From NCBI GenBank assembly GCA_958296405.1, contig OY282519.1:248001-312000 (forward strand): 64,000 nt of DNA. The letters run 5' to 3'. Below, piece by piece: positions 1 through 64,000 of the stretch. The translations under genes were made by a program, and so were the position numbers. This stretch comes from an uncultured Pseudomonadales bacterium. GTDB taxonomy: Bacteria; Pseudomonadota; Gammaproteobacteria; Pseudomonadales; Azotimanducaceae. How positions within the stretch are numbered: the first letter of the stretch is position 1; each line of letters opens with the position of its first letter. The notes under the pieces were generated by a model, which worked only from the letters and a program-made list of their open reading frames with translations, searched no databases and was not told the DNA's origin.

Positions 1-50
1 CGATTCACGGCTTCCACCCAGCGAACGTAGGTCTTGATGGCGTGTGGCAT
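1..50 (-). CDS. 5' end of a leftward gene, possibly TRAP transporter small permease (partial)
   Basis: Reading leftwards from an ATG at 50, the window edge leaves 16 complete codons starting MPHAIKTYVRWVEAVN. An N-terminus with an AIKxYVR..(D/E)A(L/V)NR pattern is, from memory, common in DctQ-type small permeases of TRAP transporters, just before their first membrane helix. No clear Shine-Dalgarno sequence precedes the ATG. With so few codons, both the reality of the gene and its family are tentative. Confidence 0.35.
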   Translation of the reverse strand, partial: MPHAIKTYVRWVEAVN

Positions 51-336
51 TGGCGGCTACGGCTGCCCCAAGCGCGGCGGAATCAACAACAGACGCGGGA
101 TTATCGCCGCGGCGGGGGTTCGGCGCATCGGCGCTTGAGCGGTTGTCGGGCCAGCGCAACGCAAGGGACGCAAGCGGGCATGGCACCTACACCGGCGCCA
201 GCCCAGCCCTTGCCGCGGGCGCGGCCGAAGTGGGCCACGATGGGCGCCCGCACCCACCGTGCCGCGACGCCATCCCCTGCCCTCGTGGAATCGCCCCCTG
301 AGTCGGTTAACCTTTTGGCATCAGGGGAGGGAGCGC
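51..336. other. intergenic region between divergent genes
   Basis: This GC-rich stretch separates the leftward partial gene from the rightward acyl-CoA ligase. Several overlapping open frames cross it on both strands, as expected at this GC content, but none has a recognisable product. It should hold the divergent promoters. I see no convincing -10/-35 pair, riboswitch or repeat in it. Confidence 0.4.
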
Positions 337-2472
337 ATGTCCAAACAGCAAGACGTCGTCGACATCGTGGCCAAGGCGATGAGCGCCGGGCGGGAAGCCC
401 TGAACGCCGCCGAGGCGCACCGCGTGTGCGCGGCCTACGGCATCTCCATGCCGCCTCAAGGCGTCGCCACATCCGCCGCCGAGGCGACGCGCATCGCCGC
501 GGACATCGGCTATCCAGTGGTCGCCAAGATCGATTCGCCAGACATCCTCCACAAGACGGACGCCGATGGCGTGATCCTCGGCATCGCGGACGACGCGGCC
601 CTTGAAGCGGCTTGCGAGCGGTTGGTGGAGGCCGCGAAGGCAGCCGGCGCACAGGCTAACGGCGTGCTCGTGCAGCGCCAGATGGAACAACGGCCAGGCA
701 CCCAAGAGACCATCATCGGCGCCGTGACAGACCCCGTGTTCGGCAAGCTGGTGGCCTTCGGCCTCGGCGGCGTGTTGGTGGAAGCCTTGCAGGACGTGAC
801 GTTCCGCCTCGCTCCCGCCGACGCAGCCGAAGCCGAAGCCATGCTCGGCGACATCGCCGGCGCCACGTTGCTGGACGGCGTTCGCGGCGCCCCAGCGGTG
901 GACCGAGCGGCGTTGGCGGACGTCATCGCCCGCGTCAGCCAGCTGGTGGCCGATGTGCCGGCCATCCACGAGCTAGACTTGAATCCGGTGTTCGCAGACG
1001 CCCAAGGCGCCACCGCGGTGGACGCCCGCATATTGCTGAAGCCCCCGGCCGCCGCGCCAGAGCGCCCATCGCAAGACGCCATCCTCGCCGCCATGCGGCG
1101 CATCATGCAGCCAGATTCCGTCGCGGTGATCGGCGCGTCCGCGGAAGACGGCAAGATCGGCAACTCGGTGATGCGCAACCTCATCGACGGCGGCTACGAG
1201 GGAGCGATCCATCCCATCCACCCCCGCGCCGACGCCATCCTCGGCCGCCCATGCCACGCGAGCGTGGCGGACGTGCCGGGAGACATCGACATCGCCATCT
1301 TCTGCATTCCCGCGCGCTTCGTCGCCGGCGTGTTGGCCGAATGTGGCAAGAAGGGCATCCCCGGCGCCATCCTCATTCCATCCGGCTTCGCGGAGGTGGG
1401 CGAACACGCCCTGCAAGACGAGATCGTCGCCGTGGCCCGCGCCAATGGCGTGCGCCTGATGGGGCCCAACATCTACGGCTTCTACTATACGCACAAGAAC
1501 CTCTGCGCCACCTTCTGCACGCCGTACACCGAACGCGGCAAGGTGGCGCTCTCTTCCCAGAGCGGCGGCGTCGGCATGGCCATCGTCGGCTTCAGCCGCT
1601 CCGCCAAGATGGGCGTGTCGGCCATCGTCGGCCTCGGCAACAAGGCAGACTTGGACGAAGACGACCTGCTCACCTTCTTCGAGCAAGACCCAAACACCGA
1701 AGTCATCGCCATGCACGTGGAGGACTTGAAGGATGGCCGCGCCTTTGCGGAGGCGGCCGCCAGGGTGTCCAAGAAAAAGCCCGTGGTGGTGCTGAAGGCG
1801 GGACGCACCCGGTTAGGCGCCCGCGCCGCGAACTCGCACACCGGCGCCCTCGCCGGGGATGACCGGGTGTACGACGCGGTGCTCAAGCAGAGCGGCGTCA
1901 TCCGCGCCATGACGCTGAACGACATGCTGGAGTTCGCGCGCGGCCTGCAGGTGCTGCCGACGCCGAAGGGCGAGAACGTGCTCATCCTCACCGGCGCCGG
2001 CGGCTCCGGCGTGTTGCTCTCAGATGCGTGCGTAGACCACGGCTTGTCGCTCATGCAGATGCCGGAGGACTTGGACGCCGCCTTCAAGTCCTTCATCCCG
2101 CCTTTCGGCGCCTCCGGCAACCCGGTGGACATCACCGGCGGGGAGCCGCCCTCCACTTACCGCGCCACCATCGACTTGGCGCTGGCGGACGACCGCATCC
2201 ACGCCTTGGTGCTCGGCTATTGGCATACCATCGTGACGCCGCCGATGGTGTTCGCCGAGTTGGTTGGCGAAGCGGTGGCTGCCGCCCGCGCCCAAGGCAT
2301 CGACAAACCGGTGGTGGCGTCTTTGGTGGGCGACGTGGAAATCGAGGCGGCGTGCGACTACCTGATGGACCGCAACATCCTCGCGTATCCGTACACTGCG
2401 GAGAAACCAGTGGCGGTGCTCGGCGCCAAGCATCGCTGGGCGCGGGCCGCGGGGCTCATGAACTCGGCCTGA
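337..2472 (+). CDS. ADP-forming acyl-CoA (acetate-CoA-type) ligase, fused beta-alpha subunits
   Basis: A 711-residue enzyme that should interconvert an acyl-CoA, ADP and phosphate with the free acid, CoA and ATP in the cytoplasm. An ATP-grasp (beta) domain covers about residues 1-235. It is followed by a CoA-binding Rossmann domain (SVAVIGASAEDGKIGNSVMR) and succinyl-CoA-ligase-like flavodoxin domains. The family's phosphorylated histidine is His501 in SHTGALAGD. The beta-first order is the reverse of the classic archaeal fusion but is common in bacteria. The ATG at 337 is chosen over an upstream frame opening at 259 because GGGGAGGGAG lies just before it. The acid it acts on cannot be told from sequence; the nearby CoA-transferase and oxygenases suggest organic acid catabolism. 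Confidence 0.9.
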   Translation: MSKQQDVVDIVAKAMSAGREALNAAEAHRVCAAYGISMPPQGVATSAAEATRIAADIGYPVVAKIDSPDILHKTDADGVILGIADDAALEAACERLVEAAKAAGAQANGVLVQRQMEQRPGTQETIIGAVTDPVFGKLVAFGLGGVLVEALQDVTFRLAPADAAEAEAMLGDIAGATLLDGVRGAPAVDRAALADVIARVSQLVADVPAIHELDLNPVFADAQGATAVDARILLKPPAAAPERPSQDAILAAMRRIMQPDSVAVIGASAEDGKIGNSVMRNLIDGGYEGAIHPIHPRADAILGRPCHASVADVPGDIDIAIFCIPARFVAGVLAECGKKGIPGAILIPSGFAEVGEHALQDEIVAVARANGVRLMGPNIYGFYYTHKNLCATFCTPYTERGKVALSSQSGGVGMAIVGFSRSAKMGVSAIVGLGNKADLDEDDLLTFFEQDPNTEVIAMHVEDLKDGRAFAEAAARVSKKKPVVVLKAGRTRLGARAANSHTGALAGDDRVYDAVLKQSGVIRAMTLNDMLEFARGLQVLPTPKGENVLILTGAGGSGVLLSDACVDHGLSLMQMPEDLDAAFKSFIPPFGASGNPVDITGGEPPSTYRATIDLALADDRIHALVLGYWHTIVTPPMVFAELVGEAVAAARAQGIDKPVVASLVGDVEIEAACDYLMDRNILAYPYTAEKPVAVLGAKHRWARAAGLMNSA

Positions 2473-2489
2473 AACGAGGGAGGGGCAAG

Positions 2490-4199
2490 ATGACTCCACC
2501 GCCATTGAACTTCAGCCGAGCGCCAAACGCGGCGGCCCAACCCGCGATGGCTGCATTGGCGCGACAGCCCGCCGCGCGCGGCCGCGGCCATCCAAGGCCA
2601 ACCCGCCGAGCGCCAGGCAAGCGCTGGGGCGCGTTGTTCCTCGCTGCCGCAACGCTGCCTTGGATGTCCGCCGGCGCGGAGAACCTGCAAGGCTTGGGCG
2701 CCATCAACTTCCCCACCTCGGAAAGCGGCGCGGCGCAAGAACACTTCCTGCGCGGCGTCACCATCCTGCACAGCTTTGGCTGGAAGCAAGCGCGGCAAGA
2801 GTTCCAAGCCGCGCAGCGCGAAGCGCCGGATTTCGCCATGGCGCATTGGGGCGAAGCGCTCTGCTACAACCACCCGCTCATCGCCGAGCGGGACACGGAA
2901 ACGCCCAAGGCCGTGCTGAAGCGGCTGGGCGAGACGCCGGAGGAACGGCTTGCCAAGGCGCCCACCGAACGCGAGCGTGGCTTTCTCGCCGCTGTGGAAG
3001 CGCTCGTCTTCGGCGAGGGGGACACGTTGGCGCGGCGGCGCGCTTATGCGGCGCAGATGCGCGCCCTTTACGAAGCCCATCCCGAAGATGACGAAGTGGC
3101 CGCCTTCTACGCGCTGTCGCTGCTGATGTCAGCCGGGCCAGCCGACCAAGGGCATCGCGCCAACGTGCTTGCCGGCGCCATTGCCCTCAAGCTCTCGGCG
3201 CGCAATCCACAGCATCCGGGCGCCGCGCACTACGCCATCCACGCCTTTGACGACCCCATTCACGCCCCGTTGGCGCTGCCGGCGGCCGATGTGTTCGCCG
3301 GCATCGCGGAGAAGGTGTCCCATGCGCGGCACATGCCATCGCACATCTACATCCAACGCGGCATGTGGGACCAAGTGTCCGCTTCCAACCAAAGCGCCTA
3401 CGACGCCGCGGTGGACTTGTGGGAGCCGGGAGACAGCGTGGGCGACATGGCCCATGCGCTGGATTGGGGCCAATATGGCGATCTGCAGCGCGGCGACGAA
3501 GAGCGGGCGCACCTTTGGATCGAGCGCATGGAAGGCATGGTGGACAAGGCTGCCGGCCAAGCGTTCGCCATTGCCATCTTGCCGCAGGTGAAGGCGCGTC
3601 TCGCCATCGAAACCGAGTCTGACCAGACATGGCCGATCACGGAAGATTCGGCAGCCACCGAGCTGTTGGCCACCGGCATCGGCGCCGCGCGCAATGGCGA
3701 CATTGCCCTCGCCACCCAAGCCGCGCAACGGCTGGGCGAACTGGCGGAAGAAGCCGACGCCAACGACGGCGACCGTTCCTATTACTTTCGGGACAGCCGC
3801 CCCATGCAGATCATGCACCGCGAAGTGGCCGCGTTGGTGGCCATCGCCGAAGGCGACACGGACGGCGGCCTCGCCCTGCTGCGCGAGGGCGTGGCGATCG
3901 CGGAATCCATGCGGCCACCCAACGGCGCGCCACGCCCGTTGAAGCCGGTTCACGAGCTCTACGGCGAGGCGCTCCTTGAAGCCGGCCGCGCCGCAGAGGC
4001 GCTCGCCATGTTCGAGCAATCCTTGCTGCGCACGCCCAACCGTCCCCTGTCGCTGCGCGGCTTGGCGCGGGCGCACGCGGCGCTCGGCGCGGCGCCAGCG
4101 GCGCGCGCCACCTACGAGCGCCTGGCGGACGGCTGGCGCGAGCGCGACACGGCATGGGGCGCGGAAGCGCAGGGGTATCTCGCCGCCGGGGCGGAGTAG
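2490..4199 (+). CDS. TPR-repeat protein, probably exported
   Basis: A 569-residue protein of tetratricopeptide-like helical pairs, with no recognisable catalytic motif. After a basic, proline-rich leader of about 45 residues comes a hydrophobic stretch (WGALFLAAATLPWMSAGA) that looks like a signal sequence with an unusually long n-region. Helical repeats follow from about residue 75, including FAMAHWGEALCYNHPL and ARHMPSHIYIQRGMWD. The start is supported by GAGGGAGGGG seven bases upstream of the ATG at 2490. It begins 17 bases after the acyl-CoA ligase stop, so the two are probably co-transcribed. Such proteins usually act as scaffolds; its partner is unknown. Confidence 0.8.
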   Translation: MTPPPLNFSRAPNAAAQPAMAALARQPAARGRGHPRPTRRAPGKRWGALFLAAATLPWMSAGAENLQGLGAINFPTSESGAAQEHFLRGVTILHSFGWKQARQEFQAAQREAPDFAMAHWGEALCYNHPLIAERDTETPKAVLKRLGETPEERLAKAPTERERGFLAAVEALVFGEGDTLARRRAYAAQMRALYEAHPEDDEVAAFYALSLLMSAGPADQGHRANVLAGAIALKLSARNPQHPGAAHYAIHAFDDPIHAPLALPAADVFAGIAEKVSHARHMPSHIYIQRGMWDQVSASNQSAYDAAVDLWEPGDSVGDMAHALDWGQYGDLQRGDEERAHLWIERMEGMVDKAAGQAFAIAILPQVKARLAIETESDQTWPITEDSAATELLATGIGAARNGDIALATQAAQRLGELAEEADANDGDRSYYFRDSRPMQIMHREVAALVAIAEGDTDGGLALLREGVAIAESMRPPNGAPRPLKPVHELYGEALLEAGRAAEALAMFEQSLLRTPNRPLSLRGLARAHAALGAAPAARATYERLADGWRERDTAWGAEAQGYLAAGAE

Positions 4200-4370
4200 C
4201 GCCTCGCGGCCCGCGCACTGACCAGCCGCGTTCGGCAGACTAGTGGGCCTGCCGGCGCGGCGCTGGTCGCAAGTGGAAACCGGCCGCTAACCGGCACCGA
4301 CACCGCCCTTCTTTGGGGCGGAGGCTGCCCCTAGCCGGCGCAAGGCACCCTAGCTTGCGGGCGCTGCGCC

Positions 4371-5549
4371 CTAGCCAATCACGCCGGCCTTGATGAGCGC
4401 GTCCACGTCGCCGGCGCCTAAGCCGAGGTCGGCGGCCACCACTTCGCGGGAATGCTCGCCCAAGAGCGGGGCGGCCCGCAGCGGCACGTCGCTTGCGGAC
4501 ATCCGCGCCGGCCAGCCAAGCAGCTTGATGCGGCCATGCACATCGTGGTCCACCTCCTGCACGAACCCGCGCGCCATGAGATGTGGGTTGTCGAAGAGGT
4601 CTTTGGTGTCCAACACGGCGCTTGCCGGCACGCCGCCATCGCACAGCGCCTGCATCGCCTCGTACTTGTCGCGCTGCTGCGTCCAAGCAGCGATGATGGC
4701 TTGCAATTCGTCCGCATTGGCCAAGCGCTCCGCGGCGGTGGCGAAACGCGGCGCGGTGGCGAGTTCCGGGCGCCCAATCACCGCGGCGAGAGAACGCCAC
4801 ATGCGCTCCGTCACCGCCATGACGTACACGTAATCGTTGGCGCCACCGCCGCTGCACGGATAGAGCGTCATGGTCGGCAGCCCGCCATTGCCGCGGCGCG
4901 GCGTCGCCCGCTCGCCAAAGCGGGTGCCAGACACCGCCGTGCGCAGGTAGTACGTCATCGCCTCTTGCATGGAAAGCTCGATGAACTGCCCCTTGCCGGT
5001 GCGGAGCTTCTGCGCGTAAGCGGCGGCGATGGCCAGCGCCATCTGCACGCCGGTGCCGGCGTCTCCGGTGGTGGGCCCAGGGCGCATCGGCGGCCCGTCC
5101 GCCTCGCCGGTGATGGAGAACGCCCCCGCCGCGGCCTGCGCCACCATGTCGAAGCACTTGTATTGCGCCCACGGGCCATCTAGCCCGAAGCCCTTGATGC
5201 GGGCGTAGATGATGGCGGGATTGACGGCGCGCAGCGCGTCGTAGCCGATGTCCAGCTTCTCGATGACGCCGGGGCCGTAGTTCTCCACGAACACGTCGTA
5301 ATGGGGCGCCATGGCAAGCAACAGGTCGCGCCCCTCCGGGCGGCGCAGATCGATGACGACGCTGCGCTTGTTGCTGTTCCACACCACGAAGTACTCGCGG
5401 TTGCCGCCGTCGCCGCGCCCCGGGTCCCCGGTCGGCGGCTCCACCTTCACCACGTCTGCGCCGAGCCATGCAAGACACTGCGTGCAGGACGTGCCGGCCT
5501 CGTATTGCGTCATGTCCAAGATGCGCAGGCCATCAAGCGCGGCTGACAT
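4371..5549 (-). CDS. CaiB/BaiF family class III CoA-transferase
   Basis: A 392-residue cytoplasmic enzyme expected to move CoA between carboxylic acids. It has the family opening LDGLRILDMTQYEAGTSC, then GADVVKVEPPTGDPGR, and a conserved core with GFGLDGPWAQ and TTGDAGTGVQMALA; one of the acidic residues there should form the covalent acyl intermediate. The C-terminal small domain contains GVPASAVLDTKDLF. The start at 5549 follows from the family N-terminus. The open frame runs further upstream, but into DNA shared with the divergent PhyH gene's leader. The donor and acceptor acids are unknown. Confidence 0.92.
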   Translation of the reverse strand: MSAALDGLRILDMTQYEAGTSCTQCLAWLGADVVKVEPPTGDPGRGDGGNREYFVVWNSNKRSVVIDLRRPEGRDLLLAMAPHYDVFVENYGPGVIEKLDIGYDALRAVNPAIIYARIKGFGLDGPWAQYKCFDMVAQAAAGAFSITGEADGPPMRPGPTTGDAGTGVQMALAIAAAYAQKLRTGKGQFIELSMQEAMTYYLRTAVSGTRFGERATPRRGNGGLPTMTLYPCSGGGANDYVYVMAVTERMWRSLAAVIGRPELATAPRFATAAERLANADELQAIIAAWTQQRDKYEAMQALCDGGVPASAVLDTKDLFDNPHLMARGFVQEVDHDVHGRIKLLGWPARMSASDVPLRAAPLLGEHSREVVAADLGLGAGDVDALIKAGVIG

Positions 5550-5681
5550 ATGGGCGTCTCCTGTGCTCGCCGGTGGGCGTTGCCACATGATAAGCGCCCG
5601 CTCCGCATCGACGGCGCCACGCGCGAGACCGCCCGCCAAGTTGCTACCATGCCGCGCTTTGGGTGGTGCGCCGCGGCCTGC

Positions 5682-7292
5682 ATGAACCTCCTGACCGACC
5701 GGCAGATGGCTCAATTCTTGACGGACGGCTACGTCGTGCTCACGCCGGCGGAGTTGCCCGGCACCTACCACGAGCAAATGTTCGCCGCACTTGCTGACCT
5801 CTACGACGAAGGCGGGCGCATCGGCGGCGACACCCTGCACCTGCAGCAGTTTGGAGACAACCTGCTGGCAAGGATTCCTGCCTTCGCGCAGCTGCTTGAG
5901 TGCCCAACCATCGTCGGCGCACTGACCAGCGTTCTGGGCGACGGCTACGCGCTGCATCCGCATCACTACGCGCACACTTCAACGCCGGCCGACCAAGGCT
6001 TCCACCAAGACGGCAACCTGCCTTGGAACGAACGCGGCCACTATCGTTCGCACCGCCCGGTGTGGGCGATGCTCTTCTACTACCCGCAGGCGGTGACGCC
6101 GGCAAGCGGGCCAACCGAGGTGCTGCCGGGCACTCAATACTGGACGCGCGATTTTGAGCGGGGCGACGGCTGGCGTTCCAGCGACCCGCTGGACCCAGAC
6201 TTTGGCGCAGACATCGGCGGCGCGGGCGATCTTGCGCTGCGCGATAAGCGCCTCGCGCAGTCCGTGGCGCAGTTCGGCATCGAGGGCGTGCGCCCGCGCG
6301 CTTTGGCCCTCGACGCCGGCAGCGTGGTGCTCGCCCACTACGATCTGTTCCACCGCGGCACACGGCGGGACGCGGCGTTCAACGACCGGCGCTACATGGT
6401 GAAGTTCTACTTCTTCCGCACCCACGAACCGCGCCAGGCCAGTTGGCAGAACGTGCTGGCAGAACCACCGAAGGTTGATGGCCACGCAGCGACGCGGCCC
6501 ATCGCGCAGGCAAACTGGGCTTGGCTGCGAGGCGAGCAAGCCGCAGTACCGGCACCTGACGCAGACGCTGCGCAGGCCCTGCTGGCGGGACCAACGGAAG
6601 ACGTTAGGGTGGCCGCAACCTACTCGCTCGGCACCGCTGCGCGACAGGGCGAAAGCGCCATTGAAGCACTGGCGACCGCGCTCACAAGCGATGTGGAGGG
6701 CGCGCGCCGCGCCAGCGGCTACGGCTTGGGCTTGGCCGGCGACGCCGCGGTGCCCACGCTCTGCGGGGCCTTGGAAACGCAAGACCCTAGGGTGCGGCGC
6801 GTGGCGGCGTTCTCCTTGGGGGAGACGCGGACGTTGCTGCCGGCCGCGGCGCAAGCGTTGGCCATGTGCTTGGAAGACCCAGACGATCTCGTGCGCTGCA
6901 ACGCCAGCTACGCGCTGGGCAATTTGGGGCGCTGCCAGCCACTTGCCGAACGAGTCGTCGATGCGATGCTGGAGCGGTTCAGCCCGCAAATCGAGCCGGA
7001 CAACACGGCGAAAGGGCCGCCGCATCGCTCCACCGTGCGCGAGAGCCTTGCTTGGGCGCTGTTGCAGCTTGCCCGCAACGACGGCTTAGCGGCCAGCCAT
7101 TTGCAGCGCTTCGCCACCGCCGGCATGGCAGACCGGGACCGCTATGTGCGCGGCCTCACCGCCGAGGCGCTGCGCGGCTTGGCTCTGGACGCGGGGCTGC
7201 CTTGGCTGCGGCCGCTGCTGGACACGCTGGCGCAGCGGCAGTTCCATGCCCTAGATGCGCACGACGCGGCGCGTTTCGGCGCTCGACGGTAG
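5682..7292 (+). CDS. phytanoyl-CoA dioxygenase (PhyH) domain fused to HEAT repeats
   Basis: A 536-residue fusion. Residues 1-270 form a PhyH-type Fe(II)/2-oxoglutarate oxygenase: His108 and Asp110 lie in FHQDGNLPW, His224 in HYDLFHRG, and the following arginine probably holds 2-oxoglutarate. From about residue 290 to 520 there are consecutive HEAT or PBS-like repeats such as VRVAATYSLGTAA, ARRASGYGLGLAG and VRRVAAFSLGETR. Most PhyH proteins are 250-300 residues long, so the repeat half is an addition, probably for protein binding. The start at MNLLTDRQ matches the family; an upstream ATG at 5649 is possible. The substrate is unknown. Confidence 0.88.
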   Translation: MNLLTDRQMAQFLTDGYVVLTPAELPGTYHEQMFAALADLYDEGGRIGGDTLHLQQFGDNLLARIPAFAQLLECPTIVGALTSVLGDGYALHPHHYAHTSTPADQGFHQDGNLPWNERGHYRSHRPVWAMLFYYPQAVTPASGPTEVLPGTQYWTRDFERGDGWRSSDPLDPDFGADIGGAGDLALRDKRLAQSVAQFGIEGVRPRALALDAGSVVLAHYDLFHRGTRRDAAFNDRRYMVKFYFFRTHEPRQASWQNVLAEPPKVDGHAATRPIAQANWAWLRGEQAAVPAPDADAAQALLAGPTEDVRVAATYSLGTAARQGESAIEALATALTSDVEGARRASGYGLGLAGDAAVPTLCGALETQDPRVRRVAAFSLGETRTLLPAAAQALAMCLEDPDDLVRCNASYALGNLGRCQPLAERVVDAMLERFSPQIEPDNTAKGPPHRSTVRESLAWALLQLARNDGLAASHLQRFATAGMADRDRYVRGLTAEALRGLALDAGLPWLRPLLDTLAQRQFHALDAHDAARFGARR

Positions 7293-7334
7293 CTAGGCGC
7301 AGCCCAGCGCCCGAGCCACGCGGCGGGGCCACCG

Positions 7335-8009
7335 TTACGAAGAACCTTCGAGCGAACGGCGGAGGATCGCAATCAACTCTTGTCTGAACCTTTCAGGTTC
7401 GTCCTGGGACCAAAGAACAGTCGTGCAGTGGTTGGTATCAAAATGAGTCCCTCTCTCTTGAAACTTCGTTCGTTCGCAAATGTAGACCACCGGCTTGCCG
7501 AGACCTTCGGCATAGCCCGCTTCCCAATACGCTCCACTATTGTCATGGGTGAGGTCAACGATCACGAAGTCCGCATCCCTGATCTGGACGCGCATGATGT
7601 CGTCGATGACTCCTACTCGCGCGACATCGCGCATATCGACGAGATCGTATTCGATTTCCTCTTCGACGGCAGGTTTCACGACATTCCGAACGAAGCTGTC
7701 GAGATCGGGATCTTCGAACTGCAAAGCGATGAAGCCGTAGCTCCCCTTTAGTTCTCCCCGTTTCTCCTGCGCGTACCGCTCCCACCCCTTGAGCGTGAGG
7801 TTCATACCTTGGAACATTGTGGTTCCACGAAGTTTCACGTCACCCGCAAATTGCACGATGCCACTCGCCACTAACTCATCAATGAGTTGTTTAGTGAATT
7901 GGTCGTCTACAACGAACCGGTCCAACGGTTGACCCGACTCGGACGCTTCGTCCCCAATCTGTCGAATGATTTTCATCGCCTGTCGCTCAGGATCGACAAA
8001 CTCGCTCAT
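7335..8009 (-). CDS. winged-helix-like plus nucleoside 2-deoxyribosyltransferase-like protein
   Basis: A 224-residue protein. Residues 1-85 form a compact helical region with a TLKGWERY turn typical of winged-helix ends. Residues 90-205 resemble a nucleoside 2-deoxyribosyltransferase/TIR-like fold: YGFIALQF opens the Rossmann half, ADFVIVDLT gives Asp152, and GAYWEAGYAEGLGKPVVYIC contains the expected catalytic Glu163; FDTNHC follows. Related wHTH-NDT proteins are widespread and uncharacterised, and some NDT/TIR-like folds act in nucleotide-based immunity. Base composition is clearly lower in GC than on both sides, and no partner gene is adjacent, which suggests acquisition by transfer. Family placement is good; function is unknown. 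Confidence 0.82.
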   Translation of the reverse strand: MSEFVDPERQAMKIIRQIGDEASESGQPLDRFVVDDQFTKQLIDELVASGIVQFAGDVKLRGTTMFQGMNLTLKGWERYAQEKRGELKGSYGFIALQFEDPDLDSFVRNVVKPAVEEEIEYDLVDMRDVARVGVIDDIMRVQIRDADFVIVDLTHDNSGAYWEAGYAEGLGKPVVYICERTKFQERGTHFDTNHCTTVLWSQDEPERFRQELIAILRRSLEGSS

Positions 8010-8128
8010 AGCATCTCCTCGGTAGGGCTCACGCAGCAGATTCTATCGTCGCACCCCACCCTCCTACGCCGCGGCACCGCCAGCCACGGTGATATAGTTC
8101 CCCGCATCGCTCCGCCGAGAAGCCCCGC

Positions 8129-8992
8129 ATGCCTTACCGGCACATCGCAGTGGAACCCGTGACGCCGACCATCGGGGCGGTGGTGGAGGGCGTCAGGCTC
8201 GCCGAGGTGGATGATGCGACGGTCGCGGAAATCCATGACGCTTGGATGGAACACTGCGTCCTGTTCTTCCGGGACCAGACGCTCACTCCAGAGCAGCACT
8301 TGGCGTTCGGCCGCCATTTCGGGCCGCTGCATGTTCACCCCGCGGCGCCCTATGCCCACGGCGACCCTGCGCTCATGGTGATCCATACGGACGAGCACTC
8401 GAAGCGCAACAACGGCTCTGGCTGGCATTCGGACGTGTCGGCAGATGCCGAGCCGCCACTCGGCAGCATCCTGCACCTGCATCAAGCGCCATCGCAGGGC
8501 GGAGACACGCTGTGGGCCAGCATGTACGCGGCCTTCGAGGCGTTGTCCGCGCCGCTGCGGGCGCTGTTGAAGCAACTCACCGCTCACCATGGCGCAGACT
8601 ACACGGGCTACTACGGCGACCATCCACCCCAGCGCGCGTTCCCCAGCGCCACCCACCCGGTGGTGCGCACCCACCCTGTCACGGGGCGCAAGGCGCTGTT
8701 CGTCAACGCCGGCTTCACCCGGCGCATCGTCGAGCTGGCCGCGAGCGAGAGCCGCGCCCTGCTCGACTTCCTCTTCAAGCATGCGACGCACCCCGCGTTC
8801 CAATGCCGCTTCAAGTGGCGCGCCGGCGACGTGGCGATGTGGGACAACCGCTGCACCCAGCACTTGGCGGTGTGGGATTACCACCCTGAGACCCGCGCCG
8901 GGCTGCGCGTCACCATCGCCGGCGATCGGCCGTTCCTTGCGCGAGACGCCGACGCAGACGCCGCGCCCCTCAACGTAGCGGCCGGACGATGA
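8129..8992 (+). CDS. TauD/TfdA-family Fe(II)/2-oxoglutarate dioxygenase
   Basis: A 287-residue oxygenase. Metal ligands are His100 and Asp102 in WHSDVS and His245 in NRCTQHLAV; Arg260 after HPETRAG should bind 2-oxoglutarate. PLHVHP and the FFRDQTLTPEQHLAFGRHFG opening are typical of the taurine/2,4-D/alkylsulfatase dioxygenase superfamily. The gene overlaps the next one by ATGA at 8989, so the two are translationally coupled. Similarity is to the whole superfamily, so taurine should not be assumed as substrate; a role in attacking a carboxylate or sulfonate is inferred from the fold. Confidence 0.9.
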   Translation: MPYRHIAVEPVTPTIGAVVEGVRLAEVDDATVAEIHDAWMEHCVLFFRDQTLTPEQHLAFGRHFGPLHVHPAAPYAHGDPALMVIHTDEHSKRNNGSGWHSDVSADAEPPLGSILHLHQAPSQGGDTLWASMYAAFEALSAPLRALLKQLTAHHGADYTGYYGDHPPQRAFPSATHPVVRTHPVTGRKALFVNAGFTRRIVELAASESRALLDFLFKHATHPAFQCRFKWRAGDVAMWDNRCTQHLAVWDYHPETRAGLRVTIAGDRPFLARDADADAAPLNVAAGR

Positions 8993-10026
8993 CGGACCCG
9001 CTCGCCATCACCGAACATGCCGTCCGCGCCGGCGACCACACCACCTTCTACCTGCAGGCCGGGCCACCGGAGGGGCCGCTGGTCATCTTCCTGCATGGCT
9101 GGCCGGAGCTTTCCATCAGCTGGCGCCATCAATTGCCGGTGCTGGCCGGGCTCGGCTTTCGCGCCGTGGCGCCAGACATGCGCGGCTACGGGCGCTCCAG
9201 CGTCCCCGCCCGGCATGAGGACTACGCGCAAGCACACATCGTGCGCGACATGATCGGCCTGCTTGGGGCTCTGGGGCGCGACGCCGCCATTTGGGTGGGG
9301 CATGACTGGGGCAGCCCCGTGGCATGGAACATCGCCAGCCACCACCCAGAGCACACCCGCGCCGTGGCGAGCCTGTGCGTGCCCTACAACACCTTGGAGC
9401 GCGGCGTGGAGGCTTGCTTGCCACTATTGGATCGCGCTGTCTATCCGGCGGACGCCTATCCGGTTGGGCAGTGGGATTATCAGTACTTCTACGAGGAGTC
9501 CTTCGACGCAGCCACGGCGACGATGGACGCCAATCCAAGCTGCACTGTGAAGGCACTGTTCCGCAAGGGCGACCCAAGCGGCGTGGGCAAACCCGCCGGC
9601 ACTGCCTCCATCCGCGCCGCCGGCGGCTGGTTCGGCGGCGCCGAGCAGGCGCCAGACGTGCCGCGCGACGACGACATCGTCTCCGAGGAAGACGTCTGCC
9701 GCTACGCCGAGGCCCTGTCGCGCAACGGCTTCTTCGGCCCCAACGCCTGGTACATGAACCACGCCGCCAACAGCGCCTACGCGGAGCAGCGCACGCAGGA
9801 TGCCCGCCTTGCCATGCCGGCGCTCTTCATCGGCGCCCGTTACGACTATGTTTGTGAAACCGTGCATTCGCGCTTGGCAGAGCCGATGCGCGAGCACTGT
9901 GACGACCTGACGGAACACATCGTCGATGCCGGGCACTGGGTCGCCCAAGAACGGCCCCGCGAGGTGAACGCGCACCTTGTGCATTGGATTGCAAACCGCG
10001 TGCCGGACTTCTGGTTCGTCCGCTAA
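8989..10026 (+). CDS. epoxide hydrolase-like alpha/beta hydrolase
   Basis: A 345-residue alpha/beta-hydrolase. HGWPE forms the oxyanion region, VGHDWGSPVAW carries an aspartate nucleophile as in soluble epoxide hydrolases and dehalogenases, DMRGYGRSS follows strand four, and the C-terminal histidine is in DAGHWVAQE. A cap domain covers about residues 150-245. It overlaps the upstream TauD-family gene by four bases, so the two may act on successive intermediates. Epoxide hydrolase is likelier than esterase because the nucleophile is Asp rather than Ser. Confidence 0.9.
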   Translation: MTDPLAITEHAVRAGDHTTFYLQAGPPEGPLVIFLHGWPELSISWRHQLPVLAGLGFRAVAPDMRGYGRSSVPARHEDYAQAHIVRDMIGLLGALGRDAAIWVGHDWGSPVAWNIASHHPEHTRAVASLCVPYNTLERGVEACLPLLDRAVYPADAYPVGQWDYQYFYEESFDAATATMDANPSCTVKALFRKGDPSGVGKPAGTASIRAAGGWFGGAEQAPDVPRDDDIVSEEDVCRYAEALSRNGFFGPNAWYMNHAANSAYAEQRTQDARLAMPALFIGARYDYVCETVHSRLAEPMREHCDDLTEHIVDAGHWVAQERPREVNAHLVHWIANRVPDFWFVR

Positions 10027-10027
10027 C

Positions 10028-11335
10028 TTGCCGTTGGATTCGCAGCGTTTCAGCGCCCGCACGGCCTTGGCCGTGGTGATGGCGAACATGATCGGCACCG
10101 GCGTCTTCACCAGCCTCGGCTTTCAGTTGCTGGACATTCAGTCTGGTTTCGTCATCCTCATGCTGTGGGTGGTTGGCGGCGTCGCCGCGCTGTGCGGCGC
10201 GCTCACCTACGCGGAACTCGGCGCCGCCCTGCCGCGTTCCGGCGGCGAATACAACTTTCTGGGGCAGATCTATCACCCCTGCGCCGGCTTCATCTCCGGC
10301 TGGACGTCAGCGACCATCGGCTTCGCGGCGCCCACGGCCCTTGCCGCCATCACGTTTGGCGTCTACCTCTCGTCCGTGTTCGAGGCGCTGACGCCAACTT
10401 GGCTCGCCGTGACGCTGGTGGCGGCCCTCGCCGCCATCCACGCCACCAGCCGTCGCGCCAGCGGTGGCGCACAGCGCGCCTTCACCTACCTGAAGGTGCT
10501 GCTCATCGCCGTGTTCTGCGTCTTGGCGTGGGTGCTGGTCGATACCCCGGCAACGGTAGATTTCTTGCCCGCCGCGGGGGACGGCGCCCTGCTGGCGTCC
10601 GGCGCCTTCGCCGTCGGCCTCATCTATGTGAACTACGCCTACACGGGTTGGAATGCCGCCACCTACTTCATTGACGAGTTGGAGCGTCCGGAGCGGTCGC
10701 TGTCGTGGGTGCTTGCCCTGGGCACCGCGCTGGTGATGACGCTCTATGTGCTGCTCAACTTCACGTTCCTGTACGTCGCGCCGATGGACGCCTTGGCCGG
10801 CGAACTCGAAGTGGGGTACATCGCCGCGCAATTCGTGCTCGGCGAATCTGGCGCTGCGGTGATGGGCGTGGCGTTGGCGCTGCTGTTGATTTCCACCGTG
10901 AGCGCCATGACGCTGGCAGGGCCGCGTGTGCTGCAAGTGATCGGGCAGGATTTCCGCGCCTTCCGCGCCCTCGCTCGCGCCAACGTGCGCGGCGTGCCGT
11001 TCGTGGCGGTGTTGTTTCAGTCCGCCTTGGCCGTCACGTTCATCCTGACCGCGTCGTTTGAATCCATCCTCGTTTTCGCTGGGTTCACGCTGGGGCTCAA
11101 CACATTTTTCACCGTGGCTGGCGCGTTGGTGCTGCGGTGGCGCGGCACCGCGACGGCCGGCGCGTGGCGCATGCCGCTGTACCCCTTGCCGCCGCTGGTG
11201 TTTCTCGCCATCACGGGTTGGACGCTGGCCTACATCCTGATGCAGCGCCCCATCGAGGGGCTTGCCGGGCTGGGCATCGTGGCAAGTGGCGCGGCGTTCT
11301 ACTTCGTCAGCAAGCGCTTCGCGCAGCCGCGGTAA
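10028..11335 (+). CDS. APC-superfamily amino acid permease
   Basis: A 435-residue inner-membrane transporter with about twelve hydrophobic helices. The first contains MANMIGTGVFTSLGFQLL, the glycine-rich substrate and ion site of APC permeases; ALCGALTYAELGAALPRSGG and the YVNYAYTGWNAATYFIDELE loop are also typical. The open frame reaches back to 9977 inside the hydrolase gene. I place the start at the TTG at 10028, directly after the hydrolase stop; a TTG at 10034 is also possible and neither has a strong ribosome-binding site. Transport of an amino acid or amine is inferred. Confidence 0.85.
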   Translation: MPLDSQRFSARTALAVVMANMIGTGVFTSLGFQLLDIQSGFVILMLWVVGGVAALCGALTYAELGAALPRSGGEYNFLGQIYHPCAGFISGWTSATIGFAAPTALAAITFGVYLSSVFEALTPTWLAVTLVAALAAIHATSRRASGGAQRAFTYLKVLLIAVFCVLAWVLVDTPATVDFLPAAGDGALLASGAFAVGLIYVNYAYTGWNAATYFIDELERPERSLSWVLALGTALVMTLYVLLNFTFLYVAPMDALAGELEVGYIAAQFVLGESGAAVMGVALALLLISTVSAMTLAGPRVLQVIGQDFRAFRALARANVRGVPFVAVLFQSALAVTFILTASFESILVFAGFTLGLNTFFTVAGALVLRWRGTATAGAWRMPLYPLPPLVFLAITGWTLAYILMQRPIEGLAGLGIVASGAAFYFVSKRFAQPR

Positions 11336-11444
11336 CTTCGCCGCGCGATGGCGGCACCTAAGTGCGGAGTGGGCGAGAGGCGAGGAGAGCGGAGAGAGCG
11401 AAGGAAGCGAAGGAAGCGAGGAAGCGAGAGGCGGCTGCCCTGCC

Positions 11445-11476
11445 TGAGCCCGCGCCACAATCGGCGCGGGCTCGGC
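11445..11476. terminator. GC-rich hairpin between convergent genes
   Basis: A perfect 11-bp stem (GAGCCCGCGCC at 11447-11457 and its complement at 11464-11474) closes a six-base loop and can be extended by two outer pairs. It lies between the 3' ends of the rightward permease and the leftward TonB receptor. There is no U-tract, so it may block transcription only partly or protect mRNA ends. A purine-rich stretch with GAAGGAAGC repeats precedes it at about 11376-11431. Confidence 0.55.
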
Positions 11477-11493
11477 AGAGCGATTGAAGCGGC

Positions 11494-14400
11494 CTAGTTG
11501 CCCATCGTGTAGCTCAAGCCCACCCTGAACATGCGCCCAAACGGGTTGTGCGAGAAGGCGTCGTAGTTCATTTCGCGAGACATGAACGGCGGATCGTCAT
11601 CCTCCATGTTGAGAATGGAGAACACGGCCCGCAACTGATCGTTCATGAAGCTGTATGTGATGTGCATGTCATGCGTGACGTGCGAGGCGACTTGGCCTTC
11701 CACGCCGAAGCCCTGCATCAGGTAGTCGTAGCTATCGATGGCATTCACAACCCAGCGGGCATTCAACGCATTCCAAGCGTAGTTGGCCGACAAGCGTCCC
11801 TTCCACTCCGCAAGCGTGCGCGCCAGCGGCGTTCGGTAATTGAGCCGCCCCAACGCGTCGTAATCGCCACCGAACTCCCAAGCGCTGATGTCGTAGGAGA
11901 GGATGCGCGTGCCGGCAAGGTCGAACGACAGGTAGCCCGGCCCAGCCTCCATGCCATAGCGGATGGTGAAGTCGATGCCATCCGTCTCGATGTCTGGCCC
12001 GTTGACGATGTCGATGTTGATGATCTCCACGTCCGCGGCGGCGGCGTTGCCACCGAACACCAGCCGGTCGAAGTACGGGCTCGCGGGATCGCACGGATCC
12101 GTCGCGGCACCCGGGCAGGCAAGGCCCAACACATTGTTGAAAGGCTCCGTCACCAGCGGCTTTTGGAAGTCGTAAGACCAGTAGTCCAAGGTGACGAACA
12201 GGTTGTCGCTGTCCGCGATCAAGGCGTCCCGGTCCACCAGCAGCCCGACGTTGATGGTGGTGGCCTCCTCAGGCTCGAGACCCGGGTTGCCCCGCGTATC
12301 GATGCGCTTGAACGCGCCCGTCACACCCACGAACTGAAGGCTGTTCGAGGAGTTGGCCGGCACGGTCTGATTCAGCGTGGGGCCGCGGAAGGTGGTGCCG
12401 AAGGAGGCGCGCACGCCCACGCTGGGCGTGATCTGCCACCGCATGGCAACCTTCGGGTCGGTGCTGCCGCCGGTCTCGCCGCCATAGTTCTCATGGCGCA
12501 CCGAGAGCGTGCCGTCCAGCACATCCGAGAACGGCAGCCTGAACTCCGCAAACGCGCTCCAGATGCGGCGATCGTCATCAATGGGGAAACTTGGCGGCAG
12601 GAAGCCGTAGAGGCCCGTCCTGCCGGTCTCGCAATCCTTGATTTCGGGGCCTGCAGCGCACGGGAACGTCACGCCGTGGAAGAAATCCGAGGAGTCCACG
12701 CCGCTCTCGTAGGTCTCGCTGCGGTACTGCGCGCCAAAGGCGTACTCGATGTTGCCCCCCCCCATCTGGAAGCGGTCCAACCCGCCCGTCAAGATGCCCT
12801 CGAACACCAAGAGCGAGGTTTCCCCCTCGAATAAGCCATTAGTCACCATGTAGTCTCTGAGCGGTTGGTTGCTCAGTGCCGGGTTGGCGTCTGGGTTGGA
12901 CGCTTCGCCGTTCTTCACGAACGGATGCGAGCCGGGCATGGCGTTCGAGAACGGTATCCAATAGCTGCACGGGCCTTGGCCGGCCCAGCGCTGCACGGTA
13001 TCCAAAGAAAACGAAAGGTTGCCCTGATCGTCGTACTCGTTGGGCACTTGGCGTTCACATTCGAAGCCGCCAAGCCCTTGGCGGGCGCGCGCATCCCGAT
13101 ACACCATCGTGTCGCCGCCCGCGCTCTCGCGTTCAGACTGCGAGTAGGTGAGCGACATCTGCCAAGCGCGGTCTCCCCAATCGCCATCGAGGGCGGCGGC
13201 GAACCGCTGCAGCTCGGAATGACGGTGATGGCCCCGGCGCGGGCCGTCTTGGCCGTAGTAGCGGCCGTAGTACCAGCCAACCTCCTGCCACGCCGCCGGA
13301 ATGTCGGCGTCGTCTTGGGTGCCGCCATCGCCCTGCCAACGGCAATAGGCCGCGTCGCAGTGCGCGTAGCCGCCGTAGATGTCCGGGTACTTGGACGCCA
13401 TGTCCACGAGGCCCGGGTTGTTGGCGCGGATGGTGCGGGTGTCGTCCACCAGCCTGTTCGGCGGATAGCTCGGCGACGTGCCCCAGTGCGGCACATCGCT
13501 GTCCGTCATCAATAGTTCGAGGCTCAGCGTGGCGGTGTCGCTCACCGCCACGGTCGCTTCCGTGAACCACTGCCAGCGCGTCGCATCTTCAATCAAGTTG
13601 TCGAACGCCGTGTACTGGAAGCGGCAGAAGCCGCCGATGCCGGGATTGCCGTTGCCGAGCGAATCTGGATCCGCGAACGGCGTGTTCGAGATGTTGGTGT
13701 TGGCGCCGCCCAAGTCTTCGCAGTTCGGGTCGACAATGCCGGTGGCGAGCAAGCCGCCAAAGCCGCTAAAGCCAGTGCCATCGGCGGCCGACGTAGCGTT
13801 CCACCGGTCGAGCGGCACGAACACCGCCGGACGGCCCACCGAAGACCAACCGCCGGCCGGGCTGTCGGCGTAGCTCCGCAGCGCCCAATCCCGGTCTGCA
13901 ATGTTGAGTTCGCCGCGGTCGATGTAGCTGGCGGAAGTCATCAACTGCACGCGGCCATCCATCAACTCGCCGCCCCAGATGAGGCCGAACTCGGTGTCGC
14001 CGTCGGCGTCATCCACAGTCTTGTGGCTGGCGCTCACCTCAAAGCCCTGGAAATCTCCCCGGGTGATGTAGTTCATCACGCCGGCGATGGCGTCGGAGCC
14101 GTAGGTGGCCGCAGCGCCGTCGCGCAGCACTTCAATGCGCTGCAGGGCGATGGACGGCAGCATGTTCACATCCACCAATAGCTGCGCTTGAGCGCCAATG
14201 GCATGCGGCGACCAAGTGGTGCGGCGGCCATTCAACAGCACCAAGGAACGGCTCGGCCCCAACCCGCGGATGTTGATGGTGGCGCGGTCTGCCCCGGCGC
14301 CGGCCTGGAATTGGTCCGTCTCGCCATCCGCGCCTTGCGAGAACGACAAGCTCTTGATGAGGTCGATGGCGGTTGGGGAACCTTCGAGCGCCAGATCTTC

Positions 14401-14577
14401 CCGCCGCAGCGTGGTGACCGGCAGCGCCGCATCCTCCGGCGTGCCCTTGATGTAAGACCCGGTGACGACGATTTCCTCGATGCCCTCGGCGTCCTCCTCG
14501 CCCCAAGCGAGGCTGGCGAGCCCCACCACCATGCTTGTCGCAAGCGCATAGCGGAACTTTCTTGAGCCATTGATCAT
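11494..14577 (-). CDS. TonB-dependent outer-membrane receptor
   Basis: A 1027-residue receptor. The signal sequence ends near ASLAWG, the TonB-box-like EEIVVTGSYIKG follows, and the plug domain contains ATINIRGLGPSRSLVLLNG and IEVLRDGAAATYGSDAIAG. The rest is a long beta-barrel with many Tyr, Trp and Asp residues. The last residues are SYTMGN, without the usual final aromatic residue. The start at 14577 is chosen because GGGAGAG precedes that ATG; MGEFG at 14592 is an alternative. It probably takes up a large organic nutrient or metal chelate. The plug resembles the group often linked to plant-polymer or peptide uptake, but the ligand is unknown. Confidence 0.92.
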   Translation of the reverse strand: MINGSRKFRYALATSMVVGLASLAWGEEDAEGIEEIVVTGSYIKGTPEDAALPVTTLRREDLALEGSPTAIDLIKSLSFSQGADGETDQFQAGAGADRATINIRGLGPSRSLVLLNGRRTTWSPHAIGAQAQLLVDVNMLPSIALQRIEVLRDGAAATYGSDAIAGVMNYITRGDFQGFEVSASHKTVDDADGDTEFGLIWGGELMDGRVQLMTSASYIDRGELNIADRDWALRSYADSPAGGWSSVGRPAVFVPLDRWNATSAADGTGFSGFGGLLATGIVDPNCEDLGGANTNISNTPFADPDSLGNGNPGIGGFCRFQYTAFDNLIEDATRWQWFTEATVAVSDTATLSLELLMTDSDVPHWGTSPSYPPNRLVDDTRTIRANNPGLVDMASKYPDIYGGYAHCDAAYCRWQGDGGTQDDADIPAAWQEVGWYYGRYYGQDGPRRGHHRHSELQRFAAALDGDWGDRAWQMSLTYSQSERESAGGDTMVYRDARARQGLGGFECERQVPNEYDDQGNLSFSLDTVQRWAGQGPCSYWIPFSNAMPGSHPFVKNGEASNPDANPALSNQPLRDYMVTNGLFEGETSLLVFEGILTGGLDRFQMGGGNIEYAFGAQYRSETYESGVDSSDFFHGVTFPCAAGPEIKDCETGRTGLYGFLPPSFPIDDDRRIWSAFAEFRLPFSDVLDGTLSVRHENYGGETGGSTDPKVAMRWQITPSVGVRASFGTTFRGPTLNQTVPANSSNSLQFVGVTGAFKRIDTRGNPGLEPEEATTINVGLLVDRDALIADSDNLFVTLDYWSYDFQKPLVTEPFNNVLGLACPGAATDPCDPASPYFDRLVFGGNAAAADVEIINIDIVNGPDIETDGIDFTIRYGMEAGPGYLSFDLAGTRILSYDISAWEFGGDYDALGRLNYRTPLARTLAEWKGRLSANYAWNALNARWVVNAIDSYDYLMQGFGVEGQVASHVTHDMHITYSFMNDQLRAVFSILNMEDDDPPFMSREMNYDAFSHNPFGRMFRVGLSYTMGN

Positions 14578-14710
14578 GCCAAACTCTCCCATGCGAGGAC
14601 CCTGCGGCCCGGTGCTCTGCCTCGCGGCAGCCAACCAATCGAGATGCCAACGCCGTGGCCATTCGTCGCTTGTCCAAGCGACGTGTGTCAGGCCATGTCG
14701 CCCAAAAGCG

Positions 14711-14739
14711 GATATTCCGCCTTTGTTGCAATATGTCAA
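14711..14739 (-). promoter_or_regulatory. sigma70-like promoter for the TonB receptor gene
   Basis: Reading leftwards, a perfect TTGACA (14739-14734) is followed after 17 bases by AATATC (14716-14711). It lies about 130 bases ahead of the receptor start and inside the divergent spacer before the lipoprotein gene. The match to consensus is seen; activity is inferred. Confidence 0.5.
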
Positions 14740-14826
14740 GGGATAGTTTCAGCAGCGCCAGCCCCGCCGGCGCTGTTCTGGTTCAGGCGCTTGAACCGCC
14801 GCCCACAGAGGAATAAGTTGCGCTTG

Positions 14827-15372
14827 ATGGATAGTGTGCCACGCCCAACCGCCCGGCCCCGAGCGGGGCCGCCATGCCCGCCTTGGCGCGGCGTTGCGTT
14901 GGTGGCGCTGTTGGCGCTAGGCGGCTGCAGCGAGCCGTTCGGCTTCATTCCCGGCGGCGCGCTGGAAGGCAACGAAGCCATGCCGCCGTTCGACTGGTCG
15001 ACGCTCGCGGACGTTGACGACGTGCAGTTGGAGTTCCGTCCCGACAGCCCGTACTCCATCAATATCTGGGCGGTGGGGTTGGGGGCGGACGCCTATGTCG
15101 CGACATTCGAAGATGGCACCCGCTGGACCGAGTACCTGCGCGAGACGCCCGATGTGCGCATACGCGTGGGGGCTTCCATCTACCGGCTCTTGGCGGTGCG
15201 CGTACGCGATGCCGAAGAGCGCGAGCGGGTGAGCGCCGCATTCGCCGCCAAGTACGACATCGACGAAGACGACAACTGGGTGGCCAGCGGGCAGGTGTTC
15301 CGGCTGGACCGGCGCGTCGAGGCTGCGCAGGTAGCTAGGGAAGGCTTGAACAGTGCGCCAAGCGATCGCTGA
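14827..15372 (+). CDS. small lipoprotein with a possible FMN-binding split-barrel-like domain
   Basis: A 181-residue protein. A proline-rich basic start leads into VALVALLALGGCSE, a clear lipobox with the acylated cysteine in GGC, so it should be membrane-anchored. The remainder, with TRWTEYLRETPDVRIRVG and AVRVRDAEERERVSAAFAAK, resembles the pattern of small FMN/F420 split-barrel proteins (DUF2255 or nitroreductase-like) in which a strand pair is followed by an AERE helix. That is a fold-level guess. The ATG at 14827 is used; a TTG at 14818 is better spaced from AGAGGA and may be the real start. Confidence 0.65.
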   Translation: MDSVPRPTARPRAGPPCPPWRGVALVALLALGGCSEPFGFIPGGALEGNEAMPPFDWSTLADVDDVQLEFRPDSPYSINIWAVGLGADAYVATFEDGTRWTEYLRETPDVRIRVGASIYRLLAVRVRDAEERERVSAAFAAKYDIDEDDNWVASGQVFRLDRRVEAAQVAREGLNSAPSDR

Positions 15373-15420
15373 CGGTCGGCGAGGGCGGCCTCCGCCGCGC
15401 CTTGGGCGCCTGCTGATTCG

Positions 15421-16254
15421 CTAACGCGGCTCGTTCAGGCTCCAGTCGTAGTCGTAGTCCAGCCCGCCTTGATAGCCGCGCAGGCGCGTGGCCAAGTCCG
15501 CTTCGGCGTACTGCGCCAAGTGTTCGATGACGCCGGCTTCATTGCCGCCAAAATCCTCTTGGTACCAGCCGTAGATGCTGGATACCACCAAGCCATCATC
15601 GGCAAAGCGCGCGCCGCGCGGATGATTCACATAGCCCTTGGCAGCAGCCGTCAGCAACCATTCCGCGTTGGCGCCGGTGAACGCCTGCGACGCTAGGTTT
15701 GGGCAGCCGATGCTGGCGCAGTTCACCGCGTAATGGATGCGCGGGTCTCGCCAGATCGGGCGCAGAATGCGGTGTTCGATGTCGTCCAAAGTGAGCGCCT
15801 CGCCGGCCACGGCGACGCGCTCGTCCCCCCAAGGGCCATTGCTCAACCGCCTCTCGCTGATGTCCAGGATTGAGTCCACCGGAAAGGCATCCACCACCAC
15901 CTGCACCGTCAAGGCGTTGTAGAAGTTCACCCAGTAAGCGAACTGCTCGGCCTTGGCGTAATCGCGCGGATCCATGGCCTGCAATGACTCCAAGTACGCC
16001 GCCAAGCGTTCGTGGTCCGCCGTTTCCTGCAGTGCCGCATAGTCGAATCGGTTGACGCCGGATGGATCGTCGGTGACGAGATAGGCGTCGAGCAGCGCTT
16101 GCCAATCGCTGTGATCGATGGCTGCGGCGTTCGCCACATCGCTCTGGTCCCACAACGCCGTGTCCGTGTCGCCCGTGCTGGCCGCAGCCGCCAAGCAGAT
16201 TGCCGCCAGCGCGGCGCAACGCACCATCGGGCGCTTGTCCCCATGCTTCGCCAT
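15421..16254 (-). CDS. exported DUF547 protein
   Basis: A 277-residue protein. The N-terminus has a hydrophobic segment (AALAAICLAAAAS) acting as signal peptide. The DUF547 domain covers about residues 50-265, with FAYWVNFYNALTVQ, HYAVNCASIGCPNL and SIYGWYQEDFGG, all diagnostic. DUF547 has a papain/transglutaminase-like look, with conserved Cys and His, but no confirmed activity that I know of. GAGGAAC directly before the ATG at 16254 fixes the start. It is divergent from dsbB across about 290 bases. Confidence 0.85.
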   Translation of the reverse strand: MAKHGDKRPMVRCAALAAICLAAAASTGDTDTALWDQSDVANAAAIDHSDWQALLDAYLVTDDPSGVNRFDYAALQETADHERLAAYLESLQAMDPRDYAKAEQFAYWVNFYNALTVQVVVDAFPVDSILDISERRLSNGPWGDERVAVAGEALTLDDIEHRILRPIWRDPRIHYAVNCASIGCPNLASQAFTGANAEWLLTAAAKGYVNHPRGARFADDGLVVSSIYGWYQEDFGGNEAGVIEHLAQYAEADLATRLRGYQGGLDYDYDWSLNEPR

Positions 16255-16542
16255 GTTCCTCGCTTCCCGCGTTGCCCTGTCGCCAGCGCAATGCCGCGAT
16301 GATACCCAGATGGCCTCGCTCGCGCCGCTGACGTCGCGCAGTCGGCGCGGGCTATGGCGTGTCCAGCCTGTGGGGTGTACCGTTGCGGCATCGGCATCCG
16401 GGTGAACGCATGGGGCACGAGCGTGGCGCCGACCATCGCTTCCTGTTGAGCGGCGAAGCGCCATTCCGACGCCCGCAGCGAAAGCGCCCCAGCGCGCTCG
16501 CCGGACCAAACATGCGGCAAGACACCAAGTGGCGATGAGCCA

Positions 16543-17019
16543 ATGCGCCTGACCAGAGCCCACTGGGGCATCGCCATCGCCGCCGCGGTGACGGTGTTCC
16601 TTGCGGCAGCGCTGGTGCTGGAGCACGGCTTCAACATGGAGCCCTGCGCACTCTGCCTGATGCAGCGCCTATGGTTCGCGTTGGCCGGGCTGTTGGCCGT
16701 TTGTGGCGTGCTGCACAAGCCGCGCCTTGGCATCTACCCCGCCGCCACCGGGTTGGCGGCGGTGGTTGGCGGCGGCTTCGCCGTGCGCCAGCTCTGGCTT
16801 GAGAGCCTACCGCCGGGCGAGGCGCCAAGTTGCGGGGCGGGCATCCAATACTTGCTTGAAGCCGGCATGGCCAGCGAAGCCCTCAGGGCCATGGCCCTCG
16901 GCACGGCGGACTGCGCCGCCACCCCACCGTTTCTCGGCCTGTCGCTCGCGGCGTGGGCGTTGGCCGGTTTCGGCGCCATCGTCGCCGCCGCGGCCATGCA
17001 GTGGCGCGCCAACGCCTAG
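16543..17019 (+). CDS. dsbB: disulfide bond formation protein B
   Basis: A 158-residue inner-membrane quinone reductase that reoxidises DsbA in the periplasm. Four membrane helices are visible. The first cysteine pair is C35-x-x-C38 in EPCALCLMQR, and the second is Cys97 (PSCGAG) and Cys124 (ADCAATPP), exactly the DsbB layout. No dsbA is next to it. Its stop codon overlaps the stop of the convergent acpH gene in the shared bases CTAG. Confidence 0.93.
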   Translation: MRLTRAHWGIAIAAAVTVFLAAALVLEHGFNMEPCALCLMQRLWFALAGLLAVCGVLHKPRLGIYPAATGLAAVVGGGFAVRQLWLESLPPGEAPSCGAGIQYLLEAGMASEALRAMALGTADCAATPPFLGLSLAAWALAGFGAIVAAAAMQWRANA

Positions 17020-17624
17020 GCAGGCGCCGCCTGAACGTGGCCTGTTTCTGCCTTCCACTCGGCCACGGCGCGGACGAGGGCCGGAAAGTAGCCGGCGAAA
17101 TCCACTTCAAGGGCCGGCAACTGAGCGTCCAGGATGGCGTCGAGATGCATTGCCAGATGGCTCTGGCGCAACCGCTCCAAGATGTGCAGCATCCCGCGTC
17201 GCGCGGCTTCTGGATGCTGGTAGCGCGTCAGTAAATCGATCTCGCACATGTGCTCGAAGAAGCGCCGACCGGCGGGGGGCAGGTGTTGCCGATACCCCGC
17301 GATGGCCGCATAGGACGACGCGGCGAAGCTGGGCAGGCTGTCGACGCCTTGGCGCGCCCAGTCCTTGGCGAGGCAGTGATCCGCCACCACGTCCACCAAC
17401 GCTGGCGCCACCCGCCGCAACGCCGGATGCAGCCGGGCGACGCTCTGCGCGATGCCGGGCAGGGCGTTGCTCACCGCATCAATGCGCCGATGCAGGCGAA
17501 TGCCGGCCGCGAGCGGCGGCGGCAACCGATCCGGCACGGGGCCCTTCACAAAGTCGCCGATGAATCCGCCCGCCATCAACGCCGTGTCTGGGTGGCCCAG
17601 CAGGCAGTGGGCGAGGAAGTTCAC
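17016..17624 (-). CDS. acpH: acyl carrier protein phosphodiesterase
   Basis: A 202-residue HD-like hydrolase that removes 4'-phosphopantetheine from acyl carrier protein. The opening NFLAHCLLGHPDTALMAGGF with GDFVKG, then GIRLHRRIDAVSN and VVADHCLAKDW, matches the AcpH (DUF479) family, whose His and Asp residues bind the metal. It starts with GTG at 17624, overlapping the gshA stop as GTGA, so it should be translated together with gshA. Confidence 0.9.
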   Translation of the reverse strand: MNFLAHCLLGHPDTALMAGGFIGDFVKGPVPDRLPPPLAAGIRLHRRIDAVSNALPGIAQSVARLHPALRRVAPALVDVVADHCLAKDWARQGVDSLPSFAASSYAAIAGYRQHLPPAGRRFFEHMCEIDLLTRYQHPEAARRGMLHILERLRQSHLAMHLDAILDAQLPALEVDFAGYFPALVRAVAEWKAETGHVQAAPA

Positions 17625-19159
17625 GCGCCGAGGCCTTGTCGCGCCAGATAGGCGTCCAGCGGCTCGGCATCCGTCGCCTCAACGCGCGCCTGCTCCGCCA
17701 AAGACTCCCGGCTCAAGCGTTCAAAGCGCTCATGCGTCGCCGCGGCGAACGGCTGCGCAAGGAAGTGGCGCTTGTGCAGGACGGACTGACGCATGGCGAA
17801 GTGGAAGAACGGCGTGCGCTCGGCCTGCATCGCCGCGAGGACGCGGGCCGACGGCGTGGCCGCCGGGTTGGCCACCTTTTCCTGTTGCGCGGCCACGGCG
17901 CGGGCCGCCGCATCACCGCCGCCGGCGGCGTCGATGAGGGCTGCCGTCGCTTCGCACTCAGCAAGGATTTCAGCCGCCCACTCCGTCTGCCGGCGCGGGC
18001 CGCCGGCGCCCTCTAGCCACAGTTCCGGCGACCGCCCGCGCTCGACCACGGCAAGCTGGTTGGCCAACATGCGCTCGGATTCCTCGGCGCTGTCGGGCGG
18101 GCTGTCGGCGAGCAGGCAGGAGAGCAGAAACACGTCCATGAAGCGCATCGCGTCGGCATCGATGCCCACCGGCGCGAACGGATCCAAATCCAAACAACGC
18201 ACTTCCACATATTCGACGCCGCGCGCGTTGAGCGCTTGGATGGGGCGCTCGCCGGGCCGAGCGCGCCGCTTGGGCCGGATGACGCCGTAAAACTCGTTCT
18301 CGATCTGCAAGAGCGCGGTGCCGAGCTGCAGATAGTTGCCGTCGCCATCCTTCAGGCCGATGGCCTCATACGGCGGATAGGGGCGCGTCAGCGCGTCGCG
18401 CAAGGTCGCGCCGTAGGCCTCGAGGCTGTTGTAGGAGACATGCAGGGAGGACTGCGCCGCGGATTGATAGCCCAGCGGCCCCATGCGCAGCGACGTGGCG
18501 TGGGGCAGGTACAGGGAGCCCTCATCGAAGGTCTCCAAAGTGTGGCGGCGGCGCCGAACGAATGACTTGCACACCGCCGGCGATGCGCCGAACAAGTACG
18601 CCAATAGCCACGCCCGGCGCCGGAAGTTACGGATGAGGGCGAAGTAGCCCCGCGTCGGCGCGGCGCCGTCAAAGGCATCTCCGCGCGCCGCCGCCACCGC
18701 TGGCCAAAGGCTCGGCGGCAGCGAAAAGTTGTAGTGGATGCCGGAGATGGTTTGCATCAGCCGCCCGTAGCGACGGCCGAGGCCAACGCGGTAGATCGTT
18801 TTCGTCCGGCCCACGTTGGAGGTGCCATAGCGGCCCACGGGAATGGCCGCGTCGTCCTCCAAGATGCAGGGCATGCTCGCCGCCCATAGCAGTTCGTCAC
18901 CTAGGTGCCCGTACACGCAGCGATGGATGTCGGTGAGCTCGGCGAGGCAGGCGCCGGCGCTGTCATGGACGCCGGTGATGAGTTCCGGCTGCGCCTCGCT
19001 GAAGTCTGTGGTGATGTGTGGATGGGTGAGCGGCGAGCCGAGGCCAACGGGATGCGGCGTGCCGGCCAGCGCGCCGCTTGGCGTCACCCGCAGGCTCTCC
19101 TTTTCGATGCCCCGGCGCAGCTCGCCGAGCTCACGGAGCCCCTTGAGAGGGCTATTCAT
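17621..19159 (-). CDS. gshA: glutamate-cysteine ligase, proteobacterial type
   Basis: A 512-residue enzyme joining glutamate and cysteine with ATP, the first step of glutathione synthesis. RGIEKESLRV, HITTDFSEAQPELIT, TISGIHYNFSLP and YVEVRCLDLDPFAPVG are signature segments of the E. coli-type GshA. The length fits the family. It heads a leftward pair with acpH. pckA lies upstream with only a short gap but has its own leader, so gshA may also be reached by read-through. Confidence 0.95.
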   Translation of the reverse strand: MNSPLKGLRELGELRRGIEKESLRVTPSGALAGTPHPVGLGSPLTHPHITTDFSEAQPELITGVHDSAGACLAELTDIHRCVYGHLGDELLWAASMPCILEDDAAIPVGRYGTSNVGRTKTIYRVGLGRRYGRLMQTISGIHYNFSLPPSLWPAVAAARGDAFDGAAPTRGYFALIRNFRRRAWLLAYLFGASPAVCKSFVRRRRHTLETFDEGSLYLPHATSLRMGPLGYQSAAQSSLHVSYNSLEAYGATLRDALTRPYPPYEAIGLKDGDGNYLQLGTALLQIENEFYGVIRPKRRARPGERPIQALNARGVEYVEVRCLDLDPFAPVGIDADAMRFMDVFLLSCLLADSPPDSAEESERMLANQLAVVERGRSPELWLEGAGGPRRQTEWAAEILAECEATAALIDAAGGGDAAARAVAAQQEKVANPAATPSARVLAAMQAERTPFFHFAMRQSVLHKRHFLAQPFAAATHERFERLSRESLAEQARVEATDAEPLDAYLARQGLGA

Positions 19160-19181
19160 CGCCGGTTGAACTGACCGGCCG

Positions 19182-20741
19182 CTAGCTCGCGCGCGGCCCC
19201 GCCTGGACGATTGCGGCGTCCACCTTGAAGTGCGCGAAGTTGGCGATGAACTTGTCGATCAAGCCCTGCGCTGCGGCGTCGTAGGCGGCCGCATCCTGCC
19301 ACGCTTCGCGGGGGTTCAGCACCGCCGCATCCACCCCCGGCACTTCTTGCGGCACGTCCAAGTTGAGGCCGTCGAGGTGGGTGGTGGGCACTGCGGCCAA
19401 CGCGCCGGACTGAATGGCGGCGATGATGGCGCGGGTGGTGGGGATGCTGAAGCGCTTGCCGACGCCATACCCACCGCCGCTCCAGCCGGTGTTGACGAGA
19501 TAGACGCGGGCGCCGAAGGCATCGATGCGCTTCATCAGCAAGTCTGCATAGACGTTTGCCGGGCGGGGGAAGAACACCGCGCCGAAACAGGCCGAGAAGG
19601 TTGCCGCATACGGCTCTGCAGCATCCACGACGGTGGACCCCACTTGCGCCGTGTAGCCAGAGAGGAAGTGGTAGGCCGCCGCCTCCTTAGACAGGATGGA
19701 GACTGGCGGCAGCACGCCGCTCACATCGCAAGTGAGAAAGACGATGGAGCGCGGTTCGCCGCCGCGGTTCGCAGCCGCCCTGGCGGCGATGTGGTCGCGC
19801 GGGTAACAGGCGCGGGTGTTTTCGGTGAGGGTGGCATCCGCATAGTCCGGCTCGCGGGTGTTGCCGTCGATGACGACATTCTCGATGATGGCGCCAAAGG
19901 AGATGGCGTCGTAGATCACCGGTTCCGATTCACGCGAGAGGTTGATGCACTTGGCGTAGCAGCCGCCCTCCAGATTGAACACCGCGCCCGGTGCCCAACC
20001 GTGCTCGTCGTCGCCGATCAATAGCCGCCCAGGGTCTGCGGAAAGGGTGGTCTTGCCCGTTCCCGAAAGGCCGAAGAACAGCGTCACGTCCCCCTCCGCG
20101 CCGATGTTGGCGGAGCAGTGCATGGGCAGCACGTCCCGCGCCGGCAGCAGGAAGTTCTGCACCGCGAAAAGCGATTTCTTCATTTCGCCCGCGTAGCGCA
20201 TGCCGGCGATGAGCACCCGCCGCTTGGCGAAGTTGATCATCACCGTGCCATCGCTGCGGGTGCCGTCCCGCGTCGGGTCGCAGACGAAATCTGGCGCGTT
20301 CAACACCTCCCACACCGGCTTGCGCCCCGGGTTGTAGGCATCTGGCACGATGAACAGCGCGCGTCCGAACAGGGCATGCCACGCATGCTCCGTATGCACC
20401 TCGATGGGCAGGTAGTGCTCGGCATCGGCGCCGACGTGCAGATGCGACACGAAGGTCTCGGTGTTGTCCAAGTGCTGCTGCACCCGCACCCAAAGCGCAT
20501 CGAAGACGCTTGGCCGGATAGGCTGATTCACCGCCCCCCAGTCGATGTGGACCGATGAGCCCGGCTCTTCGACGATGAAGCGATCCTTCGGCGAGCGGCC
20601 CGTGCGCTGGCCCGTCTCCACCACGAGGGCGCCGGTGGAGGACAAGCGCCCCTCGCCGCGCTGCACCGCCAATTCGGCCAGCGTTGCCGGGCTTAAGTTG
20701 TGAAAGGTCGCCTTCGAATGGGCGTCTAGGTCGAGCGCCAT
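19182..20741 (-). CDS. pckA: phosphoenolpyruvate carboxykinase (ATP)
   Basis: A 519-residue gluconeogenic enzyme making phosphoenolpyruvate and CO2 from oxaloacetate and ATP. Present are [18 protein letters not shown], the kinase-1a P-loop [14 protein letters not shown] at about residues 223-236, the metal-binding [19 protein letters not shown], and the adenine region [14 protein letters not shown]. The start at MALDLDAH (20741) fits the family and has GGAGG upstream; the frame continues to 20882. An active PEPCK supports growth on organic acids, in line with the catabolic genes at the left of the window. Confidence 0.95.
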
Positions 20742-20906
20742 GCTGCAAGGGGCCTCCAAAAGGGTCGGCGGATGATACACGAAGCGAGCGCCGGCTCGGC
20801 GGTTCGCCGCGCCGGCAGACATCGGCAGGACGCCTTGGGCCGCAGTGCGGGCGGCTGGTTGGAACGGGTTGGCCACCGCCACGCAGACACGCGGCCCGGC
20901 GTCCGG

Positions 20907-21293
20907 TCACGCCCTGCCGTCGCCTTTCCACTCCTGCAGTTGCCGCCGCGCTTTTTTGGTCGGCCGGCTGTCGCGCAGAGCGATGCCCGAACGCGCCGCG
21001 CGCCGGGCTGCCGAAGCCGCCTCGCGACGCGCGACGGAAGCCGGCGTCTCCGTGTAGAGGAGCGCCGCGGCAGCCGCGTCGCCGCGGCGTTCCGACAGCG
21101 CCGTCACTTCGATGGCGAACTCTTGGTAGCCACGCCGGATGGTGAGCGCATCGCCTTGGCGCACATCCTTGGCGGCGCGCACGCGATCACCCGCCACGCG
21201 CACCTGCCCAGACTGGACGGCCGCCTTGGCCTGCGAGCGGCTCTTGAAGAAGCGAGCGGCCCACAGCCACTTGTCGAGACGCACGCCGTCCAT
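20907..21293 (-). CDS. hslR: Hsp15-like S4 RNA-binding protein
   Basis: A 128-residue heat-shock-type protein that binds stalled 50S ribosomal subunits. The S4 domain covers residues 3-60 (VRLDKWLWAARFFKSRSQA, GDRVRAAKDVRQGD), followed by a basic tail ending in RPTKKARRQLQEWKG as in E. coli HslR. Its ATG shares one base with the upstream yrfG stop (TGATG), so the pair is coupled. The yrfG-hslR order near pckA is as in E. coli; hslO is missing here. Confidence 0.92.
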   Translation of the reverse strand: MDGVRLDKWLWAARFFKSRSQAKAAVQSGQVRVAGDRVRAAKDVRQGDALTIRRGYQEFAIEVTALSERRGDAAAAALLYTETPASVARREAASAARRAARSGIALRDSRPTKKARRQLQEWKGDGRA

Positions 21294-21946
21294 CAGCGCG
21301 GCATGATCTCCGCAAAGTGGTTGAACGCGGGGAACGGCAGCCCGCCGCGTGGTGGACGGCCCGAATCCGGCTGGGTCACGCACAGCAGATGGCGGATGCC
21401 GCTCGCCGCGGCGGTGCGCAACACGGCGACGTTGTCGTCGATGAGGAGCGTCCGCTCGGGTTGGTATGCCTCGCGCTTGGCGAACGCTGGCCAGAACGCG
21501 ACATCCTCCTTCGGACAGCCGAAGTCGTGCGCGGAGAACTCCGCATCCAAGCGCGCGGTCAAGCGCAACTGATGATCCTTCACCGCAAGGCTCTTGGGAT
21601 GCGCATTGGTCACGAGGACGGCGCGCCGGCCGGACGCGCGCACGGCGTCGATGAACGCCTCGGCGCCGCCGCGATACGCCACCAAGCCGACAAGTTCCTC
21701 ATGCAGCGCGGCAATGTCCAAGCCGGTATAGGCGGACCAGTACTCGATGCAGTAGAAATCCAAGGTTGGCGGGGTGTCTCGCATGTGCGCGTAGAGACGC
21801 TCCCGCGCCGCGTCCAAATCGATGCCGTGGGCCGCGGCGACGCGGGCCGGCAAGCGCTGGTTCCACAACACGTTGTCGAAGCGCAGGTCGATCAAGGTGC
21901 CGTCCATGTCGAGCAGCACGGTGTCGATGTCGGGCCACGCGAGCAT
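21293..21946 (-). CDS. yrfG: HAD-family GMP/IMP nucleotidase, YrfG-like
   Basis: A 217-residue HAD phosphatase. The nucleophile motif is DMDGTLIDL, motif II is VTNAHPKS, and motif III/IV is LLIDDNVAVLRTA. The long cap segment with RDTPPTLDFYCIEYWS is typical of the YrfG group, which removes phosphate from purine mononucleotides in E. coli. It leads a two-gene unit with hslR. It is divergent from nudE, and the starts are only 19 bases apart. Confidence 0.88.
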   Translation of the reverse strand: MLAWPDIDTVLLDMDGTLIDLRFDNVLWNQRLPARVAAAHGIDLDAARERLYAHMRDTPPTLDFYCIEYWSAYTGLDIAALHEELVGLVAYRGGAEAFIDAVRASGRRAVLVTNAHPKSLAVKDHQLRLTARLDAEFSAHDFGCPKEDVAFWPAFAKREAYQPERTLLIDDNVAVLRTAAASGIRHLLCVTQPDSGRPPRGGLPFPAFNHFAEIMPR

Positions 21947-21953
21947 CGCCGCC

Positions 21954-21959
21954 TATAAT
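21954..21959 (+). promoter_or_regulatory. TATAAT -10 element directly before nudE
   Basis: A perfect TATAAT sits seven bases ahead of the nudE ATG at 21966. If used, transcription would start at or next to the start codon, giving a leaderless mRNA. No good -35 hexamer is present at 16-18 bases, and no Shine-Dalgarno fits in the gap. Confidence 0.45.
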
Positions 21960-21965
21960 AGCCAG

Positions 21966-22520
21966 ATGCCCCTGCCCCAGATACTCAAGGCGACGCGCAT
22001 CGCCGAGAGCCGCTTCTTCCATGTCGAAGCGTTGGAGTTGCGCTTTGCGAACGGCGTGCGCCGCACCTACGAACGGTTGCCGCCGCGCGGCCGCCAAGCG
22101 GTCATCGTCGTCGGCGTGACCGCGCGCCAGGAAGTGGTGCTGGTGCGCGAGTACTTGGCGGGCCTGCACAAGTATGAGCTCGGCCTGCCGAAGGGCACCG
22201 TGGATGGCCCCGACGAGACGTTCGCCGAAGCCGCCAACCGCGAGCTCAAGGAGGAAGCCGGGTTTGGCGCTGAACGCATCGACTACCTGCGTGAACTCAG
22301 CGTCGCGCCCTCGCACATGGGCTTCACCGTGCATGCGCTGCTCGCCCGCGGGCTGTACCCAGAGCGGCTGCCCGGCGACGAGCCGGAACCCCCGGAGGTG
22401 CGCACTTGGCCCCTCGCCGACATCGACGATCTGTTCCTCTCCGGCGAGATCAGCGAAGCGCGGTCCTTGGCCGCCATCCGCATCGCGCAAATCCATCTGG
22501 CGCGCGAGCGGAGCGCCTGA
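21966..22520 (+). CDS. nudE: ADP compounds hydrolase NudE
   Basis: A 184-residue Nudix hydrolase cleaving ADP-ribose, NADH and diadenosine polyphosphates. The Nudix box runs from GLPKGTVDGPDETFAEAANR through ELKEEAGFG, with the REx2EE metal site intact. AVIVVGVTARQEVVLVREYL and APSHMGFTVHALLA are typical of NudE. Its stop overlaps the cysQ start (TGATG). The nudE-cysQ arrangement is a conserved gammaproteobacterial pair and fits a nucleotide clean-up role. Confidence 0.92.
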   Translation: MPLPQILKATRIAESRFFHVEALELRFANGVRRTYERLPPRGRQAVIVVGVTARQEVVLVREYLAGLHKYELGLPKGTVDGPDETFAEAANRELKEEAGFGAERIDYLRELSVAPSHMGFTVHALLARGLYPERLPGDEPEPPEVRTWPLADIDDLFLSGEISEARSLAAIRIAQIHLARERSA

Positions 22521-23350
22521 TGGGCGGTGTGCCGCAGGCGCTGCAGGAAGGCCTGATCGCGGCTGTGCAGGACGCCGGAGAGGCGATCCTCGCCATCTAC
22601 GAGACAGATTTCTCGGTGACGGCGAAGGCGGACCAATCTCCGGTCACCGAAGCGGATTTGCGCGCCCATGCCATCATCGTGGAACGCCTCAAGGCACTCA
22701 GCCCAGACATTCCAATCGTGTCGGAAGAGTCTGCGCCGCCGCCCTTTTCGACGCGCCGCGGCTGGCCGCGCCACTGGCTCGTCGATCCGTTGGACGGCAC
22801 CCGGGAGTTCGTCGGACGCAACGGCGACTTCACCGTGAACATCGCGCTCATCGAGGCCGGCCGGCCGGTGTTCGGCATCGTCGGCGCGCCGACCAAGCGG
22901 GAGACATTCGTCGGCGACGTGGCGAGTGGCGCCGCGCACAAAGTGTCCGCCGCGGGCCGCCGCGCCATTCGCACCCGGCCGTTCTCCCGCGACACGCTCA
23001 CCGTGGTGGCGAGCCGCAGCCACGGCGGCGCGCGCCAAGCGCGCTTTCTCGATGCCTTGGCGCAGAACGCCGGCCGCGTCAAACAACGGGCTGTGGGCAG
23101 CTCGCTCAAGTTCTGCATCCTCGCCGAGGGCGAGGCGGACTTCTACCCGCGCTTAGGCCCCACCTCAGAGTGGGACATCGCCGCCGCCGAAGCGGTGCTC
23201 ATCGCAGCCGGCGGCGCGGTGTGGGACTTGGACGGCGCGCCACTGCGCTACAACGCCGAGGAATCGCTGTTGAACCCGAATTTCTTCGCCGTGGGCGACC
23301 GCGACTTCGCTTGGGATGCGTTCCGCCACGCGCTCGTGAACAGTGTTTAG
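22520..23350 (+). CDS. cysQ: 3'(2'),5'-bisphosphate nucleotidase
   Basis: A 276-residue inositol-monophosphatase-fold enzyme removing the 3' phosphate from PAP, a by-product of sulfate assimilation and sulfotransfer. Metal sites are visible: ITAKAD-like AKADQSPVTEAD, IVSEES, and WLVDPLDGTREFVGRNGDF; the C-terminal SEWDIAAAEAVLIAAGG completes the site. Coupled to nudE. PAP removal would also serve the sulfotransferase at the far right of this window, though no direct link is shown. Confidence 0.94.
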   Translation: MGGVPQALQEGLIAAVQDAGEAILAIYETDFSVTAKADQSPVTEADLRAHAIIVERLKALSPDIPIVSEESAPPPFSTRRGWPRHWLVDPLDGTREFVGRNGDFTVNIALIEAGRPVFGIVGAPTKRETFVGDVASGAAHKVSAAGRRAIRTRPFSRDTLTVVASRSHGGARQARFLDALAQNAGRVKQRAVGSSLKFCILAEGEADFYPRLGPTSEWDIAAAEAVLIAAGGAVWDLDGAPLRYNAEESLLNPNFFAVGDRDFAWDAFRHALVNSV

Positions 23351-23751
23351 GAAGGGTTCGCGCAAAGCGTCTAGGGGCTGGAACGAACTCAATGCACGGG
23401 GCTTAGGAACGAAGCAGAAGGCGTGGTCTCACTGGCCGGCTGCATGAGTGCTTTCGCCCTGCCGAGCTTAGCAACACTGTTCGTAACTACAGGCGGCCAG
23501 TGAGGGCTTCAATATACCCAAGCCCATTTCGGAAAAGTAGGCCGACGCCGCCAGACGCCGCGAAGAATCGATAATTTCTCTGTAATATCAAACGATTAAA
23601 CCGAAACAATCCATACTATCTTCACTTTCTCCACTCTTTTCCACTTCCAAGCGCCGCCTCTGAAACGAATCTGCAACGCCCTGCGCACGTCGCCGCAACA
23701 TCTCGCCGGAACGAAGCCGCCGATTGCGCCGCCCGCACCCCGGCGAACGCC
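23351..23751. other. 400-bp intergenic region with inverted repeat and AT-rich tract
   Basis: This gap lies between the convergent ends of cysQ and pmbA. It contains an 11-bp perfect inverted repeat (23428-23438 and 23494-23504) around a 55-base interior, and an unusually AT-rich stretch at about 23560-23660. No open frame here has coding character. On the minus strand, TTGTTT and TATTAC are 16 bases apart inside the AT-rich part, which could start a transcript through the inverted repeat. A small RNA is possible but not shown. Confidence 0.4.
23428..23504. repeat. inverted repeat, 11-bp arms
   Basis: CTCACTGGCCG and its exact complement are separated by 55 bases. The interior can form further short pairings. 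It has no U-tract and is not placed directly at either gene's end, so it is not a simple terminator. Confidence 0.6.
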
Positions 23752-25098
23752 TCAAGTTGCCACCGTCATCTCGCGAATGAGCATCGAGCCGGCATGCACA
23801 TTGCCGCGCCGATCCACGTCATCGCCGACGCCCACCACGCCCAACAGCATGTCGTTCAGGTTAGAGGCGATGGTGATCTCGCTGACAGGAAACGCCGGCG
23901 CGCCGCCCTCGACCCAAATGCCGGCGGCGCCGCGGGAGTAGTCCCCCGTGACGAGGTTCACCCCTTGGCCCATCAACTCGGTGACGATGAGCCCAGTATC
24001 CATCTCCTCCATCAGCGCTTGCACCGGCGATTTGTCACATTCCACCACGAGATTGAAGACGCCGCCGGCATTGCCGGTGGTGGCGAGCCCGAGCCGGCGC
24101 GCCGAATACGAGCTCAGCACATAGCTCTCGAGGCGGCCGCGCTCCACGAACGCCTTGGCCGTGGTGGCGACGCCTTCGCCATCAAAGCCGGCGCTGCCCA
24201 ACGCCTTCGGCAGGTGCGGATGCTCCGCCAGCGTGATGAACGGCGCCGTCACGTTGCGGCCCAAGGCATCCAACAGGTAGGACGCGCGCCGGTACTGCGC
24301 ACCGCCGCTGATGGCGCCGAGCACGTGGCCCACCAGCCCCGCCGCCATGCGCGGATTGAACAGCACTGGCCAGCTGCCCGTTTTGATGGGGCGTTTGCCG
24401 AGTCGCTGCACGGCGCGGCGCGCGGCTTCCTCGCCCACTCTGGCATGGTCATCGAGTTCGGTTGGGTCGCGCGCCACGGTGTACCAGTCATCGCGCTCCA
24501 TGCCAGCGCTGTCTTCAGCGATGACAGAGCAACTCGCGCCGTGGCGCGTGGCGCTCACCGCGCCCACAAAACCCAAGCTGTTGGCATAAACTTGGCAACT
24601 GTTCTGCGTGGAGGTGCGCACGCCTTCGGAGTTGACGATGCGCGCATCAAAGCCGAGCGCCGCTGCCTCCATGCCAAGGGCCAATTCCCGCAGCGCGTCC
24701 GCATCCACATCCCAGGGGTGGTGCAGATCCAACGGCGGCCAAGCCGCAGCCAACCGATCCGCATCTGCAAGGCCATTGCAGGGGTCTTCTTGGGTGTGCC
24801 GGGCGATGTCCATGGCCGCGCCCACCGTGGCGCGAATCGCCTCGCCGCTCGCTTCGGAAGTGCTCGCCGAGCCTTTGCGGGCACCGTCGTAAACGGTGAC
24901 GGCGAAGCCAACGTCGCGGTTGAACTCAATGGTCTCCAAGGCTTGTTGACGCACCCCCACAGAGAGCCCTTCGTCCTCTGTGATGGACGTTTCCGCGGCG
25001 CTGGCGCCGGCCTTGCGGGCTTCCCGCAGGATGTCTCCCGCGATGTCCGCAAGGGCGGCTTCCCGCTCCGCCAAGCCCTTGGCGCTTACCTTCCCCAT
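23752..25098 (-). CDS. pmbA: metalloprotease-related PmbA/TldE
   Basis: A 448-residue partner of TldD. TldD/TldE form a heterodimeric zinc protease that matures microcin B17 and degrades CcdA in E. coli. This subunit lacks the HExxH site, as expected for TldE. Family segments include SVGVRQQALETIEFNRDVGF, SYSARRLGLATTGNAGGV, GVNLVTGDYSRGAAG and EITIASNLNDMLLGV. It is divergent from yjgA/darP with 20 bases between starts, as in E. coli. tldD lies 600 bases away on the same strand. Confidence 0.95.
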   Translation of the reverse strand: MGKVSAKGLAEREAALADIAGDILREARKAGASAAETSITEDEGLSVGVRQQALETIEFNRDVGFAVTVYDGARKGSASTSEASGEAIRATVGAAMDIARHTQEDPCNGLADADRLAAAWPPLDLHHPWDVDADALRELALGMEAAALGFDARIVNSEGVRTSTQNSCQVYANSLGFVGAVSATRHGASCSVIAEDSAGMERDDWYTVARDPTELDDHARVGEEAARRAVQRLGKRPIKTGSWPVLFNPRMAAGLVGHVLGAISGGAQYRRASYLLDALGRNVTAPFITLAEHPHLPKALGSAGFDGEGVATTAKAFVERGRLESYVLSSYSARRLGLATTGNAGGVFNLVVECDKSPVQALMEEMDTGLIVTELMGQGVNLVTGDYSRGAAGIWVEGGAPAFPVSEITIASNLNDMLLGVVGVGDDVDRRGNVHAGSMLIREMTVAT

Positions 25099-25118
25099 GC
25101 GCGGGTAGCATAGCCGAC

Positions 25119-25619
25119 GTGGGCGCCGAACCGGGGCCAGCGCGGCGCAGCAAGTCCGCCGCCAAGCGCGAGGCGTTGGCGGCGCAGCAACTCGGCGCCG
25201 CGCTGGCCAAGCTCGAACCGCGCCGCCGCGCCGACATCCCCATGAGCGCGACGTTGCAAGCGGCCCTCGATGCCTACCGGCGCTGTGCGGGCCGCGAAGC
25301 CAAGCGGCGGCAGATGCAGTTCATTGGCCGCGTGATGCGCGACGAAGACTGTGAGGCCATCGCCGCCGGCCTCGCCCGCGTCACCGGCCTGACGCCGGCG
25401 GAACAAGGGCTGAATCGCAACCTCTCGGCGTGGCGCGAGCGCTTGCTCGCCGATCCGGCAGCGCTGGGGGACTACCTCGCCAGCCACCCGAGCGCAGACG
25501 CGCAACGGCTGCGGCAACTCTTGCGACAAGCCGCGCGAGCCACCCACCCCGACACCCAAGCGCGCTTGGCCACGCGCCTGTTCCGGCTGCTGCGGGAGGG
25601 CGCAGCATTGCGGGAATAG
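25119..25619 (+). CDS. darP: YjgA/DarP-type ribosome assembly factor (DUF615)
   Basis: A 166-residue highly basic helical protein that in E. coli binds late 50S assembly intermediates. KSAAKREALAAQQLGAALAK, REAKRRQMQFIGRVMRDED and the C-terminal HPSADAQRLRQLLRQA with RLFRLLRE are DUF615 hallmarks. It starts with GTG at 25119. The divergent layout with pmbA is conserved. Confidence 0.92.
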   Translation: MGAEPGPARRSKSAAKREALAAQQLGAALAKLEPRRRADIPMSATLQAALDAYRRCAGREAKRRQMQFIGRVMRDEDCEAIAAGLARVTGLTPAEQGLNRNLSAWRERLLADPAALGDYLASHPSADAQRLRQLLRQAARATHPDTQARLATRLFRLLREGAALRE

Positions 25620-25630
25620 TTCACTTTGCA

Positions 25631-25654
25631 GGGGGGTGCCGCGGCACCGCCCCC
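25631..25654. terminator. hairpin between convergent darP and tldD
   Basis: The palindrome GGTGCCGCGGCACC is extended by G-rich and C-rich flanks (GGGG/CCCC with one bulged base) and followed by TTT. It lies 11 bases after the darP stop and should terminate from the left, and perhaps in both directions. Confidence 0.6.
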
Positions 25655-25725
25655 TTTGGTCCGGAGCACGCAACGCGCGGCTGCGGGAAGGCGGTCAACC
25701 CTCGGAGCGCCGGCCGCAACCAGCG

Positions 25726-27180
25726 TCAAGCACTCGTGCCGCCCACCGTGATGCTGTCCACCTTCAACGTCGGCTGCCCGACGCCAACCACCACCGTCTG
25801 CCCGTCTTTGCCGCAGTTGCCAACGCCGGCATCCAATTGCAGATCGTTGCCGACCATCGACACCCGCGTCATCGCCTCGGGGCCGCTGCCGATCAACGTG
25901 GCGCCGCGAATCGGGGCGGTGAGCTTGCCGTGCTCGATGCGGTACGCCTCGGTGGCCGAGAACACGAAGCGTCCGGAGGTGATGTCCACTTGGCCGCCGC
26001 CAAAATTGACCGCATAGACGCCCTTGGCAACGCTGGCGATGATCTCTTCCGGGTGCGCCTCCCCCGCTTCGAGAAACGTGTTGGTCATGCGCGGCATGGG
26101 CAGGTGGGAATAGGACTGGCGCCGCCCGTTGCCCGTCGGCGTCGCGTTCATCAGGCGGGCGTTGAGCTTGTCTTGCATGTAGCCCTTCAAGATGCCGCGC
26201 TCGATGAGCACGGTGCGCTGGCCGGGCGTGCCTTCGTCATCGAGGGTGAGGGAGCCGCGCCGGTTCGGCAAGGTGGCGTCGTCGATGACGGTACACGCCT
26301 CCGAGGCGACGCGCTCGCCGATGCGCCCAGAGAACGCCGAAGTGCCCTTGCGGTTGAAATCGCCTTCCAAGCCGTGGCCCACCGCTTCGTGCAGCAACAC
26401 GCCCGGCCAACCCGGCCCCAACACCACCGGCATGGAGCCGGCGGGCGCATCCACCGCGTCGAGGTTGGCAAGCGCTTGGCGCACCGCTTCGCGGGCAAAC
26501 TCTTCGGCGCGCCCGGCGGCGTCCGCGCCCAAGATCCAACCCAAGTCGTGACGCCCGCCGCCGCCGTCGAAGCCGCGTTCCCGGCGGCCGTCGCGTTCGA
26601 CGATGACGGACACGTCAAAGCGGCACAGCGGGCGTTCGTCCGCCGCCAAGGTGCCGTCGCTGGCGGCCACCAAATTCGTCTCGCAACTGGCGCCAATGCG
26701 GGCAGTCACCTCCTTGACGCGCGGATCCAAGCCGCGCGCGAACGCGTCGATGCGCGACAGCAGCGCAACCTTCTGCGCCGCCGTCGATGACCCGATGGGA
26801 TCTTCGCCGCGATAGCGCCGCTCCGGTTCCGCGCGCCGCCATGCCTGCACCGCGCCGTCGCCGCCGGCACGGGCGATGCTGCGGGCGGCGTCCACCGCCT
26901 GCGTCAACGCCGGCAAGGTGATGTCGTCCGCGTACGCGAAGCCGGTCTTCTCGCCGCTCACCGCACGCACGCCGACGCCGCGATCCAAGCTGTGATAGCC
27001 ATCCTTGACGATGCTGTCCTCCAGCGTCCATGCCTCGGAGCGTTGGCGCTGGAAGAAAAGTTCGCCGAAGTCGATGCGATGGCTGGTCAAGCGGCCCAAG
27101 AGACGCTGCACATCCGCCTCGGCAATCCCGCCGCTCTCCCACAGCGCCCGCTCGGCTGACTGCATCAATTCGCTCATCAT
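25726..27180 (-). CDS. tldD: metalloprotease TldD
   Basis: A 484-residue catalytic subunit of the TldD/TldE protease. The zinc-site helix is [19 protein letters not shown], with the HExxxH arrangement of this family; [39 protein letters not shown] and [18 protein letters not shown] also fit. Two ATGs are adjacent (27180 and 27177); the first overlaps the yhdP stop by ATGA. Coupling of yhdP and tldD is conserved in gammaproteobacteria. Confidence 0.95.
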
Positions 27181-30100
27181 TGCCCCACTTCTTTGCCTGC
27201 CTCTGGGCCCCGCTTTCTGGGGCCCGCCTCCGCACCGCCGCCAGCCGCCGCGGCCGGATCGAGGTCGCCGGAGAATAAACCAACCAGCTTGGGCTCTGGG
27301 TCATCGATCACTCCAGTCACCCGGTAGCGGGCGCTGGACAACGCGGCGAGTTGGTTTTTGAGTACCTGCTGGCCAAGCAACACGCCGGCGGCCGTGGCCG
27401 GATTGGTCGATGCGAGCCAGATGGCGTACCACGGCAGGCTCGACGACAGCGGCAGCGTGACGATCATGTCGTTGTCCAGGCTGCCGTTGGCAAAATCCAC
27501 GGTGCCGTAGATCTTGAACTCTGAGCCCGGCCCCTCGATCAGCATCGGCTCCGCGAAGCGCAGCATGCCATCGTCGAACACAGTGCGGGCGCGGATGGTG
27601 TCAAACCCGATGCCCTTGCCAAAGACATCGGAGAAATCCAATTGCAGCCGGCGGGCGATCTTCGAGAAGTTGAGCAACGCCAGAAAGCGCCCCCCCGGCG
27701 CTTCCCCCACGTCCAAGAACCGCCCATCGTCCACGGTGAGGCGCATGTCGCCGGAAAGATCGCGCAACGCGAAGTTGAGCGGCGAGCCAGGCCAACGCGC
27801 CTCGCCCTCAATGCGCACCGCGGCGCTTTCCACGTTGGTGCCGTAGCCCCACTGCGGCAGCACTTCAGCAAGGTCTCCGGCGACGACGCTGCCGCGAAAC
27901 CAAGTGGCGTCCGTGTCTTTCGCCCACAGGACGCTCTCCGCCGCCACAATGCTCAAGCCCTTGATGTCGCCCGCCACGTCGATGAAGCGCAGTTCGCCGT
28001 CCGCCGGACGGATGCCGAAGCGCCAACTGCCGAAGTGCTCGCCATCGAGCAACACCTGCCCGATGGCCACATCCATCGCGGGGACGCGATCCATGAGCGC
28101 CACGTCAAGCGGATCCGCATCGGCGGCAGCGTCGGGCAGCCGCACATGCGCCAAGTTCACTTGCATGGGAGCATCCCCTTGCCTAGCGATTTGGCCGGCC
28201 ACTGCCTCACTTTCCACGCCGAGATTGAACCAATCCGGCGCGAACGTTCCGTCGAGCCGCACGTTCGGCAACGCGAGCGATTGGAGGTGGAGGCTGCCGA
28301 TGGTGAAGTCCCGCAGGCGCCAAGCCGTCATCGCGTCCGCTTCGAGGTTCTCCAAATCTTCAATGGCGGCGAACTGCAGTGCGCCGATGCGGCCGGTCAC
28401 GATGACGCCTGAGCGGGCGGCCGCAGGCGCCGGCGCACCGACGCCAATGGCGCCGCGCAACACGTCACCCTCCAGCACATGGAGCCAACCCGCGAGGCCC
28501 CCTTCCAAGAAATCCACCCGCGTATAGTCGTCGCTGAAGGTGAGCGCCGCGCGCAACGCGCGTGGCAGGCCCGCCGGCTTGCCGAGCGGCGCCGGCAAGG
28601 CCAACCCGAGCCCCACGCCGTCTGTTGCAACCATCAGTTCCGGCGGGCGCTCGGAGGCAGGGAAAACGGACAGCTTGGCATTGAAGCCGAACGCGCCCGC
28701 AGCGCGCGCAAAGCCGGCGGTGCGGTCGCTGATGAGACGAAAGACGTCGTCCACGCCGGCCCTGCCCTGCACCGTGAAGTCCACGGCGTCATCGTTCGAC
28801 GCGGCGGACACGGCGACCGGGGCGTCGAACAACGTGCCTTGCAGCGCATCGGCGACGAGATGATGCGGGGAGCGAAATCGCGCTTGGCCGCGCAAATCCG
28901 CAAAGCGCAGGCCCACATCCGCAAAGTCGAGCGCCGTGCCGGCGAGATCAAAGGTGAGATCCACCTGCGCCCCCTCCAGCCCGCTCTTGCGCCGCGCCAG
29001 CGCCAAGGCCGCGGCGTCGGGGGCTTGGGCTGCTCCCGCCGGCGTGGCGGAGCCTTGCGGTGACGCCGCGCCGAGCCCAATGCCCCCCAACGGCACGCGC
29101 AGGCGCCCATCCACCTCAATGGGGCCGACGCCACGCCAACATTCGCACACATACGGCGCGAACGCCGCCGTGGGCGTGCCATGCACGAAGTCCAACGCTT
29201 GCTGCGCGTCAACCCGTGTGCGGCCGCGCACATCCGCGTGGCTGGCGCCGGGCGGCGCATGGACGGACACATCCTCGAACGCGGCGCCAGCCGCCACGCC
29301 GCTAAAGCCCGAAGCCAGAACAGCCGTGCCGCTGACCCGCAGCTCGCCATCCAACCGCTCTGCCACCGGCCAAGCTTGGTGATACGCGAGCGCTCCATCG
29401 GCCACGCGGCCGGCCAACTCCAGACGCCGCATCGGCAACCCCGGCACCGACCGGGTGTGGCCGTGATAGAGGATCGCGGCGGCATCGAGCCGCCCCGCCA
29501 CCAAGCTCGCATCCAGCCACGGCTTCAGCCCGCCGGGCAGTTTGCGCGGCATGTAGCGCTTGGCGTCGTCCACTTGCACGGCGTCCACCGCGGCGGCCAC
29601 CGCAAGCCGTCCCTCCAGCGCATCCCGCGGGCGCGTCAAGCCGATGGCTACCGCCGAGCGCGCCGCGCCGAGCTCGGTCTCAAACTGCCCGCGCAAGCCG
29701 AGGTAGCTCGGGCTGAACCAAGCGGTGACGACGCCGGCGGCACGGTCATAAGGCCAAGTGCGCTCGAAGTGGTCCGGCAGCGCGGCGTGCGCGGCGTGGC
29801 TCTCGAACTCCATGCGCGCTGCCTGCGGATGTCCCCATAGCTGCCCGTTCGCGCTATGGAACTCCGGAATGCCGCGATAACTTTTCGTGGTGGCGCCCTC
29901 GATCCGCCCAGAGTACGCGACGCCGTCGCCGTCGAGATGCAGCCGCACCTGCCCCAAGTTGCCCTGCGCGCCCACGCCGTCGAACCATCGCCCCACAGCG
30001 CCGTCGGCGCCCAAGGCCGCGATGAGAAACCCGCTCCAAGCACCGAGGTCCAGTTCTGCCGCCCACAGCGTCAAGGCCCCGCCAACGTTGCCAACAAAAT

Positions 30101-31001
30101 CCAAGGCCGGCGGCAGCAGCATGGCGCCCGCCGTTTCCCCTTGCATGTCCAACACGCCCCGGTAAGAGCCGTTGTAGCCCTTTGCCGCGGCGCTCGCCGC
30201 CAGCGCCACCACTCCTCCCGGCAACCGCATTTCGGTTGTCCGCGCCTGCAGCGCTGCGCCGCCTTGGCGGCCGTCGCTGTGCCAGCGGCCTGCCAATTGC
30301 ACGGACATGGGCGGCAGCCCCGTCGCCGCGGCCAACGCGGCATCCACTGCAAAGCCGCGGGCGCTGACCCGCGCAGCCCCTGCAAAATCCCGGCGCCGGC
30401 CGGCGTCGTCAATGTCCAAGTCCACCCGCAAGGCACACTCCGCACAGCCGTCGGCCGCCAACTCTGCGTGCCAACGGTTGCGTCCATTGCGGTTGACGAC
30501 CAGCGCATGGACATCCAGCTCGCCGGATGCGGTAGCCCCGGCAAACTCGACGCGCGCGCTCAGGCGCATTTCGTCGCTGTGGCGGAAGAACGTCGCCAAA
30601 TCCAAGCTGCCGGTTCGCTCGGCGCCATCGAGCCACCAGCCATCAAGCGTCTTGACGAGGCGCAGGCGACCGCCCGCGACCTCAAAGCGACGGGCGACGA
30701 TGCGGTTGCGCCACAGGCTCTCGCCGAGGTCGAGCTCCAGCGTGATGCCGTTCAAATCTCCGCCCGGAAACGTCACGCGCTCCGCGGCGAGGACCGGATG
30801 CAGCCCGTGCCAAGCGCCGCGCACGCCACGCACATGGACGCGGTGCGGCGCCAGCCAATCGTTCAGGGGCGCCTCAAAGCGGGACAAGTGCGGGGCAATG
30901 AGGCGCCCGCCCACCTGCAGGAGAGCGAAGCAGACGGCGACAGCAGCTGCCAACACGAACAACTTCTTCCCGAAACTCGGCAAAAGAGTGCCCGTCGCCA
31001 T
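27177..31001 (-). CDS. yhdP: YhdP-family AsmA-like envelope protein
   Basis: A 1274-residue protein anchored by one N-terminal helix ([20 protein letters not shown]), with a very long periplasmic beta-rich body ending in an AsmA-like domain ([39 protein letters not shown]). YhdP, with TamB and YdbH, moves phospholipids to the outer membrane in E. coli. Length, anchor and C-terminus match the family. It starts 108 bases from the divergent carboxylesterase gene and is coupled to tldD at its end. Confidence 0.93.
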
Positions 31002-31109
31002 CAGAAATCCGACGCATCATACTCCCGTCGGCGGCAACGGCCCTTTGCGCCGCGGTGGGCGACGCCGGCTCGCTGGTTTCGGCCAGCCAAGACGTTGGGG
31101 GGTGCTGGC

Positions 31110-32900
31110 ATGGGGCGTTCAATCAGGCTTCGCCGGAACTTGCGGGCGCTTGCGCTCGCGTTGCTGGCCGCCGTCGGCATGGGTTGCTCGGAACCGGAGC
31201 GGCCAGAGGGCGCCGAGGCAAACCAGGGCAGCGTGGACGGGGCGGAACGGACATCGGCGGCCGTGGCGGCCGGCATCCCGGCACAAGTGGCGGTGACGGG
31301 CGGGGTGGTGCATGGCCTCGCGCAGCCACGCGGCACTGAGCCGCCGCTGATGCAGTACCACGGCATCCCGTATGCGGCACCGCCGGTTGGAGCGCTGCGC
31401 TGGGCGCCACCCGCGCCCGTGACGCCTTGGCAGGGCGCACGCGACGCCACCGAGCCCGGGCCCATTTGCCCGCAACGCACCCATGTTGGCGTGGCCTTCT
31501 ACGATCCGCCGCCTGGCGCCGCGTTGCCGGAGCAGAGCGAAGATTGCCTCACGCTGAACGTTTGGACCGCGTCGGCACGCGCGGACGAGCGGCACCCCAC
31601 CATGGTCTGGATTCACGGCGGCGGCCTGCAGCAGGGCTCTGGCGCCGCCCAGTCCGGGCGCTTGCTCGCCGAACACGGCGCCGTGGTGGTGACCTTCAAC
31701 TATCGCCTCGGCCAACTGGGCTTCTTCGCCCATCCGGAGCTGTCCGCGGAGAGCGCACGACCGGGGAACGCGGAGAGCGACCGCATCGCCAGCGCACACC
31801 CCGCCGGCGTCTCCGGCAACCAAGGCTATCGAGATCAAATCCAAGCGCTGCAATGGGTGCGCGACAACATCGCGCAGTTCGGCGGCGACCCGGGCAACGT
31901 GACCATCTTCGGGGAATCTGCCGGCGCCTACAGCGTCTCCGTGCTGCAGGCGAGCTCGTTGGCGCACGGGCTGTTCCACCGCGCCATCGGGCAAAGCGGC
32001 GGCGCCTTCCACCCCATGAGCCGCCGCCTTGAAGACACCACCTACGCGCTCGCCGCCGAGCAGGTGGGTTTGCGCTTCGCCGCGGCCCTCGCCGGGCCAG
32101 ACGGCGATCAATCCCTCGCCGCCCTGCGCGCGATTCCGGCAGCGCGGGTGGTGGAGGTGGCCGCCGCCAACCCGCTCTTCTCGGAGTTCGAGCTGCTCTC
32201 CACCGTGGATGGTGACGTGCTGCGCGAAGATGTCGGCACGGCCTTCGCCGCCGGCCGCCAAGCCGATGTGCCGGTGCTGGTGGGCTCGAACGCAGACGAA
32301 GGCACCGCCTTGGTCGCGCATTTCGAGCGCTTCCTCGGCACCGGCGCGGCCGGCTTCGCCAACTTCGTGCAGGCGAAGCTGCCGGAAGCCGGCGCCGAAC
32401 TGGCGACCCACTATCCCGCCAACTCGGATGCCGAGGCCATGCAATCCTGGGCGGAGCTGTTCACAGACCTCACCTTCACCTATCCACAACGGACGTGGGC
32501 GCGCAGCATGGCGGCGTTGTCGAGCCCCGCTTGGCTGTACTGGTTCACTTGGCGCCCGCCGGTGCCCGATGCCGCCACCTACGGAGCTTTCCACGGCGCC
32601 TTTCAGATGTACCTCTTCAACGATTTGGAGGCGTTCAACGCGACGCCGACAGCGGCTGACCGGGAGTTGGCCAACACGTTGGCGCGAACTTGGGTGCGGT
32701 TCGCCAAGTTTGGCGACCCGAACGGCGGGGATCTGGCAGCTTGGCCGGCCTACACGACGGAGAACGAGGCATACATGGAGTTCGGGCAGCGCATCGGCAG
32801 CGGCCACCAACTGCGCGTTCCCCAACTCGCAGCCATCGAACAGGCGTGGGCGGCGCGGCGGGCGGCCAATGCGCCGCCCCCAGCGTCCACGGTGCGGTAG
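31110..32900 (+). CDS. type B carboxylesterase lipoprotein
   Basis: A 596-residue hydrolase. A signal with lipobox ALLAAVGMGCSEPE suggests a membrane-anchored lipoprotein. The esterase domain starts near residue 50. DCLTLNVWTA, MVWIHGGGLQQGSG (oxyanion hole), GDPGNVTIFGESAGAYSV (catalytic Ser), SNADEGTAL (acid) and TYGAFHGAFQMYLF (His) complete the triad. The start at 31110 is the ATG giving a proper signal peptide. The last 120 bp of this gene reappear, decayed, at 33561. Substrate unknown; ester or carbamate cleavage at the cell surface is inferred. Confidence 0.93.
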   Translation: MGRSIRLRRNLRALALALLAAVGMGCSEPERPEGAEANQGSVDGAERTSAAVAAGIPAQVAVTGGVVHGLAQPRGTEPPLMQYHGIPYAAPPVGALRWAPPAPVTPWQGARDATEPGPICPQRTHVGVAFYDPPPGAALPEQSEDCLTLNVWTASARADERHPTMVWIHGGGLQQGSGAAQSGRLLAEHGAVVVTFNYRLGQLGFFAHPELSAESARPGNAESDRIASAHPAGVSGNQGYRDQIQALQWVRDNIAQFGGDPGNVTIFGESAGAYSVSVLQASSLAHGLFHRAIGQSGGAFHPMSRRLEDTTYALAAEQVGLRFAAALAGPDGDQSLAALRAIPAARVVEVAAANPLFSEFELLSTVDGDVLREDVGTAFAAGRQADVPVLVGSNADEGTALVAHFERFLGTGAAGFANFVQAKLPEAGAELATHYPANSDAEAMQSWAELFTDLTFTYPQRTWARSMAALSSPAWLYWFTWRPPVPDAATYGAFHGAFQMYLFNDLEAFNATPTAADRELANTLARTWVRFAKFGDPNGGDLAAWPAYTTENEAYMEFGQRIGSGHQLRVPQLAAIEQAWAARRAANAPPPASTVR

Positions 32901-33559
32901 GCTTCACACGACCCTAAGCCCTCAACGCATGGGAGCGCGTCGCCATGTCCATCCAGAAAATCGCCGAACTCGAACGACAGATCGTCGCCCTCACGGAGGA
33001 AGTGGGCGCCCTGCGCAAGGCCGCAGTGGGCGAGCCGGCGCGCAACCATGTGTTCAGCACCCTCGGCGGCGAAACCACGCTGTTGGATCTCTTCGGCGAG
33101 CGCGACCAACTGCTCGTCATCCAGAACATGGGGCAAAGCTGCCGCTACTGCACGCTCTGGGCGGATGGCCTGAACGGCTTGCTGCCGCACCTGGAATCCG
33201 CCTTCGCCGTGGCGCTGGTATCGAAGGATGCGCCGACGACGCAGCGGCGGTTCGCCAACGAACGGGGTTGGCGGTTCCAACTCGCCTCCCACGGCGACGG
33301 CGACTACATGCGCGAAGAGGCGGCGTGGAAGGGCGAAGGCCAAAGCGCCGGCGCGGTGCTCTACGAGCGTGACGGCGACGCGATTACGCGCAAGAACGCC
33401 TGCGTGTTCGGCCCCGGAGACCTCTACTGCGCCATGTGGCCGCTGCTCGCCCTCGCCGGCCTAGACGGCGACGCCTGGACGCCGCAGTACGCCTACTGGA
33501 AGCGCCCCGCCAAGCTGGACGACGGCGGCTTGAATATCGCGGAGTGAGCGGCGCTTGCC
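32781..33559 (+). repeat. left copy of a tandem duplication (esterase 3' end to DUF899 3' end)
   Basis: The segment from the esterase 3' end to 12 bases past the DUF899 stop is the intact copy. Its left end recurs at 33561 and its right end at 37909-38004, in the order expected if a 780-bp unit had been duplicated in tandem and the second copy then filled or replaced by other DNA. The boundary between copies falls at 33559/33560. Confidence 0.65.
32945..33547 (+). CDS. DUF899-family thioredoxin-like protein
   Basis: A 200-residue cytoplasmic protein. A short coiled-coil start (IAELERQIVALTEEVGALRK) leads to a thioredoxin-like domain with the cysteine pair C66-R-Y-C69 in MGQSCRYCTLWADG. VALVSKDAPTTQRRFANERG and GAVLYERDGDAITRKNACVF fit the DUF899 family. 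A peroxiredoxin- or oxidoreductase-like role is likely but unproven. It follows the esterase by 44 bases. The final 84 bases of the gene are repeated at 37909. Confidence 0.87.
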   Translation: MSIQKIAELERQIVALTEEVGALRKAAVGEPARNHVFSTLGGETTLLDLFGERDQLLVIQNMGQSCRYCTLWADGLNGLLPHLESAFAVALVSKDAPTTQRRFANERGWRFQLASHGDGDYMREEAAWKGEGQSAGAVLYERDGDAITRKNACVFGPGDLYCAMWPLLALAGLDGDAWTPQYAYWKRPAKLDDGGLNIAE

Positions 33560-33560
33560 T

Positions 33561-33660
33561 TTCCGGCAGCGCCCCGCGTAGGCCACCAACTGCGTGTTCC
33601 CAACTCGCACCCATTGAGCGGGCGTGAGCGACAGGGCGCGGCGCTCATGTGCCGCGTGCC
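33561..33660 (+). pseudogene. decayed duplicate of the carboxylesterase 3' end
   Basis: Starting with TTCCGGCAGCGC at 33561, this segment aligns with the esterase coding sequence from 32781. GGCCACCAACTGCG is identical at 33581 and 32802, followed by one-base deletions and substitutions, and similarity fades after about 33660. It starts directly after the DUF899 tail, marking the junction of the old tandem duplication. Confidence 0.65.
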
Positions 33661-34352
33661 AGCGCCGTGCTGCCACTGTTGACCGTGCAGCGTCCGCGTA
33701 CCAGCGGCTTGTGCCTTGCGTACGACTTCCAGTAGCCGAGGCAACGTCTGCGAATTCGACAAACGAAGGAAGACAACTAAGAATATCCAATGCAAGTGTT
33801 TCTCGAAGAGGCGAAGGCAAACACCGCTTGGTTTTGCTCGAACGCCGGGACCGGGCGTCGTGCTCCGTTGGCTACGCGGACGGCCTGACCGACTATCGCG
33901 TCCGGCCACACTCGCTCACTGGGGACACGGCGGGCCTGGCATCGTGGACTTTGCGGAACAGCTTGCTGATGGTTGAAAACTTGGCGGCCTGCTCGCCGAC
34001 GGTGGCATCGGACAGCGGCCCGCTCCAAGCACCGCGCAGCCGGCGGTCCTCATCTCATTTCGGATGCCCAGCACCAGCACGGTGTCGCCCCTCGTCCACT
34101 ACCGGCCCGAATGGCCGCACGGTTGATTTGCTGCGTGGAACCAAGCCCGCCACGCCGCCATCCTCCAAGCGCCGGTGCCACGCGCCAAAGGTCACTGCCG
34201 AGACGACGAAACGCCCTGCACACCGCGGCCGCCGCTCCGCCTCGTTCGTCCCGTCCATCTGGACGCACACCGACAGAACGCCTTGTACTGAGAACGTCCG
34301 CAGTCCGGTCGCCCTGACTAATAGGGTGTCCCTCTGCCCTTTTCAGTCGTCC
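33661..34352. other. left non-coding flank of the island
   Basis: No intact gene is visible between the esterase remnant and the unrecognised island gene. The part at 33897-34270 keeps leftward reading-frame fragments with transposase-like character (described separately). The remainder, including an AT-richer patch at 33750-33800, shows no coding frame, repeat or RNA that I recognise. Confidence 0.4.
33897..34270 (-). pseudogene. decayed transposase/recombinase-like fragment
   Basis: Reading leftwards from 34270, one frame gives VVSAVTFGAWHRRLEDGG followed by VAGLVPRSKS, which resembles the helix-turn-helix start of Mu-type or IS DDE recombinases (…W.RR...GG..GL..RS). It stops at 34055. In another frame, 34025-33899 reads LSDATVGEQAAKFSTISKLF, also protein-like, before a stop. 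The frames are broken and no DDE core is visible. This may be what remains of the element that brought in the island; the family is a guess. Confidence 0.3.
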
Positions 34353-35321
34353 TCAATCTATGTGGGGGCCTATGTACGCAACTCGAAGGGACTCCCGAGC
34401 GTCGAACACAGGCCAGTCGAAATGGATGCGGAATGCGTCAGCACGGATCTTGCCATGCCAGAAACAGGTTAGCCTTCCTGCTCCGCTAGGATTGGGAAAC
34501 GAGAACTTCTGCGGAATTCTCTCCTTTCTCGAACTAGATTCATCCGTAAACGAAGCTAAACTACCTACAAAGAACTTGGAATGCAGTCTCCTACCTTCGG
34601 ACGACAACTCACCATCTTCATCCATCTCTGCCTTTATGTTTTGAAGCACACTTAGGAGCTGCAGTATCCTTCTACCCTGACTTGGTCGATATGTCTCCCG
34701 AGCGAGCACACTGTCGCAATGCTCCCCAATGCAGAGATTGTCGAACCGCCCACGCGCTTCCGCGAGCAATTCGGCCCATGTCGACGGCTCAGGACGTTCC
34801 CCTTCAATCGCTTCGGCGAGCTTCGCAGCTTCAACGAAATTTGGTACTGGAATCCGCCCAAGAGGCTCATCGGCCAAGCCGTGGATCACGATTAGGGGAT
34901 CGGCCGCGAATCGAGACGCCGAACTTTGTACCAAGCTCAATGTCGCAGCAGAGAACGACTGGATCACTCGCCGGGCGGCCTCCCCTAAGCCGAGATCGGT
35001 TACTTCGTCCTCGTCGAAAAAGAACAGGTCTTGGTCTATAACCTGCCGATCATCATCTATGAACGGCCCTCTGCTCGCCGTCCAATTGAAGAACAGGTTC
35101 TTCTTATCGCGCGACAGTTTTGCCGCGATGTCGCGAAGATAAACGCCCGGGCGTACCTCCGCACTGGACATACTCCGCGCGCAATAGAGCCCACTCGCGA
35201 GCGCAGGCCGCCTAGACCTTGCCCCAAGCAACGCTTCCAAAGGCGCCACATCCGGACGCGCCGCATTACACGCCTCGGCCAGCGCCAGCTCGTTCACATA
35301 AGCACGCAAGGCTATTGCCAA
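34353..35321 (-). CDS. unrecognised protein, third gene of the DUF262/AAA operon
   Basis: A 322-residue protein that I do not recognise. The N-terminal half is acidic and mixed alpha/beta (residues 55-160: VYLRDIAAKLSRDKKNLFF, then a FFFDEDEV patch). The middle is helical (residues 160-235), and the C-terminal 75 residues have a compact, conserved look: HSKFFVGSLASFTDES, LTCFWHGKIRADAFRIHFDW and a final VAYIGPHID. No signal or membrane helix. It starts with TTG at 35321, ten bases inside the ATPase stop, so it is translated as part of the operon. Codon use is more AT-rich than in the chromosome around it. A role as effector or adaptor is inferred from position only. Confidence 0.75.
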   Translation of the reverse strand: MAIALRAYVNELALAEACNAARPDVAPLEALLGARSRRPALASGLYCARSMSSAEVRPGVYLRDIAAKLSRDKKNLFFNWTASRGPFIDDDRQVIDQDLFFFDEDEVTDLGLGEAARRVIQSFSAATLSLVQSSASRFAADPLIVIHGLADEPLGRIPVPNFVEAAKLAEAIEGERPEPSTWAELLAEARGRFDNLCIGEHCDSVLARETYRPSQGRRILQLLSVLQNIKAEMDEDGELSSEGRRLHSKFFVGSLASFTDESSSRKERIPQKFSFPNPSGAGRLTCFWHGKIRADAFRIHFDWPVFDARESLRVAYIGPHID

Positions 35322-36469
35322 TCCGAGAGGATGGCCAAGTCATGTTCCGCTTGATCAAAAAAGCCCTCCGGCCAATCGCTGACGGCCCCATTTCCATCGA
35401 GCTCCAACGTCGTTACTTGGCCTACCCTACCCCCTTCGCCGAAGAAGTGGAGCGCCACATCCCTAGGCTTCAAAAGGCCATCCCGTACGGCGAGCCGAAT
35501 GCCACTTAACAGGTGGTCGCTATGTGTCTCCACGAATATCTGAAGGCCGGCGCCCGCCATCTGTGCCAAGAGCCGACCAACGGCAGATTGAGCGCGGGGA
35601 TGGAGATGAGATTCAGCACTATCCACGACGAAAATCGAGTTTCTCGGCCTCGTCAGCAAGGTCACCAGCATAGGAAACGCATAGCTCAAGCCAAAGCCAA
35701 CATTGGTCGGACGCGCCCTCGAACCTGATTTGATGGGGCTAAACGTCAATCGGACCGGGGCGTCCGGAGCCAATCGGTCCGCTCTTGCCACCATACCGGG
35801 GAACAGCTCGCCCAACCAAGCATCTACTTGGGCCCGTACCGTCCCCCCACCATTCCCAGGATGCCTGCGTACCTCTGGAACTTCCTCATCTGCACACTCC
35901 AAGTACCAATACGGCGCATACTCTCCCATAGCTCCTACGTCACCTTCCGAGTGTGCTGTAGGAACAGGAAAGGCATCCAACTGCAGGGCCCGCGCAGCAC
36001 TGATGAAAGCCGTACCTCGTATCGCCAACGCAAGCGGTGAATTCGTGCCTCCAATAGCAGGCCAAATGCGTCTCGGTCGTCGTCCGCCCAACGATGTCTT
36101 CTGTTGACCGTCCCGCACATACTCCAGACCACTAAGCTGAACCAACCCCCTACGCGATCTGTTTCGTCTACTGCCAAATTTCCACCGGATGCTCTCGTTC
36201 GCAGAACGTACTCCAAGAGAGAAGGATGGAGTGACCGCCCCGGCCCGCAGTACGTCGCCTTCCGCTCCAAGGCAAACGAGATCGCCATTGAGCGCCAGTT
36301 CCCTCTCGTCAGCCGAGCCCCGCAAGGCCTGCGTCATCAGCAGCAAGGGCTGGATCGCGGTAGACTTTCCCGCAGAGTTATACCCCGTAAGCACTGTTAA
36401 GGACGAGCAAGGTAGATCAAGCGCCTCATAGCACTTGAAGTTCTCCATCTCAATTACTTGTAAAATCAT
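35312..36469 (-). CDS. AAA-family (OLD/ABC-like) ATPase, DUF3696 type
   Basis: A 385-residue ATPase. The Walker A is GYNSAGKST at residues 29-37, right after an MENFKCYEALDL opening typical of AAA_15/AAA_21 proteins. The ABC-like signature is NVGFGLSYAFP (256-266), Walker B is SIFVVDSAESHLHP (278-291), and the H-loop is FVETHSDHLLSG. A DUF3696-like tail ends DQAEHDLAIL. DUF3696 ATPases are common in defence loci. The ATG at 36469 overlaps the DUF262 stop as ATGA with AAAGGA before it. It should couple ATP hydrolysis to its DUF262 partner. Confidence 0.88.
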   Translation of the reverse strand: MILQVIEMENFKCYEALDLPCSSLTVLTGYNSAGKSTAIQPLLLMTQALRGSADERELALNGDLVCLGAEGDVLRAGAVTPSFSLGVRSANESIRWKFGSRRNRSRRGLVQLSGLEYVRDGQQKTSLGGRRPRRIWPAIGGTNSPLALAIRGTAFISAARALQLDAFPVPTAHSEGDVGAMGEYAPYWYLECADEEVPEVRRHPGNGGGTVRAQVDAWLGELFPGMVARADRLAPDAPVRLTFSPIKSGSRARPTNVGFGLSYAFPMLVTLLTRPRNSIFVVDSAESHLHPRAQSAVGRLLAQMAGAGLQIFVETHSDHLLSGIRLAVRDGLLKPRDVALHFFGEGGRVGQVTTLELDGNGAVSDWPEGFFDQAEHDLAILSDWQ

Positions 36470-37566
36470 TCCTTTATCCAATCATAAAGCCACTCATGGA
36501 CCATTTCAAATCTCGTCTTGACTTGCGCTGTACTATTCGTTGTGCGCGTTATAGCGTCTTCGAATTCTTCTTCCGAAAATAGTTCCATGACGCGGAGTCG
36601 GATGTCATCCTTCTCTACGTCAATTGCCCCATCGCTTACTCTTGCGAAGGCCCAAGAAAGAACGTCAAACAATGCTATGTTAATAGGAGATCGTTTAGCG
36701 TACATCTTTCCTTCTACTAGCGACTTTCGAAAGGAATGACGACCGAACAGATTGTAATTGTGTTCCATAGATGACATGAATCTATGCCCCAGTGCGGATG
36801 GCAACTTCTTGTTCATCTCTTCAATTGTGCGAGCAAGAAAGTCGTCCATATCGCCCCGATGATAGGCCTTCCAACCCAGGAGATAAAATCCTGCAAATCG
36901 ATTAATCGCTTCCCTATCTCGCATAATTTTTGTATTGAGCGAACGACCCGTCGCTCTCGAAAATTGATCTGATCCTGCCATTTTCTTCAACCAGCGCGTT
37001 CCAGCACCATTGAATATCGCGTTCCTCATCTGTTGGCGCGATAGTGCAACGCCGCCATTGACGCGCTCAAAGATATCTAGCTGTGCTCTCTGCGGAGCAC
37101 TCTTATCGAGGATGTAGAGTATCAATTGAGTTTCTTCTACACGCTCCTGAAGATTCAAATCTAGTTGAGAGAACTTCTTTCCATTCAACGGATGCCCCTC
37201 GCCAAGGCCAGTCAACGATAGCTTTCCATTAAGGAAGCGCGAAAGGGTCGCTAAGCGCTGAAGACCATCAACAACCACGATACGCCCATCCGGGGCCTCG
37301 GCGACATATAGGACTGGAAGGGGTATTCGCATGACGCAGCTCTCAATGAGCTTCGATTGCTTCCTAGGTTCCCAGACAAAGTCTCGTTGAAAGTCCGGGT
37401 CCATGATGTATCGTTGGCGCTCGATACGCTTAACGACCTCAGCGACTGTGCGTGTTTCCGAACGGACCATGATGTTGTCCAAAGGATACGTGCCGGCATC
37501 GATATCCGAGCCGAGGTCTAAGCCTTCAACCTCCTCAGTTTGACTCTCTTTGTTTGGATCGTTCAT
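36466..37566 (-). CDS. DUF262 (GmrSD N-terminal/ParB-like) protein
   Basis: A 366-residue protein with the DUF262 core: PDFQRDFVWEPRKQSKLIES (residues 57-76), VVVDGLQRLATLSRFL (97-112, the family's DGQQR site with Leu in place of the first Gln) and IFERVNGGVALSRQQMRNAI (165-184). In GmrSD this domain hydrolyses NTP to drive cleavage of modified DNA. There is no DUF1524 HNH domain here, so a nuclease activity is not obvious. The start at 37566 follows GAGG; a frame from 37596 is possible. It is first in a leftward three-gene operon with clear AT enrichment. Confidence 0.88.
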   Translation of the reverse strand: MNDPNKESQTEEVEGLDLGSDIDAGTYPLDNIMVRSETRTVAEVVKRIERQRYIMDPDFQRDFVWEPRKQSKLIESCVMRIPLPVLYVAEAPDGRIVVVDGLQRLATLSRFLNGKLSLTGLGEGHPLNGKKFSQLDLNLQERVEETQLILYILDKSAPQRAQLDIFERVNGGVALSRQQMRNAIFNGAGTRWLKKMAGSDQFSRATGRSLNTKIMRDREAINRFAGFYLLGWKAYHRGDMDDFLARTIEEMNKKLPSALGHRFMSSMEHNYNLFGRHSFRKSLVEGKMYAKRSPINIALFDVLSWAFARVSDGAIDVEKDDIRLRVMELFSEEEFEDAITRTTNSTAQVKTRFEMVHEWLYDWIKE

Positions 37567-37908
37567 CCCTGTCCTCGCGTGTCTGAAGGGCATCACGGTT
37601 CCCGGAGCAGACAGCGCCTAAACGCTGGCCGCCACTACGACTAGCCAGCGTCCATTGTTGCATATTTGCCGGGGCATGAGAAAGGCGTGCTCGGGCTTAG
37701 CACCTTCTGGACGGCGCTGCACCCAAGGAAGCCCTTGGGCGAGACGGCGGTTCGGCAATCTATGAGGTTTTGGACAACATTTTTGGACAACATGGAGACC
37801 GAACGATGCGATGTTCGCAAGGGGCAGCACGTTCTACGGTAGGCAGCGGGCGGACGACGTGGAGGCGCGGCGTCGGCTGCTGGCCACGCATGGGACGACG
37901 CTACCATG
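37567..37908. other. right non-coding flank of the island, upstream of the DUF262 operon
   Basis: This stretch should hold the operon's promoter. It contains a perfect 13-bp tandem repeat (37768-37793), a small 7-bp hairpin (CCCAAGG at 37722 and its complement at 37733), and near its right end a rightward open frame from about 37812 that runs into the DUF899 remnant (FYGRQRADDVEARRRLLA), perhaps the truncated start of a lost gene. I do not recognise it. Confidence 0.4.
37768..37793. repeat. 13-bp perfect tandem repeat
   Basis: TTTTGGACAACAT occurs twice back to back, about 200 bases upstream of the DUF262 start. Two adjacent identical boxes could be an operator, or a target duplication from an excised element. 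Confidence 0.7.
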
Positions 37909-38004
37909 GACCGCGACGCTTGGACGCCGCAGTACGCCTACTGGAGGCGCCCCGCCAAGCTGGACGACGGCGGCTTGAACATCGCTGAGTGACCGGCGCT
38001 TGCC
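37909..38004 (+). pseudogene. duplicate of the DUF899 gene 3' end
   Basis: These 96 bases match 33464-33559 with six substitutions and no gaps, covering the last 84 coding bases, the stop and 12 bases downstream. The matching ends precisely where the left copy joins the esterase remnant, so this is the right end of the second tandem copy. It is not expressed as a full protein. Confidence 0.8.
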
Positions 38005-38010
38005 AGCCGC

Positions 38011-38985
38011 CTAAGCCACCCGGTCTGGCGGCTCTTCGCCGGCGAAGAATGCGTCGAGGTTTGTCGCCACGCGCAAACCCATCGCCACCCGCGTCTCCTC
38101 GGAAGCGCTGCCGAGGTGCGGCAGCAGGACGACGTTCTCCAATGCGGTGAGGGCGTCTGGCACCTTGGGCTCTCCCTCATAGACATCGAGGCCGGCGCCG
38201 GCCAGCCGGCCCTCCTTCAGTGCCGCCGCCAACGCTAGCTGATCCACCACGTCGCCCCGCGAGGTGTTGATGAGAAAGGCGTGGGAGGGCATCCGCGCCA
38301 GGCGCTCATGGTTCATCAAGTGGCGCGTCTCCGGCGTCGCCGGGCAGTGCAGGGACACGAAGTCTGCCGCTTCGAGCAAGGCTTCCACGCTGTCGCAGCG
38401 GCGCCCGCCCACAGCTTCGGCAGCGCCCGGCGGCGGCGCGAACGGATCGTGGTAGAGCACTTTCATGCCGAAGCCAAAGTGCGCCCGCTGCGCAACGGCG
38501 CGGCCAATGCGCCCGAAGCCGACCAAGCCGATGGTTTTGCCCGTCACCTTGGCGCCCATCATGTGCGTAGGGCGCCAGCCCACCCAAGCGCCGGAGCGGA
38601 CATGGCGTTCGCCTTCGCCGGCGCGCCGGGCGGCGGCGAGCAGCAGCGTCATCGCCAAGTCTGCCGTGCAGTCCGTCAGCACCTCCGGCGTGTTCGTCAC
38701 CACGATGCCCCGCTGCCGCGCCGCGTCGACGTCAATGTGGTCAAAGCCGACGCCGTAGCTCGCGATGATGCGCGCGCGGATGTCCAAACCATTGAGCAGC
38801 GCGGCGTCGATGCGGTCTGTCACCGTCGGGCAGAGCGCATCCGCCGCAACGAGGGCCGCGCCTAACGCCTCCTGCGTCAACGGCATGTCCTCGACATTGC
38901 GCGTCAGCGCGTAGCGCTCCGCCAAGTGCGCCTCTGCGGCGGCTGGCCACGCCCGCGTCAACACCACTTTGCGCCGCTCAGCCAT
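38011..38985 (-). CDS. D-2-hydroxyacid dehydrogenase (glyoxylate/hydroxypyruvate reductase-like)
   Basis: A 324-residue NAD(P)-dependent reductase. The nucleotide-binding motif is VGFGRIGRAVAQRA, preceded by GKTIGL. Catalytic residues are Arg in NTSRGDVVD, Glu in LDVYEGEPKVP, and His in LLPHLGSASEETR. The N-terminal part has ITSYGVGFDHIDV-like IASYGVGFDHIDVDAA. The start at MAERRKV (38985) is chosen from AAGGA spacing; an ATG at 38997 is possible. The glycerate kinase at 49943 could act in the same glyoxylate/glycerate route, but they are not linked in an operon. Confidence 0.92.
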   Translation of the reverse strand: MAERRKVVLTRAWPAAAEAHLAERYALTRNVEDMPLTQEALGAALVAADALCPTVTDRIDAALLNGLDIRARIIASYGVGFDHIDVDAARQRGIVVTNTPEVLTDCTADLAMTLLLAAARRAGEGERHVRSGAWVGWRPTHMMGAKVTGKTIGLVGFGRIGRAVAQRAHFGFGMKVLYHDPFAPPPGAAEAVGGRRCDSVEALLEAADFVSLHCPATPETRHLMNHERLARMPSHAFLINTSRGDVVDQLALAAALKEGRLAGAGLDVYEGEPKVPDALTALENVVLLPHLGSASEETRVAMGLRVATNLDAFFAGEEPPDRVA

Positions 38986-39045
38986 GTGCTGCCGCATCCT
39001 TGGGAAGTGCCCTTAGCAGTGGGCGATTGGCGTATTGTAGGGGCT

Positions 39046-40062
39046 ATGCGCATCCTGCACATCGCGCACCAACAGCTTCGCAAATACGGCCTCACCCGCG
39101 TCAGTTGGGCGAAGAAGCTGGAACTTGGCCTCATCAAGGCCGGCCACGACGTGGCCAGCTTCAGCGACCGCGACGTGGCTGCCTTCGAGTCGCCACTGGG
39201 GTTCAAGCCTGTCGGCCGGCGCCGCGCCAACCGGCGCTTGCTCGAAATGGCGGAAGCCTTTGAGCCCGAACTCGTCATCGCCGGACACTGCGATGTCATC
39301 ACGGACGCAACGTTGGCCGAGTTGAAGCGCCGCCGGCCCGGCCTCGCGCTCGTCCACTGCAACAACGATCCGCTGTTCGTGCCGGAGAACGCGGCGCGCA
39401 TCGAGCGCCGGGCGACGGTGGCCGACGCGGTGTTCGTCTCAACCGGGCAAGGGGTGTTGCGGCAACGCTTCCCCAACGTCCCAGCGCGGCTCTACCACAT
39501 GCCGAACCCCGTTGATGCCTCCATCGAGCGCTACGATGCCTCGCAACAATCGCAACTGCCCGTGGACCTCATCTTCTGCAGCAAGAGCGATGCCCACACA
39601 GAACGGTTGGCGCTGGTGGGTTGGCTGCGCGACGCCCTGCCCCGCGATTTCGCGTTCCGCACCTGCGGCAGCTTCGGTGAACCGGCCGTGTGGGGGCTGG
39701 ACTACGACCGGGCGTTGGCCGCCTCGAAGATGGGCCTGAACCTCAACCGCCAAGAAGGGCAGCACTGGTACTCGTCGGCACGGATGGCGCAAATGGGCGG
39801 CAACGGGCTGTTGGTCTTCACCCATGCGGACAACGGGTTCGACGCGCTGTTTCCGGCGGAAACCCTCGTCTACCACCGCTCGCGGGAGGAACTGCTGCGG
39901 CGCGTGGTGGACTTCCACAACGATGACGCGCGACGCCGCCACTGGGCCGCCAACACCCGCCGCTTCATGCACGAGGCGCTGAATGCGACGCTGTTTGCCC
40001 AGTACATCGTCGAAGCGGCTCTGCAGCAGCCGTTCAGCCACCCCTACGCTTGGTGCCAGTGA
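39046..40062 (+). CDS. glycosyltransferase-like protein (GT-B fold, CgeB-like)
   Basis: A 338-residue protein with a GT-B-type start (MRILHIAHQQLRKYGLTRVS) and a C-terminal donor half with GLNLNRQEGQHWYSSARMAQ, MGGNGLLVFTHADNGFD and LVYHRSREELLRRVVDF, as in CgeB/Glyco_trans_1_2 glycosyltransferases. It overlaps the next gene by TGATG. With a YrbL-like kinase next door, a role in lipopolysaccharide or other surface-glycan assembly is plausible. Sugar and acceptor unknown. Confidence 0.82.
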   Translation: MRILHIAHQQLRKYGLTRVSWAKKLELGLIKAGHDVASFSDRDVAAFESPLGFKPVGRRRANRRLLEMAEAFEPELVIAGHCDVITDATLAELKRRRPGLALVHCNNDPLFVPENAARIERRATVADAVFVSTGQGVLRQRFPNVPARLYHMPNPVDASIERYDASQQSQLPVDLIFCSKSDAHTERLALVGWLRDALPRDFAFRTCGSFGEPAVWGLDYDRALAASKMGLNLNRQEGQHWYSSARMAQMGGNGLLVFTHADNGFDALFPAETLVYHRSREELLRRVVDFHNDDARRRHWAANTRRFMHEALNATLFAQYIVEAALQQPFSHPYAWCQ

Positions 40063-40745
40063 TGCGCTTGGCGGCGACGACGCCGTTTGCGCGCGGCGGC
40101 AACCGGCTGTGCTTTGTGCATCCTGAGCGAGCGGATATCTGTGTGAAGGTGCCGCGGCCGAACGTGGATTTGGCGGAAAAGCGCCGCCGCAAGGGCCTGA
40201 AGGGCCGCCTCAAGTTTGCGGCGAGCTTCGACGACAACCGCGTGGAGGCGGAGACCCTCGCGGCGTTGCACCGGCGCGTGGGGCCGGCCCTTGCAGCCTT
40301 CGCGCCGCGTTTCTTGGGCTGGGTGGAGACAGACTTGGGCCGCGGCATCACCGTGGACTTGATCCGCGACGTGGACGGCGCCATCGCCACGCCACTCAAG
40401 CAGCATGTGTGGGAACGGGGGCTGGATGCGCCGCTGCAGGCCGCGCTGGCGGAGTTCAGCGCCTTCTGGGTGCGCGAGCGGGTGCCCTCCCGAGAACTGC
40501 TGCTGCACAACATCGTGGCGCGCCGGCACGGCGACGAAGCGTTGCGGCTGGTGGCCATCGATGGCCTCGGCAACGCGGATTTGCTGCCGCTGTCGCGCTG
40601 GTCCGCACGGCTCGCCGAGAGGAAATCGGCCCGCAAGGTGGATCGCCTGCGCACCCGCATCGACGCGCTCTTGGCAACGCGCGCCGCCGGCGGGCACCCC
40701 GGCGAGCACGGGTTTTTGAGCGCGGCAGCCCGGACGCCGCCGTGA
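40062..40745 (+). CDS. YrbL-family kinase-like protein
   Basis: A 227-residue protein with the PhoP-regulated YrbL family (PF10707) pattern: PFARGGNRLCFVHPERADIC followed by VKVPRP opens a small kinase-like N-lobe, and LLLHNIVARRHGDEALRLVA with IDGLG resembles the catalytic/metal segment. The family looks like a reduced protein- or sugar-kinase fold. Coupled to the glycosyltransferase, it may phosphorylate a surface glycan; this is inference. A PhoP/PhoQ-like system is present 8 kb away but no PhoP box is identified. Confidence 0.8.
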   Translation: MRLAATTPFARGGNRLCFVHPERADICVKVPRPNVDLAEKRRRKGLKGRLKFAASFDDNRVEAETLAALHRRVGPALAAFAPRFLGWVETDLGRGITVDLIRDVDGAIATPLKQHVWERGLDAPLQAALAEFSAFWVRERVPSRELLLHNIVARRHGDEALRLVAIDGLGNADLLPLSRWSARLAERKSARKVDRLRTRIDALLATRAAGGHPGEHGFLSAAARTPP

Positions 40746-40763
40746 TTCGCGCTTGCGCGGCGC

Positions 40764-41669
40764 TCAGCCGGCGTCCACACGCTGGGCGAGGCCGCCCAGC
40801 GTGTCTCGCAGCGCCGCCACAAACGCCAATGGCTGATCTAGGAACACATGGTGCTGCGCAGCGTCAATGCCCACCGCCGGCGTGTCCGCGCCGAGCAGTT
40901 CCAACATGTACGCCAACGTGCGGCTGGAGAAGGATGCGCTCTCCTTGCCGTAGATGAGGCCCACAGGCAACGACAGCGCCGTGTAGTCCTCCGGGTATCG
41001 TTCCCCGCCCTTCAGCGTGAGCGGCAGCTCCTCGTCGAACTTCCATGCATAGCCGCCCTCCACCCGCATCAGGGACTGGCGGGCGATGTATTCCATGATG
41101 TAGCGGTTCTCGCATGGCTGCGGCGGATAGAGCCGGAAGCGGCTTTCCGCAGTGCCCCGGTCTGGATAGGTCTTGGGCCGCCCGCCGCCCATCATCGGCT
41201 GATCTCGCACTGGCTCGTCTGGGTGACGGATGCCTGAATCCACCAGCACCAAGGCGCCGAAGCGCTGCGGAAACAGGTTCGCCGCCTTCGCCGCCATCAT
41301 GCCGCCGAAGCTGTGGCCGACGATGAGCGGCCTCTCGCCCATGCCGGCCGCATCGCAGACCGCCACGATTTCTTCCGCGTAGGTTTCCGCGTTGTAGCCG
41401 TAGCGATAGTCCGAATCGCCCATGCCGGTGAGGTCCATGGCGACCACCCGGTATTCGTCGAGCAGTTGCGGCGCGATGAAATCCCACCAGTGGCTGTGGG
41501 CGTTCATGCCGTGAATCAAGAGCAGCGGCGTTTCGCCGCCGCCACGCCAAGTGCGGTAGCGCACGTCGCACTCATCCACCTCCACCGCGCCCTTTTCGCT
41601 CGGCGTCTCCACCGCCTGCCAAAACCAATCCGGTATCGCGCTGCTTGGAGCCTTATCCCACCTCGCCAT
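40764..41669 (-). CDS. alpha/beta hydrolase
   Basis: A 301-residue hydrolase with LLLIHGMNAHSHWW (oxyanion), VAMDLTGMGDSD, nucleophile Ser in IVGHSFGGMMAAKAA, and a C-terminal His in DAAQHHVFLDQPL. A cap covers about residues 140-210. It belongs to the broad esterase/C-C hydrolase group. The start is placed at MARWDKAP; the frame is open to 41828. It is divergent from the crotonase gene. Substrate unknown. Confidence 0.85.
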   Translation of the reverse strand: MARWDKAPSSAIPDWFWQAVETPSEKGAVEVDECDVRYRTWRGGGETPLLLIHGMNAHSHWWDFIAPQLLDEYRVVAMDLTGMGDSDYRYGYNAETYAEEIVAVCDAAGMGERPLIVGHSFGGMMAAKAANLFPQRFGALVLVDSGIRHPDEPVRDQPMMGGGRPKTYPDRGTAESRFRLYPPQPCENRYIMEYIARQSLMRVEGGYAWKFDEELPLTLKGGERYPEDYTALSLPVGLIYGKESASFSSRTLAYMLELLGADTPAVGIDAAQHHVFLDQPLAFVAALRDTLGGLAQRVDAG

Positions 41670-41782
41670 CACATCCGCCCGTGCCGCCACGCCCGAAATA
41701 CTAACCGCTAGGCTAGACTTCGGGAATCCGGGCGTCGCCTGCGGCGCTCGGCCACCCTGACACCGCGCCTTAAGGAGCCCGC

Positions 41783-42619
41783 ATGGCCTACGAGCAGATT
41801 CGCTACGACGTGGAAGATCACATCGCAACGCTCACCCTGCATCGCCCAGAGAAGCTGAACGCCTTCACGGCGCGCATGTGCAAGGAGTTGATCGACGCCT
41901 TCGACCGCGCCGACGCGGACGACGCCGTGCGCGCCATCATCGTCACCGGCGCCGGGCGCGGCTTCTGCGCGGGGGCAGACTTGGGTGGCGGCCGCGGCGT
42001 GTTCGAGCGCGACGCCGGCAAGCGCGATGCCGGCGGCTTGCTCACCCTGCGCATCTTTGAGTGCAACAAACCCGTCATCGCAGCCATCAACGGCCCGGCC
42101 GTCGGCGTTGGGGCAACGATGACACTGGCCATGGACATGCGAATCGCAGCGGAAAACGCCCGCTTCGGCTTCGTCTTCGCCCGCCGCGGCATCGTGCCGG
42201 AAGCGGCTTCGAGCTGGTTCCTGCCACGCGTGGTCGGCATCGCCAAGGCATTGGAATGGAGCCTCTCCGGCCGCATCTTCGATGCCCAAGAGGCGCTCGG
42301 CGGCGGCCTCGTGCAGAGCCTGCACCCGAAGGAGGCGCTGCCCGCCGCGGCGCGGAGCTTGGCCGGCGACATCGCCAGCGAGTGCGCCGGGGTGTCCGTC
42401 GCGCTCACGCGCCACATGATGTGGCGGATGTTGGGGGCGGACCACCCGATGGAAGCGCACAAGCTGGACTCCCAGGCGCTGCACCACACCGGCCGCTTGG
42501 CCGACGCCAACGAAGGCGTCGCCGCGTTCTTGGAGAAACGCCCGGCAGCGTTTAGCGGTAAAGTAAGCGCCGACATGCCGGACTTCTTCCCGTGGTGGGA
42601 AGCGCGGCGATTCGAGTAA
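41783..42619 (+). CDS. enoyl-CoA hydratase/isomerase (crotonase) family
   Basis: A 278-residue crotonase. The oxyanion hole is formed by RGFCAGADLGGG and NGPAVGVGATM; the region corresponding to the catalytic glutamates reads RRGIVPEAASSWFLPRVVG, retaining the second Glu (PEA). HRPEKLNAF at the start is typical. TAAGGAG lies seven bases before the ATG. It would act in fatty- or organic-acid-CoA oxidation, in line with the CoA ligase and CoA-transferase at the left. It is followed closely by a CDGSH gene. Confidence 0.92.
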   Translation: MAYEQIRYDVEDHIATLTLHRPEKLNAFTARMCKELIDAFDRADADDAVRAIIVTGAGRGFCAGADLGGGRGVFERDAGKRDAGGLLTLRIFECNKPVIAAINGPAVGVGATMTLAMDMRIAAENARFGFVFARRGIVPEAASSWFLPRVVGIAKALEWSLSGRIFDAQEALGGGLVQSLHPKEALPAAARSLAGDIASECAGVSVALTRHMMWRMLGADHPMEAHKLDSQALHHTGRLADANEGVAAFLEKRPAAFSGKVSADMPDFFPWWEARRFE

Positions 42620-42633
42620 GCAGGAGGCTTGTC

Positions 42634-42873
42634 ATGGCAGATCCGGTGATCGCGCAACCCGCGCCCTTTCCAGTGGATGTGGAAGCGGGCAAGAAATACT
42701 TCTGGTGCGCTTGCGGCAAGAGCGCCAATCAACCCTTCTGCGATGGCTCGCATCGGGACACCGAGTTCGTGCCGCGGCAGTTCGAGGCGACCGCGAGCCG
42801 CACCATGTACTTTTGCGGCTGCAAGCGCAGCGCCAAGGCACCGCTCTGCGACGGCACCCATAACTCCCTCTAA
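42634..42873 (+). CDS. double CDGSH iron-sulfur protein
   Basis: A 79-residue protein with two CDGSH [2Fe-2S] sites. The first uses C25, C27, C36 and H40 (CACGKS…FCDGSH), the second C61, C63, C72 and H76 (CGCKRS…LCDGTH). The three-Cys/one-His pattern is complete in both. CAGGAGG precedes the ATG. It lies 14 bases after the crotonase stop, so the two are co-transcribed. Likely an electron carrier or redox sensor. Confidence 0.93.
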   Translation: MADPVIAQPAPFPVDVEAGKKYFWCACGKSANQPFCDGSHRDTEFVPRQFEATASRTMYFCGCKRSAKAPLCDGTHNSL

Positions 42874-42920
42874 ACACTGCAAATCGCTGCAACATTCGGA
42901 CACCATGAAGGTTCCACGCC

Positions 42921-45716
42921 ATGCTGTCGAGATTCTTCAAGCGCAAGCCAAAACTGACAGACGCCGACCCCGCGCGCCGGTTGGCGGCTGTGCAGAACCT
43001 CGACGCCGCCGGGCACCAGCCGGCGTTGGCGACGCTTGCGCGCGACGATGGCGATGCCAGTGTGCGCGTCGCCGCCATGGAACGTTTGACGCCGCCCTAC
43101 TTGGGCACGTTGCTGGAAGCCGCCGAAGCCCGCCAAGACCGTTCCGCGGCGCTTGACATCGCTGGACGCCTCGCCGCCCTCGGCGACGACCACGCCTTCG
43201 CTAACCACCCACTGATCGCCGTGGCGCGCTGCGCGCAGGCGCCGTCGGCGGCAGCCCTCGCCACCATCGGCGACGCGGAACTCGCGGCGTTGGCCATCAC
43301 GCAGGTGGGCGACGCTGAGGCCCGCGCCAAGCTGGCGGACGCGGTGTGGAACGAAGACCGCCTCACGGCCTTGGAAGCGCAAACGCGCAACCGGGACAAA
43401 ACCACCCACCGCTTGGCAAAAGAACGCTTGGCCGCCTTGAAGCGCCTGCAGCAGGCGCGCACCGAGCTCTTGGCGCGCGCCGAGTCGCTCGCTGACGCGG
43501 CGCGGCGCCTGCTGCCCACGGACACCCAGCTTGCGGCGCGCCGCGATGCGCTCAGCCAAGAGTGGCAGAGCGTCTGGGGCGATCTGGACGCGAACGCCGC
43601 CAGCTTGGCGCGCTTCGACCAGGCGCCCGCAGCGGAGACAGCACTGCGGCAACGCTTCAGCTTGCCGGAGGACGCCGCCGCGGAGCCGCCGCCGGCCGCG
43701 ACGGCACCAGCGCACGGGCAATCATTCGAGCAACTGCTCGCCGAACTCGAAGCGTTGGAGAAAGCGCTGCTCAGCGAACTCGATGCGCTGCAGGACGCCG
43801 GCAGCTTTGCGCAGCGTTTGGCGGCCATCGAGGGGCAATGGCGCCAAGCCGCGGACGCAGCCGCTCCCGGGGCCGCCACCGGCGCCTCCTACCGGGCGCT
43901 GCGCGAGCGGCTGCGTGACATCCTGGATGCCTTGCAGCGCACCCAAGAGCGGCGTGGCCCGGCCCTCGCCATCCTCGCCCTCGACACGACATGGACGGCG
44001 CCGAAGGAGCAAGAGGACTTTGCGGTGTTGTGGCAATCGCAAGGCGCTGTCCGGCGCGCCGCCCGCGAGGCCGCGGCCATCGTCGAGGCAGTCGCTTGGC
44101 CAGCCGACGCCACCGCCCCCGCGTGGCTTGATGAGTTGGCCGCCAAGGAGGCGGCGTTGCGCGGCGTGGACGAACGCTGCCATGAGACGTTCTTGGCCTT
44201 GCAGCAGGACATCGCAGAGTCCATTGCCAAGATGGAAGCCCATGTCGAGGCCGGCGAGGTCACCGCCGCCTCGCGCCTTAGAGACGAAGCCAATCAGCGC
44301 ATCCGGCGGCTGCCGAAGTCCGCCCAAGCTGGCCCTTCCGCGCGGCTTGCGAGCCGTTCCGGGCCCTTGAAGGAACTGCACGCATGGCAGGCGTTCGCCG
44401 AGCGTGGCCGGCGCGAAGCGCTCTGCGACGAGATGGAAGCCCTCGCCGACAACCCGCTGCCGCCGGGGGCGCAGGCGGAGCGAATCAAGGCGCTGCGCAA
44501 GCGCGTCCAAGCAGTTGGGCGCATCCGCTCGGGCACCGATCGGATGCTCATGGAACGCTTCGACGCGGCCGCGGAACGCGCCTTCGCACCCTGCCGCAAG
44601 CACTTTGAGGCGCTTGCCGAGACGCGGCGCTTCAACTTGGCGCAGCGCGAGACCATCTGCAGCGAGCTGGAGGCTTTCCTAGACCAAAACGACTGGCAGA
44701 ACGCAGACTACAAGGGCGTGGCCGAAATCCTGCGCGCCGCCCGCGAGGAGTGGCGCACCTACCATCCGGTGGACCGGTCGCCCGGCAAGCAGGTGGAGGC
44801 GCGCTTCAAGGCAGTGACCGACCAACTCCACAAGCGCCTGAAAACCGATTGGGAGCGCAACTTGGCCGCCAAGGAAGCCATCGTCGAAACCGCTCGGGCG
44901 GCGGTGGCGGCGGATCGCCCGGTGCCCGAACTCGTCGAGCTGATGAAGCGGCTGCAGCGCGAGTGGAAGGAGGTGGGGCCCACGCCGCGGCAAAAGGATC
45001 AGAAGCTCTGGAAGGCGTTCCGGGACATTTGCGACCATGTGTTCGGCGCCCGCGACACAGACCGCGTCGAACGCCGCTCCAAGGCGAGCAGCGCCGTCGC
45101 CGAAGCGAACGCGCTGGTCGATGACGTGCTGAGCGCCGCCTCCGAGGATGCGACGGAAGTGCCGGACCGCGCCATGCTGCGCGATTTCGAGGCCCGCGCG
45201 CAGGCGTTGGAGGGGCTGCCAAGGGAAGTGGAGCGGCGCTTGCAGCGCGCCCTGTCGGATTTCGAGCGCGAAGTGGCGCTGGCCGCGAGCCGCCGCCGGG
45301 TGCAGGAGGAAGCCGCGCACATCGAGCGCATGGATGCGTTGGACGCAGCGCTCGCGGCGCTGGAGCGTGAGGGCGGCGCCACGGCCGCTTGGCAAGCCGA
45401 GGCGGGAGACCTCAAGGCCGCCTTCGCGCCACGCTTGGCCGGCGCCGGCACTCACGCCGCGGACGCCGAGGCGCTCAAGCGGCTCGCCGTCGAGGCGGAG
45501 ATCGCCGCGGAGTTGGACTCTCCGGCAGAAGACCACGCACTGCGCTTGGCAGTGCGCATGGAGCGCTTGCAAGGCGGCCTTGGCAACCACGATCGCGAGC
45601 GCGCCGACAGCGGCGAGTTGCTCGAACGCTGGTGCGCAAGCGCCGCCGAGCAGCGCGGCGCCGAAGCGGCCCGCGAGCGCTTCTTCGCCGCGCTGCGGCG
45701 CATCGTGCAACGTTGA
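42921..45716 (+). CDS. large DUF349 coiled-coil protein
   Basis: A 931-residue cytoplasmic protein, rich in Ala, Glu and Arg and almost entirely helical. Residues 1-120 look like a HEAT-type start (RRLAAVQNLDAAGHQPALAT). The body contains repeated DUF349 segments, such as EEWRTYHPVDRSPGKQVEAR with RFKAV, and LQREWKEVGPTPRQKDQKLW with KAFR. Proteins of this type are common in gammaproteobacteria and poorly characterised. It follows the CDGSH gene by 47 bases. Confidence 0.88.
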   Translation: MLSRFFKRKPKLTDADPARRLAAVQNLDAAGHQPALATLARDDGDASVRVAAMERLTPPYLGTLLEAAEARQDRSAALDIAGRLAALGDDHAFANHPLIAVARCAQAPSAAALATIGDAELAALAITQVGDAEARAKLADAVWNEDRLTALEAQTRNRDKTTHRLAKERLAALKRLQQARTELLARAESLADAARRLLPTDTQLAARRDALSQEWQSVWGDLDANAASLARFDQAPAAETALRQRFSLPEDAAAEPPPAATAPAHGQSFEQLLAELEALEKALLSELDALQDAGSFAQRLAAIEGQWRQAADAAAPGAATGASYRALRERLRDILDALQRTQERRGPALAILALDTTWTAPKEQEDFAVLWQSQGAVRRAAREAAAIVEAVAWPADATAPAWLDELAAKEAALRGVDERCHETFLALQQDIAESIAKMEAHVEAGEVTAASRLRDEANQRIRRLPKSAQAGPSARLASRSGPLKELHAWQAFAERGRREALCDEMEALADNPLPPGAQAERIKALRKRVQAVGRIRSGTDRMLMERFDAAAERAFAPCRKHFEALAETRRFNLAQRETICSELEAFLDQNDWQNADYKGVAEILRAAREEWRTYHPVDRSPGKQVEARFKAVTDQLHKRLKTDWERNLAAKEAIVETARAAVAADRPVPELVELMKRLQREWKEVGPTPRQKDQKLWKAFRDICDHVFGARDTDRVERRSKASSAVAEANALVDDVLSAASEDATEVPDRAMLRDFEARAQALEGLPREVERRLQRALSDFEREVALAASRRRVQEEAAHIERMDALDAALAALEREGGATAAWQAEAGDLKAAFAPRLAGAGTHAADAEALKRLAVEAEIAAELDSPAEDHALRLAVRMERLQGGLGNHDRERADSGELLERWCASAAEQRGAEAARERFFAALRRIVQR

Positions 45717-45751
45717 AGCGCTCAGGAAGGCCCAAACGAGGAGAACCGCCG

Positions 45752-46690
45752 TTGAGCACACCTGACTATTTGCATGATTGCTTGGATCTGTTCCCCGAAG
45801 TGACGCAGCGTCGATACGGCAAGGAGCAACGCCCTGACGAGGTGGAACGCCGCGTGGCAGGCATGTTGAAGGACGGGCAGGACTTGTGGGAGATCATCCG
45901 CGACATCCACGACAACGACGCATTCGACGCGGAGATGTTCGGCTTTCTTCCGGACCAGATCGAGGTGGAGCTCAAGAAAACGACGTGGCACTCGCAGTGG
46001 AACACGCTCCCCGAGGAGCAGCTTGTCAGGCAGCTGCACGGTGTGTTTCGTCAGATCGAGCAGGTGTCCATGGTGCTGCGCTTCGTCGATCCGAACCGCT
46101 TTGGCATCTTCAGTTCGCCCGTGGCCACCATCTTGGGCGTGAGGCCTCGGCGCCGGCCGACCGCGGCTTACGAAGCCTACTTGAAGAGCCTGTGCGAGGT
46201 CCGCGATGACCGCGGCTTCCACAGAACGGCGGACGTGGACATGGCCCTGTGGGCGTTGCAAGTGGGCGTGTTGGAGAGGCGCCTTCCGGAGGAGCAACGC
46301 CGTGGCTTGAAGGAGAGCTACGAGCGCGACCTCCCGCTGCGGCAGATTGCGACGCGGAATCTCACGTCGCAACTGCTCTCCGAGAACACCAAGCTCACGG
46401 TTGCCGAGTATCTGCTGGGCCAGAAAGAGGAGATCGCGCTGGCCGGGCAGATCGCCGGCATCGAGTTCGAGCAGGTGGTCGGCAAGCGCACCCGCTCGGC
46501 TGGGAGCGCTCGGCAAGACGAAAATCTCTACGACCTCATCAACCGTTTTAAGCCCTCGGACATGCGTCCACGCTTGCACCGGGCCCGCATCATCCGCAAC
46601 GATGCGATTCATGAGCCAGCCAAAGTAACGAAGGAAGACGTCGAGTTCCTCATCGAGATGGCAAGGGAGGTTGAGAGACGCGCTCGGTAG
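45752..46690 (+). CDS. helical protein with C-terminal HEPN-like motif
   Basis: A 312-residue protein. It starts with TTG at 45752, chosen because GAGGAGA lies eight bases upstream and the downstream sequence is clearly coding. The protein is mostly helical. Near the end, ARIIRNDAIHEPAKVTKEDV contains R282-N-D-A-I-H287, the RNxxxH form of the HEPN nuclease motif, inside a helix pair typical of HEPN/DUF4145 proteins. HEPN domains are often RNases in defence and toxin systems, but some are not catalytic. No partner such as an MNT gene is adjacent. The N-terminal two thirds are unrecognised. Confidence 0.75.
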   Translation: MSTPDYLHDCLDLFPEVTQRRYGKEQRPDEVERRVAGMLKDGQDLWEIIRDIHDNDAFDAEMFGFLPDQIEVELKKTTWHSQWNTLPEEQLVRQLHGVFRQIEQVSMVLRFVDPNRFGIFSSPVATILGVRPRRRPTAAYEAYLKSLCEVRDDRGFHRTADVDMALWALQVGVLERRLPEEQRRGLKESYERDLPLRQIATRNLTSQLLSENTKLTVAEYLLGQKEEIALAGQIAGIEFEQVVGKRTRSAGSARQDENLYDLINRFKPSDMRPRLHRARIIRNDAIHEPAKVTKEDVEFLIEMAREVERRAR

Positions 46691-46797
46691 TCCGCGCCAG
46701 TCGAGAGCAGGCGCCCCAAAGGGCCACTGAAGTTAAGGGACTAACGGGTTCGCGCAGCCGCCACGGCGCACAAAGCGACTACACAACGTAACCCTCC

Positions 46798-48168
46798 CTA
46801 ACGCGGCAGGGTGAGCGTTGCCTTGGCGCCGCCCAAGTCGCTCTCCGCCAGCGCGAGGGCGCCGTCGTAGCTGTGCGCCAGTTCCACCACGATGGCAAGG
46901 CCGATGCCGTGGCCGGCGTGGCGCGTGTCCGCCCGCGCGCCGCGCGCCAGCACCCGTTCGCGGGCGGCGGCCGGAATGCCCGGGCCGTCATCCTCCACCA
47001 CAATCCGAGCGCCGGCGCCGGCGGCAACAGTGACGCGCACCCGCGACGCCGAGTACTTGTAGGCGTTCTCCAACAGATTGCCGAGCATCTGCAGCAGGTC
47101 GCGCTCGTCGCCACGCACGCTCACCGGCGCCGGCGCCACGAGTTCCACGGCCACGCCCTTAGCCGCATACGCTCGGTCCAAGGTGCGCTGCAGCCGTTCG
47201 ATGAGCGGCGCCACGGCTAGCGCCCGCTGCGGCACCACGCTGCGGACGGCCACGGCGCGGGAGAGTTGGTGCGCCACCGTGGCGTCCATCAGTTCAAGCT
47301 GCTCGTCGAACAGCGCCCGCGCGCTCGGTTGCAACTCCTGCGCGGCGTTGCGGAGCACGGTGAGCGGCGTCTTCAGGCTGTGCGCCAAATCGCCCATCGC
47401 CTTGCGATGGCGCTCTTGGTTCTCGCGCTCGCCGACGACGAAACGGTTCAAAGTATGCGCCAAGGCGTCTAGCTCGCGTGGGTAGTCCGTGCCGATGTCA
47501 TCGCCGCGGCCGGCGCGCAGCGCCGCAATCCGCTCGGTCATGCGCCGCACCGGCGCCAGCCCCCAACGCAGCGCCACCAATTGCGCCACGATGAGCAGCA
47601 GCGTGGCGCCCGCCAAGCCGATGGCCGCGTTGCGGCGAAACGCCGTGATCTCCGCGCCGAAGGGGCGTCGATCCGCCAGCATCCAGAAAGTCATTTCCGC
47701 TTCCTGCTCGGCTTCCCAGATGACGGTGTAGCCGAGTTGGTAGACATCGGGCTGCCCCGCGTCGGCGCTCGCCCGGTCCAAGAAGCGAAAGCTGCCCGGC
47801 AGCGGCCGCCGCGCCGGCGTCGGCAGCAGCGGGGTGACCTGCAGCGAAGGCGAGCGCCAAGTGATGGCGCCGTCTGCCGCTTCAACATAGGCATACAGGC
47901 CAGACTCTGGCGCCGACAGCCGCGGATCTCCCAAGCCTTGCGGGAAGCCCAGCCGGCCTCCATGCACCTGCGCGGCGCCGAGCAAGCCGTAGATGGCGCC
48001 GCGCATCTGCTCTTGGGCGCCGGCGAGCACGCTGCCGGCGAAGGATCGCTCCAACACCCAACCAGTGGCGGCGAGAAAGGAACCCAAGGCAATGGCCGAG
48101 GTGACCATGAGCCGCCCCTGCAGGCTGCCGCCGCCGGGGCGCCGCCGCGCGGGGGCGCCGTCGTTCAA
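46798..48168 (-). CDS. PhoQ-like sensor histidine kinase
   Basis: A 456-residue membrane kinase. Two transmembrane helices (about residues 22-42 and 183-203) enclose a 140-residue periplasmic sensor. A HAMP follows (LAPVRRMTERIAALRAG), then the H-box MGDLAHSLKTPLTVLRNAA, N-box MLGNLLENAYKYSA, and VVEDDGPGIP and GHGIGLAIV ATP-lid motifs. The HSLKTPLTVL H-box is characteristic of PhoQ-type kinases. It starts with TTG, overlapping the regulator stop as TTGA. Confidence 0.9.
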   Translation of the reverse strand: MNDGAPARRRPGGGSLQGRLMVTSAIALGSFLAATGWVLERSFAGSVLAGAQEQMRGAIYGLLGAAQVHGGRLGFPQGLGDPRLSAPESGLYAYVEAADGAITWRSPSLQVTPLLPTPARRPLPGSFRFLDRASADAGQPDVYQLGYTVIWEAEQEAEMTFWMLADRRPFGAEITAFRRNAAIGLAGATLLLIVAQLVALRWGLAPVRRMTERIAALRAGRGDDIGTDYPRELDALAHTLNRFVVGERENQERHRKAMGDLAHSLKTPLTVLRNAAQELQPSARALFDEQLELMDATVAHQLSRAVAVRSVVPQRALAVAPLIERLQRTLDRAYAAKGVAVELVAPAPVSVRGDERDLLQMLGNLLENAYKYSASRVRVTVAAGAGARIVVEDDGPGIPAAARERVLARGARADTRHAGHGIGLAIVVELAHSYDGALALAESDLGGAKATLTLPR

Positions 48169-48839
48169 GCGCCGGCGGCGAATCGGTAGCCGCGGCCGCG
48201 CACCGTGAGGATGGGATTCAGCGCGCCATCCGGGTCCAGCTTCTTGCGCAGCCTGCCCACGAACACTTCGATCACGTTGCTGTCGCGGTCGAAGTCTTGC
48301 TCATAGAGGCGTTGCGTGAGTTCCGCCTTCGAGACGACCCGCGCGCCATTGAGCATCAGACATTCCAGCAAGCGGTATTCGAAGCTCGTCAATTCAACGG
48401 CGCAGCCAGCGGCGGTGACAGCCTTCTTGGCCGTATCCAGGGTGAAGCGGCCTTGGGTGATGACGGGCGAGGCGTGGCCCGCGGCGCGGCGCACCAAGGC
48501 GTTCACCCGCGCTAGGAGTTCCTCCATGTGGAACGGCTTGGTGAGGTAGTCGTCTGCGCCGGTTTCAAGCCCCGTCACCTTGTCTTGCCAATCGGCCCTG
48601 GCAGTGAGGATGAGGATGGGGAAGGAACGTTCCTCGGCGCGCAGCCGAGCAATGAGGTCGATGCCGTTCAGCTTCGGCAGGCCAAGGTCGATGATCGCGG
48701 CGTCGTAATCGAACTCGCGCCCGAAGTAGAGCCCTTCTTCGCCGTCTCCGGCCAAATCCACCACGAAGCCGGCGTCACGCAGGCGCTTGTCGACCTGCGC
48801 GCGGAGCAGCATCTGGTCCTCCACGAGCAAGATGCGCAC
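48165..48839 (-). CDS. OmpR/PhoP-family response regulator
   Basis: A 224-residue regulator. The receiver has ILLVEDQMLLRAQV, the phosphorylated Asp in AAIIDLGLPKLNG, and LTARADWQDKVTGLETGADD with the KPFHMEELLARV lysine. The winged-helix DNA-binding domain contains LTSFEYRLLECLMLNGARVV, DRDSNVIEVFVGRLRKKLD and VRGRGYRF. It starts with GTG at 48839, with GGAAG upstream, one base after the PepSY gene stop. Middle gene of a three-gene operon; the target genes are unknown. Confidence 0.92.
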   Translation of the reverse strand: MRILLVEDQMLLRAQVDKRLRDAGFVVDLAGDGEEGLYFGREFDYDAAIIDLGLPKLNGIDLIARLRAEERSFPILILTARADWQDKVTGLETGADDYLTKPFHMEELLARVNALVRRAAGHASPVITQGRFTLDTAKKAVTAAGCAVELTSFEYRLLECLMLNGARVVSKAELTQRLYEQDFDRDSNVIEVFVGRLRKKLDPDGALNPILTVRGRGYRFAAGA

Positions 48840-48840
48840 A

Positions 48841-49128
48841 TCAATCTTCCGAGACGGCGCCCCGTCGATCCACAAAGACGTTCTTGATGCGCCCGCCCTC
48901 GGTGAGCACTCGCACGTCGAAGCCCCGCTCGCCATCCCGACGCACGGCGCCGGCGGAGAGGATGCGGCCATCGAAGCGCCCGCGCACGATGCGCACAGCG
49001 CGCTCTTTCGTCATCTGGGCGGCAGTCGGCGCGAAGTTGCTGGCGCCATCTGGCGCGGCCGCCGCCGCGGGCGCCGCCACGCAACTTGCGCAGATGCAGA
49101 GCAACATCCTAAGCCGTGCCGAGGACAT
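48841..49128 (-). CDS. small exported PepSY-domain protein
   Basis: A 95-residue protein with a signal peptide (RMLLCICASCVAAPAAAAAP) and one PepSY-like domain: ERAVRIVRGRFDGRILSAGA, then GFDVRVLTEGGRIKNVFVD. PepSY proteins are often linked to periplasmic inhibition or sensing. Placement directly before a PhoP/PhoQ-like pair is a frequent arrangement, so it may modulate the sensor. Confidence 0.85.
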   Translation of the reverse strand: MSSARLRMLLCICASCVAAPAAAAAPDGASNFAPTAAQMTKERAVRIVRGRFDGRILSAGAVRRDGERGFDVRVLTEGGRIKNVFVDRRGAVSED

Positions 49129-49296
49129 GACCGCATTGTACCGGCTGTCGACGATGGCGCGCGCGCGGGGGGAAGGTGGCGACCGGAGACGGTGGCGCCA
49201 AGCAACGGCAAACATGCATTGGCGCGAGCGCGCGCCCTGCCGCCTCCGCGGGGAGGAGGCCGGGCAGCGCGCCGCGCCGGCGGCCGCGGGCGCCCA

Positions 49297-49818
49297 TCAG
49301 CCTAGCGGCGTCACCCGCACCCGCACGCGGATGCGGTCGCCCGGGTGTTCGCGCAGCCGCGCCGAGTATGTCTCGCCGGCATAGCGGTACGTCACGTCGT
49401 AGCCGACCAAGCGTTCGCGGCTGGTCTCCTCCGCCACGATGTCGCACACCTCTTGTTCCCGATACACGGCGCGTTCGCCATGGCGGCGGCGCGAGATGTC
49501 GTAGCCGACGCTGCCGCCCAAGGCAGCGCCGAGCACGGCGCCAACTTGCTTGTTGCGCTTCTTGTGGCCGAGCGCGTTGCCCACGGCGCCGCCAATGATG
49601 GCGCCCAAGATCGGCCCGGTGGCCGAGGCGCCACGCGAGCGCGCCGGTCGCCGCTCGATGCGGCACTGCTCAACCGGCGTGACGTGAACTTCGGTTCGAT
49701 ACACCGGGTGCGCATCGAGCACATCGGCGTAGTCCGTGGTGGCATCCGCACTGGCACCTAAAGCGGCGCCTAAGCCGACGAGCGCGGCGCATCCCATGCG
49801 GCGGTGGCGACAGTTCAT
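49297..49818 (-). CDS. glycine-zipper (2TM) outer-membrane/periplasmic protein
   Basis: A 173-residue exported protein. After the signal (CAALVGLGAALGASADA) comes a glycine zipper: ILGAIIGGAVGNALGHKKRN and GAVLGAALGGSVGYDISRRR, the classic SlyB/YmgD-type membrane-spanning glycine repeat. The C-terminal part with VGYDVTYRYAGETYSARL is as in 17-kDa surface-antigen relatives. GAGGAAC precedes the ATG at 49818. There is no lipobox cysteine at the cleavage site, so it may be soluble or membrane-inserted. Confidence 0.87.
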   Translation of the reverse strand: MNCRHRRMGCAALVGLGAALGASADATTDYADVLDAHPVYRTEVHVTPVEQCRIERRPARSRGASATGPILGAIIGGAVGNALGHKKRNKQVGAVLGAALGGSVGYDISRRRHGERAVYREQEVCDIVAEETSRERLVGYDVTYRYAGETYSARLREHPGDRIRVRVRVTPLG

Positions 49819-49942
49819 GTTGGGTTCCTCAGCTAGAGAGCGATGGCGACAGGTTGACGCGCCGAGGCTGAACGCGACATGAATGTGGGGCGCCTCACCC
49901 ACTCCCTCCCCCCGCGCCTCGCGCCGGTGCGGGTTCAGCGCG

Positions 49943-50803
49943 TCAGCCGCCCGTGCGCGGCGACACCTCCGCCACCCGATGCTGCCCATCGAGCTGCACC
50001 ACCACATCGGCGCGCGTCGGCAGTTCTTCGCGCATCCACACCGTCAGGCGTTCGTAGTGGGCAACGAAACGCTCGATGGCGGCCGCGCGCAAGCGCTGCG
50101 CCGGCGGCCGCTCGCGTTCGGCCAGCAGGCGCCAGCGGCGCACCGCGGCCATGTCCGGCACACGCAGGTAGATGAGCTGGTCGAACGAGGCGAAAAGGCC
50201 CGCGTAGGCACCGGCAAGGGACGCATTGACGCGCCGCCGCCACACGCCAGACGCATCTTCGTTCGCCTCGAGCGCGTTGATCGGCGTGACCAAACGCGCG
50301 GCCGGCTCGGGTCGGGCACCCACGCACCACCCCTCGATGAGCGCCAAGTCCACCGGCGTCGCCACCGCGCGCGGGGTGGGCGAGCGGTCGTCCCGGCCCT
50401 TGTCGAACATCGGAATGGACGCCGTGCCCGGCTGAAAGAGCCGCGCCAAGGTGGCCTCGCACAACGCCACGTCATGGCTGCCTGGCGGGCCGCGCGTGAC
50501 GCAGAGCGGATGCACAGTTTGCCCCAAGCCGATGCGCTCGGCGCGGGTGAGATAGAAATCGTCCAGCGACAGCGCCACGGCCTTGATGCCGAAGTGTCCC
50601 GCGGCCGCGACGACGGCGCCGGCGAGGGTCGTCTTGCCGGCGCCCTGGCCACCGGAAAGCGCCACACGCCGGGGCACTCCCGTTGCAGCCCATGCCGCCG
50701 CCCATTGCGCCGCCAGCACCCGCCAGTCTTCCGGCAGCGCCGCATCCAAGGCGGCGAAGCAAGCGCGCGCCGGGGCGGAGAGGGTTTGCTGCAGCGCTGT
50801 CAA
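49943..50803 (-). CDS. D-glycerate 3-kinase-like P-loop kinase
   Basis: A 286-residue kinase with Walker A SGGQGAGKTTLAG, then SLDDFYLTRAERIGL (Walker B and substrate region) and ALIEGWCVGARPEP, all typical of plant/fungal-type glycerate 3-kinases (GLYK) and bacterial relatives. GTASIPMFDKGRDDR is also a family feature. It would feed glycerate into central metabolism. It starts with TTG at 50803, 10 bases after the stop of the first MATE gene, with GAGGG upstream, so it is in that operon. Confidence 0.85.
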   Translation of the reverse strand: MTALQQTLSAPARACFAALDAALPEDWRVLAAQWAAAWAATGVPRRVALSGGQGAGKTTLAGAVVAAAGHFGIKAVALSLDDFYLTRAERIGLGQTVHPLCVTRGPPGSHDVALCEATLARLFQPGTASIPMFDKGRDDRSPTPRAVATPVDLALIEGWCVGARPEPAARLVTPINALEANEDASGVWRRRVNASLAGAYAGLFASFDQLIYLRVPDMAAVRRWRLLAERERPPAQRLRAAAIERFVAHYERLTVWMREELPTRADVVVQLDGQHRVAEVSPRTGG

Positions 50804-50813
50804 GACAACGCCC

Positions 50814-52265
50814 TCAGCTGAGCGCCAGCCGCCGCACCGGCGCCGGATTGCCCGACAACCGCCACACCCGCCAGACGAGCATCACCGCGGCGACGGCAAG
50901 CCCAGCCACCAAACCCATCCAGAAGCCGGTGACGCCGAGCGCAGCCACCCCGCCGATCCCGAACCCCAACGCAGCGCCCAGCGGCAGGCCGATGACCCAG
51001 TAGGCAAACGCCGCGGTGAGCATCGGCGTCCGCGTGTCCTTGTAGCCGCGCAGCGCCCCCACCGCGGTGACCTGGGTGTCGGCCACGAACTGATACAACG
51101 CCACCAGCAACAGCAGCCCGGCGGCCGCGCTGATGACCTCCGGGTCCTTCGTGTAGAGCCCGGCGATGTCCTCCCGCAGCGTGAACACAGCCGCCGCGGC
51201 CACCAACGCGAACGCCAGCGAGGCGCCCAAGGCCACGAACGCCGACCTGCGGGCGCCGGCATAATCCCGGGCGCCAATGCTGTAGCCCACGCGAATGGTG
51301 GCCGCCATGCCGAGGGCGAGCGGGATCATGAACGCGACGCCGCCGACGTTGCTGGCGATCTGGTGCGATGCCACGGCGTCCACGCCGAGGTGTCCAACGA
51401 GCAGCGTCACCACGGAGAACACGGCCACCTCGAAGAACAGCGCGACGCCAATCGGCACGCCGAGCTTTAGCAGCCGCCAGATAATCGCCAAGTTCGGCCA
51501 CGAGAAGCGGGCGAGCACGCCGAGATCCCGCACCCGCGAGCGGCGGGCGATGGCGACCATGGCGATGAGTTCGCCCCACATGACGATGGCGCCGGAAACG
51601 CCGCAACCGACGCCGCCCATGGCCGGCACGCCGAAGCCGCCATACACGAAGAGGTAGTTGAGCGGCACCTTCAGCCCCAGCGCGCACAGCGCCACCACCA
51701 TGGCCGGGCGCGTCCAAGACAGCCCGTCGCACAAGTAGCGCAGCACGAAGAAGCCCAAGATGGGCACGAGGCCGAAGCTCATCGCGCCGAGGTAGGCGCT
51801 GGCGATGGGAATGGCAGCGGGGTCCACGCCGATCAGGCGATACCCCGCCTCCGCGAACTGCATCGGCACCGCGAGCAGCAACCCGCCGATCAAGGCGATC
51901 CACAGCGCTTGGCGCACCACGGCGCCGGCTTCGCTCGCTTGGCCGCCGCCATGCATCTGCGACACCGTCGGCGTCACGGACATGACGATGCCGGAGAGCA
52001 GCAGCAGCCCGGGCCAGTAGAAGCTCGTGCCCAACGCGACGCCGGCCAAATCCACCGGGCTCACCCGGCCGGCCATGACGGCATCCACCGCGGACATGCC
52101 CATGTGCGAGAGCTGCGTCAGGATGATCGGCGCCGCCAGCACGCTGAGCGCCTTGAGCTCGGCCGCAACGCGGCCGCGCCGGCCCGCCAAGGCCGCCGCC
52201 TCCGGGCCGGCACGCGGCTCAGCCGCCGCCGCGCCCTCGCGTTGCGCCGCCGCGCCCTGCGCCAT
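50814..52265 (-). CDS. MATE-family multidrug efflux transporter (copy 1)
   Basis: A 483-residue, twelve-helix inner-membrane antiporter exporting cationic drugs or metabolites in exchange for Na+ or H+. Family marks include APIILTQLSHMGMSAVDAVM, MAGRVSPVDLAGVALG, SVTPTVSQMHGGG and the linker-halves pattern GVPIGVALFFEVAVFSVVTL. The start is the ATG of MAQGAAAQ after a TTG in frame; the Ala/Arg-rich N-terminal 38 residues are cytoplasmic. It is a near copy of the gene at 52361-53818 and is followed by the glycerate kinase gene. Confidence 0.93.
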   Translation of the reverse strand: MAQGAAAQREGAAAAEPRAGPEAAALAGRRGRVAAELKALSVLAAPIILTQLSHMGMSAVDAVMAGRVSPVDLAGVALGTSFYWPGLLLLSGIVMSVTPTVSQMHGGGQASEAGAVVRQALWIALIGGLLLAVPMQFAEAGYRLIGVDPAAIPIASAYLGAMSFGLVPILGFFVLRYLCDGLSWTRPAMVVALCALGLKVPLNYLFVYGGFGVPAMGGVGCGVSGAIVMWGELIAMVAIARRSRVRDLGVLARFSWPNLAIIWRLLKLGVPIGVALFFEVAVFSVVTLLVGHLGVDAVASHQIASNVGGVAFMIPLALGMAATIRVGYSIGARDYAGARRSAFVALGASLAFALVAAAAVFTLREDIAGLYTKDPEVISAAAGLLLLVALYQFVADTQVTAVGALRGYKDTRTPMLTAAFAYWVIGLPLGAALGFGIGGVAALGVTGFWMGLVAGLAVAAVMLVWRVWRLSGNPAPVRRLALS

Positions 52266-52360
52266 GCTCAAGTCCGGGTGAAGGAAGGGGAAGAGGGGCG
52301 ATTTTAGTCTGCCCGCCGCCAACGGTGCTGCGTCCTTGCAGCGCCGTCAAGGCAATGCCG

Positions 52361-53818
52361 TCAGCTGAGCGCCAACCGCCGCACCCGCGCCGGATTGCCC
52401 GACAACCGCCACACCCGCCAAACGAGCATCACCGCGGCAACGGCAAGCCCCGCCACCAAACCAATCCAGAAGCCGGTGACGCCGAGCGCAGCCACCCCGC
52501 CGATGCCGAACCCCAACGCGGCGCCCAGCGGCAGGCCGATGATCCAGTACGCGAATGCCGCGGTGAGCATTGGCGCGCGTGTGTCCTTATAGCCGCGCAG
52601 CGCACCCATCGCCGTGACTTGGGTGTCGTCCACGAACTGATACAGCGCCACCAGCATGAGCAGCCCCGCGGCCACGCCGATGACCTCGCGGTCGGTCGTG
52701 TAGAGCCCGACGATGTCCTCCCGCAGCGTGAACAGGGCCACGGCGGCCACGCACGCGAACACCAGCGACGTGCCCAATGCCACCAACACTGACCTGCGGG
52801 CGCCGGCATAGTCCCGGGCGCCGATGTTGTAGCCCACGCGAATGGTGGCCGCCATGCCGAGGGCGAGCGGAATCATGAACGTGACGCCGCCCACATTGCT
52901 GGCGATCTGATGCGAGGCGACGGCGTCCACGCCGAGGTGTCCGACGAGCAGCGTCACCACGGAGAACACCGCCATCTCGAAGAACAGCGCAAGGCCAATC
53001 GGCACGCCGAGCTTCAACAGCCGCCAGATGATCGCCGGATCTGGCCACGAGAAGCGGGCGAGCACATTCAGTTCCCGCACCCGCGAGTAGCGGGCGATGG
53101 CGATCATGGCGATGAGTTCGCCCCACATGACGATGGCGCCAGACACGCCGCAACCGACGCCCCCCATGGCCGGCACGCCAAAGCCGCCATACACGAAGAG
53201 GTAGTTGAGCGGCACCTTCAGCGCCAGCGCGCACAACGCCACCACCATGGCCGGGCGCGTCCAAGACAGCCCGTCGCACAGGTAGCGCAGCACGAAGTAG
53301 CCCAAGATGGGCACGAGGCCGACGCTCATCGCGCTGATGTATGCGCTGGCGATGGGAATCGCCTCGGGGGCCACGCCAATCAGGCGATACCCCGCAGCGG
53401 CGAACTGCATCGGCACAGCGAGCAGCAAACCGCCGATCAAGGCAATCCATAGCGCCTGGCGCACCACGGCCCCGGCTTGGCTCGCCTGGCCGCCGCCATG
53501 CATCTGCGACACCGTTGGCGTCACGGCCATGACGATGCCGGAGAGCAGCAGCATCCCTGGCCAGAAGAAGCTGGCGCCCAAGGCGATGCCGGCCAAGTCC
53601 ACCGGGCTCACCCGGCCCGCCATCACGGCATCCACCGCAGACATGCCCATGTGCGAGAGCTGCGTCAAGATGATCGGCGCCGCCAGCACGCCGAGCGCCT
53701 TGAGCTCCGCGGCAACGCGGCCGCGCCGGCCACCCAAGGCCGCCGCCTCGAGCCCGGCGCGCGGCTCAGCCGCGGCCGCCGCCGAGCCGTCGCCTTGCAC
53801 TGCCGCGCCTTGCGCCAT
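52361..53818 (-). CDS. MATE-family multidrug efflux transporter (copy 2)
   Basis: A 485-residue paralogue, aligned end to end with the neighbouring MATE protein with only scattered substitutions (for example APIILTQLSHMGMSAVDAVM is identical and LREDIVGLYTTDREVIGVAA differs mildly). Flanking DNA is duplicated too: the 75 bases upstream of both starts and 20 bases downstream of both stops match. Differences cluster in the variable N-terminus and in loops, so the copies may differ in substrate range. It is the upstream member of the tandem pair and is divergent from the rubrerythrin gene. Confidence 0.93.
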   Translation of the reverse strand: MAQGAAVQGDGSAAAAAEPRAGLEAAALGGRRGRVAAELKALGVLAAPIILTQLSHMGMSAVDAVMAGRVSPVDLAGIALGASFFWPGMLLLSGIVMAVTPTVSQMHGGGQASQAGAVVRQALWIALIGGLLLAVPMQFAAAGYRLIGVAPEAIPIASAYISAMSVGLVPILGYFVLRYLCDGLSWTRPAMVVALCALALKVPLNYLFVYGGFGVPAMGGVGCGVSGAIVMWGELIAMIAIARYSRVRELNVLARFSWPDPAIIWRLLKLGVPIGLALFFEMAVFSVVTLLVGHLGVDAVASHQIASNVGGVTFMIPLALGMAATIRVGYNIGARDYAGARRSVLVALGTSLVFACVAAVALFTLREDIVGLYTTDREVIGVAAGLLMLVALYQFVDDTQVTAMGALRGYKDTRAPMLTAAFAYWIIGLPLGAALGFGIGGVAALGVTGFWIGLVAGLAVAAVMLVWRVWRLSGNPARVRRLALS

Positions 53819-54020
53819 GCTCAAGTTCCAAATGAAGAAGGGAGAGGAGGCGCGATTCTAGTCTCCTGCCGCTGCCAACGGTGCTGCGTCCTTGCGACGC
53901 TGTCGGTGCGCGAAAGCGCCGCCGGCTGCCCCGGCACACTATGGTCTGAAGGTTGCAGGCGCCGCAGCGCCAGATGGAGTGAACCGCTTCAACAAAGTGG
54001 CCAACAGGCACCGAAAACCC

Positions 54021-54026
54021 TATACT
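54021..54026 (+). promoter_or_regulatory. TATACT -10-like element before rubrerythrin
   Basis: TATACT lies 39 bases ahead of the rubrerythrin ATG, with AAAGGAG 11 bases before the start codon. No strong -35 hexamer is visible. Confidence 0.4.
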
Positions 54027-54065
54027 GACGCAAGCTCGACAAGAGAGGGAAAGGAGCCCCAAGCG

Positions 54066-54482
54066 ATGCAACTCAACGACAGCAAAACCCTGCAAAACCT
54101 CAAGGATGCATTCTCTGGCGAATCCCAAGCGAATCGCCGTTACCTCTACTTCGCGCAAAAGGCGGACGTCGAAGGCGAAAACGATGTCGCCGCCGTGTTC
54201 CGCTCCACCGCGGAAGGGGAGACGGGCCACGCCCACGGCCACCTTGAGTACATGGAAGACGTTGGCGACCCGGCCACCGGGCTGCCCATCGGCACCACCA
54301 AGGACAACTTGGCCGCCGCCATCGCCGGCGAGACCCACGAGTACACAGACATGTACCCGGGCATGGCCGCCACAGCGCGCGACGAAGGCTTCGACGAGAT
54401 CGCCGATTGGTTCGAGACGCTGGCCAAGGCGGAACGCAGCCACGCCAATCGATTCCAGAAAGCGTTGGATTCCGTGGAGTAG
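54066..54482 (+). CDS. rubrerythrin (ferritin-like domain only)
   Basis: A 138-residue four-helix diiron protein. Ligands are visible as Glu19 ([11 protein letters not shown]), E52-x-x-H55 (EGETGH), Glu in AGETHEY and E123-x-x-H126 (KAERSH). The C-terminal rubredoxin domain of classical rubrerythrins is missing, so electrons must come from another protein, plausibly the Fe-S protein encoded 52 bases downstream. Likely a peroxide reductase. Confidence 0.93.
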
Positions 54483-54534
54483 GCGGCCACGCCGCCCGCA
54501 AGCCGGGTGGCGGCCAGCTCAAAGGCGCGGGCCA

Positions 54535-55869
54535 ATGGCGACCAAGGAAGGCAGTCTCGAAGCCCCCCGGCGTGAACCTCTGGATTGGCGCAATCCAGAT
54601 TTCCACGATGCAGCCGCGGTAAACGCCGAACTCGCCAGGGTGTTCGACATCTGTCACGGTTGCCGCCGTTGCGTCAGCCTGTGTCAGTCGTTTCCGACGC
54701 TGTTCGACCTCATCGACGAATCCGACACCATGGAAGTGGACGGGGTGAGCGTCGAGGACTACGGCAAGGTGGTGGACCACTGCTACCTGTGCGACCTCTG
54801 CGCGGAGACGAAGTGCCCCTACCTGCCACCCCACGAGTGGGCGGTGGACTTTCCCCATCTCATGCTGCGGGCGAAAGCCGCGCGCTACCGCGACCCCGCC
54901 CAAAAGACGCGCTGGCGCGACCGCCTGATCACCAGCACCGGGCCGCTGTTCAAGGCCGCCGCCATGCCGGGCGCGGCGCAACTGGCCAACGCCGCGGCCG
55001 GCAACGCAGCGCTGCGCAAGCTCGGCGCCCGCGTCGCCGGCATCCACGCCGATGCGCCGACGCCCAAGTTCACAACGCGGACCTTCAGTTCGGAAACGGG
55101 CGATGCGGTGGGCGCGGACCTTGAAGCCCGCGCATCGGCGACGACCACCGGGCGCGTCGCCATCTACGCCACCTGCTACGGTGAGCACGAAGCCGAAGCG
55201 TCATCAGACTTGGTGGCCGTGCTCAACCACAACGACATTCCGGTGCGGGTGCTGAAGGGCGCCGCCTGTTGCGGGATGCCGAAGTTCGAGCTCGGCGACT
55301 TGGCAAGCGTCGCCAAGTTCATGGAAAAGAACCTGCCGCGGTTCTTGGACGCCATCCGCGACGGCTACGACCTGATGTCCATCATCCCCTCTTGCACCTT
55401 GATGTACCGCCAAGAGCTGCCGCTCATGTTCCCGGAGAACGCGGACGTGGCACGGGTGGCCGAGCGCTTCTTCGACCCCTTCGAGTACTTGTCGGCGCGC
55501 GCGCGGGAGGGGCTGACGGCCACGGATTTCCAAACACCCTTGGGCAAGGTGGCCTACCAAGCCGCCTGCCATCAGCGCGTGCAGGGGTTCGGCCAGCGCA
55601 CTCGGGAGTTCTTGGCCGCCATGCCGGGCGCCGAGGTGACGTTCATTGAGCGCTGCTCCGGCCACGACGGCACCTACGCGGTGAAGGCGGAGACCCACGG
55701 CCATGCCATGAAGATCGCCCGGCCGGTCGTCAACCGCGTGCGGCAAGCGGAAGTGGATGCCTACGGTTCGGATTGCCCGATGGCCGGTCATATGATCGCG
55801 CATGGCTTGGCCGACGGCTCGCAGCCGACGCACCCCATTTCGATGGTGCGCAAGGCCTACGGCATCTGA
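54535..55869 (+). CDS. GlpC/HdrB-like iron-sulfur oxidoreductase with CCG domains
   Basis: A 444-residue protein. Two [4Fe-4S] sites near the N-terminus are [12 protein letters not shown] and [14 protein letters not shown]. Cysteine-rich CCG domains follow ([24 protein letters not shown]; and a second set with [10 protein letters not shown] and [10 protein letters not shown]). This is the layout of GlpC and heterodisulfide-reductase HdrB-type subunits. It is in an operon with rubrerythrin and a DUF3501 gene, overlapping the latter by TGATG. It probably passes electrons to rubrerythrin; donor unknown. Confidence 0.92.
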
Positions 55870-56450
55870 TGGAGAAACTGAGCCACAGCGCGCTCTTGAG
55901 CTTGGAGCGCTACGCCGTTGAGCGTTCCGCGTTCCGCGCCCGCGTGATGGCGCACAAGCGGCCGCGGCGGGTGGCCCTTGGCGCCCATGCGACGCTCCTC
56001 TTCGAGGATTTCCTCACCATGCAGTACCAAGTGCAGGAGATGCTGCGCACCGAACGCATCTTCGAGGCCAACGAGATACAAGCCGAGCTGGATGCCTACA
56101 ACCCGTTGATTCCAGATGGCCACAACTGGAAGGCGACGCTGCTGATCGAGTACCAAGACGTGGACGAACGCCACCAAGCGCTGGCGCGAATGGCCGGCAT
56201 CGAGCACCGCGTGTGGGTGCGCGTCGGGGGCTTCGAGCCCGTGTTCGCCTTGGCCAACGAGGACATGGAGCGCAGCAACGAGGAAAAAACTGCCGCCGTC
56301 CACTTCCTGCGATTCGAGCTGCCGCCGCCCGCCATCGCCGCGCTGCGCGCCGGCGCATCGCTCAAGATGGGCATCGACCATGCGGCGCTGCCCTACGAAG
56401 TGGCCGTGGGCGCGAACATCCGCGAAGCCTTGGCCAAGGACTTCGACTAG
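55869..56450 (+). CDS. DUF3501 protein
   Basis: A 193-residue soluble protein. LGAHATLLFEDFLTMQYQVQ and EMLRTERIFEANEIQAELDA are diagnostic of DUF3501, which recurs in operons with rubrerythrin and a CCG Fe-S protein. No catalytic motif is seen. Translation is coupled to the Fe-S gene. The conserved trio implies one oxidative-stress function; the specific job of DUF3501 is unknown. Confidence 0.9.
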   Translation: MEKLSHSALLSLERYAVERSAFRARVMAHKRPRRVALGAHATLLFEDFLTMQYQVQEMLRTERIFEANEIQAELDAYNPLIPDGHNWKATLLIEYQDVDERHQALARMAGIEHRVWVRVGGFEPVFALANEDMERSNEEKTAAVHFLRFELPPPAIAALRAGASLKMGIDHAALPYEVAVGANIREALAKDFD

Positions 56451-56472
56451 CGGCAAGCGTTCAGCTTCTGGC

Positions 56473-57612
56473 ATGCAAGAGCGCCTCATCGCAGACCTGC
56501 GCAGCTGGGACGCCATCGCCGGCCACCGCACCGGCACCGACGGCGACCATGCCACCGCCCGCTGGCTTGCCGACAGTTTGCGCGCCGTTGGGCTTGAGCC
56601 GGATTGCAAACCGTTCCCGTTCGCCCGGCGCGTGTTGCGCGAGTGCGCGGTGGTGGTAGGCGGAGACCGCGCCGACGGCGTGCCGCTGTTCGACGGACAC
56701 CTGACAGACGCAGATGGCCTCACCGCACCGCTCGCCCCTGCCACCGCAGCGGATGGCTGCATCGGCGTTGCCGCCTTCTCATCGCTAGGCGGCGGCGCGG
56801 CCAACGCCGAACTGGAACGCGCCCGCCGCGCCGGCCAAGCGTGCGCCATCGTGGCTCACGCAGCCACGGAAGATGCCGTCCCTGGGCTTGCGCTGATGAA
56901 CGCGCCGAGCTACGCAGCGCCGTTCGGGCCGCCAGTGCTGCAGGTGGCCACGCAGCACCGCGATTGGCTGATGGCCGCGGCCCAAGCCGGCGTCAGCGCC
57001 CGGTTCGTCGCCCATGCCGAGCTGCAGGAGACGACCGCCTGCAATGTCAGCGCCGCCGTCGCCGGACGCAAGCGTGGCGGCAAGCCGGTTGTCATCGTGA
57101 CGCCACGCAGCAGCTGGTGGACTTCCACCGCGGAGCGTGGCGGCGGCATCGCCGCGTGGCTGGCGTGCGCCCGTCACTTCGCGGCAACACCGCCGGCGCG
57201 GGACGTGGTGCTGGTCGCCACCACTGGCCACGAACTCGGGCACTTGGGGCTGAACCGCTTTCTCGCTGAACATCCGCCGGCCGCAGCCCACGCTTGGCTG
57301 CATCTCGGCGCCAACTTCGCCGCTCAGGACGGCACCCTGCGCCTACAGGCTTCCGAGGAATGGCTGCCCACGGCCCTCGCTGCCTTGGACGCCGAGGATG
57401 TGGGGGCGGACAGCGTGATGCCGGCCGCGGCGGAACCCGTCGGCGAAGCCGCGAACATCCACGCCGGCCGCGGGCGCTACGCTTCGTTTGTGGGCACCCA
57501 ACGTTGGTTCCACCACCCGGAAGACCGCTGGCCCCACGCCATCGACATCGAACGCGCCGAACGCACCTGCCGCGCAGCGTTGCGCATCGCGCAGGCAATG
57601 GCCAACGATTAG
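56473..57612 (+). CDS. M28-like peptidase with degenerate metal site
   Basis: A 379-residue protein with the M28 aminopeptidase outline: RTGTDGDHATARWLADSLRA at the start, an inserted PA-like segment, then VVIVTPRSSWWTSTAERGGG where active M28 enzymes have H.D and D/GGG ligands, then VLVATTGHELGHLGLNRFL. The His-x-Asp pair is replaced by Arg-Ser-Ser, so zinc binding is doubtful although HELGH remains. The final HHPEDRWPHAID is family-like. Activity is uncertain. Confidence 0.8.
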   Translation: MQERLIADLRSWDAIAGHRTGTDGDHATARWLADSLRAVGLEPDCKPFPFARRVLRECAVVVGGDRADGVPLFDGHLTDADGLTAPLAPATAADGCIGVAAFSSLGGGAANAELERARRAGQACAIVAHAATEDAVPGLALMNAPSYAAPFGPPVLQVATQHRDWLMAAAQAGVSARFVAHAELQETTACNVSAAVAGRKRGGKPVVIVTPRSSWWTSTAERGGGIAAWLACARHFAATPPARDVVLVATTGHELGHLGLNRFLAEHPPAAAHAWLHLGANFAAQDGTLRLQASEEWLPTALAALDAEDVGADSVMPAAAEPVGEAANIHAGRGRYASFVGTQRWFHHPEDRWPHAIDIERAERTCRAALRIAQAMAND

Positions 57613-57731
57613 GATTAGCTCGCCGCGTTCACTCAACTCGCTGACGCCCCACCGGACTGACAACCAGCGCAGGCACGCCCGATCTTGGGCCTAGGCGTTG
57701 AGCGGTGCGAGGCGCGGCGCGCCAAGGTGCC

Positions 57732-59057
57732 CTAGCGGGGGAAATCCCCATCCATGAGGCCGGCCTCCACCGCGTCGCAGAACTGATCGACATGGGATGG
57801 CGTCGTGGCGGTGGAGAGGCAGCCGCCCACTCCGCGCACCAGCATCCACATCCCGCGGTTGAGCAGGAAGTTGCCCATGAACTGGGCCATGCGGTGCGCT
57901 TGGCGCGTCCCCCACACGTCATCCAAGCGGCGCAGGGGATGTTCATGGAAGTGGATGGCGAACATGGAGCCACCGCCGGCCACTTGGCCGGCCACGCCGT
58001 GCTGCCGCAACAGGCCGCGCAAACGTTCGCGCAGGCTTTCCCCCAAGCTGTTCAGCGCAGCAAAACGCTCTGCGTCCATGTGCGTCATGGCGGCCAATCC
58101 CGCGGTCATCGTGACCGGATTGGCGTTGAAGGTGCCGCCGTGATGCATGGACGCCGGCCCGCGTTCGGTGTCCTCGAAGACGGACATCACCGCGGCGCTG
58201 CCAGCGATCGCTCCCACCGGGAAGCCACCGCCGATCACTTTGGCGATGGCGGTGAGATCTGGCTCGAGGCCGAGGTGGCCTTGGGCGCCACGAAAGCCGA
58301 GGCGCAGGCTCACCACCTCGTCCAAGCAGAACAAGATGCCATGCCCGCGCGTCACGCGCTGCAAGGCGCTCAGGTAGTCCTCCTCGAACATGGCCATGCC
58401 GAGGGCCAAGGGCAGCGGGTCGATCATCACCGCGGCGAGCGTGTCGGCATGGCGTTCGATGAGGGCCTCCGCGGTGGCCACGTCGTTGAACGGCAGCACC
58501 ACCACCTCATCCAACACCGATTGCGGCGTGCCCCCGCAGTAGGGTTTGGCGATGGGTTCGCGTTCACGCCGATCGTTGGGCCCGTTCGAAAGGCCCACCT
58601 CCGCGAAGTCATAAGAGCCGTGGTAGCACCCTTCCACCTTGGCGATCTTCGGTCGGCCAGTGTAAGCGCGCGCCACCTTGATGAGGTTCATCACTGCCTC
58701 TGAGCCGGAGTTCATGAACCGCACCCGCTCGAACGACGGCACTCGCGCCGAGAGCAGTTCCGCAAGCTCGATTTCCACCTCGGTGGCCATGGCGAAGCCA
58801 GTGCCGCGCGCAAGCTGTTTGCCCACCGCCTCCATCACCGGCGGGTAGGCGTTGCCGTGGATGAGCGATGTCATGTTGTTGTTGAAATCCAGATAGCGAT
58901 TGCCATCCACGTCTGTGACTTCGGCCCCAGCGGCATGGGCGACATAGAGCGGATAAGGAGACTTGTCCACGCTGGCGCGGCTGTTGCCGGCCGGCAGCAC
59001 ATGCCGCGCCCGGCCATTGAGCGCCGCGGAGCGGGAATCGAGGTCCGGATAGGTCAT
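57732..59057 (-). CDS. class III aminotransferase, glutamate-1-semialdehyde aminomutase-like
   Basis: A 441-residue PLP enzyme. NSGSEAVMNLIKVARAYTGR binds phosphate, LFCLDEVVSLRLG supplies the Asp to the pyridine nitrogen, and AIAKVIGGGFPVGAIAG carries the PLP lysine. PAGNSRASVDKSPYP at the start resembles the GSA-aminomutase group, but divergence and the isolated location argue against hemL itself; it is more likely an aminotransferase for a secondary substrate. Confidence 0.88.
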   Translation of the reverse strand: MTYPDLDSRSAALNGRARHVLPAGNSRASVDKSPYPLYVAHAAGAEVTDVDGNRYLDFNNNMTSLIHGNAYPPVMEAVGKQLARGTGFAMATEVEIELAELLSARVPSFERVRFMNSGSEAVMNLIKVARAYTGRPKIAKVEGCYHGSYDFAEVGLSNGPNDRREREPIAKPYCGGTPQSVLDEVVVLPFNDVATAEALIERHADTLAAVMIDPLPLALGMAMFEEDYLSALQRVTRGHGILFCLDEVVSLRLGFRGAQGHLGLEPDLTAIAKVIGGGFPVGAIAGSAAVMSVFEDTERGPASMHHGGTFNANPVTMTAGLAAMTHMDAERFAALNSLGESLRERLRGLLRQHGVAGQVAGGGSMFAIHFHEHPLRRLDDVWGTRQAHRMAQFMGNFLLNRGMWMLVRGVGGCLSTATTPSHVDQFCDAVEAGLMDGDFPR

Positions 59058-59202
59058 GCAAGTTCCTCATGGCGTGGCGGGCGGTGACATTCGGTGCCCG
59101 CGCCGGAGCCCAAGGCATCGGCGCCAACCTTCATGCAGCGCCAAGGGCCACCCCCCGAGGCCACGGCACGGAGCGCCGTGACGCCGAGGGTTGCAGTGGC
59201 GG

Positions 59203-61740
59203 CTAGATGCGGTAGCCGAACTGCAGGCCGTAGGTGCGTGGACGCCCGAAGCGGTAGCCCACCTGATTCAGCTCGTAGATGATTACCTCGTCCGTCACGT
59301 TGCGGACATAGGCAGACACCTGCCAGCCAGAGCGCCTCATCGTGAGGCGCAAATCCACCGTCTCGTACGCCGGGGCAGGACGCTCGTTGTTGGCCGTGTT
59401 CCAAGATTCAGCGATGGCGTAGGCGTCTGCCCGCGCCGTGGCGTCGTAGCCCATGAGTTGGAAGTCGTAAACGAGCGACGCGTTGAAGCTGTACTCCGGC
59501 GCGTTGGCGAGCCGGTTGCCCGGTTGGATGCCCACGCCCAGATAGCGGCCAGCGGCAGAGGCGTAGATGTCCGCTTCCCAGTTGTAGTCTCCACCGAAGT
59601 TGAAGCGCAGCGAATCCGTGATGGTGGTTTGCACTTCAAACTCCATCCCCTCGCTGCGCGCATCGCCGGAGTTGCGGTTGTATTGGAAGCCAAGCGGCTC
59701 GACCGACGGGAACTCGGGCAAATCCTCCCGCACGGCGATGATGGTATCGACCCAATCGATCCGATACAGGGCGCCCACGAAGCTCATCCGGCCGTCTGCC
59801 AAGGTCGCCTTCACGCCGAACTCATAGTTCTGCGCCTCGTCACCATCAATGGTTTGCAAGCCCCCCAAGCGATCAATCTCCGCTTGGGCGGAGGCCCTCC
59901 GCGCCGCGGATTCCTCATCGTCGGCCAGCACTGCCCGAAACCGCGAGATGGTGCCGGCGAGGGTGGTGTTGACGATGCCGGGCCGAAATCCTTGCGAGTA
60001 GGTGAAGTAGAGCATCCAGTCGTCCTGCGGCCGCCATGTCACAGTGACCTTGGGTGACGTGACTTTCGTGACGACCTCCAGCTCGTTCAACGGACCGCGC
60101 TTGGTGTCGACGCCCGGTTGGGCGACGATCAGCTCGTAGCTCACGTCCGCGTAGCGGGCGCCGACCAGCACCTCCCAAGCATCGCTGAGCTGGTACGTCA
60201 CCTCCCCGAACACCGCCTGTTCGCCGAACGACAAGTAGTTTGTGTTGCCGGGAACGATGCCATTGAGGAAGCCGACGATGGCGGCCTGCTGATCGAGCGG
60301 CACTTCCGGATAGAAGTTGTATTGCAGCCAGCAGTGGGTATCGAGAGTGTCGTACACCGGCGGCCCGCCATTGTGGCAGCCCCGGTGATGGCCAGTTTGC
60401 GTTTCGTCATCCTTGTAGTAGGCGCCCGCCGTCCACTTCCAGCGGCTGTCCGTGTTGGAGACGAAGCGGAACTCTTGCACGAAGCGTTCCGTGCCGCTGA
60501 AGAAGGCGCCATCGCCGCCTAGGCCCGTCATCTTGGTGCGGCCGTCCGCCTGCGCCCCAAAGGCGGCCGTGGCCGCACCGATGAGACCGAGGGCAAACCG
60601 TGGGCTGGTCTCTTCCGAGTAATCCCGCTCGCGATCAAACCACGAGGTGGAAGAGATGAAATCGGCAAAGGAGAACTCCCAATCGATCTCGAAGTTGTAC
60701 ATCGCCGCATCGTCGTAGCCACCGCTTTGGTGGTTCCAATGCGCCAAATCAGAAATGTACGGGTCGTCCTTGAACTGCTCGAACTCGCCTCGGGTGTAGT
60801 AGTCCGCCGCCCAATCCGCTTGACGCGGCGTGCAATCCGGACGCGCCGGCAACGGATAGACATGCACCTGCCCAGACGGATCCGATGGGGTGGACTCATT
60901 GAAGCAGTGGAACGCGAGGCCGGGGCCGCCATAGTCTCCATCCACGAGGTTCACCATCGCGGAGATTTCAAGGGCGTCGTTCACATACCAAGCGATCTTC
61001 ACGCGGCCGCCAATCTCTTCAAAGGTGTCCGTGTCTTTCTTGTTCCGGGGCGCGGCTTGGTCGATGACGCCCTTACGGTCGCGCTTGTAGGCGACGATGC
61101 GCGCCGCGAACCGGTCGCTCAACGGAATGTTGACCATGCCGTCCGTGCGGTACGAAATGCCGCTCGATTCGCCGATGGCCTCCATTTCCAAGCGGGCGTT
61201 CCAATCGAAGCCGCTCACATCCGGCTTCTTGGTGATGTAGCGCAGCGCACCGCCCATGGCACCCTCGCCGTAAAGGGTGCCCTGCGGCCCCTTCAGCACT
61301 TCCACCCGCTCCAAGTCGAACAGCGGCCCGATGGTTTGCGCGAGGCCGCCGACCCCGGAATCTGTGATGGGCATGTTGTCGAAGTAGACGCCAACGGTGG
61401 CGGCGCCCCCGCCGGCCGGCGGCGTGATGCCGCGCACGGTGAGCGTGTTGTAAGTCTGCGAGTTGGTGCGGTAAGCGAGGCCAGGGATGGACTGGTACAG
61501 GGTTTGGATGTCCTCAATGCCCTTGTTCACGATGTCTTGGTCGGTGACGGCCGAGATCGTGAGCGGCGTGTCCATCAGACGGGTGTCTCGATAGGTGGCG
61601 GAGACGATGATCTCCTCTACCTCGCCAGCATCGTTTTCTGCTTCTTCCTCGGCTTGGGCCGGCACGAAAATCGCAGCCAAAGAAGCCAATGCCAGCAGGC
61701 GCCAAGCCAATCCGCGCCGTTCAATATCACCGCTTCGCAT
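59203..61740 (-). CDS. TonB-dependent outer-membrane receptor
   Basis: An 845-residue receptor. The signal (LLALASLAAIFVPAQA) is followed by a TonB-box-like EVEEIIVSATYRDTRL. The plug has LTVRGITPPAGGGAATVGVY and VEVLKGPQGTLYGEGAMGGA, as in iron-chelate and complex-nutrient receptors common in marine and sphingomonad-type bacteria. Barrel segments include DAWEVLVGARYADVSYEL and LYFTYSQGFRPGIVN. The start at 61740 has GGGGGAAG before it. A perfect TTGACA lies upstream at 61804-61799. It ends QFGYRI, without a final Phe. Confidence 0.92.
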   Translation of the reverse strand: MRSGDIERRGLAWRLLALASLAAIFVPAQAEEEAENDAGEVEEIIVSATYRDTRLMDTPLTISAVTDQDIVNKGIEDIQTLYQSIPGLAYRTNSQTYNTLTVRGITPPAGGGAATVGVYFDNMPITDSGVGGLAQTIGPLFDLERVEVLKGPQGTLYGEGAMGGALRYITKKPDVSGFDWNARLEMEAIGESSGISYRTDGMVNIPLSDRFAARIVAYKRDRKGVIDQAAPRNKKDTDTFEEIGGRVKIAWYVNDALEISAMVNLVDGDYGGPGLAFHCFNESTPSDPSGQVHVYPLPARPDCTPRQADWAADYYTRGEFEQFKDDPYISDLAHWNHQSGGYDDAAMYNFEIDWEFSFADFISSTSWFDRERDYSEETSPRFALGLIGAATAAFGAQADGRTKMTGLGGDGAFFSGTERFVQEFRFVSNTDSRWKWTAGAYYKDDETQTGHHRGCHNGGPPVYDTLDTHCWLQYNFYPEVPLDQQAAIVGFLNGIVPGNTNYLSFGEQAVFGEVTYQLSDAWEVLVGARYADVSYELIVAQPGVDTKRGPLNELEVVTKVTSPKVTVTWRPQDDWMLYFTYSQGFRPGIVNTTLAGTISRFRAVLADDEESAARRASAQAEIDRLGGLQTIDGDEAQNYEFGVKATLADGRMSFVGALYRIDWVDTIIAVREDLPEFPSVEPLGFQYNRNSGDARSEGMEFEVQTTITDSLRFNFGGDYNWEADIYASAAGRYLGVGIQPGNRLANAPEYSFNASLVYDFQLMGYDATARADAYAIAESWNTANNERPAPAYETVDLRLTMRRSGWQVSAYVRNVTDEVIIYELNQVGYRFGRPRTYGLQFGYRI

Positions 61741-61934
61741 CGCTTCCCCCTTGATGTCTTGCAGTAAGCCGTTGCTTGTTCGCATAGGCCACAGGGGTTG
61801 TCAAGGGCCGGTGCGGGGTGAGCGGGAGCACTCGCACGGCCCCGTTCTTGGTTTGCCCGTCCCTTCAGCGAACCAGCCACTCCAGCAAGCGGCTGGACAG
61901 ATCCCGGCGAGCATCGAGGATCGCCATGATTCGC

Positions 61935-62843
61935 TCAGGCTGACGATTGACGTTGCCATCGGGCACCTTGAAAACGGTTCGGACAGTCCATGAGATCGTA
62001 GCCGAAGTAGCCCAAGGTGTCCTGATGTTCCCGGAACACGCGGTTGAACGCCGCGATTTGCCCGGCGTCCAGACAGGTGATCTGGCGTTCGTTCATGTCG
62101 GTCAACATTTCGTCGTAGTCCTTCGCCTTGAGGCGGCGGCGCAGGATCAAATCGTCCAGTTCCGGCACGAGGGTTTGGATCGTCCGGGCGGCCCCCTCGG
62201 GATCTGCGCACATGGTCTCGTAGGTGAAGAAGACACCGCGTTCCCGGTGCGTTTCGACATTGCGGCGCTGCCAGGCGAGGCAGTTGGCGACGTGGGTCGC
62301 GGCCGCCGCCGGCAGGCTCCTGCCCGACGTCTCGAACTGGCGTTGGTAATGCGCCGAGAGCCGGGTCCGGTAGCGCCGGCAGATGCCTTCGCAGACGGCG
62401 TAGGGGTTGCGCACCATGAACACGAACCGGGCGTTGCGGAAATGCCGGACCAGTTGCTCCACATGCAGCAGGTGCTGGGTGGACTTGGTGACGAACACCG
62501 AGGCGTCCGGGGCATGGGCGCGGGCGTGGAAGTACCACGCCTTGCGGGTGCGCGGCCAGTCGTAGCTGCTCGGCTGCGTGAAGAGGTCGAGCCAGCTCCG
62601 CTCCGACGCCCACAGCAGGCCGGGGAACCATTGCTCGCCCTCTGGGCCGCCCAGGGCTCGATAGGTCACCGGCCCGGCGAAGCCGCGTATCATCTGGCCT
62701 TCCCACGGCAGCCGCCACGTCGCGCGGCAGGACTCCAGCGCGGCGGTGAGGAACGACGAGCCGCTGTTGTTCGGACAGACGACGAACAGATGCGTCCCGA
62801 TCACGGTCGCGAGGTCGCGGTCGGCGCCGGGGACGTAGTTCAT
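61935..62843 (-). CDS. sulfotransferase-family protein
   Basis: A 302-residue PAPS-type sulfotransferase. The 5'-phosphosulfate loop is FVVCPNNSGSSFLTAALES (residues about 20-38). The 3'-phosphate site is RFVFMVRNPYAVCEGICRRY. A C-terminal RVFREHQDTLGYFGYDL is common in these proteins. It overlaps the glycosyltransferase stop by ATGA, so both act together. The likely acceptor is a glycan or peptide made by this locus. Confidence 0.88.
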   Translation of the reverse strand: MNYVPGADRDLATVIGTHLFVVCPNNSGSSFLTAALESCRATWRLPWEGQMIRGFAGPVTYRALGGPEGEQWFPGLLWASERSWLDLFTQPSSYDWPRTRKAWYFHARAHAPDASVFVTKSTQHLLHVEQLVRHFRNARFVFMVRNPYAVCEGICRRYRTRLSAHYQRQFETSGRSLPAAAATHVANCLAWQRRNVETHRERGVFFTYETMCADPEGAARTIQTLVPELDDLILRRRLKAKDYDEMLTDMNERQITCLDAGQIAAFNRVFREHQDTLGYFGYDLMDCPNRFQGARWQRQSSA

Positions 62844-63805
62844 TCCCTGTTCCCGGCGAGCCTGTCCCCGGCGCTGCGCACGTGCGCGTCCGCCAGGCAG
62901 CCCACATAGGCGTCATACCAGAGCCTGAAGGCATCCACGGGCTTGCGTTTGGGGTCGCCCTGCGTCCAGCGGAGCATGGCCTCCGGCATCCAGGGTTTGA
63001 CGGGCCCGGCGAAATGCAGCGTCCTGGCGTTTCCGGCGTCGACGCCCTCTCGCGCATGAATCGCCTCGGCCATGGGGACCACGAAGTCGTAGGTCCAGCC
63101 CACCAGCGTCTGGCGCCCGGCAAAGTGGCGGTTCAGGATGAGCTGGTCCGTATGGGTGGTGGCGGCGCCGGACCAGGACTGCGGCGCCACCAGGTCCAGG
63201 AGTTCCGTGTAGCAGCCTTCCTCCACGAGCCCCGCGTCGATGAGCAGGAAGCCGGCGCCGAAGGTGCGCTCGAGCACGCCTGCCGCGCCGGGCGGTCGTG
63301 CGGGGGGCAGGGGCGCGAAGGTGGCGGCGTCGCGTCGCGCGCCGCGCAGGAACACGTCGTCGCCGCAGCACAGCAACGCTGCGGGCGAGTCGAACAGGTC
63401 GGCGACGGAGGCTTGGAACAGGACGTCGCTGTCGTAGAACAGCACCTTGCGGTAGCCGCGCAGGCGGAAGGCTTCGAGGGAGTAGAGCTGCCCCAGCCTG
63501 GGTGCGAGTTCCGGGCGGGCGGCGCCCAGGGCGGCCAGCCGGTCGTGCAATTCGGGGGAGATGGGCTCGAAGCGCACGCGGGGGCAGGCCTGCGAGAGAT
63601 GTCGGCGGTGGGCTTCGGGCAGCGCGTCGTGGACGACGACGAGGTCGCCGCCGAAGCCGGGGTGGTGTTTCAGGAAAGAGCCGAGGGCGACGAGCGTGCC
63701 CGGCACGAAGCGCTCCGTGGTGGCGGTGACGAAGCAGATCTCCTTTGCGGCGTGCCCGCATGGAGGAGTTGCGTCAAGAGTCAAGGGAACCCCTTGAGGG
63801 AGCAC
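62840..63805 (-). CDS. GT8-like glycosyltransferase
   Basis: A 321-residue protein with a GT-A fold: ICFVTATTERFVPGTLVALG at the start, FRLRGYRKVLFYDSDVLFQ containing the DxD metal motif, LERTFGAGFLLIDAGL, and a C-terminal THTDQLILNRHFAG with HFAGPVKPWM, as in glycogenin/GT8 enzymes (HFxGxxKPW). It starts with GTG at 63805, 26 bases after the stop of the small peptide gene, and is coupled to the sulfotransferase. It should transfer a sugar, perhaps to the adjacent peptide. Confidence 0.88.
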   Translation of the reverse strand: MLPQGVPLTLDATPPCGHAAKEICFVTATTERFVPGTLVALGSFLKHHPGFGGDLVVVHDALPEAHRRHLSQACPRVRFEPISPELHDRLAALGAARPELAPRLGQLYSLEAFRLRGYRKVLFYDSDVLFQASVADLFDSPAALLCCGDDVFLRGARRDAATFAPLPPARPPGAAGVLERTFGAGFLLIDAGLVEEGCYTELLDLVAPQSWSGAATTHTDQLILNRHFAGRQTLVGWTYDFVVPMAEAIHAREGVDAGNARTLHFAGPVKPWMPEAMLRWTQGDPKRKPVDAFRLWYDAYVGCLADAHVRSAGDRLAGNRE

Positions 63806-63831
63806 GACGAAAGACTATGGAGACTCTTTCG

Positions 63832-63975
63832 TTATGACGTCGGGTGGTAAGTAGCGTTTTCGACCACCGGATCGGGATCGGTTCCGCTTTGCGTCTCCAG
63901 GGTGCCGTCCTCTATCCGGAGAATGCGTGGCTTGGACCACACCTTCTTCGGCGCGTCGGCGACCGCTTCATTTTC
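63832..63975 (-). CDS. C-terminal part of a small RiPP-precursor-like peptide (partial)
   Basis: Leftward frame, open into the G run at the window end, giving the last 47 residues before a TAA. It reads APKKVWSKPRILRIEDG, then TLETQSG, then TDPDPVVENATYHPTS. The KKxWxxPxI segment resembles the leader motif bound by RRE domains in lasso and related peptides. A glycine followed nine residues later by Glu would allow a nine-member lasso ring, though the expected Thr is at -3 rather than -2. W..KP with a later ExxxY also recalls PqqA. The start lies beyond the artefact, so length is unknown. It sits just upstream of a glycosyltransferase and sulfotransferase. Confidence 0.5.
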   Translation of the reverse strand, partial: ENEAVADAPKKVWSKPRILRIEDGTLETQSGTDPDPVVENATYHPTS

Positions 63976-63995
63976 GGGGGGGGGGGGGGGGGGGG
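63976..63995. repeat. 20-base G homopolymer at the contig end
   Basis: An uninterrupted G run five bases from the window end. Runs of this kind are typical of two-colour sequencing read ends. It breaks the peptide gene and is probably not genomic. Confidence 0.7.
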
Positions 63996-64000
63996 TACTT

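Follow-up and report, generated by a model that had tools for sequence, protein, structure and literature searches.

Precursor gene at the window edge

The window, i.e., the whole stretch of 64,000 nucleotides analysed here, corresponds to bases 248001-312000 of a genome consisting of one contig of 3,825,434 bases (G000:C1, in whose coordinates loci outside the window are given). At its edge a small minus-strand frame (63832-63999), which reads STPPPPPPENEAVADAPKKVWSKPRILRIEDGTLETQSGTDPDPVVENATYHPTS, is still open; the part of the gene inside the window is 63832..64000. On the continued chromosome it runs 8 bases further to an in-frame ATG at window position 64008, whereby the whole gene, copy 3 of three, encodes a lasso-type precursor of 58 aa with 55 residues inside the window. 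The first-pass annotation had recognized a truncated precursor-like peptide here, and the ORF is indeed cut by the window border; the tail of a long ordinary protein, which it had named as the finding that would speak against this, was dropped in view of the nearby ATG. The frame is open over 109 codons from stop to stop, i.e., beyond the chosen ATG, and the 58-aa start was preferred because it is preceded by a ribosome-site-like GGAGG and is common to all three tandem copies. The frame is confirmed to be real and not a chance one, as its leader is shared by 18 frames of the genome and by 51 distinct precursor sequences over the fetched loci.

The leader carries the motif KKVWSKPRI (W-x-K-P-x-I; 63922..63948, minus strand), the counterpart of the lasso YxxPxL motif. 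The predicted core GTDPDPVVENATYHPTS (63835..63885, minus strand) comprises Gly1, Glu9, an ExxxY element (E-N-A-T-Y) and a C-terminal Ser, so that the earlier reading of the leader motif, of the Gly-Glu spacing and of the ExxxY was correct, and Gly1-Glu9 agrees with the lasso pattern of a first residue with an acid at 7-9. The first residue of the core is uncertain, the Ser preceding Gly being a possible alternative. The Thr at -3, taken earlier as a departure from standard lasso precursors, does sit three residues before Gly; with Ser as residue 1 it falls at the usual -2 and Glu is then at 10.

The precursor stop lies 26 bases before the GTG of the next frame at 63805, as had been stated, although the true start of that gene is uncertain. 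It encodes a GT8 glycosyltransferase (62840..63805, minus strand; Pfam Glyco_transf_8, 2.4e-13) and is followed by a sulfotransferase gene (61935..62843, minus strand; Sulfotransfer_3, 6.3e-15), both predicted to be tailoring enzymes. The nearest relative of the GT8 in a profile search was glycogenin (E 3.3e-12), an enzyme that glucosylates its own Tyr. Its structure model also had glycogenin as the closest solved relatives, in agreement with the profile search, and this fold match is weak since the mean pLDDT was 58. The sulfotransferase model (mean pLDDT 73) had human TPST1 as the top fold match (E 1.8e-5, TM ~0.5, 16% identity, rmsd 7.5), with tyrosylprotein sulfotransferases among the best (rmsd 6.4-8.3 A) and CurM fourth. 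Its profile search returned only CurM and a polyketide synthase sulfotransferase (E 0.004 and 0.009); hence, the likeness to tyrosylprotein sulfotransferases comes from the fold search. Downstream of the cassette, a TonB-dependent receptor is encoded at 59203-61785, which may be unrelated or a peptide uptake receptor.

Upstream of the window copy there are two further precursor copies in tandem units of ~480 bases; beyond them, as named by eye, come groEL and a groES-like frame. In this region (L009, G000:C1:312.2-313.2 kb), each unit combines the last groEL codons and terminator with a precursor and the first part of GT8. The duplication joint is between the groEL tail and the GT8 start, and GT8 fragments were left behind. 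Because every unit repeats these same three parts, it is probable that the cassette first came to stand behind groEL and was then duplicated into the array. A promoter scan of the tandem region found no sigma-70-type promoter.

Precursor family

When 13 aligned precursors were used to search the genome, 24 matches at E <= 10 were obtained, of which 18, including the 13 query rows, were taken as precursor-like (E <= 2.8e-4). The six left out were a 587-aa frame on a poly-C tract (4.2e-4) and five matches at 0.045-0.66. Over all fetched loci, 51 distinct precursor sequences were obtained from eight genomes, one of them merely a 16-residue fragment. Clear members occur in the relatives G008 (OY282379.1), G044 (OY282460.1) and G083 (OY282447.1), and further ones in OY282455.1, OY282353.1, OY282378.1 and OY282433.1. 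When the leader alignment was run against 195 genomes, 17 had matches at E <= 0.1, while at <= 1e-7 only the genome itself, G008, G044 and G083 remained. Of 390 genomes of the order, three, counting the own genome, had the pattern of tract plus leader (see below).

The leader consensus is W-x-[KR]-P-x-[ILV], with W and P invariant in 13/13 rows; it thus has the form of the YxxPxL-type RRE motif of lasso leaders (PMC10368454) with Trp in place of Tyr. The distinct leader-core tails number 48. A Gly with Asp/Glu at 7-9 is present in 38 of them, five have the acid only at 10 and five have no suitable Gly; the C-terminal Ser is found in 41. In the Gly1 register, residue -2 is variable across the family, with Thr often one place further upstream. 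The E-x3-Y element recurs in 34 of the 51 distinct precursors, which makes the core Tyr a plausible target of tailoring. No model passed its cut-off in the NCBIfam scan of three precursors or the Pfam scan of two, and the Pfam matches to Pap_E4 and DUF7169 were set aside as chance-level.

In seven chosen pairs, ~61.5 nonsynonymous changes (325 sites) and ~10.5 synonymous ones (104 sites) were counted in the cores; the corresponding numbers for the leaders were 12 and 4, over about 273 and 84 sites. The nonsynonymous excess in the cores had a p of 0.02 (one-sided binomial test against the site ratio, counts rounded to 62/72). As the pairs were chosen by hand, share rows and are not independent, this is only an indication that the cores change fast, more than the leaders and mostly by nonsynonymous substitution.

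Poly-C tracts

The most unusual feature of the window locus is the poly-C tract. The poly-Pro run of the precursor is encoded by an uninterrupted C20 (63976..63995, minus strand; G20 on the plus strand), a point that the first-pass annotation had left unremarked and that is proposed here to be a slippage switch. All three tandem copies have such pure C tracts, of 17, 20 and 20, directly after the start segment. The genome has 37 C tracts >= 12 against 0.02 expected from a simple geometric extrapolation of run lengths in one 64-kb window, and 14 of them are within precursor frames, before the leader. Across the family, a tract of at least 9 C (C9-C33) stands between start and leader in 30 of the 51 distinct precursors, from five genomes. 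The other 21 are without it; a poly-Pro stretch is therefore not needed. Most tracts are pure C, with one T each in L004 and L066. Since CCC makes up only 24% of the Pro codons in the window genes (CCG/CCA/CCT 76%), uninterrupted CCC runs point to a role of the DNA itself and not to Pro coding. Tracts >= 12 are not universal in the group, as their number in seven other genomes decreases from 10 (G008, G002) through 7 (G005), 5 (G044) and 1 (G004, G083) to none (G013); the drafts G002 and G005 have tracts without clear precursors.

Further tracts of the own genome are associated, as judged by eye, with Calx-beta-like repeat proteins, a glycosyltransferase pair and an O-antigen-ligase-like gene, as well as with a rhamnosyltransferase-GT8 junction and an LRR protein, and some have no clear gene around them or stand outside the called ones. 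Tracts of 21-26 are at or in the Calx-beta-like proteins ('SVTEG' repeat, by eye) at 1166154, 2861845, 2866335 and 3756752, which are possibly phase-variable surface proteins. The junction of the rhamnosyltransferase-like and GT8 genes at 857017 has a C22 tract, and tailoring itself may thus be switched. Long tracts also stand just before an LRR/metalloprotease-like gene at 318189 and a gene with a similar start at 451374 (by eye); the flank of the latter is related to that at 181666. At 841004 and 3433009, tracts have start-like flanks and no precursor was found behind either, the former having 91 bases in common with the upstream flank of the precursor tract at 3433583. Spread of the tract by one mobile repeat was rejected after flank-against-flank BLAST of all 37, in which only a few related groups share flanks. 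A role of the tract as a joint for exchanging start segments had been suggested by an alignment of the window cassette with OY282455.1 that stops at the tract; it was dropped because unit 2 and L090 align ~100 bases past the tract, at lower identity.

The tract is a homopolymer whose length sets the reading frame, as phase variation requires. A precursor was counted as in frame if an ATG within 45 bases before the tract was in frame with no stop. By this rule, 17 of the 30 tract-bearing precursors from five genomes are in frame and 13 out, with leader and core intact in both; the window locus enters these 30 and the 51 with its whole copy and not with its cut one. Edge cases counted in frame are L004 (C18-T-C10; unusual upstream ATG), L014 (C22; second ATG) and L061 (ATG 41 bases upstream), and L090 was counted out despite an in-frame GTG. 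Both frame states thus exist with an intact downstream frame, as read on single assembly consensus sequences in which long homopolymers are hard to call. All three copies at the window locus are in frame, without an off state. In two pairs, the state also changes between orthologs (C19 out and C22 in; C13 out and C21 in). A duplicate in OY282455.1 differs over 2,536 columns by two substitutions, two single-base indels and the tract, C25 in one copy and C33 in the other (8 C), both out of frame by the ATG rule. Duplicates with C9 (1065 and 3444 kb) have the same tract length, and short tracts may therefore be stable.

Maturation genes

Elsewhere in the genome there is a set of candidate lasso-type maturation genes. 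B2 (824720-826624) is a 635-aa protein (own gene call) with an N-terminal NTP_transf_5 domain, a fusion that recalls the separate PsmN of pseudomycoidin. It reached 67.5 bits with NF033537 (cut-off 33) and is the sole PF13471 match over the cut-off, one further weak match being at 2586981. An ABC exporter gene follows, the two spanning 824.7-828.6 kb. Two PqqD matches over the Pfam cut-off (853.9 and 838.6 kb) represent B1; the one tested had TbiB1 as the best solved relative in the PDB (1.5e-15) and scored 61.8 with NF033536, i.e., below the cut-off of 80. Seven lasso-cyclase-like C genes are located at 835, 871, 876, 890, 1744, 2284 and 3440 kb. Six of them, scored whole, fitted the lasso cyclase model NF033535 best, above asparagine synthase, with 187-356 bits against a cut-off of 525. 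No C gene in the whole genome passed the lasso cyclase cut-off, and below the cut-off this model also matches in 9 of 14 control genomes. HprK-like kinase domains gave weak matches in the genome. Similar genes of ~524-538 aa (MSAPDDGAAKRRLPIGIQTF...) stand three in a row beside lasso cassettes at 893772-898637 and occur also at L011, L055 and L056.

At the window cassette the maturases do not cluster with the precursor. The core synthetase genes had been expected just outside the window, where instead the tandem copies and the groEL and groES-like frames are found; B1, B2 and C genes had no match at this cassette, B1 and B2 being ~510-540 kb (B2 ~513 kb) and the nearest C ~523 kb away. At this distance, B1 and B2 would have to act in trans. 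In comparison, the paralogous cassettes L011, L012 and L014 have a scored C gene within ~2 kb of the precursor, and a PqqD-like and a C-like gene, recognized by eye, are within about 0.1-6.5 kb of it at L055 and L057 of G044. Lack of any RRE or maturase gene within 10 kb in homologous loci, which would have counted against the initial proposal, is thus not what these five loci have. Overall, assignment of the family to lasso-type RiPPs is well supported by the 18 precursor-like frames, the seven C-like genes, the two PqqD/B1 genes and the one B2 over cut-off. The earlier interpretation of the window frame is in this way partly supported: a precursor adjoining tailoring genes in a genome with B1, B2, an exporter and cyclase-like genes is retained, while the adjacent synthetase is not.

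Phase-variable tailored peptides as the preferred reading

We consider it fairly probable that the locus belongs to a dispersed family of precursors for phase-variable, tailored lasso-type peptides served by trans-acting maturases. Many members, the window copy among them, have a short start segment that leads into a run of 9-33 C, and then the W-x-K-P-x-I leader; their core varies, has Gly and, 7-9 residues further, an acid, and usually ends with Ser. Copying slips in the long C run near the start probably switch each tract-bearing peptide on and off, whereby slippage would bring the start codon into the frame of leader and core or shift it out of that frame, each such precursor being switched by itself. 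In the on state, judging from the families present, a PqqD/B1 protein would bind the leader, B2 would cut it and one of the seven C proteins encoded elsewhere would close the ring. The adjoining GT8 and sulfotransferase, and HprK-like kinases acting in trans, may then decorate the core, most likely at the conserved Tyr and the C-terminal Ser; export of the product is likewise putative. Counting against this reading are tract lengths that come from assembly consensus sequences, the C genes below the cut-off of a model that also matches in control genomes, the absence of Thr at -2 in the Gly1 register, the precursors left unnamed by NCBIfam and Pfam, the tested B1 below NF033536, the weak kinase matches, the lack of a local maturase and of an off state at the window locus, the 10 of 48 tails without Gly and an acid at 7-9, the precursors without a tract and the tracts in G002 and G005.

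The frame states could alternatively come from sequencing. If the poly-Pro segment were a fixed part of the precursors, the tract would always be in frame in the cell and the out-of-frame copies would be homopolymer errors, which are common in assemblies; the uniformly in-frame window locus and the in-frame majority (17/30) agree with this. Fixed poly-Pro would, however, tolerate the three other Pro codons, yet most tracts are pure C; it also does not account for tracts that are part of no clear or called gene, or for the tract-free precursors, and the 8-base difference in the OY282455.1 duplicate was judged to be more than usual miscalling. We therefore regard it as unlikely. It is hardly likely that the precursor-GT8-sulfotransferase unit simply spread as mobile DNA with many copies now dying as functionless pseudogenes. 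In favour of it, the placement of the unit varies, with two distinct contexts in OY282455.1 and a position behind groEL at the window locus; the GT8 or sulfotransferase frame is short in some copies, and GT8 fragments were left by the tandem duplication. Still, the leaders are conserved and the cores usually end with Ser even in out-of-frame copies, and the mostly nonsynonymous core changes, exceeding those of the leaders in the seven chosen, non-independent pairs, are unlike neutral decay.

The third question concerns the product class. PqqD, B2 and asparagine-synthetase-like enzymes might also make a RiPP with no threaded lasso, e.g., a glyco-sulfated macrolactam, as the C genes under the lasso cut-off and the ten tails with the acid only at 10 or with no suitable Gly would allow; moreover, GT8 and sulfotransferase adjoin the precursor, a combination that none of the paper titles listed for lasso peptides with sulfotransferase, kinase and glycosyltransferase names. 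Against this, B2 scores above the cut-off of a lasso-specific model, TbiB1 is the match of B1 and the lasso cyclase is the best model for the six scored C genes, which makes a different class rather improbable.

An extension of the preferred reading, phase-variable lasso-type peptides with shared maturases, is put forward tentatively. The 14 precursors of the own genome with tracts >= 12 C might form a contingency repertoire, switching independently by poly-C slippage while sharing one B2 and a few B1 and C proteins in trans. With decoration by TPST-like sulfotransferases and glycogenin-like GT8 enzymes, every cell would then have a particular mix of Tyr-sulfated or glycosylated lassos, and surface proteins with the same kind of tract would vary in phase beside them. 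If true, modified RiPPs would join adhesins, glycans and gonococcal bacteriocin-like peptides as phase-variable traits, with a direct route to test cell-by-cell diversification of a bacterial small-molecule repertoire. The family would also be a rich natural source of leader-core pairs for B1, B2 and C acting in trans, and of candidate Tyr-sulfated lasso peptides. Mining restricted to precursors beside synthetases, or to intact ORFs, would miss many of them.

Comparison with known systems

The locus combines known parts in a new arrangement. The phosphorylated and glycosylated lassos of the paeninodin (PadeK) and pseudomycoidin (PsmK/PsmN) type (PMC9266682) are alike in the split B1/B2, the conserved C-terminal Ser, on which PadeK-type kinases act, the HprK-like kinase genes (here weak matches in the genome) and the nucleotidyltransferase domain, here fused to B2. 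In contrast to the systems described in the excerpt of that paper, the window cassette is without local maturases, has GT8 and sulfotransferase beside it and is one of many dispersed precursors, with a poly-C tract. BsfA precursors with Ile(-2) (PMC10368454) are likewise Gram-negative and kinase-associated and depart from Thr(-2), with Gly1 and an acid at 8; in the family described here residue -2 is variable and Thr often stands one place upstream, and the excerpt of that paper does not mention a tract for BsfA.

Among the matches listed, no paper title concerned phase-variable lasso peptides or other RiPPs. For switched peptide genes in general there is a precedent, since the bacteriocin-like NapR/NapC peptides of Neisseria gonorrhoeae, whose ORFs have homopolymeric tracts of differing length, are likely phase variable according to the authors (PMC11798529). 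Those are island-encoded bacteriocin-like peptides for which the available part of the paper does not mention lasso maturation, whereas here a large family of modified-peptide precursors is concerned. In Campylobacter, surface glycan genes are phase-varied and the G/C tracts are mostly inside ORFs; C. jejuni has 18-39 phase-variable genes per strain, a range near the 37 tracts found here (PMC8355987). There, as far as the excerpt of that paper goes, the genes are mainly those of capsule, lipooligosaccharide and flagella, while in the present genome the tracts are found in RiPP precursors too.
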